Assembly: GCA_017622795.1 (NCBI GenBank)
Contig: JAGAQI010000070.1
Coordinates: 1 to 43,249 of the forward strand
Direction of reading: 5' to 3'
Length of the DNA stretch: 43,249 nucleotides
Origin: Lachnospiraceae bacterium
GTDB lineage: Bacteria > Bacillota > Clostridia > Lachnospirales > Lachnospiraceae
The position numbers and the translations under genes were made by a program. Of the stretch, positions 1-43,249 are shown one piece after another. The notes beneath the pieces were generated by a model. It made no database searches. It saw nothing but the letters and a program-made list of their open reading frames with translations, and had not been told where the DNA came from. Numbering within the stretch: position 1 is the first letter of the stretch; each line of letters opens with the position of its first letter.

Positions 1-311
1 CACCCATAAAATGGGCGGTGGTATCCCCTTCGGGGTCGTGCGCTCTGCGAGGCTTTGCGGCTCCTTTGGAGCCTTATGTACAATGCCACACTTTTTCAAA
101 TTGCTGTCATTGTCCACGCAGTTTCCGCAAGTACAATCGCTGATGCGTTTGTCAGCTGGGGTACAAATTGTACCCTACCTTGCGCTAACTGCCTGCGAAA
201 ATCTGCCACCGGCAGTTTTATCGCAGAGATAGGTGCAGCATTCACCGCACCTATTTTCTTTTTCAGAAAAAGAAACAAAAATTGTGCTTCGGCACAGGAA
301 GGAGGAAAATA
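1..311 (+). other. Non-coding relaxase leader with stacked hairpins; candidate oriT
   Basis: I see no convincing gene in these bases. They contain several short perfect inverted repeats: CCCC/GGGG at 25-35, GGCTCC/GGAGCC at 59-73, GGGTACAA/TTGTACCC at 159-175, CTGCC/GGCAG at 203-215 and TAGGTGC/GCACCTA at 230-253. Such clusters directly upstream of a relaxase gene are typical of transfer origins, and MobA/MobL relaxases usually nick next to their own gene. The 17-base palindrome at 159-175 is the best single candidate for a relaxase-binding repeat. A nick site cannot be assigned by eye. Confidence 0.45.
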
Positions 312-2015
312 GTGAACTATTTCCATTTAGAAGCAAAAGTTGTGAGCCGTGGCGCAGGGCGTTCTGTGATAGCAGCTGCCGCTTATGCATCCTGTTCCCG
401 ACTCTACAATGATTATGATGGGCTTACCCATGACTACACCAGAAAACACGGGTGTCTGTATAGCGAAGTCTTTCTTCCCCAATATGCACCTGAAGAATGG
501 AAAGACAGACAACTACTCTGGGAAGCAGTCGAATCCGTAGAAAAAACAAAGGACAGCCGACTGGCAAGAGAGCTTGTAGTTGCTCTGCCATCGGAACTGT
601 CCCTGGATGACTGGAAAGATATGTTGGAGCGTTTTGTTCGTGAGCAAGGTATTGACCTCGGTATGTGCGCAGATGTGAATATCCATGACCCGTATCCTCC
701 GGGTCATAATCCTCACAGCCATATTCTTTTCACCATGCGTCCCTTAGATGAAAATGGCAAGTGGCAGGCAAAGACACAGAAAGAATACCTTTGCAAGCGT
801 GGCGGCGAAGAACGTGGATTTACCGCTGATGAGTTCAAAACCGCAAAAACACAGGGCTGGGAGAAACAATATATGTATCAGTTCGGGGAGAAAAATGAGT
901 ATTTAACCCCGTCTGAAGCAGAGAAAATTGAAGGCTGTATCAGAACATCAAAAACTCCTAAAAGTACCCGCTATGGAAGACAGAACCCTCTTACAGAGCT
1001 TTGGAACAGCGAAGAACAGATATTTGCGTGGCGCAAGAGTTGGGAAATAATTATCAATGAAGAACAGGAACGCCATGGTATTACCGACCGTGTGGACTGT
1101 CGCAGTCATGCCGCCAGAGGACTAACTGAACAGCCGACCGTACACGAAGGATACCATGCAAGAAAACTGGAATCTATGGGAATTGTTTCTGAACGCTGCG
1201 AACTGAACCGCCAGATCAGAGCAGATAACAAGCTCCTGCGTGAATTGAAAAAACAAGTACAGAAGCTGATGAAAGCTGTCAAAGAAAATATTCCGGCCAT
1301 CGCTTCTGCATTGGAAACTCTGCGTGACCACATGGTTCTGATTCAGTATCAGTTGATCGTGAATACTTCTCAGCAGGAAGCGGTGACCTTCCAGAAAAAT
1401 CTTCTGGCTGATATATTGGCTGAATACAAAAATGTAAAATCTGAAATCAAAGCTAAAACCGCCGAGAAAAAAGAACTGATGGCAGAACAGAAAAACTGCG
1501 GTATCCATTTCATTCGTGCAAGTAAGCTGGGTGAACAGATTGCTACTTTAACCGAGGATATTGAAGAACTGAAATTCCAGAAAGCACAGTTGCTGTCTCG
1601 ACTGAATTGCCAGGATAATGGTGTTGCATCCCAAGATAAAAAAGTAAAAGAGATGAATACTTTTCTTGAAAAACTGGAACAGCAGCATAGTACCCTTTCC
1701 GCACAAAAAGAAAAGGACAAGGCTCAGTTCCTTGAAATCAGAGATAGTATTGCACCTGAAAATCACGATGCCCTTATGGCAGAGCGTGAAGCAATCCGTC
1801 CGGATGGCAAGGTTGGTTTGGTTCAGAAATTGTACGCAGTTTACAAGGGAAAATATCGGTCTGAAACATTCGATGAAGCCAATAGACAGGTAGATGCTGA
1901 ATTACAGGAAGAACCGATGATTAAGAAAAAGCGTTCTATCAGTGAGCAGTTGAAAACACCGAAACTGGAAACGCAACAGCCAAAGAAACAAAAGAGAAAA
2001 GAATACGAACGATAA
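312..2015 (+). CDS. MobA/MobL-family relaxase
   Basis: A 567-aa conjugative relaxase that would nick oriT and lead single-stranded DNA transfer with helper conjugation machinery. The N-terminus starts with the family-typical block MNYFHLEAKVVSRGAGRS and runs through AAAAYAS. The metal-binding histidine cluster HNPHSH lies at residues 132-137. Residues from about 280 onward are rich in charged coiled-coil, as usual for this family, and the C-terminus is very basic. The GTG start at 312 is chosen because it is preceded by AAGGAGGA and begins the conserved motif; an earlier in-frame start at 282 lacks both. A strong terminator follows. No type IV secretion genes are visible, so the element would be mobilizable rather than self-transmissible. 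Confidence 0.93.
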   Translation: MNYFHLEAKVVSRGAGRSVIAAAAYASCSRLYNDYDGLTHDYTRKHGCLYSEVFLPQYAPEEWKDRQLLWEAVESVEKTKDSRLARELVVALPSELSLDDWKDMLERFVREQGIDLGMCADVNIHDPYPPGHNPHSHILFTMRPLDENGKWQAKTQKEYLCKRGGEERGFTADEFKTAKTQGWEKQYMYQFGEKNEYLTPSEAEKIEGCIRTSKTPKSTRYGRQNPLTELWNSEEQIFAWRKSWEIIINEEQERHGITDRVDCRSHAARGLTEQPTVHEGYHARKLESMGIVSERCELNRQIRADNKLLRELKKQVQKLMKAVKENIPAIASALETLRDHMVLIQYQLIVNTSQQEAVTFQKNLLADILAEYKNVKSEIKAKTAEKKELMAEQKNCGIHFIRASKLGEQIATLTEDIEELKFQKAQLLSRLNCQDNGVASQDKKVKEMNTFLEKLEQQHSTLSAQKEKDKAQFLEIRDSIAPENHDALMAEREAIRPDGKVGLVQKLYAVYKGKYRSETFDEANRQVDAELQEEPMIKKKRSISEQLKTPKLETQQPKKQKRKEYER

Positions 2016-2020
2016 GAAAA

Positions 2021-2067
2021 CCACGGCTGTTGCTCCGTAATGGAGCAGCAGTCGTGGCTCTTTCTTT
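2021..2067 (+). terminator. Rho-independent terminator after the relaxase
   Basis: A 16-bp stem (2021-2036 with 2042-2057, two mismatches or wobbles) with a 5-base loop is followed by CTCTTTCTTT. It sits six bases after the relaxase stop codon and separates it from the convergent XRE gene. Confidence 0.85.
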
Positions 2068-2079
2068 GACAAAGTTGTG

Positions 2080-2442
2080 TTATCCAAAAATAATTATAAT
2101 CAAAAGTAGAATTGCAATACCCACAATCCCGAAAATGGCAAATCCATTTATGACCGTATTCACTGTCCGCTTTGCTTGTTGAACATCATCATAAATCGCC
2201 GATATTTGTTTGTCATTCAGATTTTTCTCTCTTACTTCTTGTACATCAATATCTTTCACCAGTGCATCGAGCGACATACCGAAATAATCACTCAACAACA
2301 CAAGTCTTTGGAAGTCTGGATAGGTTTGAGCCAGCTCCCATTTTGAAATGGTCTGTCTGGATACCCCCAGTCTTTGTCCAAGTTCATCTTGGGATAAGCC
2401 TTTGGATTTTCTTAGCTCAATCAGTTTTTCGTTAAAGTTCAT
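2080..2442 (-). CDS. XRE-family regulator with C-terminal membrane segment
   Basis: A 120-aa protein with an N-terminal Cro/CI helix-turn-helix (about residues 5-60: LGQRLGVSRQTISKWE). A short linker follows, then a hydrophobic C-terminal helix at about residues 98-119. The HTH-plus-anchor arrangement is common in small regulators of Firmicutes mobile elements; membrane anchoring may tie DNA binding to an envelope signal, which is inference. It converges on the relaxase gene and is likely read from its own promoter just upstream (2488-2517). It probably controls element genes, but no target can be shown. Confidence 0.9.
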   Translation of the reverse strand: MNFNEKLIELRKSKGLSQDELGQRLGVSRQTISKWELAQTYPDFQRLVLLSDYFGMSLDALVKDIDVQEVREKNLNDKQISAIYDDVQQAKRTVNTVINGFAIFGIVGIAILLLIIIIFG

Positions 2443-2487
2443 ATCATCACTCCTCCGTAGTTGGCTTTGTGTTCTTCTTTCAATAAA

Positions 2488-2517
2488 ATTGTATCAAACG
2501 GTGTAAGAGAGAAGCAA
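2488..2517 (-). promoter_or_regulatory. Putative sigma-A promoter for the XRE gene
   Basis: On the minus strand, TTGCTT and TACAAT are separated by 18 bases, about 45 bases upstream of the XRE start. A small palindrome, CCAAC/GTTGG (2518-2531), abuts the -35 box and could be an autoregulatory operator. Assignment is by eye. Confidence 0.4.
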
Positions 2518-2559
2518 CCAACTACTGTTGGAAATATGACAACCAATCTTAACATTTGG

Positions 2560-2991
2560 CTACATAGGTGCTTTTCTAAAAAACATTCCTTCAGACCATG
2601 CAATCTGTTCAAGCAGTTCTCGCATTTCCCCATCAGGATTATAAATCGAAAGATTCATGCAGTCCCACTCAAATTGAAGCAGAGCATCTTTATCAGAAAA
2701 CATCATATCCATCCAACCGGAGTGATTACACATGATCTGGTCGATGATTTTTGCAACCTGTTCTGACGCTGGCTGTTCAATCCATTCGCCCCAATGTACG
2801 GAAACACGATAATAACACATCAGCTTCAAAATGATGCGGATATACTTATCTCGCAGACCGTAGCGTTCATAGTTGTTGAGCAGATAGGTTTCTACCTTGA
2901 AAAACTGTCCGCCACAATCCTTTGGAACCTGTCGGGGAAGGAAATCAATTATGTAGCAAGGCTTTTCCAGAAGCCTGTTAATATCACTCAT
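2560..2991 (-). CDS. Hypothetical protein, element cargo operon
   Basis: A 143-aa soluble protein I do not recognise. It has no signal peptide or membrane segment and is rich in Trp, Tyr and acidic residues. The start at 2991 is preferred over the in-frame ATG at 3006 because GGAGGTGAT sits just upstream of it. It is the last of three unknown genes on the minus strand, 30 bases after the 245-aa gene, in what looks like one operon headed by a TetR gene. The three probably act together, but no biochemical role is evident. Confidence 0.72.
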   Translation of the reverse strand: MSDINRLLEKPCYIIDFLPRQVPKDCGGQFFKVETYLLNNYERYGLRDKYIRIILKLMCYYRVSVHWGEWIEQPASEQVAKIIDQIMCNHSGWMDMMFSDKDALLQFEWDCMNLSIYNPDGEMRELLEQIAWSEGMFFRKAPM

Positions 2992-3021
2992 GTAGATCAC
3001 CTCCATGCCGTTTAGAAAAAA

Positions 3022-3759
3022 TTAAAAGTTGTGTCGAGGTAATTTTTGGTACTCCGTCGGAATCTCATAATCATAACAGCCCAGACCTCTTACAATTTTT
3101 GACTGGAAGTCAGGGAACGCCCATCTGTTCAGATAGTCGATAAATTCAGCGGCACCGAACATAGCGCCGACCAAGTCCTCATTGACCCGTTTCAGATATC
3201 GTCCGTTCTCTGGCCCATTCCAAACCCAGCTGAACCCAAATTCCAAACAGTACTCATCCAGATTGTCTGCAACTTCTGCGGGAACCAGACACAGCATTGC
3301 CTCACTGTCGTGGCTGAGAATAACTTCTTTCATCCCGACATATTCCGTCTCATCCACAAAGACCATATCGCCCTCGTGGTATATCTCTATGATGCATTCG
3401 CAATGCCCTCGATTTGCAGTAAGATAGCCACAGTATTTTGTCATGTTATAGCCATAGGTTTCATCCATGACGCAAAAGCCAAACTGCTGATATCGCTCAA
3501 AAAAGTCTTTCAAAAACATTTTCTCGCCTGTAAATGTGCCAACATTCCCGGTAACACCCAGCAAATATACGAAACTAAAATCCCATCGAACGTCATGGAA
3601 CTGCACATGGCCGTCTGGCTGCCGATAAGGGGCAGTTGTTTGAACCATTCCAGACTGCATACGCATGGTAAGGTCGTCGCCGCTGACCTCAAAGGCGATT
3701 ACATTCATATCATGCAGGCTATATGGTGTTTTGATGTTATGACGAATTGTTTCCCTCAT
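3022..3759 (-). CDS. Hypothetical protein, element cargo operon
   Basis: A 245-aa soluble protein of unrecognised family. The N-terminal half looks beta-rich and is dominated by alternating hydrophobic and charged residues, with a short aromatic patch (WDFSFVYLLG). The C-terminal half is mixed alpha/beta. No catalytic signature, signal peptide or membrane span is visible. The start at 3759 has GGGGGTAG upstream. It lies 17 bases downstream of the 141-aa gene and 30 bases upstream of the 143-aa gene, consistent with co-transcription. I assign no function. Confidence 0.75.
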   Translation of the reverse strand: MRETIRHNIKTPYSLHDMNVIAFEVSGDDLTMRMQSGMVQTTAPYRQPDGHVQFHDVRWDFSFVYLLGVTGNVGTFTGEKMFLKDFFERYQQFGFCVMDETYGYNMTKYCGYLTANRGHCECIIEIYHEGDMVFVDETEYVGMKEVILSHDSEAMLCLVPAEVADNLDEYCLEFGFSWVWNGPENGRYLKRVNEDLVGAMFGAAEFIDYLNRWAFPDFQSKIVRGLGCYDYEIPTEYQKLPRHNF

Positions 3760-3776
3760 CGGATACTACCCCCAAT

Positions 3777-4202
3777 TCATTGATTCTCATTTAATATCCA
3801 CGGAAGCGTTACCCAAAACTCCAAATCAAAGTGGGGTGTCGGGAACCCAGGCGCTCCGTAAGGATAAGGTTCGTGGCAACACCGTACTTCGCCCCAATCC
3901 GCAACCGTACTTTTTGCGGTATCTCCATTCAGAATACGACCGGCAATGCGATAGCTGAATTGATATAAGTGTCCGTTATCTTTGGGTATGATCGCACATA
4001 CATAGGTGGCTTTATCCGGTGCAATATTCAGTTCTTTCAGAATAGTGAAAACTGCTTCGGGAAGCTCGTTACGGTTGCATAACTCTAAGAAATTGCAGCA
4101 GTCATCACAATCGCAGCCCCATGGTTCGCTTGTCAAATACCAATCTGAGGTTGCAGTTTCATCTATTTCTACTTCGAAATCCCAAAGATGTCGTTTCTGC
4201 AT
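3777..4202 (-). CDS. Hypothetical protein with a Cys/Asp-rich GCDCDDC motif
   Basis: A 141-aa soluble protein I do not recognise. Its distinctive feature is GCDCDDCCNF at about residues 27-36, a run of Cys and Asp that could bind a metal, although no matching second cysteine pair is obvious. The start at 4202 is favoured because AAAGGCGGTG lies a few bases upstream; an in-frame ATG at 4223 would put that Shine-Dalgarno-like sequence inside the gene. It is the first of the three unknown genes, 33 bases after the TetR gene on the same strand, so it may be co-expressed with that regulator. Confidence 0.7.
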   Translation of the reverse strand: MQKRHLWDFEVEIDETATSDWYLTSEPWGCDCDDCCNFLELCNRNELPEAVFTILKELNIAPDKATYVCAIIPKDNGHLYQFSYRIAGRILNGDTAKSTVADWGEVRCCHEPYPYGAPGFPTPHFDLEFWVTLPWILNENQ

Positions 4203-4235
4203 TTCATGCACCGCCTTTCTCATAAGTTCATTTGC

Positions 4236-4760
4236 CTACTTATTATGTTTTGCCCACAGAGCGGCCATTTCTTTTGGCGTCTCTTGCATTCCTCGATTGA
4301 ACCATTCTTCAATCCAACCATAAAGACCATAAGAAAAATATGCTGTTGTATATGCAACGAAATTTTCGTGTTCCGGTTTCGGACCGCAGGCTTCTTTAAT
4401 GCTTTGCAGATTGAGGTGAGATAATCCTTGTTCATATAATCTAATACACAGATCTCTATTGTTCCAGTAATGTGTGAAGATGGCTTCAACCAAATTGAAA
4501 TCTGGCTGCTGAATTGCGTTCAGCCACCAATTATCCAAAAGAGATTTTAGATGCTTACTGATAACATCTTCCTTACTGTCAAAATTACGGTAAAAAGAAG
4601 CTCTGCCAACACCTGCTTCATCACAAATCTGGCTGATTGATATGTCGTTCAAGTGGGTGGTCTGCATCAGCTTCAGAACTGCATCTGTGATATGTTCCAC
4701 TACATAAAGATTACGCCCTTCATTGCTCATCGGTGATACAGTTCTAACTGTTTGTCTCAT
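4236..4760 (-). CDS. TetR/AcrR-family transcriptional regulator
   Basis: A 174-aa TetR-type repressor. The DNA-binding domain spans about residues 18-65, with the recognition region ISQICDEAGVGRASFYRNFD, a clear TetR signature. The remaining helices form the ligand-binding half. The start at 4760 has GGGAGGACAG upstream; an in-frame ATG at 4775 overlaps that site. It is divergent from the membrane-protein/hydrolase operon starting at 4887, with a palindrome between them, so it likely represses that operon and itself. The ligand is unknown; hydrolases under TetR control suggest a hydrolysable xenobiotic or metabolite. Confidence 0.93.
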   Translation of the reverse strand: MRQTVRTVSPMSNEGRNLYVVEHITDAVLKLMQTTHLNDISISQICDEAGVGRASFYRNFDSKEDVISKHLKSLLDNWWLNAIQQPDFNLVEAIFTHYWNNRDLCIRLYEQGLSHLNLQSIKEACGPKPEHENFVAYTTAYFSYGLYGWIEEWFNRGMQETPKEMAALWAKHNK

Positions 4761-4808
4761 TTTCTGTCCTCCCATTGACTGTAAATACTATTGCTGATAC
4801 AATCATAA

Positions 4809-4830
4809 CGCCGATACAAATGTATTAGCG
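4809..4830. promoter_or_regulatory. Candidate TetR operator in the divergent promoter region
   Basis: An inverted repeat with 10-base arms (8 of 10 paired; cores ATACA and TGTAT) is centred at 4819-4820, about 50 bases upstream of the TetR start and 57 bases upstream of the divergent small membrane gene. Sequences resembling -35 and -10 boxes (TTGCTG, ATACAA) overlap it. TetR proteins normally bind such dyads between divergent genes. Confidence 0.5.
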
Positions 4831-4886
4831 ATTGCATTTATTATAAGCTGATGAAAATCAGTTGTCAAGAAGAAAGGAACTGTGAG

Positions 4887-5021
4887 ATGTCATTGATTGC
4901 AAAACGATTGATCATTTTATCTGTCATTATTGTAGCTGCCTTCGTTCTGGGTAGATTGTCTGTCAGAGCATTTCTGAATTTGCTCTTAGGCGGAACCATG
5001 TTCGGAGGAAATATCCTATGA
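4887..5021 (+). CDS. 44-aa single-pass membrane protein
   Basis: A very small gene preceded by AAAGGA at the right spacing. The product is one hydrophobic helix (about residues 8-24) between a basic N-terminus (SLIAKR) and a Gly-rich C-terminus (LGGTMFGGN). Its TGA stop overlaps the ATG of the next hydrolase by four bases, showing translational coupling. It may be a membrane partner or leader peptide for the hydrolase; function unknown. It is short enough to be missed by automatic annotation. Confidence 0.65.
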   Translation: MSLIAKRLIILSVIIVAAFVLGRLSVRAFLNLLLGGTMFGGNIL

Positions 5022-5983
5022 AAGGTGCGAAAAGGAGGACTCATAAAGTGCTTTGGGGATTTATCTATGTAACTGTATTTGTTACAGTGTTTATTGCGTC
5101 CGCAGTCTTTAAGATGAAATATGATCCAACCCATGGAGCATATAAAGCTGATTGGAATGATTCAGTCGGTACAATACATGCGGATCTTGCTTATGATGAT
5201 GGAGAATTAAATAAATATGACCTGTACCTTCCAGCGGATAACACAAGAGAAAACTATGGTCTTGTTGTTTATCTCCACGCCGGTGGATTTACTGCCGGTG
5301 ATAAAAGCGGAGATGCTGAAATGCTGAAATGGCTTTGTTCCAAGGGATATGTGGCTGCGGGCATTAACTATACACTCCGCACAGAGGAAAATACAGCCAG
5401 CGTTTACAGTCAGTCCGTAGAGATTCGGGATGCGATTCCGGTTGTCATCGAAGAAGCAGAAAAATTAGGATATTCCATTGATAAAATGTCAGTTGCCGGT
5501 GGTTCTGCAGGACACGCTTTGGCAATGATTTATGCTTATCGTGATGCAGAGCAGGCTCCTGTGCCTGTTGTACTGACCTTTGGAGCTGTTGGTCCTGCCA
5601 GCTTCTACCAGGAGGACTGGGGCGTGTATGGACTTGATAAGAGCGATAAAGCTTGTGCAGATATGTTTTCCGCTATGGTAGGAACAATGATTACACTTGA
5701 AGAAATTGCTGACGGCACATACATTGAAAAGGTAAAACCAATCTCTGCAGTGGATTGGGTTACTGACAAATCTCCTGCAACAGTTGTTGCCTATGGCACA
5801 CACGATAAAGTGCAGCCGTTTCTTGCGTCCCTTCGTCTGAAAGCGGCATTAGAGGAAAATGGTGTTGACCACCAATACTTTGAACTCCCTCATTCCGGGC
5901 ATGGTTTGCAAAATGACACAAAGCTCTATATGCAATGGATGGATTCAGTCGAAGAATATTTGGATAAGTATATGGGAAGCTGA
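5018..5983 (+). CDS. Membrane-anchored alpha/beta-hydrolase (esterase/lipase type)
   Basis: A 321-aa serine hydrolase. An N-terminal hydrophobic helix (about residues 11-30) would anchor it, with the catalytic domain outside the membrane. The fold shows the oxyanion motif HAGG (about residue 91), the nucleophile elbow GGSAG (about residue 166), a late Asp (YGTHDK) and the catalytic His (HSGHG), the layout of hormone-sensitive-lipase-like esterases. The start overlaps the stop of the 44-aa gene (ATGA). It is followed 14 bases later by a second hydrolase, and the operon faces a TetR gene. The substrate cannot be inferred. Confidence 0.9.
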   Translation: MKGAKRRTHKVLWGFIYVTVFVTVFIASAVFKMKYDPTHGAYKADWNDSVGTIHADLAYDDGELNKYDLYLPADNTRENYGLVVYLHAGGFTAGDKSGDAEMLKWLCSKGYVAAGINYTLRTEENTASVYSQSVEIRDAIPVVIEEAEKLGYSIDKMSVAGGSAGHALAMIYAYRDAEQAPVPVVLTFGAVGPASFYQEDWGVYGLDKSDKACADMFSAMVGTMITLEEIADGTYIEKVKPISAVDWVTDKSPATVVAYGTHDKVQPFLASLRLKAALEENGVDHQYFELPHSGHGLQNDTKLYMQWMDSVEEYLDKYMGS

Positions 5984-5997
5984 AAGGAAATGAATAG

Positions 5998-7407
5998 ATG
6001 AAGAAAGTTTTGAAAATTATTTTGATTATCTTTCTTGTAATCACATTGTTGGTTGCAGGAATTGTGTTATTTCTGTTCCATACATTGAAGTCAGAGTTAG
6101 GCGACCATTGGAAGGATTACGCAAAAGTTTTCGCCATGCAAACAGAAGCCAATAAAGATTTGCCACCATTGAAAAACATTTCGCAGCGTGAGATTGATGT
6201 GCAGTATATTCGCAAGGATGGAACGATTGAAAGCCGCCCTATCCGTCTTTACATACCGGAAGAATCAGAACAGCCTATGCCGCTGATTTATGTGCCGCAT
6301 TATGAAATGGCGGAGAATGCTGCCGAGCTGAGAAGGTATCTGGAGCAAGGTTGGGCAGTTGCATCTCCGACAGATGTACTGCCATCTCATAACGGTCTGC
6401 TTACAGACGATGACCTTGTGTTCAACAATGCAGCCCTGTACGCACTGCGCCACATGGAGGAATTTGATAATCAGCGAATTGCTATCGTTGGTGGCAGTGC
6501 AGGAGGATATACAACTCTGATGCTCAGTGCTTTGCAAATGGGTAATTGTACATCTGTTGCGACTGCTCCTATTGCCAACGTGTATTTCAATTTCTACCAG
6601 TATTTTCAGATGGCACAAAGAGACGATGCCCCGTTTTTTCTGAAATTGGTCAGAGACTCTTTTACTCCGATCCTTGATAATTTCCCGGATATAAATGACA
6701 CGGAACGATGGGAAGCCTTCTCTGCGGTTGGACTTGCCGATTGCTTTAACAGTCCTCTTGTAATAACTCATGTGACCTCTGATATTCTTGTGCCGGTAGA
6801 TCAGATTACAAGAGAATTTACATACGCAAATGAGGGCGAGTCGATGCCGAAAGATTTCTCTACTCGTTTGTCAGAAGATAATCCCGGTGTTCTTGGGCAT
6901 TCTTTGGCAGATGAACTTCCTGCGGAGCTGACCCATGTGGAACATATCATTATAGAAGATTTGGATGCAGACAGTGATTTGCCGTATAATGAAGAAAAGC
7001 TTTTCAATATCAACATTTACGATGATGGCCCAACAGAATCCTATGGCAGCCATCGAGCAACCAGCGGTACTGGTGTTGTAGATGACGTTCCATATCTGAA
7101 AGCCATGTTTGAACGAGGTCTGGCACAGAACGAAATTCTTACAGAAGGGAAGCTATTTCTACTGTTAGAACGATACATGGGTGAAAGCCCCCAACTTCCT
7201 GCACATGAGGGCGTGGACGATTCTGTTTATGGTTCTCTTGCGATTTATCGTCAGGAAATCGTTGAAGAACTTACTTGCTGGGCAGCAAACAACTCCATTG
7301 AGGAATTGGATGTAGCTGTAAAATCGGCTATTGCAGAACAAGATACAGACAAATATATTGAAGTATGGGATGAAATCTACAATGATATAGGTTCTTCTTT
7401 AAGATGA
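5998..7407 (+). CDS. Membrane-anchored alpha/beta-hydrolase, S9-like
   Basis: A 469-aa protein with an N-terminal membrane helix (about residues 4-25) and an alpha/beta-hydrolase domain. The nucleophile elbow GGSAGG lies at about residue 165, inside a sequence resembling acylaminoacyl-peptidases and other prolyl-oligopeptidase relatives. Residues beyond about 300 include an extra acidic, mostly helical region not needed for the core fold. AAAGGAAATG precedes the start. It lies in the same operon as the 321-aa hydrolase and the following 82-aa membrane protein, so the two enzymes may work on the same extracytoplasmic substrate. Confidence 0.85.
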   Translation: MKKVLKIILIIFLVITLLVAGIVLFLFHTLKSELGDHWKDYAKVFAMQTEANKDLPPLKNISQREIDVQYIRKDGTIESRPIRLYIPEESEQPMPLIYVPHYEMAENAAELRRYLEQGWAVASPTDVLPSHNGLLTDDDLVFNNAALYALRHMEEFDNQRIAIVGGSAGGYTTLMLSALQMGNCTSVATAPIANVYFNFYQYFQMAQRDDAPFFLKLVRDSFTPILDNFPDINDTERWEAFSAVGLADCFNSPLVITHVTSDILVPVDQITREFTYANEGESMPKDFSTRLSEDNPGVLGHSLADELPAELTHVEHIIIEDLDADSDLPYNEEKLFNINIYDDGPTESYGSHRATSGTGVVDDVPYLKAMFERGLAQNEILTEGKLFLLLERYMGESPQLPAHEGVDDSVYGSLAIYRQEIVEELTCWAANNSIEELDVAVKSAIAEQDTDKYIEVWDEIYNDIGSSLR

Positions 7408-7418
7408 TGGAGGTTCGA

Positions 7419-7667
7419 ATGGACAAACGCAAAGATAAAATAACTGCTTTGGAAATTGTTATTGCTGCAACGCAGGTTTTAACAGTAATTTGCATCTTCG
7501 AAGGTAATCCTGCGTGGAAAGGAAGCCTATCCATTCTATTTATTGGAGCTGCAGCAAAACTCTTTTATAAATATAAGAATTACGAAGAAAAGCCTTACCT
7601 CTACGTCGGAATCGGCGTTGGAATAATTGGAATAGTATTATTGCTGTGGTTTGGTATTACTGGATAA
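7419..7667 (+). CDS. 82-aa membrane protein, end of hydrolase operon
   Basis: A small protein with two or three predicted membrane helices (about residues 12-27, 33-46 and 57-79) and a basic loop (YKYKNYEEK). The start at 7419 is chosen because GATGGAGG is directly upstream; an ATG at 7404 falls before that ribosome site. It lies 11 bases after the 469-aa hydrolase gene and just before a strong terminator, so it closes the operon. No family is recognised. Confidence 0.72.
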   Translation: MDKRKDKITALEIVIAATQVLTVICIFEGNPAWKGSLSILFIGAAAKLFYKYKNYEEKPYLYVGIGVGIIGIVLLLWFGITG

Positions 7668-7674
7668 TAATAGT

Positions 7675-7716
7675 CCCCCTGTGGTAGCAGTACGCTAACC
7701 ATAGGGGGATTTTTAC
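7675..7716 (+). terminator. Terminator between hydrolase operon and tnpV
   Basis: An imperfect 11-bp stem (7675-7685 with 7698-7708) has a 12-base loop and is followed by ATTTTT. It sits at the convergent boundary with the minus-strand TnpV gene. Confidence 0.8.
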
Positions 7717-7717
7717 A

Positions 7718-8089
7718 TTAACAATATATCAATTCACTTAACACAATTTCCTCTACCGCATTTCGGATATTGTTCATAGCACCCACCCATGTCATTTGAT
7801 CACGAGCTTTTAATGCTTCATTTACACCCTGCTGTTTTTTCATTTGCAGGGTCAACAGATCCATTCTCTGATTAGCGGTATCATCTACCTCATTCAGATG
7901 TTTAATCAGATCGCCGTCCAACAAAAGTGTATTGTACAGTACCTTGCGGTGTTCTTTCAGATGACGCAGACGCATTCGACCGTACTTTCCGTACCGTGGT
8001 TCTTCTTCCGGGAGTACAAGGTTAGGATAATACATCCCATCAGCACCCAATGTATAGGTTCCGCCCATTTCTTCAAAGATTGATTTCAT
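7718..8089 (-). CDS. tnpV: TnpV-family transposon protein
   Basis: A 123-aa protein matching the TnpV family carried by Tn4451/Tn4453-type mobilizable transposons: a start like MKSIFEEMGGTY, a central YPNLVLPEEE segment, and a helical RHLKEHRK core. The biochemical role of TnpV is not established. It lies divergently next to the serine recombinase, with 88 bases between the starts, in the position where a helper or directionality factor might be encoded. Its presence, with the recombinase and relaxase, classifies the element. Confidence 0.8.
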   Translation of the reverse strand: MKSIFEEMGGTYTLGADGMYYPNLVLPEEEPRYGKYGRMRLRHLKEHRKVLYNTLLLDGDLIKHLNEVDDTANQRMDLLTLQMKKQQGVNEALKARDQMTWVGAMNNIRNAVEEIVLSELIYC

Positions 8090-8107
8090 AGAAAACCCTC
8101 CAATCTG

Positions 8108-8136
8108 TTTACTTTATTGCTACGCTATGTTATAAT
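8108..8136 (+). promoter_or_regulatory. Sigma-A-like promoter of the serine recombinase
   Basis: TTTACT (8108-8113) and a perfect TATAAT (8131-8136) are 17 bases apart, 42 bases upstream of the recombinase start, which has AAGGAGGATATG. I do not see a clear sigma-E-type promoter, which might be expected if excision were purely a sporulation event. Confidence 0.6.
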
Positions 8137-8177
8137 ACCACAAGACACATCACATATCAAGATAAGGAGGATATGAA

Positions 8178-10007
8178 ATGCGGAAAAATGATGACATCAT
8201 AGCTATCTATTCCCGTAAGTCTAAATTTACCGGAAAAGGTGAAAGTATCGGCAATCAGGTAGAGCTATGTAAAGAATATGTTCGTGTGCATTATGGTGAT
8301 GCTGCTGTAGATAAAGTGATCGTTTTTGAAGATGAGGGTTTTTCTGGTGGGAATCTGAATCGTCCTGCATTTAAGAAGATGATTGATGCGGCAAAAAAGA
8401 GAAAATTCAGTGCGATTATTGTATATCGTCTTGACCGTATCAGCCGTAACGTCAGTGACTTTTCCGGTTTGATTGAAGAACTGGCTCGTCTGGATATTGC
8501 TTTTGTTTCTATTAAAGAGCAGTTCGATACAAGCACTCCTATGGGACGAGCTATGATGTATATTGCATCTGTTTTCTCGCAGTTGGAGCGTGAAACCATT
8601 GCGGAGCGTATCCGTGATAATATGCACGAACTGGCAAAGACCGGACGCTGGCTTGGTGGCACAACACCTACTGGCTATGCTTCAGAAGCGGTTAAGAGCA
8701 TTACCATTGATGGCAAATCTAAGAAAGCCTGCAAGCTGAAACTGATTCCGGATGAAGCTGATATTGTCAGAATGATTTATGATTTATATATAGAAACAGA
8801 TTCTCTGACTTTGACAGAAGCTGCCTTGATCAAACAGGGTATCAAGACAAAAAACAATAACTACTTTACCCGTTTCTCAATCAAAGCTATTTTGCAAAAT
8901 CCGGTTTATATGATTGCGGATGAAGATGCCTATAATTACTTCGTTCAGAACGATACAGACTTGTTCTCAGAAAAAGATGCTTTCGATAATCAGCATGGTA
9001 TTATGGCTTACAACCGTACCGATCAGGAAAAAGGCAGAGCCACCAAGTACCTGCCTGCAAGCGAGTGGATTGTATCTGTCGGCAAACATCCGGGTCTGAT
9101 TCCGGGCAAGGTGTGGGTACAGATTCAAGAATCTCTGGAACGTAATAAATCCAAATCGTTCAGAAAGCCACGCAGCAACGAAGCACTTTTGACTGGATTG
9201 TTGTTCTGTAGTTGCGGTGAGCGTATGTATCCGAAGATGAGCAAGCGTAAAACTGCGGACGGCAAGGTGATTTATACCTATGTTTGCAAAATGAAGGAAC
9301 GCAGTCAGAGATCTGTGTGCAACAGCAAAAATGCCAATGGTAATACATTGGATATGGCTGTGGTTGAGCAGATTAAAATGCTTGCAGAGGACAAAGACAC
9401 TTTCATTGCACAGCTGGAGCAAAGCCGCAGATTCTATACCGGCAATCGTATGGACTATGAACAGCGATTGGATGATATGCGAAAAGAAAAGGCAGATACA
9501 GAGAAGAAAATCAACTCTCTGGTAGACTCCCTCGTAGATATGGGTGACAGCCCTGCCAAGGCTCATGTAACCAAACGAATTGAGCAGTTGAATGGAGAAT
9601 ACCAGTCCCTTGAACAGCGTATTCAGGAACTGGAGGGACTGACTTCACAGCACGCTCTCAGCGACATTGAATTTGATTTGCTTCGTCAGTTGCTGACCAT
9701 CTTCAAGGATGGCATTGATGAAATGACAGTTGAACAGAAACGTGCTGCCATTCGTACCATTGTGCGTAAGGTGGTATGGGATGGTGTCAACGCCCATGTG
9801 ATTCTGTTTGGTGTAAAGGATGATGAAATCGAGTATCCGGAAATTGCTGCTGTAGCATCCGGTAATACTGAGGATGATGACGAAACAGAGGAATTGGTGA
9901 ACTTCTCTGATGTCGATTATGATACTGACGATATGGAGGATGACCGCCTGGGAAAAACTAATCCCCTCAGTGCTTTAAAAACGCATTGGGGGGAGGATAG
10001 CAAATGA
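8178..10007 (+). CDS. Large serine recombinase (TnpX/SpoIVCA-like) at the sigK junction
   Basis: A 609-aa large serine recombinase that would integrate and excise the element. The resolvase domain (about residues 7-150) has the nucleophile Ser12 (IYSRKS), the active-site block YRLDRISR (about 83-90) and the E-helix with ETIAERI. The recombinase domain follows, then a zinc ribbon with Cys344, Cys346, Cys370 and Cys381, and a coiled coil at about 410-500. The last roughly 50 residues are strongly acidic, an unusual tail. It is longer than typical skin recombinases (about 500 aa) and shorter than TnpX (about 700 aa). The stop codon falls in the attachment core, so excision would remove the gene exactly. 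Confidence 0.95.
   Translation: MRKNDDIIAIYSRKSKFTGKGESIGNQVELCKEYVRVHYGDAAVDKVIVFEDEGFSGGNLNRPAFKKMIDAAKKRKFSAIIVYRLDRISRNVSDFSGLIEELARLDIAFVSIKEQFDTSTPMGRAMMYIASVFSQLERETIAERIRDNMHELAKTGRWLGGTTPTGYASEAVKSITIDGKSKKACKLKLIPDEADIVRMIYDLYIETDSLTLTEAALIKQGIKTKNNNYFTRFSIKAILQNPVYMIADEDAYNYFVQNDTDLFSEKDAFDNQHGIMAYNRTDQEKGRATKYLPASEWIVSVGKHPGLIPGKVWVQIQESLERNKSKSFRKPRSNEALLTGLLFCSCGERMYPKMSKRKTADGKVIYTYVCKMKERSQRSVCNSKNANGNTLDMAVVEQIKMLAEDKDTFIAQLEQSRRFYTGNRMDYEQRLDDMRKEKADTEKKINSLVDSLVDMGDSPAKAHVTKRIEQLNGEYQSLEQRIQELEGLTSQHALSDIEFDLLRQLLTIFKDGIDEMTVEQKRAAIRTIVRKVVWDGVNAHVILFGVKDDEIEYPEIAAVASGNTEDDDETEELVNFSDVDYDTDDMEDDRLGKTNPLSALKTHWGEDSK
9963..9993 (+). repeat. Imperfect inverted repeat beside the attachment core
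   Basis: Arms at 9963-9973 and 9983-9993 (11 bases, nine Watson-Crick pairs plus one possible G-U) lie inside the last codons of the recombinase gene, ten bases left of the AATGA core. It could be part of the recombinase-binding site or a weak transcript hairpin separating the recombinase from sigK. Confidence 0.4.
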
Positions 10008-10014
10008 ACTGTTG
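10003..10014 (+). other. Putative attachment core (attR) within sigK
   Basis: The bases AATGAACTGTTG read as N-E-L-L in the sigK frame, matching the conserved N-E-I-L that precedes the LRS-KK block in SigK. They also contain the recombinase TGA stop. AATGA is, as I recall, the short repeat at which the Bacillus subtilis skin element recombines, and GA is the crossover dinucleotide reported for TnpX elements. The partner copy at the left end is outside the window, so the exact crossover is unproven. Confidence 0.6.
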
Positions 10015-10359
10015 ATGTTGATGAGAAGCAGTAAAAAACAATCCAGAGAGGTTTCATTGTATGATCCCATCGGTTCCGATAAAGAGGGAAATACCATTCA
10101 GCTGTTGGATATTTGTGTGGCAGAAGAGGTAGATGTTATCGATCGGATGGAGGAACAGCAAAAACTGGCTAAATTACAGAATTACATAGATAAAGTATTG
10201 ACAAAACGGGAAAAGGAAATTATTACCTTACGCTATGGTTTATATGACGGACGTGAAGTTACCCAACGGGAAATTGCAGACAGGATGCATATATCCAGAA
10301 GCTATGTATCCCGGATTGAAAAGAAAGCATTAAACAAATTAAAGGCTGCCTATGCGTAA
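10012..10359 (+). CDS. sigK: 3' part of sigK, interrupted by the mobile element
   Basis: The 115 codons encode the C-terminal part of the late mother-cell sporulation sigma factor. The block EVSLYDPIGSDKEGN is diagnostic for SigK over SigE. Region 4, with its helix-turn-helix at about residues 86-107 (TQREIADRMHISRSYVSR), binds the -35 element. Regions 1-3 are missing: the frame continues in phase left to about 10003 and then meets the recombinase gene. The TTG at 10012 is only a nominal start with no ribosome site; this is an interrupted gene segment. Its 5' partner should lie on the same strand, left of the window. The gene ends inside its own terminator. Confidence 0.92.
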   Translation: MMLMRSSKKQSREVSLYDPIGSDKEGNTIQLLDICVAEEVDVIDRMEEQQKLAKLQNYIDKVLTKREKEIITLRYGLYDGREVTQREIADRMHISRSYVSRIEKKALNKLKAAYA

Positions 10360-10375
10360 GGCAGCCTTTTGCCTT
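10342..10375. terminator. Bidirectional terminator after sigK
   Basis: A perfect 10-bp stem (10342-10351 with 10359-10368) and 7-base loop are followed by TTTTGCCTTTT. The left arm and the stop codon are part of the sigK coding sequence. It separates sigK from the convergent permease gene. Confidence 0.88.
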
Positions 10376-10378
10376 TTG

Positions 10379-11773
10379 TTATTTTTTAGATTCTTCTCCT
10401 AAGTCATCTTCGGAGGCGCTTGTTGGTGCATCAACCTTTGGAATACCAGGGTCAGTTCCTTTTTTTCTTCTGTTTGAGATGGAATCCAGTGCTTCCAATA
10501 AACCGTGGTCGGTTTGTTTTCTTCGTCTGACGGTACGTAACGGAAGTAAAACCGGTTCCCCGGTTTCCGGGTCAATTTTGTCAATTTTACAATAGAGCAT
10601 GGAATCTGTCGGAAGCTCTTTTTTCTTTAAGTAATACTCGGAGAATGTTTTAACAAGATAGTAAACAACCGCAAAAGTCGGAACGCCCAGCAACATGCCG
10701 ATGAATCCAAACAAACCACCGCCTAACAGGATGGAGAAAACAATCCAGAACGGGGAAACACCGGTGGAGTCTCCGAGAATGGCAGGACCGATGACATTAC
10801 CGTCTAACTGTTGTAGCAGGATAATAAAGATAATGAAAATTAAACATTTTCCCGGGTCAATCAGGAGGATCAGGAAAGCACTTGGTATGGCACCAATGAA
10901 AGGACCAAAGAACGGAATAATATTGGTGAGACCGACAAAAACGCTGACTAATAACGGATACGGTATTTTTAAAATAGAAACACCGATAAAGCAAAGGATA
11001 GCAATGATTAAAGAGTCAATCAGCTTACCGGAAATAAAGCCGCCAAAAATTTTATTTGTCTGCCGGAAAATGGAGAGTGCAGCATTGGCGGTGTCAGGTT
11101 TTAAAAAGACATACAGTAATTTTTTTGCCTGCCCGAGAAATTTCTTTTTGCTGACCAATAAATAAACAGATACAATCAGGCTGACAACAACGTCGGTAAC
11201 CAGGGAAACAACCCAGGAAATACCTACGGTGAGTTTGGACATGATATTTTGTGCCTGAACAATTAAATCATTGTTTACCCAGTTGTATACGGAATTGATA
11301 AGAGTATTTAATCCTTCTTCCACAATTTTTAAAAGTTCAGGGTTACTCTGCAAATGCTCGTTAATAAATTCATAAATGGTGTTAACATAAATTCTAAGGT
11401 CACTTGCCAGCTTTAAAATACTGCTGTAAAGCTCTGGAACAATCATACTGAATAAAAAGCTGATACCTGCCACTAATAACCCAAGCCATAATGCGATGGA
11501 AAAGGCAGTAGCAGTGAATGAGGATACTTTTACCGGTAAATGGCAGCGCCGGCAGAAATTGAATGTATATTTGTCGGTGACGGTTACCAGGGGATTTATC
11601 AGGTATGCGATGACTGCACCTAAAATAATAGGAGTTAAAATAGAAAAAATTTCTCCTAAAAGATTCAGAATGGCATCCATTCGGAAAACAAAGAAAAAGA
11701 ATAGAATTCCAAAGGCAATGATAGTAATGACTGTTACGCCCCAACGAAAATGATTACTGTACTTCTCGCGCAT
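10379..11773 (-). CDS. AI-2E family transporter (YtvI/YdiK type permease)
   Basis: A 464-aa integral membrane protein with about seven to eight hydrophobic segments and the family-typical core GLTNIIPFFGPFIGAIP near residue 300 and the QQLDGNVIGPAILG block after it. Members include the AI-2 exporter TqsA and cation/proton antiporters; the substrate here is unknown. The C-terminal roughly 70 residues are charged and cytoplasmic. The start at 11773 has GGGGGAAG upstream, whereas a start at 11821 would add a poorly conserved extension. A paralogue lies at 13674-14891. Confidence 0.9.
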   Translation of the reverse strand: MREKYSNHFRWGVTVITIIAFGILFFFFVFRMDAILNLLGEIFSILTPIILGAVIAYLINPLVTVTDKYTFNFCRRCHLPVKVSSFTATAFSIALWLGLLVAGISFLFSMIVPELYSSILKLASDLRIYVNTIYEFINEHLQSNPELLKIVEEGLNTLINSVYNWVNNDLIVQAQNIMSKLTVGISWVVSLVTDVVVSLIVSVYLLVSKKKFLGQAKKLLYVFLKPDTANAALSIFRQTNKIFGGFISGKLIDSLIIAILCFIGVSILKIPYPLLVSVFVGLTNIIPFFGPFIGAIPSAFLILLIDPGKCLIFIIFIILLQQLDGNVIGPAILGDSTGVSPFWIVFSILLGGGLFGFIGMLLGVPTFAVVYYLVKTFSEYYLKKKELPTDSMLYCKIDKIDPETGEPVLLPLRTVRRRKQTDHGLLEALDSISNRRKKGTDPGIPKVDAPTSASEDDLGEESKK

Positions 11774-11829
11774 ATAAAGCTTCCCCCTGTGTGATTTTTG
11801 ATGAGATATGTAAAAAAACACCTAATTTT

Positions 11830-11857
11830 AGTATAGCATAACTTTTTCGTGACGCAA
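11830..11857 (-). promoter_or_regulatory. Putative promoter of the minus-strand AI-2E permease
   Basis: On the minus strand, TTGCGT and TATACT are 16 bases apart, about 57 bases upstream of the permease start. Confidence 0.5.
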
Positions 11858-11897
11858 CCAAAAAATCTAAAAAAATAAGAAAAATTGAAACTGTTGC

Positions 11898-11926
11898 TTG
11901 AGTATTCGGAAAAGGTAATATATAAT
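11898..11926 (+). promoter_or_regulatory. Putative promoter of the GtrA/methyltransferase run
   Basis: TTGAGT (11898-11903) and a perfect TATAAT (11921-11926) are 17 bases apart, 64 bases upstream of the GtrA start. It probably drives the plus-strand genes to 15915, which are closely spaced with no obvious internal terminator. Confidence 0.65.
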
Positions 11927-11989
11927 GTGTTTATGCGGTTTTTTTGAGGTTTTAAAAACGGCAAAGATTTGGTAAAGGAAGTAAAAGCA

Positions 11990-12412
11990 GTGATAAAAAA
12001 ACTTTGGAAAATATTTGTAAATCGGGAAACAATTACGTATGGAATTGCGGGGGTCAGCACTACGGTAGTAAATTTTATTGCCTATCATTTGTTTTGCAAC
12101 ATACTCGGAATTCCTAATCTCATTGCTAATGCGATTGCCTGGGTAATTGCGGTAGCATTTGCGTATGTAGTAAATGCCAGATGGGTATTTCAGGACAAGC
12201 AGGAGGATGCAGCCGGTGAATCTAAAAAAATTGCAAAGTTTTTCGGTGCAAGAATTGTTACCTTCGGAGTGGAAGAATTGGGAATGTTTATTTTAGTGGA
12301 CCTGCTTCATGGCAACAATTTGATTATGAAAGCCATTGTGGCAGTGCTGGTTATTATCTTGAACTATATTTTCAGTAAATTATTTGTTTTTACTAAGAAG
12401 AAGGCAGAGTAA
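11990..12412 (+). CDS. GtrA-family membrane protein
   Basis: A 140-aa protein with four predicted membrane helices and the GtrA pattern: YGIAGVSTTVVNF at the N-terminus, FAYVVNARWVFQD mid-protein, and NYIFSKLFVF near the C-terminus. GtrA proteins are implicated in flipping lipid-linked sugars or in cell-surface polysaccharide synthesis. The GTG at 11990 is chosen over an in-frame TTG at 11969 because AAAGGAAG lies eight bases upstream of it. It lies 33 bases before the rRNA methyltransferase. Confidence 0.88.
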   Translation: MIKKLWKIFVNRETITYGIAGVSTTVVNFIAYHLFCNILGIPNLIANAIAWVIAVAFAYVVNARWVFQDKQEDAAGESKKIAKFFGARIVTFGVEELGMFILVDLLHGNNLIMKAIVAVLVIILNYIFSKLFVFTKKKAE

Positions 12413-12445
12413 CGATTTGCTTAGCATATAAGGGAGAGGCTGAAC

Positions 12446-13657
12446 ATGGCAGAGAAAATTAAAGCGATTGTGGCGTTAAAAAAAGGAGAAGGAAGAACTC
12501 TCAGGGCCGGTGGCTTATGGGTGTATGATAATGAAATAGATTCTATTACCGGCACTGTGGAAAACGGAGAGCTTGTATTGGTAAAGGACTGTAACGGTTA
12601 TCCTATGGGAATAGGTTTTATTAACCGTAATTCAAAGATTACCATCCGTCTGCTTACCAGAAATAAAGATGCGGTAATTGATAAGGAATTTTTCAGAAAA
12701 CGTGTAAAAGATGCCTGGGAATACCGTAAAAAAACTGTGGATACCAGCAGCTGTCGTGTGATTTTCGGTGAAGCGGATTATGTGCCGGGGATGGTAATTG
12801 ACAAATTTGAAGATGTACTGGTGGTACAGTCTTTAGCTCTCGGTATTGATCGTTATAAAATGCTGATTTTGGACTTGTTGAAAGAGGAAATGGCAGCCGA
12901 CGGAATTGTAATCTGTGGTATTTATGAACGAAGTGATGCCAAGGTAAGAGAACAGGAGGGCATGAAGCGGGAAAAGGGCTTTTTATCCGAACCTTTCGAT
13001 ACTAAGGTACAAATCGTCGAAAACGGCGTAAAATATATCGTAGATGTGGAAGATGGCCAGAAAACAGGATTCTTTTTAGATCAGAAATATAACCGGCTTG
13101 CTATCCAAAAGCTTTGTAAGGATGCCAGAGTGCTGGACTGCTTTACCCATACAGGCTCCTTTGCTTTAAATGCAGGTATCGCAGGGGCAAAAGAAGTCAT
13201 CGGTGTGGATGCCTCCGATCTTGGCTGCCGACAGGCGGAAGAAAATGCAAAATTAAATGGTTTAGAAGATACCGTATCCTTTGTATGTGCAGATGTATTT
13301 GAATTGTTGCCGGAATTGGAAGAAAAGGGTGAACAGTTTGATGTAGTTATTTTAGACCCTCCGGCTTTTACTAAATCCAGAAATTCCGTAAAAAATGCTA
13401 TGAAAGGCTATAGGGAAATTAATATGCGTGGCTTAAAGCTGGTGAAGCCGGGTGGCTATTTTGCTACCTGCTCTTGTTCCCACTTTATGACGCCGGAACT
13501 GTTTACCGAAGTAATCGGCCAGGCGGCAAGAAGTGTGCATAGAAGACTGAAACAGGTAGAGTACCGCACGCAGGCTCCGGATCATCCGATTTTGTGGTCT
13601 TCGGAGGAATCCTACTACTTAAAATTCTATATCTTCCAGGTTTGTGAGGATGCGTAA
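12446..13657 (+). CDS. Class I SAM-dependent rRNA methyltransferase (RlmI-like, PUA domain)
   Basis: A 403-aa methyltransferase. An N-terminal PUA-like domain (about residues 5-80) binds RNA. The Rossmann domain contains the SAM-binding segment LDCFTHTGSFALNAG (about 229-243), an acidic loop (GVDAS) and the catalytic DPPAFTKSR motif (about 304-312). This is the architecture of RlmI, which makes m5C in 23S rRNA, and of its Firmicutes homologues, whose exact site is usually untested. A Cys-rich CSCSHF (about 343-348) could include the catalytic cysteine. GGGAGAGG precedes the ATG. Confidence 0.92.
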   Translation: MAEKIKAIVALKKGEGRTLRAGGLWVYDNEIDSITGTVENGELVLVKDCNGYPMGIGFINRNSKITIRLLTRNKDAVIDKEFFRKRVKDAWEYRKKTVDTSSCRVIFGEADYVPGMVIDKFEDVLVVQSLALGIDRYKMLILDLLKEEMAADGIVICGIYERSDAKVREQEGMKREKGFLSEPFDTKVQIVENGVKYIVDVEDGQKTGFFLDQKYNRLAIQKLCKDARVLDCFTHTGSFALNAGIAGAKEVIGVDASDLGCRQAEENAKLNGLEDTVSFVCADVFELLPELEEKGEQFDVVILDPPAFTKSRNSVKNAMKGYREINMRGLKLVKPGGYFATCSCSHFMTPELFTEVIGQAARSVHRRLKQVEYRTQAPDHPILWSSEESYYLKFYIFQVCEDA

Positions 13658-13673
13658 GGGGGGTACAAGGTCT

Positions 13674-14891
13674 ATGGATGATAAAAAATTGTTTCGGATG
13701 ATATGTAAACTCATTCTCTTTGCAGGTGCTATTATTCTCGGAGTAATGTACAGCAAAGAGGTTTTGAATGCGGGAAAATTATTGCTTGGTATGCTGTCAC
13801 CGTTTCTTGTCGGTGCAGCAACAGCTTTCGTGCTGAATTTGCCTACCAGATTTATTGAACAAAAGCTGTTGGCTAAATGGAGGAATCCAAAGTCTGCAGG
13901 ATTAAAAAGAGGGGTAAGTATTGTGCTTGCCTTACTTTTTCTGGTTGCGGTAATCGTATTTGCTGCGTTGATGGTCATTCCGCAGTTGACAAAGACACTT
14001 ATGGAACTTGGAAGTGTAATTCCGGCTTTCTTTAGGGATTTGATTACTAAACTTGAAGTAATGGCAAAGGAATATCCTGAGTGGAAAGATGCATTTGCAG
14101 CTTTGGAAGAACTGAGTATTGACTGGAGCTCGGTGATTAGTTATGTTACCGGTTTCTTAAAAGATGGGTTAGGAAATGTGCTTTCCTCTACGGTCGGATT
14201 TGCCGGAAGTGTGGCAGGAGCGTTATTTGACGGTGTTATTGCATTTGTATTTGCTATTTATATTTTATGCGGTAAGGAAAAACTGGCTATTCAGGCAAAG
14301 AAACTGTTACATGCTTATTTGTCGGAAAAATCTTATGAGAAGACATTGAAGGTACTTACTCTTTGTAACCACAACTTTGCAAAGTTTATTTCCGGCCAGT
14401 GTCTGGAAGCGATAATTCTCGGTACCATGTTTGTGATTTGCATGACCATTTTTGGCATGCCTTACGCAGTATTGGTCGGCGTGTTGATTGCATTTACTGC
14501 ACTGATTCCGATTGTGGGTGCGTTTATCGGCTGTGCGGTAGGAGCGTTCCTGATTTTAATGGTCAGCCCTGTAAAAGCGCTCATATTTATCATTATGTTC
14601 CTTGTGTTACAGCAGCTGGAGGGAAATTTGATTTATCCGAGGGTAGTAGGAAATTCCGTTGGTCTTCCGGCTATCTGGGTACTGGTGGCAGTATCGGTTG
14701 GCGGCAGCATGTTTGGTGTAGTCGGTATGCTTGTGTTTATTCCGTTGATGTCGACCTTATATGCGTTGCTTAAGGAAAATGTAGCCAACAGAAACAGGAA
14801 AAAAGGGTTTGTTTTACAGGAAACGATAGCGGAACCGGAAAGTAAAACACCGAAGAAAAAGACACAGAAAAAAGAAAACAAAAGAAAGTAA
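13674..14891 (+). CDS. AI-2E family transporter (paralogue)
   Basis: A 405-aa permease of the same family as 10379-11773, with matching blocks: a TALIPIVGAFIGCAVG core near residue 285 and QQLEGNLIYPRVVGNS after it. A basic Lys-rich tail ends the protein. The start at 13674 follows the methyltransferase stop by 16 bases; the earlier in-frame ATG at 13644 overlaps that gene and adds no conserved sequence. The two paralogues face opposite ways with only two genes between them. The substrate is unknown. Confidence 0.9.
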   Translation: MDDKKLFRMICKLILFAGAIILGVMYSKEVLNAGKLLLGMLSPFLVGAATAFVLNLPTRFIEQKLLAKWRNPKSAGLKRGVSIVLALLFLVAVIVFAALMVIPQLTKTLMELGSVIPAFFRDLITKLEVMAKEYPEWKDAFAALEELSIDWSSVISYVTGFLKDGLGNVLSSTVGFAGSVAGALFDGVIAFVFAIYILCGKEKLAIQAKKLLHAYLSEKSYEKTLKVLTLCNHNFAKFISGQCLEAIILGTMFVICMTIFGMPYAVLVGVLIAFTALIPIVGAFIGCAVGAFLILMVSPVKALIFIIMFLVLQQLEGNLIYPRVVGNSVGLPAIWVLVAVSVGGSMFGVVGMLVFIPLMSTLYALLKENVANRNRKKGFVLQETIAEPESKTPKKKTQKKENKRK

Positions 14892-14901
14892 GGCAAAATA
14901 A

Positions 14902-15915
14902 ATGGAAAAAGATGAAATAATTATCCGCAGTGCCATTATGCATATTTTAGATTCTACCGTAGGAATGCCGGTGCTCTCGGATGAGCTTTTAACACTGACT
15001 CCGGATATGAATGATTTTCTTCGAAACCATATTTATAAAGTGATCTCCGGAGACGAATTAAAAACCTGTGTATTTGATGAGGATAATTCCGAGGTTTACC
15101 ACCTGATTCAGGAATTTTCGGAAGAGAATATGGTGGAAACCACGAAAAAGCTGGCAGAGTTATTGTATAGTATTATGAACGCGAATGTTGCGATTCCTCC
15201 GGCAGATGTGTTTTTTGTAACCTATCAGCTGGAATCCCGGCAGCATCTTGCAATCCTGAAAATGAATTACAAGGAAGTGTATATGCATTATACTTCCATG
15301 AATGAAGAAGACGGTAATGTGAATGATGTAATGAAGCAGTGCTGTGCTTTGCCGGGCAACGGAGGAAGACTTTCCGAGGCAGTGACGATTTCCCTGGAAG
15401 AAAATACGGTACAGTTAATTGAGAAGAAGGCAGAAATCAATGGTGCCAAGGTAAACTATTTGTCGGAAGTGTATTTGCAGTGTCACGCAAAAATGTCCCA
15501 AAAGACAAAGCTGGATATTGTTACTAAGGCAGTAGACCAAATTAATAAAAAGTACTTTGAGGATGACTTTGAAAAGAAAATGGAAGCAAAAAGTGTCATC
15601 CATAATACGTATGCGGAGCAGGGCGCGTTGGTACCGGAAGAAATCGGGGAAGAATTGTTTGGTGATGTTCCCGAAATTAAAGAAGAGTTTGTAGAAAAAT
15701 TGGAAAAGTACAAGCTTCCGAAAGAAGAAATCACGGTAAAAAGTGAGAAAACCACCAAAAAGTTTGAAAAACAGTTTTTAACTACAGATTCCGGGATTGA
15801 AATCAATATTCCGATGGAAGAGTATAACAACAAACAGCATGTAGAATTTATTACAAATCCGGACGGAACCATTTCCGTGCTGATTAAAAATGTAAATCGT
15901 ATCACGTCAAAATAA
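14902..15915 (+). CDS. Nucleoid-associated protein, NdpA/YejK-like
   Basis: A 337-aa soluble protein resembling the 37-kDa nucleoid-associated family: an N-terminal IIRSAIMHILDS segment, a central FFVTYQ...LAILKMNY strand pair, and a C-terminal part with many charged residues ending in a beta-rich ISVLIKNVN. NdpA-type proteins bind the nucleoid, but their precise role is poorly defined. It starts ten bases after the permease stop, so is probably co-transcribed, and ends at a strong terminator. The family match is by pattern and moderately sure. Confidence 0.75.
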   Translation: MEKDEIIIRSAIMHILDSTVGMPVLSDELLTLTPDMNDFLRNHIYKVISGDELKTCVFDEDNSEVYHLIQEFSEENMVETTKKLAELLYSIMNANVAIPPADVFFVTYQLESRQHLAILKMNYKEVYMHYTSMNEEDGNVNDVMKQCCALPGNGGRLSEAVTISLEENTVQLIEKKAEINGAKVNYLSEVYLQCHAKMSQKTKLDIVTKAVDQINKKYFEDDFEKKMEAKSVIHNTYAEQGALVPEEIGEELFGDVPEIKEEFVEKLEKYKLPKEEITVKSEKTTKKFEKQFLTTDSGIEINIPMEEYNNKQHVEFITNPDGTISVLIKNVNRITSK

Positions 15916-15969
15916 AAAGATTCCGTTACAGTGACTTTAGAAATAGTGGCACTGTAACGGAATCTTTTT
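15914..15969. terminator. Strong bidirectional terminator
   Basis: A perfect 20-bp inverted repeat (15914-15933 with 15950-15969) with a 16-base loop, A-rich on the left arm and ending in five Ts, closes the GtrA-to-nucleoid-protein run. Confidence 0.93.
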
Positions 15970-16008
15970 GCTTAATATTAGAAACAAATTAGAAAATGAT
16001 TAACTGTA

Positions 16009-16037
16009 TTGACATATAATATTATACGTCGTATAGT
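16009..16037 (+). promoter_or_regulatory. Promoter with overlapping PadR-type operator
   Basis: A consensus TTGACA (16009-16014) and TATAGT (16032-16037) are 17 bases apart. The dyad TATACG-T-CGTATA (16023-16035) overlaps the -10 box, and AT-rich symmetry extends beyond it. PadR repressors bind such palindromes at their own promoters, so autoregulation of the PadR operon is likely. Confidence 0.78.
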
Positions 16038-16078
16038 ATTGCTATCAAAACAATATTGTTTCAGTTAAGGAGGTATAA

Positions 16079-16396
16079 ATGGTATTTAATACAGGAGCAG
16101 CGCTTCTGGATGCCATTGTCCTGGCGGCGGTACAAAAAGAACCGGACGGCACATATGGGTACAAAATAACCCAGGAGGCGAGAGGCGTTTTGGAACTGTC
16201 GGAATCCACACTGTATCCGGTGTTGCGCAGGCTACAGAAGGATGAGTGTCTGGAAACCTATGACATGGAATTTGGAGGCAGAAATCGAAGATATTACAAA
16301 ATCACGGAAAAGGGAAGAAAACAGCTGATGTTATACTGTCAGGAGTGGAGGAACTATTCCGGAAAAATCACAAGGCTGTTTGAGGAGGTAATGTAA
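16079..16396 (+). CDS. PadR-family transcriptional regulator
   Basis: A 105-aa winged-helix regulator with the PadR hallmarks GYKITQ, STLYPVLRRLQ and RRYYKITEKGR. It has a short C-terminal helix for dimerisation and lacks the long effector domain of larger PadR proteins, as usual for members paired with DUF1700 genes. The AGGAGG ribosome site is optimal. It overlaps nothing but abuts the next gene, whose GTG start directly follows its stop. A palindrome on the promoter suggests it represses its own operon. Confidence 0.95.
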   Translation: MVFNTGAALLDAIVLAAVQKEPDGTYGYKITQEARGVLELSESTLYPVLRRLQKDECLETYDMEFGGRNRRYYKITEKGRKQLMLYCQEWRNYSGKITRLFEEVM

Positions 16397-17101
16397 GTGT
16401 CCAGAAAAGAATTTATGGAAGAACTTCAGGTATTACTTGGAGAGCTCCCAAAAGAGGAGAGAGAAGAAGCGATTCGTTATTACGAGTCATATTTTGAAGA
16501 AGCGGGTGCAGATCAGGAACAGGTAGTATTAGAAGAGCTTGGTTCCGCCGGAAGAATTGCAGCCCAGATATTACGTGATTACCGCATGGAAAACGGTGGA
16601 GGTGTTTACACCGAACAGGGATACCGGGACGCGGAAAGTGAAAAACAGACACCGGTGCGTTATAAAGAGGAAAATCAGGCAAACGGTGCAACCGGTTCAG
16701 GGGTAACTATTACAAAGAAGGGATTAAGCGGAGGCTCCTTAGTAGTGGCTATTTTGATTGCAATTCTGACCTTCCCAATCTGGATTTCTGTTTTAGCGAC
16801 CGCCTTTGGTCTTCTGATGGGATTGTTTGGTGCAAGTATCGGTATTACCGTAGGTTTTGGTGTTGGCGGTATCGGTTGCATCATCGGTGGTGTGGCTGCT
16901 TTTGCGGTTGGTGTTTTTAAAACCCTTACCGTTCCGGTAGTCGGAGCTGGTTTAATTGCTATGGGACTTTTGGCGTTCGGCGCCGGTTGCTTAATGATTG
17001 CAGTTGTTGGCGGTATTATAAAACTTGCTATTTGGGTTATGAAAGGATTAATTAACCTGCTTGGCAGAATATTCCACGGAAAAAAGGAGGCAAGAGCATG
17101 A
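16397..17101 (+). CDS. DUF1700-family membrane protein
   Basis: A 234-aa protein whose first 70 residues match DUF1700 (FMEELQVLLGELPKEEREEA, then YESYFEEAG), a cytoplasmic domain nearly always encoded beside a PadR regulator. Residues about 112-215 form several Gly-rich membrane helices. The GTG start follows the PadR stop with no gap, and GAGGAGG lies upstream within that gene. The family is linked to envelope stress and to the membrane-bound partner next to it, but no precise activity is known. Confidence 0.92.
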   Translation: MSRKEFMEELQVLLGELPKEEREEAIRYYESYFEEAGADQEQVVLEELGSAGRIAAQILRDYRMENGGGVYTEQGYRDAESEKQTPVRYKEENQANGATGSGVTITKKGLSGGSLVVAILIAILTFPIWISVLATAFGLLMGLFGASIGITVGFGVGGIGCIIGGVAAFAVGVFKTLTVPVVGAGLIAMGLLAFGAGCLMIAVVGGIIKLAIWVMKGLINLLGRIFHGKKEARA

Positions 17102-18027
17102 AAAAGTTTTGGAAAGCAACACTGATTCCCGGAGTTATTTGTATTTTAGCGGGTTTAGTATTATCTGCGATTCTGACCTTCGGCTTTCATGAGGAATTGT
17201 TGGAGCATGCAGATGAATTCAGTATCAATGAAGATAATTTTTTTGAGTATTTTGACAATGACAGATTCGCAAGCGTAACAAGATCCGGAACCCGTTATGA
17301 TAAGTCTGAAACAAAGGAATCTTATCATTTTACTGCGGAACAGGGAGAAACCATTACCGGAATCAATTTTGAAATTGCAGTAGGTGAAGTGGACATAAGA
17401 ACCGGTGACACTATGGAGGTTGTAGTAACGGATATGTTTGAAAATGCCATTTCTTCCTATGTGGAGGATGGCGTGTGGTACATTACCGATAGTCTTATTG
17501 GCAGCGGAAGTGTACATTCAGAGTATTCACCGGAGATAACCATTACGATGCCGGAGAATCTTGCCTTGGAAGATATGACCATTTATCTTGCTGCCGGTTT
17601 GATGAATGCAGAAAATCTTGTGGCAAAGGATATGCAGCTGGAAGTGGATGCAGGTAGTTTAAAAGTATTTTATCTGATGGCTGATAATTCCCTGAAAATA
17701 AAAAATGGTGTCGGTGAAGTAAAGATATATGATGCAAAAGTAAACAATCTTACAATAGAAGAAGGTATTGGTGCCATTGATGTTACAGGAGTAGTGACCG
17801 GACACAATATGATTAAAGGCGGCATCGGTGAAGTAAAACTGACCTTAGCAGACCGTAGCCGGGTGGATTTTAATTACAAGGTTACCTGTGGTATTGGTGA
17901 AGCAGAAATCGGAAATATGAGGTTTAACGGTAATACGGAAAACTTCAGCTATGACCGGGGAAAAGCAGATTATTTTGAACTGGATTGCGGTATCGGTCAT
18001 ATCGAAATTGATGTAAACGGAAATTAG
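17098..18027 (+). CDS. DUF4097-family beta-strand repeat protein, membrane-anchored
   Basis: A 309-aa protein with one N-terminal membrane helix (about residues 8-28) and a large extracytoplasmic beta-solenoid-like domain of repeated short strands (ITGINFEIAVGEVDI, IKNGVGEVKIYD, IKGGIGEVKLTL, LDCGIGHIEI). This is the DUF4097/adhesin-like repeat seen with PadR and DUF1700 genes. The ATG overlaps the previous stop (ATGA), showing coupling. It probably senses or shields the cell surface, but the function is not established. Confidence 0.92.
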   Translation: MKKFWKATLIPGVICILAGLVLSAILTFGFHEELLEHADEFSINEDNFFEYFDNDRFASVTRSGTRYDKSETKESYHFTAEQGETITGINFEIAVGEVDIRTGDTMEVVVTDMFENAISSYVEDGVWYITDSLIGSGSVHSEYSPEITITMPENLALEDMTIYLAAGLMNAENLVAKDMQLEVDAGSLKVFYLMADNSLKIKNGVGEVKIYDAKVNNLTIEEGIGAIDVTGVVTGHNMIKGGIGEVKLTLADRSRVDFNYKVTCGIGEAEIGNMRFNGNTENFSYDRGKADYFELDCGIGHIEIDVNGN

Positions 18028-18166
18028 TAAATGGTTAGAATGTTTGAAGTAAATTAGAAATGGACCGGAGCGGTTGCATTTTTAAATAAATCAGTGTAAA
18101 CTGGTATCAAACAAAGAAAACCAATCTTTGATAACAAAACGAAAAAAGACCAGGAGGTTATGAATT

Positions 18167-18346
18167 ATGAAAAAGTTACACAAATGTCAGACAGATAAAA
18201 AGCTTTGCGGAGTATGCAGCGGTATTGCAGAATATTTCAACATTGATCCAACATTAGTACGTTTGTTATGGATTTTATTCAGCCTAGCAGGTGGTGCGGG
18301 CCTTCTTTGCTACATTATTGCAGCAATCATTATGCCGGAAGCATAA
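18167..18346 (+). CDS. PspC-domain protein (59 aa)
   Basis: A small membrane protein made only of a PspC domain: KKLCGVCSGIAEYFNID, then TLVRLLWILF and a hydrophobic helix ending in IIMPEA. PspC proteins belong to phage-shock/envelope stress systems. AGGAGG lies ten bases before the ATG. The gene lies 139 bases after the DUF4097 gene and probably belongs functionally to the same membrane-stress group, possibly with its own promoter in the gap. Confidence 0.92.
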   Translation: MKKLHKCQTDKKLCGVCSGIAEYFNIDPTLVRLLWILFSLAGGAGLLCYIIAAIIMPEA

Positions 18347-18422
18347 CGGCTATTTTTGAAGAGAAGATAATGTGGCGCTCTTATCACCGCGTCATATACT
18401 TTGCTTTTTTATAGTGTAAACT

Positions 18423-18505
18423 AATCCGGGTTTTCCAATATCACTTGCCTGACCGTCAGCGATGAGCGGGTCGGGAAAGTGATATTGGAAAACCCGGATT
18501 TTTAA
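18423..18505 (+). terminator. Very long perfect hairpin before argS
   Basis: Two perfectly complementary 24-base arms (18423-18446 and 18477-18500) enclose a 30-base loop that itself has partial pairing (CCTGACC with GGGTCGG, with mismatches); TTTTTAAG follows. It can act as a terminator for the PspC transcript in the plus direction. The stem is far longer than normal terminators, so it could also be a small palindromic repeat element or a stable RNA. Confidence 0.7.
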
Positions 18506-18522
18506 GTAGAAAAAAGCAAAAA

Positions 18523-18551
18523 TTGAGTTGTTTTTTCTACGCGTGTATGAT
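18523..18551 (+). promoter_or_regulatory. Putative argS promoter
   Basis: TTGAGT (18523-18528) and TATGAT (18546-18551) are 17 bases apart, 64 bases upstream of the argS start. No T-box features are visible between promoter and gene. Confidence 0.65.
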
Positions 18552-18614
18552 AACATAAAATATGTATGAGGATTAAAACAAGATATAACATTTTTAGAAA
18601 AACGGAGGAATGTC

Positions 18615-20402
18615 ATGAGAACTTTTATTGACATCATTAGTGAAGATTTAAAGCAGGCTTTTGCTGCTTGCGGATATGCGGAGAAATATGGTCAGGCAAC
18701 GGTATCCAACCGTCCGGATTTATGCCAGTACCAGTGTAACGGTGCCATGGCTGCCGCAAAGGAATATAAGAAAGCGCCAATTATGATTGCCCAGGAGGTT
18801 GTGGCTGCGCTTGACAAAAAGAAGTTTGCCGAAGTGACCGCCATTGCACCGGGATTCATTAACATAAAGGTTTGCCCGTATTATCTTACATTGTACCTGC
18901 AGGACATGATAACAGCGGAAAAGTACGGTTATGAGGAGCAGGGCAAGGGTCAGAAGATTATCGTAGACTACGGCGGACCAAACGTGGCAAAGCCATTGCA
19001 TATCGGTCATCTGCGTTCTGCGGTTATCGGTGAAAGTATCAAACGTATTTGTAAGTTTGCAGGTGCAGACGCCATCGGTGACGTGCATCTTGGCGACTGG
19101 GGCTTACAGATGGGTCTCATTATCGAAGAGTTGAAGGTACGTCAGCCGGAGCTTTGCTACTTTGACGAAAGCTACACCGGAGAATATCCGGTAGAAGCTC
19201 CGTTTACCATCAGCGAGCTGGAAGAAATTTATCCGGCGGCAAGTGCCAAATCAAAGGTGGATGAAGAATTTAAGGCAAAGGCTCATGAGGCAACTGCAAA
19301 GCTTCAGTCCGGTTATGCACCTTACATTGCAGTTTGGAAGCATATTTTAGCGGTTTCCGTGGCTGACTTAAAGAAGAACTACGAAAACTTAAATGTAGAT
19401 TTTGAATACTGGCTCGGTGAAAGCGATGCACAGCCGTATATTCCTGCTATGTTAGAGGAAATGGTGGCAAAGGGCTATGCAAGAGAAAGCATGGGCGCCC
19501 TGGTTGTGGATATTGCAGAAGAAACTGACACTAAGGAACTTCCTCCGTGTATCGTAAGAAAGTCCGACGGTGCTGCAATTTACGAAACTACCGACCTGGC
19601 AACCATTATCCAGAGAGAAAAGGACTTCAATCCGGACCGTTACCTCTACGTAGTAGACAAGCGCCAGGATTTACATTTTGTTCAGGTGTTCCGTGCCGCA
19701 AAGAAGTGCGGTTTGTTACCGGCAGAAAAGGAATTGTTATTCCTTGGTTTCGGTACCGTAAACGGTAAGGACGGTAAGCCGTTTAAGACCCGCGACGGCG
19801 GAGTTATGCGTCTGGAAAACTTAATTGCAGGCGTAAATGAAGAAGTATTCGACAAGGTGATGTCCGGCCGTGAAATGCCGGAAGAGGAAGCACGTGCCAT
19901 TGCCAAAACCGTTGGTCTGGCTGCTCTTAAGTATGCAGATTTATCCAATCAGATTGCAAAGGACTATATTTTCGATATCGACCGTTTCACTTCCTTCGAA
20001 GGAAACACAGGTCCGTATATTCTTTACACCATGGTCCGTATTAAGTCCATTCTGGCAAAATACGCAGAAACCGTGGGCGCGGCAGACGGCGGTATTGCCC
20101 ATCCATACGGTGGGGAGGCAGAAACCAGAACTTATGGTGATGCAGAAATCGACTTAATGTTAACTGCAGCAAAATTTAATGATGTGGTAGCCAAAACCTA
20201 TGATGAGCTGGCACCACACAAGCTTTGCCAGTACATTTATGAAATGGCAAACGCATTTAACAGTTTCTATCACGGAAACAAGATTATGAGCGAAGAAGAC
20301 AAGAAGAAGCAGGGCGAGTGGATTGCACTGATTACGTTGGTGTTAAAGCTTTTAGAAACCTGTATTGATCTTCTTGGATTTGAAGCGCCGGAACGTATGT
20401 AA
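18615..20402 (+). CDS. argS: Arginyl-tRNA synthetase
   Basis: A 595-aa class I aminoacyl-tRNA synthetase that charges tRNA-Arg. The N-terminal Add1-like domain is followed by the HIGH signature in AKPLHIGHLRSAVIGE (about residues 125-140), a nucleotide-binding core with the conserved LGDWG, and a C-terminal DALR anticodon-binding domain ending near the expected length. As usual for many ArgS proteins, no canonical KMSKS is obvious. ACGGAGGAA precedes the ATG. A AAA+ ATPase gene follows after 27 bases. Confidence 0.98.
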   Translation: MRTFIDIISEDLKQAFAACGYAEKYGQATVSNRPDLCQYQCNGAMAAAKEYKKAPIMIAQEVVAALDKKKFAEVTAIAPGFINIKVCPYYLTLYLQDMITAEKYGYEEQGKGQKIIVDYGGPNVAKPLHIGHLRSAVIGESIKRICKFAGADAIGDVHLGDWGLQMGLIIEELKVRQPELCYFDESYTGEYPVEAPFTISELEEIYPAASAKSKVDEEFKAKAHEATAKLQSGYAPYIAVWKHILAVSVADLKKNYENLNVDFEYWLGESDAQPYIPAMLEEMVAKGYARESMGALVVDIAEETDTKELPPCIVRKSDGAAIYETTDLATIIQREKDFNPDRYLYVVDKRQDLHFVQVFRAAKKCGLLPAEKELLFLGFGTVNGKDGKPFKTRDGGVMRLENLIAGVNEEVFDKVMSGREMPEEEARAIAKTVGLAALKYADLSNQIAKDYIFDIDRFTSFEGNTGPYILYTMVRIKSILAKYAETVGAADGGIAHPYGGEAETRTYGDAEIDLMLTAAKFNDVVAKTYDELAPHKLCQYIYEMANAFNSFYHGNKIMSEEDKKKQGEWIALITLVLKLLETCIDLLGFEAPERM

Positions 20403-20429
20403 GTATTAAAGTTGGAGGAGCAGCAAAAC

Positions 20430-21818
20430 ATGTTTGTTGGACGCGCACAAGAGTTAAAACAATTAGAAGAAGCATATCGTCAGGAACGGAATGCGGCAGT
20501 TGTTTTATATGGACGGTATGGCATCGGAAAAACAGAATTGGCTGCTCTTTTTGCAAAGGATAAGCCGACTTTTGTTTATCTGGCAAGAGAGCTTTCTGAG
20601 CAGGAGCAGCGTTACTGCTTTGCAAAGGAATTGGAAATTCCGACGGAAGACATAGCCCCTGATTTCTATGACAGTTTAAAACTGGCGGTGGCAAACCGGG
20701 AAGATAAGTCGAAAAAGGCATTGATTATCATTGATGAGTTTCATTTTATGGTAAAGACAAGCGATGCTTTTAAAGTGGCATTCTTAAAAATACTGATGGA
20801 AGAACAGTGTATGTTTTTGTTTTTAAGTTCTTCCGTTAACTGGGTAGAACATTCTATGGTAGAGGACTTCGGTCCTGCGGCAAGGGCATTATACGCTACC
20901 ATAAAATTAAAAGAATTTTCTTTCCTGGAACTGGTAAAGCGTTTTTCGGAGATGTCGGTAGAAAAAACAATTTATGCTAATGCAGTTCTTGGCGGCGTGC
21001 CGGAATATTTAAACTATTGGAACGAAAAAAGCAGTGTGAAAGAAAATATTCTGCGTATTTTTTTAAGAAAAGAGGCACCGTTATTGTATGGGGCAGAAAT
21101 TTTCTTAAAAAAGGAATTGCGCGAGCTGGGGGCTTATAATGCTATTCTTGCGGCTATGGCTGCGGGAAAAAACAAATTGAACGATATCTACGCCCGCACC
21201 GGTTTTTCCAGAGCAAAAATCAGTGTTTATATTAAAAATTTGATTGAACTGGATGTGGTGGAAAAGGTATTTTCCTTTGATGCTTCCGAGAGTGCAAACT
21301 TAGTGCATGCAAACGTACAAAAAGGGTTGTACCGGATTAAAGATAACTATTTAAGATTCTGGTACCGGTATGTATTTCCGAATCTTTCTGCTATTTTGAT
21401 GGGACAGGGAGAATCGGTGTATGAAAAAGAAATTGCCAAAGATTTTGCTGCTTATATGCAGGAAAGTTTCGCCAACGTCTGCGGAGAATATTTAAAATTG
21501 ATGAATCAGTACGGACGCCTGGCTGCCCGGTATGACAATTGGGGAACCTGGTATGGAAAATCCGGACTGATCGATGTAGTGGCAGGCACCGGTGAACGAA
21601 CAATTATGGCAGGATTTTGCCGTTTTGACAGCAGGATGATGACACTAAAAGATTTCTCGAAGTATAAGGAATTATTGGAATTGGCGATGTTAGAACCACA
21701 GGAGTTATATTTGTTCTCAAAAGCCGGTTTTACGGAAGAACTTCGGGAGAGAGCAGAAGCAGGTAGTAAAGACCTGGAAAACTGTAAAATTATTTTAGTT
21801 GGACTGGAAGATTTGTAA
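20430..21818 (+). CDS. AAA+ ATPase, archaeal-ATPase/DUF234 type
   Basis: A 462-aa protein with an N-terminal P-loop (GRYGIGKTE, about residues 31-39), Walker [10 protein letters not shown] (about 97-105), a winged-helix-like segment at about 245-290 ([21 protein letters not shown]), and a C-terminal DUF234-like region. Such ATPases are common in Clostridia and archaea, often of unknown role and sometimes linked to mobile or toxin-like loci. The ATG at 20430 has GGAGGAG upstream; a TTG 18 bases earlier overlaps that site. It lies 20 bases before a second ATPase gene. Confidence 0.88.
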
Positions 21819-21838
21819 TTACAGAAAAGAGGAGATAC

Positions 21839-23143
21839 ATGTACCGTTATTTATCAAAACTGGTCATTTACCGGACAATAGAAAAAGACAGTATCTTGTT
21901 TGAACTTGCCGATATCCTGGAGCAATGGGAAAAGAAGAAGGCTGAAAAAGAAGAGATAGTAAACCACTTGTATCATCAGATAAACCGCTTACTGGAAGTG
22001 GCAACAAAATATGGATTTGACGGAAATCTCTGGCAAAATTATCTGGCATATCTGATAGCTATGACAGAAACTCCGTTTGGATTTGTTTGTGAAAAAAGAG
22101 GAGCAGCCGAAGGCAGTGTAAATACCTTTGCAAAAGCAGATTTTGAGATATTCCGCCTGTTGTTTCATTATGATTTTTCCGCACTGGAGCAGGAATTGGA
22201 AATTGATTGTTTTTCTGTCATAACAAATTACTGTGCGGTGGATAAGTCTGAAAAGTATTACAACAAGAGTGTCAGCGATAAGGTGAAGGAATTAAGCCAA
22301 AAAATTGCTGCAGCCGCAGATAAAGAAGAAATATTTACAGTGGTAACAGGCTTTTATAAAGACTATGGTGTTGGTTTGTTTGGCTTAAATAAAGCGTTCC
22401 GCTTGCAGGAAATAAACAGTGAGCAGGTGCTGGTACCAATTACCAACACAGAAGAAGTACACCTTTCCGACCTGATCGGATACGAAATCCAGAAGGAAAA
22501 GCTGGTAGAAAACACCAAGGCCTTTGTGGAAGGCAGAAAAGCAAATAATGTGCTTTTGTACGGTGATGCCGGTACGGGTAAATCCACCAGCGTAAAAGCC
22601 ATTTTAAACGAGTATTATAAAGACGGTCTTCGTATGATAGAAATCTACAAGCATCAGTTCTCCGAACTGGCAGGGTTAATTTCAAAAATCAAGAACCGGA
22701 ATTACAAATTTATTATTTACATGGATGATTTGTCTTTTGAAGAGTTTGAGATTGAGTATAAGTACTTAAAGGCAGTCATTGAAGGTGGCTTGGAAATCAA
22801 ACCGGATAATGTATTAATCTATGCTACCTCCAACCGCAGGCATTTAATCAGGGAAACCTGGTCTGACCGCTCCGATGTGTCCAAGGATGAGTTACACCGC
22901 TCCGATACGATGCAGGAAAAATTATCCCTGGTGGCACGATTTGGTATCAGTATCGGATTCTTATCGCCAAATCAAAAAGAATTTTTCGGAATTGTCAAGG
23001 GGCTTGCGGCAAAATATCCGGAGATTACATTAACTGAGGAAGAATTACTGCAAAAGGCCAATGCATGGGAGATTTCCCACGGTGGGAAATCAGGAAGAAC
23101 GGCCCAGCAGTTTATCACATACCTGTTAAGTAAACAGGAATAG
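21839..23143 (+). CDS. DUF815-family AAA+ ATPase
   Basis: A 434-aa ATPase. The N-terminal half is helical; the second half has a P-loop ([12 protein letters not shown], about residues 240-251), Walker [13 protein letters not shown], and sensor residues in [10 protein letters not shown]. These features match DUF815, a conserved ATPase family of Firmicutes and Proteobacteria without a settled function. AGAGGAG precedes the start. It probably shares a transcript with the ATPase before and the SH3b protein after it (18-base gap). Confidence 0.9.
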
Positions 23144-23161
23144 TAAAGGAGGATACGGTAT

Positions 23162-24271
23162 ATGATGAGAAAAATGCGCGAATGGCTTGCCGTTCTTGGA
23201 ATCGGTGTATGTCTGCTTGCGGTAACTGCTCCGACAGTGAAAGTGTATGCGGTGACCGAGCCTACGTATGAATCAACAGAAGCTACTTTTCAGGCAGATG
23301 CTTATGTTGGGGAAGTAAATACGGATGAATTAAATGTACGTACCGGATTTGGTGCGAATTTTGATCAGGTAAAGGTGAACGGTAAATCTGTTATTTTAAA
23401 TAAGGGAGATAAGGTTGCCGTTATGTCTAAGGGCAAATCCTCCAGTGGATATGAGTGGTATGAAATCCGTTGGGTAGAAGATGGTATGGAATATCATGGT
23501 TATGTCCGCGGAAAGTATGTAACTCTTTCCGAAACAAAAGCCCTTCCGATTGCAACACCGACACCGGAACCAACACCGACACCGGAACCAACACCGACAC
23601 CGGAACCAACACCGACACCGATTGCAACACCGACTCCAATGGTAACACCGACACCGGTTCCGGAACCGAAAGAAGAGGGAGGGTTCTCCATTCTGAAAGG
23701 AATCGGTATAGTAATTCTTTTGTTGGTGATTGCAGCAGGTGTATATTTGTTTATCCTGTATAAAAAGCGGGAAGCAGCCGGTGCAGAAACATCCGAAAAG
23801 ATTGACAGCTTAAAGAACATCCAGCTGAAGAAAGGTCCGGAGGATGCAAACGGTAATCCAATCAGTGTGATGAAGCGCAGACAGGAAGTAACTGAGGATA
23901 TCAGAGACACATCTGCAATACGTCCGCAGTCCAGGGGCTATGAGTCTGATGCTGCTATTCTTGCAAGAAAAGAGCATGCCCGCATGATGAATGAAGAAAT
24001 TATGGAAAAGTCCCGTTTCTATGATCCGAATGAAGAAAAGAAAAAAGAGGATGAATTGAAACAGCTTTCCGAAAGCTTAAAGGAAAAGGAATTACTCCGT
24101 GAAGAAATCGAAAACTTAAGCCCGGGTGATTTAGTATATCATGAGTATTTCGGTAAGGGTGTAGTTTTTGATAACTCTGATGTTAAGAGAATTGAAATCC
24201 GCTTTGGAACCGATGTGCGTTTTGTAGATAAGGGCGCTTGTGTGGCAAAGAAGCTGATGAGAAAAGTGTGA
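23162..24271 (+). CDS. Secreted-face SH3b protein with membrane span and UvrD-tudor-like tail
   Basis: A 369-aa protein with a signal-peptide-like N-terminus (about residues 6-31), an SH3b domain (about 47-123: ELNVRTGFGANF, then KGDKVAV and GYVRGKYVTL), a Pro-Thr-Glu repeat linker (about 130-168), and a second membrane helix (about 178-199). The cytoplasmic part has a charged coiled coil, then a C-terminal GDLVYHEYFGKGVVFD domain that resembles the tudor-like tail of UvrD/PcrA helicases. SH3b domains bind peptidoglycan. The pairing of a wall-facing SH3b with an inside tudor-like fold is unusual. AAAGGAGG precedes the start; a second ATG follows at once. Confidence 0.82.
   Translation: MMRKMREWLAVLGIGVCLLAVTAPTVKVYAVTEPTYESTEATFQADAYVGEVNTDELNVRTGFGANFDQVKVNGKSVILNKGDKVAVMSKGKSSSGYEWYEIRWVEDGMEYHGYVRGKYVTLSETKALPIATPTPEPTPTPEPTPTPEPTPTPIATPTPMVTPTPVPEPKEEGGFSILKGIGIVILLLVIAAGVYLFILYKKREAAGAETSEKIDSLKNIQLKKGPEDANGNPISVMKRRQEVTEDIRDTSAIRPQSRGYESDAAILARKEHARMMNEEIMEKSRFYDPNEEKKKEDELKQLSESLKEKELLREEIENLSPGDLVYHEYFGKGVVFDNSDVKRIEIRFGTDVRFVDKGACVAKKLMRKV
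23553..23655 (+). repeat. 18-base tandem repeat encoding TPEPTP
   Basis: Copies of the unit CAACACCGACACCGGAAC, with partial copies at each end, encode the Pro-Thr-Glu spacer between the SH3b domain and the membrane helix. Such tracts change length easily by slippage. Confidence 0.85.
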
Positions 24272-24285
24272 TTAAAATAATAAAT

Positions 24286-24315
24286 AAAAAGCTCCGGGTT
24301 ATACCGGAGCTTTTT
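24286..24315. terminator. Bidirectional terminator between SH3b gene and argH
   Basis: A perfect 12-bp stem (24286-24297 with 24304-24315), A-rich on one side and T-rich on the other, lies between convergent genes and can serve both. Confidence 0.92.
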
Positions 24316-24320
24316 ATTGC

Positions 24321-25694
24321 TTAATTATTCAAATAATCTTTGTATACGGCAAGAACCTCCTGCATGGCAGCAAGCCCCGGAGCACCGATGGTGTTTCTGC
24401 GTTCTACACAGGTCTGCATGCGGATGGCTTCGTAAATGTCTTCTTCAAAAACAGGAGAGATTTTCTTGTAATCTTCCAGCGGAAGTTCATCCAGAGAAAT
24501 ATCCTTTTCGATACAAAGTAGTACCAACTGGCCGATGATGCCGTGAGCATCGCGGAACGGTACCCCGTGATTTACCAGATAATCGGCAGCGTCGGTAGCG
24601 TTAGTGAAACCATTCTTTGCGCTGGCTTCCATAACGTCATTGTTGAACTTCATGGTGGCAATCATGCCGGTAAACAGGGCAAGACAACCTTTTACGGTAT
24701 CAATGGCGTCAAAGGTCATTTCCTTATCTTCCTGCATATCTTTGTTGTAAGCAAGAGGAATTCCCTTCATGGTAGTAAGAAGAGAAGTTAATGCACCGTA
24801 GACACGACCGGTTTTTCCACGAACAAGCTCTGCAATATCCGGATTCTTTTTCTGCGGCATAATGGAGCTTCCGGTGGAGTAGCTGTCGTCGATGTCAACA
24901 AAACGGTACTCATTGGAATTCCAAATAATGATTTCTTCACAAAAACGGCTTAAGTGCATCATACAGATGGAAAGGGCACTTAAGGTTTCCAGTAAATAGT
25001 CACGGTCGGAAACGGAGTCCATACTGTTTCTGGTTGGACCGTCAAAGGAAAGTAACTGCGCGGTATAAGTGCGGTCTAACGGATAAGTGGTTCCGGCTAA
25101 TGCACCGGCACCGAGAGGGCAGTAGTTCATGCGCTTACGAATGTCTTTTAAACGGTCGCGGTCACGAAGAAACATTTCAAAATAAGCACCGAAATGGTGA
25201 GCTAATGTTACCGGCTGGGCTTTTTGCAAATGGGTAAAGCCCGGCATATAAGTGGTAAGGTTTGCTTCCATGATGTTATAGATGGTTTTTAATAAGTCAT
25301 AGAGAAGCTTATCTAATTCATCGATTTCATCTCTGGTATAAAGGCGCATGTCAAGAGCAACCTGGTCGTTACGGCTGCGGCCTGTATGAAGCTTTTTGCC
25401 AACGGTACCGATTCGGTCGATTAAAACCGCTTCTACAAAGCTGTGGATATCTTCCTGTGCTTCATCAAATTCCAAAGCACCGGAGGTAATGTCTGCTTCA
25501 ATACCTTTTAATCCGGCAATGATGGAATCTCTTTCTTCGGTTGTTAAAATTCCCTGCTTGGCAAGCATGGTAACATGGGCAATGCTGCCGTTAATGTCCT
25601 GCTTGTAAAATTTCTGGTCAAAGGAGAGGGATGCATTAAAGTTATGTACGAGCTGGTTGGTTTCCTTGGTAAAGCGTCCGCCCCAAAGTTTCAT
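24321..25694 (-). CDS. argH: Argininosuccinate lyase
   Basis: A 457-aa enzyme of the fumarase/aspartase superfamily that cleaves argininosuccinate to arginine and fumarate, the last step of arginine synthesis. It begins KLWGGRF and carries the signature GSSIMPQKKNPD (about residues 277-288) with the catalytic serine, plus TGRSRNDQVALD (about 105-116). CGGAGG precedes the start. It lies 17 bases after a 65-aa gene. Its closeness to argS is notable, but the two are on opposite strands; argG is not in the window. Confidence 0.98.
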   Translation of the reverse strand: MKLWGGRFTKETNQLVHNFNASLSFDQKFYKQDINGSIAHVTMLAKQGILTTEERDSIIAGLKGIEADITSGALEFDEAQEDIHSFVEAVLIDRIGTVGKKLHTGRSRNDQVALDMRLYTRDEIDELDKLLYDLLKTIYNIMEANLTTYMPGFTHLQKAQPVTLAHHFGAYFEMFLRDRDRLKDIRKRMNYCPLGAGALAGTTYPLDRTYTAQLLSFDGPTRNSMDSVSDRDYLLETLSALSICMMHLSRFCEEIIIWNSNEYRFVDIDDSYSTGSSIMPQKKNPDIAELVRGKTGRVYGALTSLLTTMKGIPLAYNKDMQEDKEMTFDAIDTVKGCLALFTGMIATMKFNNDVMEASAKNGFTNATDAADYLVNHGVPFRDAHGIIGQLVLLCIEKDISLDELPLEDYKKISPVFEEDIYEAIRMQTCVERRNTIGAPGLAAMQEVLAVYKDYLNN

Positions 25695-25711
25695 GGTGTT
25701 GTACCTCCGTA

Positions 25712-25909
25712 TTATTCTTCGGAAATGATTGCCTTTTCTTCATCTACCTTGTATTCGTAGTATTTTACAACATTTCCGCTGTTTATTGCAATATTGGAAT
25801 GACAGCGGTCACGGTCGCAACGGTACGGCATGGTATCATAGGTGGAAAAATATTCACCCAAGGTAGAGTCATACGGTAATACCGGAGTATAATTCTTATC
25901 ATCTGCCAT
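25712..25909 (-). CDS. 65-aa conserved-looking protein upstream of argH
   Basis: A small acidic soluble protein with a CDRDRC motif near the middle and a beta-rich C-terminus (VVKYYEYKVDEEKAII). The start at 25909 has AAAGGAAG upstream, which is inside the longer reading frame that would start at 25936. It lies 39 bases after the P-type ATPase and 17 bases before argH, so the three genes may be co-transcribed. I do not recognise the family; the two cysteines could bind a metal. Confidence 0.7.
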   Translation of the reverse strand: MADDKNYTPVLPYDSTLGEYFSTYDTMPYRCDRDRCHSNIAINSGNVVKYYEYKVDEEKAIISEE

Positions 25910-25948
25910 AGTGGTATACTTCCTTTCTGTCATCATAATAGTACTATT

Positions 25949-28513
25949 TTAATCCTCTTTGTCTGATTTTGCAACATGCTTTTGCAATTCCATGAAAATA
26001 ATAGGGGCAACCGAACAGGAACCTACCACAAGCCATTGCGGGAAAGTCAGGGCACTGACTTCAAATACAGTCTGCAGGTACGGATGTGTAATAACTAAAA
26101 GCTGTAATAAGGCGCAGACGCAGAAGGACAGGTTCATCACTTTGTTGCTGAAAAAACCAACCCGGAACAGGGAATGTCTGCTTCGCATGTTATAGGCGTG
26201 GAAGAGCTGGGAGAAGCTTAACACGGCGAAGGCCATGGTGCTTCCGTTGCCAAGATACTTGATTCCCACAACATAGGAGAACAATGTCAGGGCGCCGATC
26301 AGGATACCTTCTACGGCAATACTGAACACCAGACTTCCGGTAAATAACCCTTCTTTAGGAGAGATGGGAGGACGTTTCATAACGTCCTTTTCCGGAGGTT
26401 CCATACCAAGGGCAATGGCAGGAAGGGAATCGGTTATCAGATTCACCCATAACAGCTGCACCGCTGCTAACGGAGAAGGCAGCCGGAATAAAATAGCCAT
26501 AAATATGGTGATAATTTCACCAATGTTGCAGGAAAGCAGGAACTGGATTGCTTTGCGGATATTCTCGTAAATGCCCCGGCCTTCTTTAACGGCGGAAACA
26601 ATGGTGGCAAAATTATCATCCATTAAAATCATGTCGGAAGCATTTTTTGCCACGTCGGTACCGGATTGGCCCATGGCACAGCCGATATCAGCGGCTTTCA
26701 GGGCAGGAGCATCGTTGGTACCGTCACCGCTCATGGCAACGATTTCGCCCCGGGACTGAAGAGCCTTTACAATACGCACCTTATGCTCCGGTGAAACTCT
26801 GGCAAATACGGTATAATCCCGGACGCATTCTGAAAATTCCTTATCGGAAAGCGCATCCAGCTCGGCACCGGTCATGGCTTTGTTGCCGGAATTTAAGATA
26901 CCAAGCTTGCCGGCAATGGCACAGGCGGTGTTTTTATGGTCACCGGTAATCATGACAGGGGTAATTCCGGCTTCCAGGCATTGTCTTACCGCAGTAACTG
27001 CTTCCGGACGGGGTGGGTCCATCAAACCAAAGAGACCGTATAAGGAGAGGTCATTTTCTATGGCTTCCGAAAGCTTTGTATCAGCCGGTACAAACTTGTA
27101 GGCAAGAGCAAGAACACGGAGAGCATCCTTGGTCATGGTATCATGGGCCAATAGGGAAGTGGTCTGCTTGGAGGAAGAAATATGACATTTCTTCAGTAAA
27201 ACATCATATCCGCCTTTGGTGATTACTAATAAACGGTCGTTATCCGGCAGTTTATGTACGGTGGTCATGCATTTCCGGTTGGAATCAAAAGGAATTTCGA
27301 ATATACGGGGATATTCTTTTAAGAAGGCAGGAGTAATCCCCTTTTGAAGCGCATATTCCGCCAGGGCTTTTTCCGTGGCTTCTCCGTTGACGGTTTTATT
27401 GTCCAGAGTAACATTACTGCAGAGCAGTGCCATCAGTTCCATGGACGGAAGCTGCTCGGAAGAAGTAAATACCGAGGTTTTGGTGACAGTCATGTGATTT
27501 TGGGTCAGAGTGCCGGTTTTATCAGAGCAAATATAGGTGGCACTACCCAGGGTTTCCACCGCCGGAAGCTTACGTATAATGGCATTTTGCTTTACCATAC
27601 GTTGCACACCGAGAGAAAGCATAATGGTAACTACCGACGGTAGGGATTCCGGGATGGAAGCAACCGCAAGACTGACCGCTGTCATAAACATGGAAATCAT
27701 CGGGATGCCCTGGAAGATACCGATGAAGAAGAGAACAACGCAGATTCCCAGTACCATCAAGGCAAGGATTTTTCCTGCTTCTGCAAGACGCTTTTGAAGA
27801 GGAGTTTCTACTTGCTCTGTGGTAAGAATAAGGGAAGCGATTTTACCAACTTCTGTCTGCATGCCGGTGGCAGTAACCACGGCAGTACCGTGACCGGTGC
27901 AAACTACAGAAGTAGAATAGACCATATTGGAGCGGTCGCCGAGAGGAGTACTTTCAGGAAAAACCTTGTTATTATGCTTTTCTACTGCGGTAGATTCGCC
28001 GGTCAGGGAGGATTCATCTACCTTAAGACCGGTACTTTGCAAGACACGTGCATCTGCGGGTACCATGTTTCCGGCTTCCAGGAAAATGATGTCACCGGGA
28101 ACCAGTTCGGAAGAGGGAAGATTGGTGCGTGTACCGTCTCTGAGAACATTGGCGTGGGGAGCGGAGAGCTTTTGCAGGGCTTCCAGGGAATGTTCTGCTT
28201 TTGCTTCCTGAATTACCCCGAGGATTGCGTTTAAAGTGACAACGAGCAGGATGATAACCGGGTCTGCATAATCTGCATGACCTTCCAACAAAGAGAGCAG
28301 GAAGGAAACGGCTGCGGCACAAAGAAGTACCACAATCATAAAGTCCTGGAACTGGGCGAAGAAACGTTGCAACAGACTTTCTTTTTTCTGGGAAGCCAGT
28401 TCGTTAGGGCCGTATTTTTGTAACCGTTCACGGGCAGATTTTGAACTCAGACCATCTTTTGTTGTCTCCAATTTTTTCAGTACGCTGTCGGAACTCATGG
28501 AAAAAGGGTTCAT
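25949..28513 (-). CDS. P-type Ca2+-transporting ATPase (P2A type)
   Basis: An 854-aa cation pump. The actuator motif TGES is at about 171-174, the phosphorylated Asp331 lies in CSDKTGT, and GDGTNDAP marks the hinge. Calcium-site residues are visible: Glu in SIPESLP of TM4, Asn and Glu in SCNIGEI of TM5, and Asn/Thr/Asp in NLITDS of TM6, fitting both sites of SERCA-like pumps. The TM4 motif is PESLP rather than the usual PEGLP, a mild variant. The start at 28513 has AAGGAGG, though spacing is long. It would export calcium (or manganese). Confidence 0.95.
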   Translation of the reverse strand: MNPFSMSSDSVLKKLETTKDGLSSKSARERLQKYGPNELASQKKESLLQRFFAQFQDFMIVVLLCAAAVSFLLSLLEGHADYADPVIILLVVTLNAILGVIQEAKAEHSLEALQKLSAPHANVLRDGTRTNLPSSELVPGDIIFLEAGNMVPADARVLQSTGLKVDESSLTGESTAVEKHNNKVFPESTPLGDRSNMVYSTSVVCTGHGTAVVTATGMQTEVGKIASLILTTEQVETPLQKRLAEAGKILALMVLGICVVLFFIGIFQGIPMISMFMTAVSLAVASIPESLPSVVTIMLSLGVQRMVKQNAIIRKLPAVETLGSATYICSDKTGTLTQNHMTVTKTSVFTSSEQLPSMELMALLCSNVTLDNKTVNGEATEKALAEYALQKGITPAFLKEYPRIFEIPFDSNRKCMTTVHKLPDNDRLLVITKGGYDVLLKKCHISSSKQTTSLLAHDTMTKDALRVLALAYKFVPADTKLSEAIENDLSLYGLFGLMDPPRPEAVTAVRQCLEAGITPVMITGDHKNTACAIAGKLGILNSGNKAMTGAELDALSDKEFSECVRDYTVFARVSPEHKVRIVKALQSRGEIVAMSGDGTNDAPALKAADIGCAMGQSGTDVAKNASDMILMDDNFATIVSAVKEGRGIYENIRKAIQFLLSCNIGEIITIFMAILFRLPSPLAAVQLLWVNLITDSLPAIALGMEPPEKDVMKRPPISPKEGLFTGSLVFSIAVEGILIGALTLFSYVVGIKYLGNGSTMAFAVLSFSQLFHAYNMRSRHSLFRVGFFSNKVMNLSFCVCALLQLLVITHPYLQTVFEVSALTFPQWLVVGSCSVAPIIFMELQKHVAKSDKED

Positions 28514-28837
28514 AATGTGTATATTTTCCTCCTTATCGAAATAATACGAAAAAGACCGATAAACAAAGGGTTTGAAGGACTTTTTTTCTATATTTTATGC
28601 TTGTTTTTTTGTAAAAATGTCACAAAAATAAGGGGAAAGATTTGTGGATGTTTCAAGGAAGAAAAAACTTTACAAAATCGAAAACAGGTACTATCATATT
28701 ACTAAGCAAAGAAACTACCAATTTAATATTCCCCCGATTAGTTTCTTTCTGTCTGTTACAGTTCAGTAACAATTTCCCGGTATAAAAACTAAATAAAGTT
28801 ATCATTTCTTGTTTATGACAGGAGAAGGAGTGTCTGT
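28514..28837. other. Divergent intergenic region with two hairpins
   Basis: No convincing gene is present; a 62-codon frame at 28517-28705 lacks a ribosome site. Two inverted repeats stand out: a 10-base pair of arms (28709-28718 with 28740-28749) and TGTTAC/GTAACA at 28755-28772. They lie 50-130 bases before the secretion-locus start and may be regulatory sites. A TATAAA-like box (28782-28787) has no good -35. Confidence 0.5.
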
Positions 28838-29596
28838 ATGAAAGTGGTTTTTTGGAACGGAGTCAGTATATCTGATGATGTGACGAACTATATGGCTGCT
28901 ATTGGAATAATTCTGTCATCGGAATTTCATTGTGAGGTTGTACTAGGCAGTAATTACATTAGTAATCATATGCTTCAGGACTGCTTTCTAAGTAAAATGA
29001 AAGAAGATGGAATTGCCCATGTACCATATTGCTTTTTGTATGATTCATCCGAATATTCTAATGCGTTATGGAATATGAGGAAGAACCGGCAAGGTAATAT
29101 TCTGGAAAGACCTTCGGAAGGAGTGACTATTCTGTTTCCTCCGGATGTAGGAGAAAAGAAAATATTTTCTTATGAAGTTTCTGAGGGTACCTTTTATCTT
29201 TTAGGGATAGCAGGAGAAAATTACTTATCATTTCAAAATGTACTAGATGAAGCAGATATCATTATCGTGTTCTTACCACAGGCTGAAATTGAAATTCAAA
29301 AATTCTTTTGCCGATTTTCGGCAGTAATTCCCAAAGCAATATTTGTATTGGAAGAAAACATAAGGGGTAATAGGAGTTTCTATTATGATGAAATGGCAAA
29401 ATATGGAATTATAAAGAAAAATATAGGAAGTATTACTAAAAATAATGAATTTAACGAAGCTTGTATCGAAGGAAAATTAGAGGATTTTATAAAAGACAAT
29501 CGCTCAACGAAAAGTCTGCAGTATAGCTTTTTATTTGGAATCCGGCGTATTGCCAGACTCTTGTACGAACGCAATAACAAAAGAAAGGGAGTGTGA
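28838..29596 (+). CDS. Degenerate TadZ/MinD-like protein 1 of Tad-like locus
   Basis: A 252-aa protein resembling the MinD/ParA-fold localisation proteins (TadZ/CpaE) of Tad systems, but with no P-loop: the N-terminal strand VVFWNGVSISDDVTNYM stands where a Walker A lysine loop should be. It aligns with the protein at 31733 (FW..., V-T...AI-I...EF). A later hydrophobic strand, ADIIIVFLPQ, matches the ADLVVVVLPQ strand there. Without ATP-binding residues it may act as a pseudo-ATPase partner. It opens the operon; GGAGAAGGAG precedes the ATG, and its stop overlaps the next start. Confidence 0.72.
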   Translation: MKVVFWNGVSISDDVTNYMAAIGIILSSEFHCEVVLGSNYISNHMLQDCFLSKMKEDGIAHVPYCFLYDSSEYSNALWNMRKNRQGNILERPSEGVTILFPPDVGEKKIFSYEVSEGTFYLLGIAGENYLSFQNVLDEADIIIVFLPQAEIEIQKFFCRFSAVIPKAIFVLEENIRGNRSFYYDEMAKYGIIKKNIGSITKNNEFNEACIEGKLEDFIKDNRSTKSLQYSFLFGIRRIARLLYERNNKRKGV

Positions 29597-30339
29597 GTGT
29601 TATAAGAAGTTATAAGCGAAAATACTGGAGAAAAATAGCAGAAGCAGGATGGATGGTAATTTCCTTAATTTCAGTAGTCGGTTTTGTAATGATATATCAA
29701 AAGTATGAGGAATGTCAGGGTCAATTAGAATTACGTGAAAGAGAAATGGCTTCCTATCAGAGGAATGTATATTCTGCGACAAAGAATCTGCCGAAGGGAA
29801 CCATAATCACAGAGGAAAATGTATGTCAGGAACTTAGATATATGGATGTTCCGCAAGAACTGTTTGCATCTCAGGATGCATTTGGTAAGAGAATAAATCA
29901 TGATGTGGAAAAGGGTACTTATCTGACAGATGCAATGTTAGAATATGATAATCCTCAAAGCAGGGAAGTTTTTATTTCAGAAATAGATATCCCGGAGTTC
30001 TTACAAAGCGGAGACCGTGTGGATATAAGAATACGGTATAACAATGCAGAAGATTATACGGTATTAGTTGACAAAATACTGGTAAGATGCACTGCTTCCG
30101 GAGGAATGGTCTTGGAGTTATCGGAAGAAGAAATTTTGCTTGTTTCATCTGCAATAGCGGATAAAAATGTATATGACAATACAAAATTATATGCGGTAAA
30201 GTATCCGGAAAATAAATCACAGGAATCAGGGGAGATAACCTATATCGCAAACGAAGAAGTTCTTAAAATTTTGAAAAAAGAAAAAAAAGAAGGAGAAAGC
30301 AGAACAGCTTTGGAAGAGCGGTTGATGCAGAAACAGTAA
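29593..30339 (+). CDS. CpaB/RcpC-like SAF-domain membrane protein
   Basis: A 248-aa protein with an N-terminal membrane helix (about residues 17-36), a short coiled segment, then a SAF domain (about 58-115: ATKNLPKGTIITEENV, then FGKRINHDVEKGTYL) and a beta-rich part with SGDRVDIRIRY, the CpaB/RcpC signature. In Tad systems CpaB sits in the envelope and may contact peptidoglycan or the pilus channel. The GTG start overlaps the preceding stop by four bases (GTGA). It is followed by a one-base overlap with the next gene. Confidence 0.85.
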   Translation: MSVIRSYKRKYWRKIAEAGWMVISLISVVGFVMIYQKYEECQGQLELREREMASYQRNVYSATKNLPKGTIITEENVCQELRYMDVPQELFASQDAFGKRINHDVEKGTYLTDAMLEYDNPQSREVFISEIDIPEFLQSGDRVDIRIRYNNAEDYTVLVDKILVRCTASGGMVLELSEEEILLVSSAIADKNVYDNTKLYAVKYPENKSQESGEITYIANEEVLKILKKEKKEGESRTALEERLMQKQ

Positions 30340-31112
30340 TGAAAAGGATTTTAGAATTACGAGATGAGGATTTTTTTCAATGGCTCAAAGTTCAGTTAGA
30401 AAAGAGAAGTGTATTGCATAAGATGCGTTTGGATAAGAAGCTGATCAAAGAAGAATTATATCTGATGCTGTTTCAGGAATTAGGAATAACGGTAGACGAT
30501 ATTGAGCGTTTTTTTATTCCGTTTAATCAGGCAGGGTATCTTTCACCAAGACAAAAATTTGAAATTATATTATTCGTAATGGAAAAGGATTATGGAAAAT
30601 GCTTTTTATTTTTAGAAGGAGCTGAGAGTACTCCGGTTATTACGGGAGAAGATATAGAAGCTGTCTATCTGCAATGGTTAGAAGAGGATAGATTGTTTTT
30701 ATCTGATGAGGAGAAAAAAGAATTTTTTGTACAAAGCTTGATGGATCGCCTGGGACTGGATGTTTTGGAAGTATTGAAGAGGGCTGCTCCGGACGGATTC
30801 TTGATAGGAGAGTTGTGTCCTGCATTTTATGCTCAGGAATCGGCAGAAGAACGAATTGCAGTTTGTTCGAATGGTTCCATAATACGCCTTCCTTTTCTGG
30901 CTATAAAAAGCAAAGAGGAGTTGATAAGAATAATCAAATATAAACTTATTTTGGAAAACAAAGGTGAGTTAACTATGATGGAACCGATATTGGATTTTGT
31001 TCAGGATGATGGCACATGCATTACAGCAGTACGTCCGCCGGCAGGAAGAGACTGGGGAATCAGAATTTTATACGGAGCCGCCGGAAAGGAAGAAGCAGGA
31101 TGGAGAAACTAG
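30339..31112 (+). CDS. Stand-alone CpaF N-terminal domain without ATPase
   Basis: A 257-aa protein that aligns with the first 300 residues of the CpaF at 32466. Shared blocks include IPFN (60-63 here, 100-103 there), P-Q-FE then ME...YG, the GLD(V/I)-(E/D)-L segment, and RPP (232-234 here, 288-290 there). It stops just before the Walker A domain, so it cannot hydrolyse ATP. The reading frame is intact and overlaps both neighbours, which argues against simple decay. It could join the CpaF hexamer as a regulatory subunit, or compete for its partners; both are inference. Confidence 0.82.
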   Translation: MKRILELRDEDFFQWLKVQLEKRSVLHKMRLDKKLIKEELYLMLFQELGITVDDIERFFIPFNQAGYLSPRQKFEIILFVMEKDYGKCFLFLEGAESTPVITGEDIEAVYLQWLEEDRLFLSDEEKKEFFVQSLMDRLGLDVLEVLKRAAPDGFLIGELCPAFYAQESAEERIAVCSNGSIIRLPFLAIKSKEELIRIIKYKLILENKGELTMMEPILDFVQDDGTCITAVRPPAGRDWGIRILYGAAGKEEAGWRN

Positions 31113-31720
31113 TTGGATTTGTAGGCTACGAATGTGAGGATATTGTTTTATATTTAGCAAAAATTCTTACTGTATTAGGAAAAAAAGTGGCTGTAGTGGA
31201 CCGCACAGAACAGGAAATGCTACTGGAGGTTTTAGAACTGAAAAATGACATGAAAAAGGAGTTGTATTCAGATGACTTTTACGGGATTTTGGTTACAGGC
31301 CAAGGGGTCAGCTATGAAGAGTATGATATCATTTTTTACTTATTTGGCTATCGTTTGATTCATCCTAAGCTGTATGAGTGCGAAACTTTGATTATGGTGA
31401 CGGACGGAGTACCGGCGCATGCTTCTTTATTACGAAAGATTGGAAATTGGGGGAAAAAACAATATTTAGTGATAAGAAATCTGGTTCCTATGAAGCATAC
31501 AGAACAATACTTAGCCATTTTAGCAGATAATGAGAACAGCTATTGTGAAATTCCATATGACGAAAGTGATATTCGAATGAGATATAGTCTGAGTTCTTAT
31601 TCCAAATGTACTGTAAAACAGTTATCAGCAGGTATGAAGCGGGCACTGATGATTCTATTGAAATTTCTTTCCGTGGAGTGTCCGGAACGAAGTATTCGCG
31701 ATGCGATGAAAAGGTTTTAG
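31100..31720 (+). CDS. Degenerate MinD-like protein 2 of Tad-like locus
   Basis: A 206-aa soluble protein with a MinD-like opening (LVGFVGYECEDIVLYLAKIL, then GKKVAVVDRTEQ) but no Walker A lysine. The VAVVD strand matches the position where MinD-like proteins bind their partner nucleotide, and later strands (YDIIFYLFGY, TLIMVTDGV, YLVIRNL) fit the fold. The ATG at 31100 has AAGGAAGAAG upstream and overlaps the previous gene by 13 bases. With the proteins at 28838 and 31733 it makes three P-loop-less relatives in one operon. Confidence 0.68.
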   Translation: MEKLVGFVGYECEDIVLYLAKILTVLGKKVAVVDRTEQEMLLEVLELKNDMKKELYSDDFYGILVTGQGVSYEEYDIIFYLFGYRLIHPKLYECETLIMVTDGVPAHASLLRKIGNWGKKQYLVIRNLVPMKHTEQYLAILADNENSYCEIPYDESDIRMRYSLSSYSKCTVKQLSAGMKRALMILLKFLSVECPERSIRDAMKRF

Positions 31721-31732
31721 GAGGAATACTGT

Positions 31733-32614
31733 ATGGGTAAAATAATTGCTTTTTGGTCTCCTTTCGTAGGGAAAGCAAAGGTTACTTCCTCTATGTGCGC
31801 TATAGCAGGAATATTTGGCGCGGAATTTCCGGAGTATAGTATTGCAATCACCCATATTGGCTCTGATTGCACGGATTTGGGCAAAAAACTGGATTACAGG
31901 TATGAAAATATTCCGAAAGAAGAAATATATGAAAAATCAGGAATATCGTCTTTGAAATTAAATGTACGTCAGGCTATGTTGACAGCAGAAAAGGTTAGAC
32001 ATAGCGGTATCCCTCTTATAATGAAATCTTTGTTCTTTTATCCAAACATGGAAGAAATGAAATATGATGAACTGATTCACTTTATTATTACAAAGGTAAT
32101 GGCAAATGAGTTTGACGCTGTTTTTTTGGACTTGAAAAGCGGGAAAAGCAGTGATTTGCTGCATTGGATAAATGCTGCGGACTTAGTGGTAGTAGTTTTG
32201 CCGCAAGATCCTTTTAGTTGGAAAAATTTTGAAACATATGAAACAGAATATCTGACAGGAAAAAAGTATTTTATTTTACTGGGAGGATATATGGAAAATT
32301 CTAAATTCAATAAAACTTGTTACATGCGTAAAACAAAAGGAAATATACAGGGAGAGCTACTCGGGGAAGTACCGCTTAATATAGGTTTCTTTGATGCAAT
32401 GGCAGAAGGAAGAACACTTGATTTTATCTATAAAAACCAGAAGGTGAGAAAAAAAGAGGAAAATTATGAATTTATTTTTCAAACAAAAAGAGCTGCCAAC
32501 ATCCTCAGAAAGAATATTTTCATTTCCGGATTTGAAGATGAAAGTATTACAAATGCTTCAGGATTATACAGAGATGTCAGTCAAGGATGTGGGAATAAGC
32601 GAAGGACTTCATGA
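31733..32614 (+). CDS. TadZ/CpaE-like protein 3 with atypical P-loop
   Basis: A 293-aa MinD-fold protein, the closest of the three to an ATPase. Its loop FWSPFVGKAKVTSSM resembles a deviant Walker A but lacks the normal glycine pattern. AVFLDLKSG and ADLVVVVLPQ occupy the Walker B and switch positions. It likely directs assembly-machine placement, as TadZ does. AGGAGG precedes the ATG. The natural helix end seems to be near residue 260; the last 30 or so codons run 149 bases into the next gene in another frame, so the C-terminus may be an extension after loss of a stop. Confidence 0.75.
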   Translation: MGKIIAFWSPFVGKAKVTSSMCAIAGIFGAEFPEYSIAITHIGSDCTDLGKKLDYRYENIPKEEIYEKSGISSLKLNVRQAMLTAEKVRHSGIPLIMKSLFFYPNMEEMKYDELIHFIITKVMANEFDAVFLDLKSGKSSDLLHWINAADLVVVVLPQDPFSWKNFETYETEYLTGKKYFILLGGYMENSKFNKTCYMRKTKGNIQGELLGEVPLNIGFFDAMAEGRTLDFIYKNQKVRKKEENYEFIFQTKRAANILRKNIFISGFEDESITNASGLYRDVSQGCGNKRRTS

Positions 32615-34139
32615 AAGCCGGGAAGAACATCGAAGGATGATATCTCGTTGTGTGCGTAGCTGCAATTCAGGAAACAGAGGGGCGCGTGAAACAGTGCGGG
32701 AACTGATTGAAACGTATCTTGTTCGGGAATTGAAAATAAGCAGAGAAGAAGTATTACGGATGATACCGTTCAATGACCCGAAGCAAATGACTCCGTGGCA
32801 ACAATTCGAAGTGCTGATTTTTGATATGGAGCATGAAAACGAAAGCTACGGATTTAGGCGCTTATGTGAATTGTATGGATGGGGGAAAGATACGTACACG
32901 GTTTCGCATCAGGAAATATCTCGGGCTTATATGAATCAGAATCCTGTTTTGACTTATGACGAAGAGTTAAAAGTCTTAGTACAGCTTTTATATGCGGAAA
33001 CAGTTGGACTTGGAATCATTGATACTCTGAATTATCAGAAGGGATCTTTGGAAGAAATTCAAATCGGAATGAGTGGACAAGTTGAGCAACAATATGATTA
33101 TAATACTTTTTTTCGTGAGGATAATGCAAGGGAGATTTGCAGAGTCGGTATTCATGTTATGGTACGGGGAACTACCATTTGGTTAAAAGCGCTATCTTTT
33201 GAAACAGAAAAGGAAGTGCAACGGGTATTAAGAAATTTAATTCAAGACGCAGGAAATGGTGAACTGACTAAAAATCATCCGATGTTAGTGGTTGATACAG
33301 TGGATGGAAGGAGAATTTCAGTATCCAGACCCCCAATGACGGAGGCATGGGCTGGATTGATCCGTAAATTTGATACAATAAAAGAAGTGTCACTTGAAAA
33401 ATTATTTTCTGTTTATGAGAAGGAAAAAATCGTACCGCAGCTTCTAAGACAGTTAGTACGTTCAGGACGGAATATGGCGATTACAGGAGAAATGGCTTCG
33501 GGAAAAACCACATTGTTCCGTGCTTGCCTTGCTGAAACAAGACAGGATATGAACATTCGTGTAATCGAAGCGGATTCTTTTGAACTGAATATCAGAAGTT
33601 TTCTTCCTAAAGCAAATTCTTTGACTATGAGGGTAACAGAAAGAACACCTTCAGAAGAAGTACTTGCATTTGCAAGAAAAACAACGGGACAGATTTTTGC
33701 TATTGGAGAAATAAATTCAGCTTCCATGGCGATGATGGCAATGGATTTATCGAAAATTGCTTCGCAACTGTTTTTTTCTGCTCATTATATTACTACAGAG
33801 CATATGATAGCGGATTTTGTGAATGCAAAACTCTGTAATGGAGGATATTCAGAAGAATTGCTGGCGGAACTTGATGTAGTAAGATGTCTGGGTTTTGATG
33901 TACATTTAAGGGTGAAACAGGGAAGACGTTATGTTCAACGGATTACTGAAATTGTTCCCAAGCTAAATAAGCAGCAACATAAATACAGCACCTATGAAAT
34001 ACGTCCAATTTATCAATATGATGAAGAAAAGGAACAGGGAGTTTTACTTAATTCTCCAAGTGAAATAACATATGAAAGAGCAAAGCAAGTATTGGGAAAA
34101 GAAGAGTATTTGGAATTTGTCCGGTTTTTTGCGGGATAA
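32466..34139 (+). CDS. CpaF/TadA-family secretion ATPase
   Basis: A 557-aa type II/IV secretion-system ATPase that would power pilus or pseudopilus assembly at the membrane. An N-terminal helical domain (about 25-110) contains SREEHRRM and CNSGNRGARE. The middle domain covers about 110-300. The RecA-like domain has Walker A GEMASGKT (341-348), an Asp-box-like stretch (VIEADSFEL), a Walker B-like IFAIGEI (410-416) and a His-containing SAHYITTEHM. AAGAGGA lies six bases before the ATG at 32466, although this start sits inside the preceding gene; an in-frame ATG at 32538 has no good ribosome site. Confidence 0.92.
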   Translation: MNLFFKQKELPTSSERIFSFPDLKMKVLQMLQDYTEMSVKDVGISEGLHESREEHRRMISRCVRSCNSGNRGARETVRELIETYLVRELKISREEVLRMIPFNDPKQMTPWQQFEVLIFDMEHENESYGFRRLCELYGWGKDTYTVSHQEISRAYMNQNPVLTYDEELKVLVQLLYAETVGLGIIDTLNYQKGSLEEIQIGMSGQVEQQYDYNTFFREDNAREICRVGIHVMVRGTTIWLKALSFETEKEVQRVLRNLIQDAGNGELTKNHPMLVVDTVDGRRISVSRPPMTEAWAGLIRKFDTIKEVSLEKLFSVYEKEKIVPQLLRQLVRSGRNMAITGEMASGKTTLFRACLAETRQDMNIRVIEADSFELNIRSFLPKANSLTMRVTERTPSEEVLAFARKTTGQIFAIGEINSASMAMMAMDLSKIASQLFFSAHYITTEHMIADFVNAKLCNGGYSEELLAELDVVRCLGFDVHLRVKQGRRYVQRITEIVPKLNKQQHKYSTYEIRPIYQYDEEKEQGVLLNSPSEITYERAKQVLGKEEYLEFVRFFAG

Positions 34140-35958
34140 ATATTTAAGATTATGTCCTTATGGGCAGAAGCAGCTGACAAAACTGATAAAAAAGCAAAAG
34201 AAAGAACTGCTTGTTTTTTCTGTTTTAGCTATTGCTCTGCTTATTGCATGGAATAATTCTTTTGAGAACACAGATGGAATATACATGGCAGAAAGTATTT
34301 TATTGGCACTTTATCTGCTTTGCATGGAGGTTCCGGGATACCATTTGAATCAGAAAGAAAATAGGATTTACTACGAATTGCTTGTGTTTTTTTCCAGGGT
34401 GAAACATAGGTATGCAGCCTGCCATCATATAGGTAATGCAATACTTACTGCTGCAGATGGAATGGAATATGAAGTGCAAAGGTTGGCAGAAGAAGTAGTT
34501 GAGATATTATATGATAGAGACAGGAGAGAAAAAGTACGGGCATATGTTGAAAATGATAAGAAGAATCGCTTTATGAAACTGTTTTTGATACAGGCATATG
34601 AAGTTTCAGAGCAGGGAAACCGGTGTTTTTCTGAAAATATGGAGTATCTGCGTTTAGAACTTATGGAGGAAATATATCGAAGAAAGAAAAGAGGCTTTGA
34701 ATTTTCCGGTTATATATTTGTAGCAGTAACTCCGTTCTTTATGATGCCGCTATTGAAACAATGGGGAAAACAATTTACACCGGAGCTGGAATATTTTTAT
34801 GCCGGTTTAGGAGTTCTTTTAGAAACTGTTGTATTTTGTATTACAATTTTTATATACATAATGATTGTGAAAGCTAAAGAACTGACTTTTTTTGCGAAAG
34901 GAGTGAAGGAGCGTCTGTTTAAAACAGAACCTTTTTATTATATCGGGCAGGTATCTAACGTTATACGGTATTTGGACCGGGCTAAGGGAAAGTTCAGTTA
35001 TTTCATCCGGCGCTTATTATTGCAGGCGGGAGAGAATGTAAGCTATGGTCGTTTTTGCTTTCGATTATTACTAAGTACCTTTTGTTTTTTTACTGTTTTT
35101 ATAATAACAGGAGTGGAAATTCATAAGAAAGAAAAAGAAGCAATATTGTATGGGACAATAGAAATGAATGTTCTTCTACCGGTTGCGGATGAAGAGAAAA
35201 GAGAAATAATAGAAGCACATATATTAGAGGTGACAAGAAGATGTATTAATTTGAATATAGTGAGAGAAGAACAAATTGGTATGCTTCTTAGAGAAAGAGT
35301 CCGGTTACACAATGACTTTGTAGAACAGACAGTAATCGGAGAAATAAAGAATAGAACGCTACAATATCAAAATACGGGTTTATCTTTTGCTGAAATTGTT
35401 ATTAGTTTTTTTCTTAGTGTAGGAATCAGCTTTTTTCATGTGCTTCAGTTGCTTCATCAGTCTTCGCAAATACGCTCAGAAGCGGTTTTTGAAATACGTC
35501 AGTTTCAATCTATAATACTTATGGAATGTAAGCTACAGGGAATGACTATACTAAGCCTTTTAGAGGACATGGAGGTTTTTTCAAGATATTACAGAAATTG
35601 CTTGAAAACGTGTATTAATTCGTATGGTAGTGGTTCTGAAACTGCGCTTTTACGATTGAAAGAGGAAGGAATGGCATTACATGAGAGCTTTGAAGAACTG
35701 GCAGATGCGTTTCTTTCGGTAGATGAAGTCGGAATTGAGCAGGCATTTTCGGAGATAGAAAGTAACAGGAAGCTTTTGGAAAGAATGGAACAGTTAGAAA
35801 CTGATTTTATGATGGAAAATAAAAAGGACACCATAGAGCTGCTGAGTAAAATTCCGTCCTTGCTTGCCGTAGGAGGATACTTTATTCTTCCTGTTTTTAT
35901 GTATTCTTTAAACGGAGTATATGAGGTTTTTGAACTTTTGGAAGAAATGCAAATATAG
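34072..35958 (+). CDS. TadB/TadC-like platform protein, single 628-aa chain
   Basis: A long inner-membrane protein with hydrophobic segments near residues 46-61, 70-88, 215-235, 245-275, 340-360 and 420-440, plus a C-terminal span near 600-620. The last 180 residues resemble the T2SSF domain of TadC (FQSIILMECKLQGMTIL, then an F..L..AF pattern). The first half has a similar helical block followed by a membrane pair, so the protein looks like TadB and TadC fused, or a duplicated platform domain. Tad loci normally have two proteins of about 300 aa. The start is uncertain: ATG 34072 overlaps cpaF by 68 bases, and a TTG at 34117 is possible. Confidence 0.75.
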   Translation: MKEQSKYWEKKSIWNLSGFLRDKYLRLCPYGQKQLTKLIKKQKKELLVFSVLAIALLIAWNNSFENTDGIYMAESILLALYLLCMEVPGYHLNQKENRIYYELLVFFSRVKHRYAACHHIGNAILTAADGMEYEVQRLAEEVVEILYDRDRREKVRAYVENDKKNRFMKLFLIQAYEVSEQGNRCFSENMEYLRLELMEEIYRRKKRGFEFSGYIFVAVTPFFMMPLLKQWGKQFTPELEYFYAGLGVLLETVVFCITIFIYIMIVKAKELTFFAKGVKERLFKTEPFYYIGQVSNVIRYLDRAKGKFSYFIRRLLLQAGENVSYGRFCFRLLLSTFCFFTVFIITGVEIHKKEKEAILYGTIEMNVLLPVADEEKREIIEAHILEVTRRCINLNIVREEQIGMLLRERVRLHNDFVEQTVIGEIKNRTLQYQNTGLSFAEIVISFFLSVGISFFHVLQLLHQSSQIRSEAVFEIRQFQSIILMECKLQGMTILSLLEDMEVFSRYYRNCLKTCINSYGSGSETALLRLKEEGMALHESFEELADAFLSVDEVGIEQAFSEIESNRKLLERMEQLETDFMMENKKDTIELLSKIPSLLAVGGYFILPVFMYSLNGVYEVFELLEEMQI

Positions 35959-35972
35959 GAAAGGAATAGGTT

Positions 35973-36389
35973 ATGCATATTAGTAAAGAGTTTTTGATGG
36001 AGGCAGTTGGACTGTCGTTGCTGATGGCATTGATACTAATCAGTATGCAGATGTTTCAACGTTCCATGAGGTTAACTTCATTAGTGGAAGAAGAACAAAG
36101 AAGACTGATAATGGAACTGGAAGAATACGAAATAGTAAAATATGAAGATTTACTAATTGATGGCATGACGGCAATTAATTATATAAAAAAGATAATCGGA
36201 ACATATGGTCTTCCGGTGTACGTATCAACTGAAAATAGTATTTTTACAGTAACAGAGCAATCTGAGTGTGCAGAATTAAGAGATATAGCATCAGACAAAT
36301 ATATTAATCCCCTAAAAAAATACCGTTGTAAAGTGGAACGGGATGAAAATGGGGTAATAAATAACATACGAATAGAAAAAGGAGAGTAA
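35973..36389 (+). CDS. Single-pass membrane protein A1 (pseudopilin-like)
   Basis: A 138-aa protein with a short N-terminus, a membrane helix at about residues 10-27, a coiled segment, and a small alpha/beta C-terminal domain. It is a paralogue of the next protein: both have a helix-linker with Tyr-Asp/Glu repeats, a strand ending (V/I)-VS, and the KYINP block near the end. There is no Glu at position 5 and no clear prepilin-peptidase site, so classing it as a pilin is inference from position. AAAGGAA precedes the start. Confidence 0.68.
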   Translation: MHISKEFLMEAVGLSLLMALILISMQMFQRSMRLTSLVEEEQRRLIMELEEYEIVKYEDLLIDGMTAINYIKKIIGTYGLPVYVSTENSIFTVTEQSECAELRDIASDKYINPLKKYRCKVERDENGVINNIRIEKGE

Positions 36390-36393
36390 GAGA

Positions 36394-36849
36394 ATGAGTG
36401 CATCAAAGAGTTTTATTAAAAATGCAGTAGGAATTTTAATTGTTGTGGCAATATGCTTTGTATCAGTTACTATTTACAAGAAAGGGAATGCCAGCATTAA
36501 TAGTTCTATCAGTGATTATGATGAAATTGTTTCCCAATTTGATAATGCAAAGTTAAAAAATTATGATAACTCTACAGCATCCGGGAGTCAGATTGTAGAT
36601 TTATTGAAAACAGTAAAGGAAGATGATGGTGTAACCATTATAGTATCCAACGGATACACAGTAAAAGAAAAAAAAGAACCGCAAAGCTATACCTATGCGT
36701 CGCTTCATGCAAATGATTCTAAAATACTGCAGGAAATTATAGACAAGAATAATAAGGAGAAATATATCAATCCAAATGCATCCTTCACATCTGCGGTGAT
36801 TTATGATGACAACAGAGAAATATCTTCTGTGGTGTTTATACAGCAATAA
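36394..36849 (+). CDS. Single-pass membrane protein A2 (pseudopilin-like)
   Basis: A 151-aa paralogue of A1 with a membrane helix at about residues 8-28, a coil (INSSISDYDEIVSQF) and a beta-containing domain that shares the KYINP motif and an I-SVV(F/I)-type final strand. Small size, N-terminal anchor and position after the platform gene fit a pilus-structural or minor-pilin role in a Tad-like machine. AAAAAGGAGAG precedes the ATG; its stop overlaps the next start by one base. Confidence 0.7.
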   Translation: MSASKSFIKNAVGILIVVAICFVSVTIYKKGNASINSSISDYDEIVSQFDNAKLKNYDNSTASGSQIVDLLKTVKEDDGVTIIVSNGYTVKEKKEPQSYTYASLHANDSKILQEIIDKNNKEKYINPNASFTSAVIYDDNREISSVVFIQQ

Positions 36850-37019
36850 TGAATGAAGTAAAAAAATATATTTCTTTTTCTTTCTTATTGGCCATTTATG
36901 TTATTTCAATGTTTGTTTTGCTACGAAGCTTATATATATATCAAAGCGCATATCATGCATTAAGCCGACTGATTTCCCATTCTTCTGTAGAAATTTTGTA
37001 TGAAGAGGAGAACAAATAA
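36849..37019 (+). CDS. 56-aa single-pass membrane protein B
   Basis: A very small gene overlapping the previous stop by one base (TAATG) and ending directly against the next ATG. The product has one strong membrane helix at about residues 7-30 and a short polar tail ending in EEENK. It is the smallest of the six membrane proteins after the platform gene, perhaps a pilin-like subunit with almost no head domain. There is no known family; the gene was located by reading the overlap. Confidence 0.65.
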   Translation: MNEVKKYISFSFLLAIYVISMFVLLRSLYIYQSAYHALSRLISHSSVEILYEEENK

Positions 37020-37451
37020 ATGCAGATGATGCAAAGAGTATTTTTGATAATCAGTGTAGTAATAATTCTTGGTACATCGCTTGTTTGTGTTCAAAAAGAT
37101 AAAAAATTACGTGGACAATGGGAGCAGGTATTAGTAGAGAATTTTCTTGGAAACTTATGTAATACAGGAAAACTTACAACTACGGATTATCAAAAGCTAT
37201 ATTCCGGATTAGTAAAAAGTGGGTCTGTAATAGGAATAGAGATAGACGAATACCGGAGAGAAACAGATATAAACGGAAATATTTTTTATTATTATGTTTC
37301 TTGGAAAGAGCACGAAATGAAGTTTCATACAGAAGGATACTGTATGTTTAATGAAGGAAGTATCATTAGGATAAATATATATCGGTCAAATATGATAGAA
37401 ATATGCAACAAATCATATTGGAGTATTATTGAGGGAAAGGAATCTAAATGA
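37020..37451 (+). CDS. Single-pass membrane protein C1
   Basis: A 143-aa protein with an N-terminal membrane helix (about residues 5-24) and a beta-rich domain. Right after the helix it has VLVENFLGNLCNTGKLTTTDY, which aligns with VIVQNFLKEVSVRGKITQES in the next gene, so the two are paralogous in their N-terminal domains. It has four cysteines including the helix one. The start touches the preceding stop and the stop overlaps the next start (ATGA). Likely a minor component of the same machine. Confidence 0.68.
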   Translation: MQMMQRVFLIISVVIILGTSLVCVQKDKKLRGQWEQVLVENFLGNLCNTGKLTTTDYQKLYSGLVKSGSVIGIEIDEYRRETDINGNIFYYYVSWKEHEMKFHTEGYCMFNEGSIIRINIYRSNMIEICNKSYWSIIEGKESK

Positions 37452-38734
37452 TACATAAATGGATGGAACAGTGGTTTGATACATTTTTGTTTTTTGCATT
37501 GCTTATAGGAATGCTTTTTGGGTTTTTGTGCTTTTGGCGGAATGAAATTCAAATACGATATGCTGAAGTAATTGTACAGAATTTTTTGAAAGAGGTATCT
37601 GTCCGGGGAAAAATTACACAGGAGAGTCTGGAGGTGCTGGTTAGCAATCTTGGTAATGTAAATCAGAATTACAGTATAATGGTTGAAGGAACAAAGTATG
37701 TTACGGAACCTGTGTATGCTCAAATTCCCCGGGAGTACTTATTAAAATACTTTACAGAAAGAAATAATATTCAACCGGTAATAATTCAGGAGTACCAATG
37801 GAATGTTTCTGAGGAATCTGCAGAAGAATTAAGGTTGCAAAAGGAAACAAATGAAACTATTTTGGCAGCAGAGAGCACGGAATGGCTACCTCTTCCGGGT
37901 GAAGAAACCGGGTGGGAGGTGGAAGCGGTACGACCGGTTCAGGAAGTATATGAGAAAGAATCATTGATAACTTTATGCCGGATAACTTCTGAGACAGGTT
38001 CGTATTATGCAGAGGCTGCTCCAATTTTGGCTGAACAATCCGGGGTAGTATATTTAGAATTAATTTTAGGTGAAAACAGTTATCAGATTCCGGTGGAGAT
38101 TTTATGCTATCCAAGAACAGTGGAGTGTAAGTATGGGCATGAATTAGTTAATACAGAGCAGGTACTGCGGGAATTTAATTTAACCGGTGAAGTAAAGTGT
38201 CCATATTGCCGGGAAATACCAAGGCAAATCACGGTTGATAGCCCAATTGTATTAAAAAAATGCGGAAGTAAGTTAAATAGTGCAGAGGTATCGCTTTTGA
38301 TTGAATATATGGATTCGCATACAGAAATTATTACTTCTGACAGCGACGAATGGCAAGATTCATTTGACGAAAACTACTGTGGAATACAGCAGGTTAAGAT
38401 TAGCTGTAAGGGAGAAACTCTTTATATAACAGTGGTATCCGAAAATGAAAAATGTAAACAATGCGGAGGAGATTGTAATGAACGGTGTTATACGGATTAT
38501 CTTCGATTCCCATATTGTCTGACTTGCCTGGAAAAACAGGCAGTATTTACCTGTGAATTTTATAAAGCAGAACAGAAGATATCCCGGAATGAGATTTTTC
38601 TGGAATTGGCTGAAAAGCAGGAAGTATGCTTTTTGGCAGGAGATTTTGTGACAGTAAGACTTATGAAGCGGGACAAATTTCTTTCATTGCTTCAAGAAAA
38701 AGTAAGACAGGATGGAAAGGTACATACAGAGTGA
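37448..38734 (+). CDS. Membrane protein C2 with CxxC-rich C-terminus
   Basis: A 428-aa protein. A membrane helix (about residues 12-31) and a domain paralogous to C1 are followed by a linker rich in Glu (about 130-175) and a beta-rich middle. The C-terminal half is cysteine-rich: C-(x)n-CPYC (about 228-258), then CKQCGGDCNERC and CLTC (about 338-362). This looks like zinc-binding or redox modules. If the C-terminal part lies outside the membrane, as the single N-terminal anchor suggests, structural disulfides or metal sites are expected. I do not recognise a full-length family. Confidence 0.7.
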   Translation: MIHKWMEQWFDTFLFFALLIGMLFGFLCFWRNEIQIRYAEVIVQNFLKEVSVRGKITQESLEVLVSNLGNVNQNYSIMVEGTKYVTEPVYAQIPREYLLKYFTERNNIQPVIIQEYQWNVSEESAEELRLQKETNETILAAESTEWLPLPGEETGWEVEAVRPVQEVYEKESLITLCRITSETGSYYAEAAPILAEQSGVVYLELILGENSYQIPVEILCYPRTVECKYGHELVNTEQVLREFNLTGEVKCPYCREIPRQITVDSPIVLKKCGSKLNSAEVSLLIEYMDSHTEIITSDSDEWQDSFDENYCGIQQVKISCKGETLYITVVSENEKCKQCGGDCNERCYTDYLRFPYCLTCLEKQAVFTCEFYKAEQKISRNEIFLELAEKQEVCFLAGDFVTVRLMKRDKFLSLLQEKVRQDGKVHTE

Positions 38735-39453
38735 AGCAGGGACATGTTGCTATTATTTTTATGATATTTTATATGGCATGTTGTTTATTACTATTCTTAG
38801 AACAGGAAAAATATGATGCTGTTGTAAAAGAAAAACAACGTATAGAACATGCATTGCTGAATGCAATAGAAAATACAGGCCGGGAGTATGAAAAAGTATT
38901 ATTTGAAACAGATGAAAAGCAGCAACAGTTTTTTGTAAACAGCTTCTTTGAAGCATTGTATATTTTTGCAGAGATATTTGAACAAAAAGAAAAGCAACAA
39001 AGTATAATGATGCATGTTCCGTTGCTTGTATTAGTGGAAGAGGATGGAGCGTTCTTTAATTATATTTCGGAAAAGCAGGACGAGAACAATGCTATGCTTA
39101 TCCGTATCTGGTCTGAAAAAATAAAATTTGAGTACCCTGCGGTTTGTACAGAAGTGCAGAAAAAAGCTATTGTGGCAGCTGTTTTAGAGGAGGTTACGTC
39201 TTATATTATCTCAAATCATAATTATATTGCTTCTCAATATGGACTGTCGTATCAGTTTACGGCACCTGATTTTCTGGGAAATATGGAGGAATTGCCGGAA
39301 TTTCCAATGCTTTTTGTTGTGTTTCAGGGATGGCCGTTGAATGCTTCGGGAAACATTACTTACGAAAATTGTATGGATGCAGCTGTGTTTTTGCAGAGAG
39401 TGCAGGAGAAACTATCAATACCGGATGGAATTCCATATAGTGAAATGCATTGA
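38731..39453 (+). CDS. Single-pass membrane protein D, last gene of Tad-like operon
   Basis: A 240-aa protein with an N-terminal membrane helix (about residues 6-21), a coiled segment, and an alpha/beta domain. The block FFVNSFFEALYI after the helix recalls the post-helix NFL segments of C1 and C2. The GTG start overlaps the previous stop by four bases (GTGA) with GGAAAGG upstream; a longer in-frame start at 38626 would overlap the previous gene by 109 bases and add no hydrophobic signal. It ends the run of tightly overlapping genes. Family unknown. Confidence 0.68.
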   Translation: MKQGHVAIIFMIFYMACCLLLFLEQEKYDAVVKEKQRIEHALLNAIENTGREYEKVLFETDEKQQQFFVNSFFEALYIFAEIFEQKEKQQSIMMHVPLLVLVEEDGAFFNYISEKQDENNAMLIRIWSEKIKFEYPAVCTEVQKKAIVAAVLEEVTSYIISNHNYIASQYGLSYQFTAPDFLGNMEELPEFPMLFVVFQGWPLNASGNITYENCMDAAVFLQRVQEKLSIPDGIPYSEMH

Positions 39454-39792
39454 TTTTACAGTAAAACAATGTGGCAGCTTGGAAAAATTGAAATAGAGAT
39501 AACTTACATAGGTATGGTAATAAGCTTATTAGTTCACGATATGACATGTTAAATAGGAACTGGAAAGGAGTGATAATTTACAAATTAGAAGAGCCTGACT
39601 GTAACATGACCGATGATGCAAAGGGAAATGCATGAAGGGTCCTTCCCCGGGACGATATGGGGGTATCGTTCCGGAGAAGTAAAACTTTTTTGAATGGTAT
39701 ACGTGATTATACTTGTGGTTTGCTACTATTTATTGCAAACTTTTTTTTGTTGTTTTATAATAGATTTACAGTACCAACGAGGAGGTGGCTTC
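39454..39792 (+). other. Structured leader upstream of the zinc-ribbon surface protein
   Basis: There is no clear gene here. The right part can fold: ATGCA/TGCAT (39614-39635) around an AAAGGG-like loop, an outer GACC/GGTC pairing, then a 9-bp stem GGGACGATA/TATCGTTCC with a TGGGGG loop that could pair with a nearby TTCCCC. A T-run follows at about 39685-39690, just before the zinc-ribbon gene. This is the layout of a cis-acting leader RNA, but it matches no riboswitch I know; it does not fit the c-di-GMP-I or -II consensus. Confidence 0.45.
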
Positions 39793-42036
39793 ATGTATTG
39801 TCAGGAATGTGGAAGTAAGTTGCCGGAAACTGCAAAGTTTTGCATTAACTGCGGAACCAAAGTGTGGAGGAAAGAAGCTGCAGAAGAGGTAAAAGAAGTT
39901 CAGGCAGATTCTGAAGCTAAGCAGGTAGAATCAGAGATAATTGTGCCGAAAAAAATCAGAAAGAGCATCAAAAAAGCCAAAAAAATTATGAAAAAAATCA
40001 GAAAAGGAAATAAAAAACTGCTTGCTGTTCTTGCCGGTGTACTTGTTGTGCTTGCGGTAGCAGCAGGTGGATTTTTTGCATATTTGGAGAACAGAACATT
40101 ATATACGCTGTTGAATCCGGAACTATACTTTGGCGAATGCTCTTCTTATAATGTTATGCAGTCTGCCCCGGGAGAAAGTCTGGCTATCGCTTATTTCAGA
40201 TCGGAAACAGATTTCATTGATAAAGTGTTGGAATATGCAGATATGGTGCATCAGATAGACGATAACCTACTTGAATATAAAAATACATATGAGCAGGATG
40301 GTCCGTTTCAGTTGCATAGAAGCTGGGTGGTTGCCCTGCCGGATGTTTTTTGGAATGATTATTCTTTTTATGAAAATAATACAGATGAATTAACGATACT
40401 ATATGGTTACAGTGAATACTACGATGAATATGAAGTTACGTTTTACATAGAGGGTTACCAAAACTGTGAAGTCCTTGATGTGAACCCTTATGAAAGAGCA
40501 GATTTAAAAGATAACGTGGAGGAAAACGGTACAAAACCGGTGGCAACTGCGACCCCAAATCCGAAAAGACGAAAGGGAAATGGAGCCGGAACCCCAACGC
40601 CTACCCCAACACCTACGCCAAAGCCGGAAAGACGAAAGGGAAATGGAGCCGGAACCCCAACACCTACTCCAATGCAGCAAGTCAAAACAACTGCAACTCC
40701 AAAGCCGCAGGCGAAGGCAACTGCAACTCCAAAACCGCAGGCGAAGGCAACTGCAACACCGGTTCCGACCAAGGCGGCAGAGCTTGTAGCGCAGAAGGTA
40801 GATACCAAAACATTGGTACAAGCACCCAAGAATGCGTTTCAGGATTTAGGGGCATGGAGTAACGGCAAAGCAGTGACGGGTGACTCAGAGGAACAGGGAA
40901 AAGCAACACAATATATAGAATATACGGTAAGTCAGAAAACCATAGAAAAGTATATGGAAATGTTAAAGCAGAACGGCTTTGCCGAGGTAGATTCCTACTT
41001 TTTCCAGTATAAAAGTGACCCGTTTGTAGCATGGGGATTTAATTGCGATTACTTACCGAATGCAGATAAAGTTAAGATGCAGTATAAGGATAATGTGTAT
41101 TGTAACTTATGTATTTGGTCTTCGGACAGTGATGAGTTTCATTTGGTGTATTCCTCCGATTTGACAAAGTATGACTTAGGTTTCCGAATGGATGGATCTG
41201 TGGCGGATACTTCTGTAAAAGGACCATCTGCAGGAGCAGGCTTGTATCGTATGCCGGATGGTACGTATCAGACCTCTGACGGACGATTGTCTGCTGCTTT
41301 GAACACCGCTATGGTACTTCGTGACGGTAAAGCCTATCATTGTACTGCAAGAAATGAGAAGAATCCGGATAAAATGGAAGAATGGTTGTGGCTGGATGAT
41401 TATTACCGGAATGAAGGAATTTGCTTTATGGTGCCAATGAACTATGTTATGGCAGGGGATATATTCCAATACAGTGATTTTGAAAGAGAACGGTATTATA
41501 ACAAACCGAACGAAAAAGCAAACATTACTCATTGGAACTGGAATAATAAACCATTATTTTTGGCAACCGTTGATGGTGGCTGGGTAGGACCTAAAATTAC
41601 GGACAGTAATTTTAATGCAGTAACGGTACGTGTTTTGTATTATGAAAAGGATGTAGAAGCTGTGTATTACATTTATGCCGAAACTTCCGGTACCCCGGCG
41701 GAAATAGAAGCTTTATGTGCGGTATCTTTAAGTGCTGAAGTGGGCTCCTCCTTTGATGACACCATTTATTTGTCGGTCGGAGATACCTATACCATTCATT
41801 TTTCGGATACGCAATTCGGTGCAAAATCCAACGTGTATGATTGGGAAGTAACGGACGGAAGTGCGGTGTATATTGACGGTGTCAGTGAAAATTGCGAAGT
41901 AACTGCCATGAAGACGGGAGAATCTACCGTAACACTAAAATATCGTTATACAGTAGACGAACCGGATGTATTGACCGGGCTTCCGAGTACAGGATTTAAG
42001 TCTAAAACAAGAGTGTATAGGATTGTTGTAAAATAA
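39793..42036 (+). CDS. Zinc-ribbon, membrane-anchored Pro/Thr-rich surface protein
   Basis: A 747-aa protein. The N-terminus is a zinc ribbon (CQECG then CINCG, about residues 3-25) in the cytoplasm, followed by a very basic segment and a membrane helix (about 77-97). Outside are a first folded domain, a Thr-Pro-Lys/Ala repeat tract (about 250-340), a second large domain, and a final Ig-like domain (about 650-745) of the bacterial BIG type (VGDTYTIHF, then KTGESTVTLKYRYTV). The ATG at 39793 follows GAGGAGGTGG; the open frame begins 33 codons earlier. The repeats suggest a cell-surface role. Family not recognised as a whole. Confidence 0.85.
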   Translation: MYCQECGSKLPETAKFCINCGTKVWRKEAAEEVKEVQADSEAKQVESEIIVPKKIRKSIKKAKKIMKKIRKGNKKLLAVLAGVLVVLAVAAGGFFAYLENRTLYTLLNPELYFGECSSYNVMQSAPGESLAIAYFRSETDFIDKVLEYADMVHQIDDNLLEYKNTYEQDGPFQLHRSWVVALPDVFWNDYSFYENNTDELTILYGYSEYYDEYEVTFYIEGYQNCEVLDVNPYERADLKDNVEENGTKPVATATPNPKRRKGNGAGTPTPTPTPTPKPERRKGNGAGTPTPTPMQQVKTTATPKPQAKATATPKPQAKATATPVPTKAAELVAQKVDTKTLVQAPKNAFQDLGAWSNGKAVTGDSEEQGKATQYIEYTVSQKTIEKYMEMLKQNGFAEVDSYFFQYKSDPFVAWGFNCDYLPNADKVKMQYKDNVYCNLCIWSSDSDEFHLVYSSDLTKYDLGFRMDGSVADTSVKGPSAGAGLYRMPDGTYQTSDGRLSAALNTAMVLRDGKAYHCTARNEKNPDKMEEWLWLDDYYRNEGICFMVPMNYVMAGDIFQYSDFERERYYNKPNEKANITHWNWNNKPLFLATVDGGWVGPKITDSNFNAVTVRVLYYEKDVEAVYYIYAETSGTPAEIEALCAVSLSAEVGSSFDDTIYLSVGDTYTIHFSDTQFGAKSNVYDWEVTDGSAVYIDGVSENCEVTAMKTGESTVTLKYRYTVDEPDVLTGLPSTGFKSKTRVYRIVVK
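40561..40767 (+). repeat. Nested repeats in the surface-protein stalk
   Basis: A 63-base offset repeat (40561-40604 against 40624-40667, nearly identical; 34 bases exact) encodes RRKGNGAGTPTPTP. It is followed by a 30-base tandem repeat encoding TATPKPQAKA. Together they form a low-complexity, probably extended stalk. Confidence 0.88.
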
Positions 42037-42055
42037 AAAACAAAGGATGATTTAT

Positions 42056-42397
42056 ATGAATATCCAAATTTTCGGCACAAAAAAGTGCTTTGATACAAAG
42101 AAAGCAGACCGCTATTTTAAGGAGCGGGGTATTAAGTTCCAGTTCATTGACCTGAAGGAAAAAGGCATGAGTAAGGGCGAGTTTACCAGCGTAAAGCAGG
42201 CGGTAGGCGGTTTAGATAAGCTGTTGGATGAAAATAATAAAGATAAGAATACCCTGGCGCTGCTTCAGTATTTATCCGATGCGGATAAAGAAGAAAAGTT
42301 ACTGGAAAACCAGCAGCTGTTAAAGACACCGATTGTACGTAATGGGAAACAGGCAACGATAGGCTATCAGCCGGAAGTATGGAAGAACTGGGAGTAG
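42056..42397 (+). CDS. ArsC/Spx-family thioredoxin-fold protein
   Basis: A 113-aa protein of the arsenate-reductase/Spx/YffB fold: NIQIFGTKKCFDTKKADRY, a redox Cys in the KKCFDTKK loop, and a late TPIVRNG motif with the conserved Arg. Only one active-site cysteine is present at the N-terminus. The second ATG (42056) is preferred because AAAGGA lies at correct spacing before it and overlaps the first ATG (42047). True arsenate reduction is not implied. It is followed six bases later by a DNA repair gene. Confidence 0.88.
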   Translation: MNIQIFGTKKCFDTKKADRYFKERGIKFQFIDLKEKGMSKGEFTSVKQAVGGLDKLLDENNKDKNTLALLQYLSDADKEEKLLENQQLLKTPIVRNGKQATIGYQPEVWKNWE

Positions 42398-42402
42398 TGA
42401 CG

Positions 42403-43083
42403 ATGCAAAGCATAACTGAGCAATTATTTACTCTGCAGGACTTGGAATACAAAAAGTTTCACAGCAAGCTGATGCCAACGATAGATTCTGACGTGATTAT
42501 CGGGGTACGTACTCCTGACTTGCGTAAACTGGCTAAGACGCTGAAAGGAACACCGGAGGCAGAACGGTTTCTGACAGAACTGCCGCATCAGTACTACGAA
42601 GAAAATAATCTTCATGGTTTTTTACTGGAATCCATAAAAGAGTTCGATGCATGTGTCACAACTTTGAATGCGTTCCTTCCTTACGTAGATAACTGGGCTA
42701 CCTGTGATATGATGTCACCTAAGGCGCTGAAAAAAGATTTAGCAAAGCTATATGAGTGGGTGAAAATATGGACGGCAAGCAAAGAAACCTATATGGTCCG
42801 GTTTGGTATCAATATGTTGATGAAATACTATTTGGAGGAGGAATTCCGGCCGGAATATCCGGAGCTGGTGGCTTCCATCCGCTCGGAAGAGTATTACATA
42901 AAAATGGTGGTGGCGTGGTATTTTGCCACGGCTTTGGCAAAGCAGTATGAGGCAGTGTTACCGTATCTTTTAGAACACCGTCTGGATGTCTGGACTCACA
43001 ATAAAACTATCCAAAAGGCGGTGGAAAGCTACCGTATTACACCGGAACAAAAAGCCTTTTTAAAAACTTTAAAATGCAAATAA
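42403..43083 (+). CDS. DNA alkylation repair protein (AlkD-like)
   Basis: A 226-aa all-helical protein of HEAT-like repeats matching the DNA alkylation repair family (AlkC/AlkD): an early GVRTPDLRKLAK block, WATCDMMSPKAL, and a Tyr/Trp-rich middle (EEYYIKMVVAWYFATALAK). AlkD excises 3-methyladenine and 7-methylguanine. The start at 42403 follows the previous stop by five bases with GGGAG nearby; an in-frame ATG at 42379 lies inside the previous gene. It is probably co-transcribed with the ArsC/Spx-like gene. Confidence 0.93.
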   Translation: MQSITEQLFTLQDLEYKKFHSKLMPTIDSDVIIGVRTPDLRKLAKTLKGTPEAERFLTELPHQYYEENNLHGFLLESIKEFDACVTTLNAFLPYVDNWATCDMMSPKALKKDLAKLYEWVKIWTASKETYMVRFGINMLMKYYLEEEFRPEYPELVASIRSEEYYIKMVVAWYFATALAKQYEAVLPYLLEHRLDVWTHNKTIQKAVESYRITPEQKAFLKTLKCK

Positions 43084-43115
43084 TGCTTTATAAATAAGCC
43101 TTTCCGTTATTGATA

Positions 43116-43140
43116 TGTACCCAGAATTCTGGACACATTG
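43116..43140. repeat. Terminal inverted repeat of an IS3-family element
   Basis: TGTACCCAGAATTCTGGACA fits the ends of IS3-family elements and contains the perfect 12-base palindrome CCAGAATTCTGG (43121-43132). It lies just beyond the transposase stop. The other end is outside the window. Confidence 0.7.
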
Positions 43141-43149
43141 ATTTATGAA

Positions 43150-43249
43150 TTAGGCACAGCAATACATGGATGCTTCCCTGTATTTTACAGGAGGCATCCA
43201 TTTTGTTTTTGCCTGAATTCTTTCGTTATTGTAATAGTTTATATATTCG
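43150..43249 (-). CDS. IS3-family transposase OrfB, C-terminus (partial)
   Basis: Reading the minus strand gives 32 residues before a stop: EYINYYNNERIQAKTKWMP at the start, then a PVKYRE block. This is the characteristic C-terminal end of IS3/IS150-type DDE transposases. The gene is cut by the window edge. It shows an insertion just downstream of the AlkD-like gene; whether the copy is complete cannot be told. Confidence 0.85.
   Translation of the reverse strand, partial: EYINYYNNERIQAKTKWMPPVKYREASMYCCA

Follow-up and report, generated by a model that had tools for sequence, protein, structure and literature searches.

An integrative mobilizable element in sigK of a Lachnospiraceae bacterium, with a candidate excision factor and a likely role in sporulation

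In the literature, skin elements, which interrupt sigK, appear as defective prophages maintained in the role of developmental switches. Clostridial transposons of the Tn4451 type are mobilizable and encode a large serine recombinase (LSR), TnpV and a relaxase, and homology to TnpX and TnpZ is the mark of this type. For C. difficile, the portion of the study drawn on here (PMC5025042) reports a layout established by experiment: the LSR CD1231 is produced from a sigma-A promoter beside the split sigK, and the 72-residue recombination directionality factor CD1234 is under control of sigma-E and SpoIIID. SigK has no pro-sequence there and the element, skin(Cd), is prophage-like. According to the same portion, the skin element of B. 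subtilis also splits sigK and is excised in connection with sporulation; it is prophage-like as well, its serine recombinase SpoIVCA is sporulation-specific, SigK carries a pro-sequence, and the two skin elements have different sites and orientations (PMC5025042). The gin element, as presented in the part of PMC5595907 used here, is of non-phage type and resides in gerE of Bacillus cereus ATCC10987, which is rebuilt during sporulation. Intervening elements of sigK as such, and a non-phage element in a sporulation gene, are therefore known already. Among the open-licence papers listed by our literature searches, none dealt with a mobilizable element in sigK.

The locus described here has much in common with skin(Cd): sigK is split, an LSR with a sigma-A-like promoter lies beside it, SigK lacks a pro-sequence, and a protein of 74 residues would take the place of the 72-residue CD1234, a likeness of size and layout. 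The split sigK, the serine recombinase and the presumed sporulation-linked excision are shared with B. subtilis as well. In contrast to the prophage-like skin(Cd), we find a MobQ relaxase, a ParM-like gene and TnpV (with RepA_N added from relatives), and near-identical copies exist in other families. Phage-derived gene content, usual in described skin elements, was not recognised in the Pfam-scanned proteins of the window element and C127, which is a difference of origin and not of mode of action. The gin element is similarly non-phage and its host gene is similarly a sporulation gene, but that gene is gerE and not sigK. A TnpV homologue, as in Tn4451-type transposons, is present; the relaxase, however, belongs to MobQ and integration occurs at one sigK site. 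We consider it likely that an integrative mobilizable element (IME) of about 20 kb occupies sigK, that its excision in the mother cell, directed by a small protein, rebuilds the gene, and that MobQ-dependent transfer carries the element to new hosts.

The window, i.e. the whole stretch of 43,249 nucleotides that was analysed, is contig C31 of the draft genome G000 (3.23 Mb, 147 contigs, completeness 86.6). Its plus strand contains, at 10003..10359, region 4 of SigK together with the preceding linker, as delimited by SigK models, the genome search and the rejoined alignment. Positions 10012-10359 (+) match PRK05803 (E 2.7e-41, model positions 116-226 of 235) and TIGR02846 (E 1.8e-40, model positions 114-225 of 227), in both cases within the C-terminal part only. 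This agrees with the earlier note, made from the letters of the window, which had recognised a 3' part of sigK without regions 1-3. When the whole of G000 was searched with a SigK profile, we obtained the C-terminal part in the window (model 109-225), an N-terminal part (model 24-119) at C127:6842-7129 on the minus strand, and no full-length SigK in this draft genome. The sole near-full-length match to the model (C11:50107, 249 bits) stays under the SigK cut-off and is presumably SigE. The situation is thus that of a skin element, with sigK interrupted, both halves in the genome and no intact copy found. The note had expected the 5' half upstream on the same strand: the half does exist in the same genome, but it lies on another contig and its common strand follows only from relatives. 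A second intact sigK, which by the note would have refuted its reading, was not found by the profile search. Two of the three other genomes in the genus, G003 and G001, encode intact SigK above the cut-off, with the empty sites TGTATTGAAAATGAACTTCTGATG and TGTATCGAAAATGAACTTCTGATG, respectively; the third, 78% complete, yielded a SigE-like match only. Joined at the att core, the two halves give a SigK that aligns without gaps to that of G003 (175/206 identical, dN 0.092, dS 1.55) and of G001 (159/205, dN 0.160, dS 2.14, near saturation), values that span divergence before and after the insertion and are not decisive. The match begins at model position 24, that is, without a pro-sequence. SpoIIID is encoded by the host.

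Comparison of attL and attR in the window and its relatives places the crossover within a common AAATG. The attR site (9994..10013, +) consists of the element arm AGGATAGCA (9994-10002), the core AA (10003-10004) and the beginning of the sigK part. AGGATAGCA and the opposite arm, TGCTATCCT, flank this AA as an inverted repeat of 9 bases, and the element ends taken together make an inverted-repeat attP. The junction base that had been predicted for the window, 10003, is the first base of the core, and the LSR gene abuts the 3' part of sigK as exactly as had been claimed: its stop codon TGA (10005-10007) is sigK sequence. Codon matching had pointed to a crossover at the ATG near 10021; this was rejected once the arms of 14 attL and 16 attR sites had been compared, since their inverted repeat has its centre at the AA of 10003-10004. 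Among 26 elements handled by one script, 24 combine arm pairing at 7-12 of 12 positions with in-frame read-through of SigK; the script anchors the core on an Asn codon, which makes the position of AA, but not the arm pairing, a matter of construction. L155 could not be parsed and G035 was misplaced by the script; G035 and Holdemania, placed directly afterwards, agree with the att model. The element carries its recombinase at one end, and joining sigK at the att sites returns the two halves to a single frame. Judged from sequence, the insertion point in sigK lies at the codons C-I-E-N|E, and the element's own sigK-specific serine recombinase is the predicted agent.

Two genomes show peculiar arrangements at the same place. 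In G240, two contigs (L075 1-20 and L076 1-20) meet exactly at the att core, one ending with ..GAGAATG and the other beginning with AATGAAAT. An assembler would produce such a break from coexisting integrated and empty sites, or from mixed strains; a search for the element ends at the contig ends of G240 did not find them. In G323 (C46:11581-12188), parts 24-111 and 111-225 of the SigK model adjoin directly, in two frames and uninterrupted by any element, perhaps as a scar or a frameshift at the same site.

The right part of the element, about 10 kb, fills positions 1..10002, as delimited by the att analysis and by collinearity with elements of Holdemania, Tyzzerella sp. An114 (G231) and G340. 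It begins with a MobQ family relaxase (282..2015, +; PF03389 MobA_MobL, E 2.6e-77; NCBIfam MobQ over the cut-off). The cargo follows: an XRE-type HTH regulator (2080..2442, -; PF01381), three ORFs without Pfam match (2560-3006, 3022-3759 and 3777-4223, all -; the stretch 3110-4218 aligns with the Holdemania element), a TetR family regulator (4236..4775, -; PF00440, PF14278), a BD-FAE-like alpha/beta hydrolase (5018..5983, +; PF20434, E 1.9e-20), a second alpha/beta-hydrolase-like protein (5998..7407, +; weak PF20434 and PF00326) and a small hydrophobic ORF (7404..7667, +; no NCBIfam match). TnpV (7718..8089, -; PF14198, E 5.6e-40) and the LSR (8178..10007, +; Pfam Resolvase, Recombinase and Zn_ribbon_recom) complete this part, and the last codons of the LSR are the attP arm. 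By hexamer score, a sigma-A-like promoter TTTACT-17-TATAAT lies at approximately 8107..8136 (+), 41 bases before the LSR start codon; TTTAC-17-TATAAT-like promoters scoring at least 10 of 12 precede the LSR in 10 of 22 upstream regions, IME types included.

The left part of the element corresponds to C127 of G000 from position 1 to about 6867. From the 5' half of sigK inward, it encodes a 198-residue double-HTH ORF, the 74-residue ORF on the opposite strand, an NB-ARC/TPR protein and an AAA/DUF4143 ATPase that is preceded and followed by an HTH protein; the contig then ends within the first part of a ParM-like gene. We infer a gap of about 3.1 kb between C127:1 and C31:1, which would bring the whole element to about 20 kb. 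Going by An114, G340 and Holdemania, the gap should hold the rest of ParM, a 123-residue ORF, RepA_N and a DnaC-like ATPase; because RepA_N was not found in the draft G000, its presence is deduced from relatives only. Pfam scans of the element proteins in the window and in C127, which cover all but this gap, recognised no phage structural gene. No conjugation gene was recognised either in the Pfam-scanned parts or among the ORFs of the complete relatives read by eye. The relaxase of MobA/MobL type, TnpV and the hydrolase cargo (two genes, 5018-7407) are present as the earlier note described them, and so is the backbone of relaxase, TnpV and LSR, the last as integrase, on which it had called the element an IME. 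An integrative mobilizable element in sigK, with MobQ relaxase, ParM-like protein, TnpV and LSR, and RepA_N as predicted from relatives, is well supported.

In An114, G340 and Holdemania sp., where a single contig spans the complete element from end to end, its gene order is collinear with that of the window. The LSR of the window is 95-97% identical to those of five other hosts (L082 from Holdemania, L080, L081, L083 from An114, and L087), whereas the 3' parts of SigK in the same hosts are only 43-55% identical to that of the window (47% for An114 and Holdemania). Therefore the element must have moved horizontally, as an IME would. DNA identity over the TnpV-LSR segment amounts to 93% with Holdemania and 88% with An114. 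The proposal that the element is transferable is thus corroborated by near-identical copies inside sigK of other families. The cargo varies: regulators and hydrolases in the window, and a response regulator, a sensor kinase and K+ uptake-like genes, as judged by eye, in An114. No LSR of at least 60% identity was found in plasmid or phage records, nor did we find the element as a free circle. With near-identical recombinases in Lachnospiraceae, Tyzzerella and Holdemania, the occupant of sigK is an element that carries mobilization genes and has passed from family to family, and a sporulation switch would thereby become a transferable trait in the gut.

An LSR at E 1e-60 or better occurs in 42 of 295 relatives, and in tblastn searches the 3' part of sigK adjoins the LSR in 15 of 30 examined loci, including the window. 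Among the best 80 of at least 579 confirmed candidate loci in genome_contigs, it lies within 3 kb after the LSR in 75; of the other five, L118, L127 and L134 have the 5' part of sigK beside the LSR on the opposite strand, and L094 and L146 have neither. In 14 of 35 genomes searched, the two halves of sigK share a contig and a strand and are separated by 3.5 to 67 kb. The types range from IMEs (An114, G340, G035) through a prophage-like element (G254, ORFs judged by eye) to small elements with the LSR and few genes (G320, G312, G175, G286), a series along which the steps leading from a mobile element to a minimal "DNA intron" can be traced. In the 14 genomes behind the named loci, no SigK exceeds the cut-off. 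Twelve of these 14 show both halves; G366 and G369 show the 5' half only at the E-value used, and their 3' parts are in L109 and L091. Annotation of such genomes would call sigK absent or broken. In 80 IMG/VR loci, the 3' part of sigK follows the LSR in three (L160-L162).

Some LSR relatives are placed differently. In L127, L134, L118, L042 and the IMG/VR locus L164, the LSR lies beside the 5' part of sigK on the opposite strand, and in these insertions it seems to be the opposite end of the element that carries the LSR. Outside sigK, the LSR of L094 (8001-9794, in G120:C1; 71-72% identical) retains an intact attP arm AGGATAGCAAA with the core near 9784-9795. G120 has no SigK-model match at E 1e-20, and the site seems to be a secondary one in a host that appears to lack sigK. 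Another related LSR is found in L077 (NZ_CP149669.1), a 24-kb circular C. difficile record made up of a eut gene cluster and the serine recombinase, which resembles a piece excised from the chromosome and deposited under the label of a plasmid.

The 74-residue protein is a candidate excision factor, or recombination directionality factor, comparable to CD1234. All 16 of the genome_contigs loci that have both halves of sigK carry a member of its family between them, as do 11 of 13 elements in a second set, whose halves share a contig; the sets overlap, and L140 and L141 are nearly identical. Among 240 genomes of the host family, 11 have it: 9 of the 12 whose sigK is split and 2 of the remaining 228 (Fisher p 1.9e-12, for genomes that are not independent). 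In this split count, genomes were inspected singly only where the best match was SigE-like, G009 was not inspected, and the odd SigK fragments in G040, G066, G093, G100, G152 and G323 were left out. The two elements of the second set without the protein are those of G033 and G254; it was likewise undetected at the cut-off used in G027 and G032. Elements of this kind may use another factor or may have lost it. G127 and G166 possess the protein despite an intact SigK. It also occurs in 5 of the 80 IMG/VR loci, while queries with the copy of the window element against plasmids and with the L139 copy against phages returned no match. As for other assignments, the 198-residue HTH ORF was rejected as directionality factor since the minimal elements G320, G175 and G286 do without it and keep the 74-residue ORF. 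Identity of the latter with TnpW was dismissed as well: it has no Pfam match, its window copy has no NCBIfam match, and PHROGs gave only a weak match of 0.17.

Upstream of the small protein gene we noticed the pattern ATA-N2,3-GGACA-N9,13-CATA. We take CATA to be a sigma-E -10 element and GGACA to be SpoIIID-like, the latter assumption being one for which a paper search found nothing; the C. difficile consensus for SpoIIID, KRTAACARK in the part of PMC5025042 used here, is unlike GGACA. Exact matches number 19 in 2,669,258 strand-bases of loci (five duplicates dropped), and 16 of them directly precede a small protein gene. Viewed from the genes, the pattern occurs in 16 of 34 upstream regions exactly and in 18 of 34 with one mismatch allowed; it was defined after viewing these regions, and the relatives share ancestry. 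The distant members L139, L147, L159 and G335 keep it. The small protein is thus a candidate for expression from a sigma-E-like promoter in many of its copies, and the family offers a directionality-factor role that can be tested.

We propose the following course of events. The LSR would be made constitutively from its sigma-A promoter. In the mother cell, sigma-E, perhaps together with SpoIIID, would turn on the small protein, which would act as recombination directionality factor. Recombination between attL and attR by the LSR and the small protein would then excise the element in circular form and make sigK whole again, allowing late sporulation to proceed. The forespore, being the germ line, would keep the element. 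On another occasion, MobQ would transfer the circle with help of a conjugative element, and the LSR would insert it into sigK of the new host. By analogy with the described systems, and in view of the conserved small protein and promoter-like block, regulated excision as a developmental switch is likely, and late spore formation probably depends on precise removal of the element from sigK.

The element might also be a genuine IME whose excision has no developmental role, with sigK as a safe harbour and carriers that are asporogenous or sporulate only after rare loss. The apparently constitutive LSR promoter, the incompleteness of several host draft genomes and the LSR relative in G120, a genome without SigK match, would fit this idea. 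We nevertheless find it rather unlikely, given the low dN/dS of split SigK against the sisters (even if pre- and post-insertion divergence is covered), the rejoined reading frame retained in parsed elements, and the tie of the small protein to split sigK together with the conserved promoter-like block, which would be pointless without regulated excision. An origin as decayed prophage-type skin element that acquired mobilization genes is very improbable: although related LSRs occur in prophages and the element at sigK in G254 looks prophage-like by eye, the Pfam scans of the window element proteins speak against it, as does the gene order common to elements with RepA_N, ParM-like and MobQ genes in other hosts. 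Even less credible is an assembly artefact that joined the element wrongly to a fragment of sigK. G000 is a draft of 147 contigs with the halves on separate ones, but single contigs show the same arrangement in 14 genomes, including those of the isolates Tyzzerella sp. An114 and Holdemania sp. Marseille-P2844.

The att site may have a second function. In 15 of 25 parsed rows, the sigK TGA terminates the LSR frame two bases after the core begins. Across attP, it stays open into the HTH gene, giving 815 residues in the window element and Holdemania and 818 in G035; an identical extension of 207 codons is present in G231, G340 and L150. On the other side, all 8 of the 8 IME-type 5' ends have an HTH frame that runs without a stop from the junction codon onward. 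Over the 75-78 codons that precede the HTH, pN/pS is 0.07-0.22 in the five closer comparisons and reaches 0.48 against G035 and 0.54 against L150, and there is no ATG, GTG or TTG in the first 35 (G035) and 29 (L150) codons of the HTH frame. Therefore the front of the HTH protein, which is conserved, looks translated from upstream. As counterpoints, the integrated copies of G340 and G035 have an ATG in the 5' part of sigK in the HTH frame, and bases at the junction are constrained as att site. We tentatively put forward, as a possibility we do not yet favour, that attP of the circle lies inside a single LSR-double-HTH gene. Integration would cut this gene, the sigK TGA would end a shorter LSR, and the HTH part would be left under transcription from the sigK promoter, so that one site would toggle both a sigma factor and a recombinase. 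If true, such reciprocal splitting would tell the element whether it is integrated or free. There is precedent for attP within a gene in the mycobacteriophage BPs, where, in the part of PMC4557955 consulted, integration shortens the C-terminus of the protein. That protein is a phage repressor, whereas here a recombinase of an IME is predicted to lose an HTH domain.

Two further proteins of the left part deserve mention. The NB-ARC/TPR protein, a STAND-type ATPase of 780 residues (L021 3444-5804), is kept in IME-type elements and has no PADLOC match. The AAA/DUF4143 ATPase (L021 1158-2453; also in L062, L060 and L068) matches the PADLOC candidate defence family PDC-S01 with E 2.9e-115, and copies of it, 90-98% identical, are nearly the sole cargo of the small sigK elements in G312 and G320.
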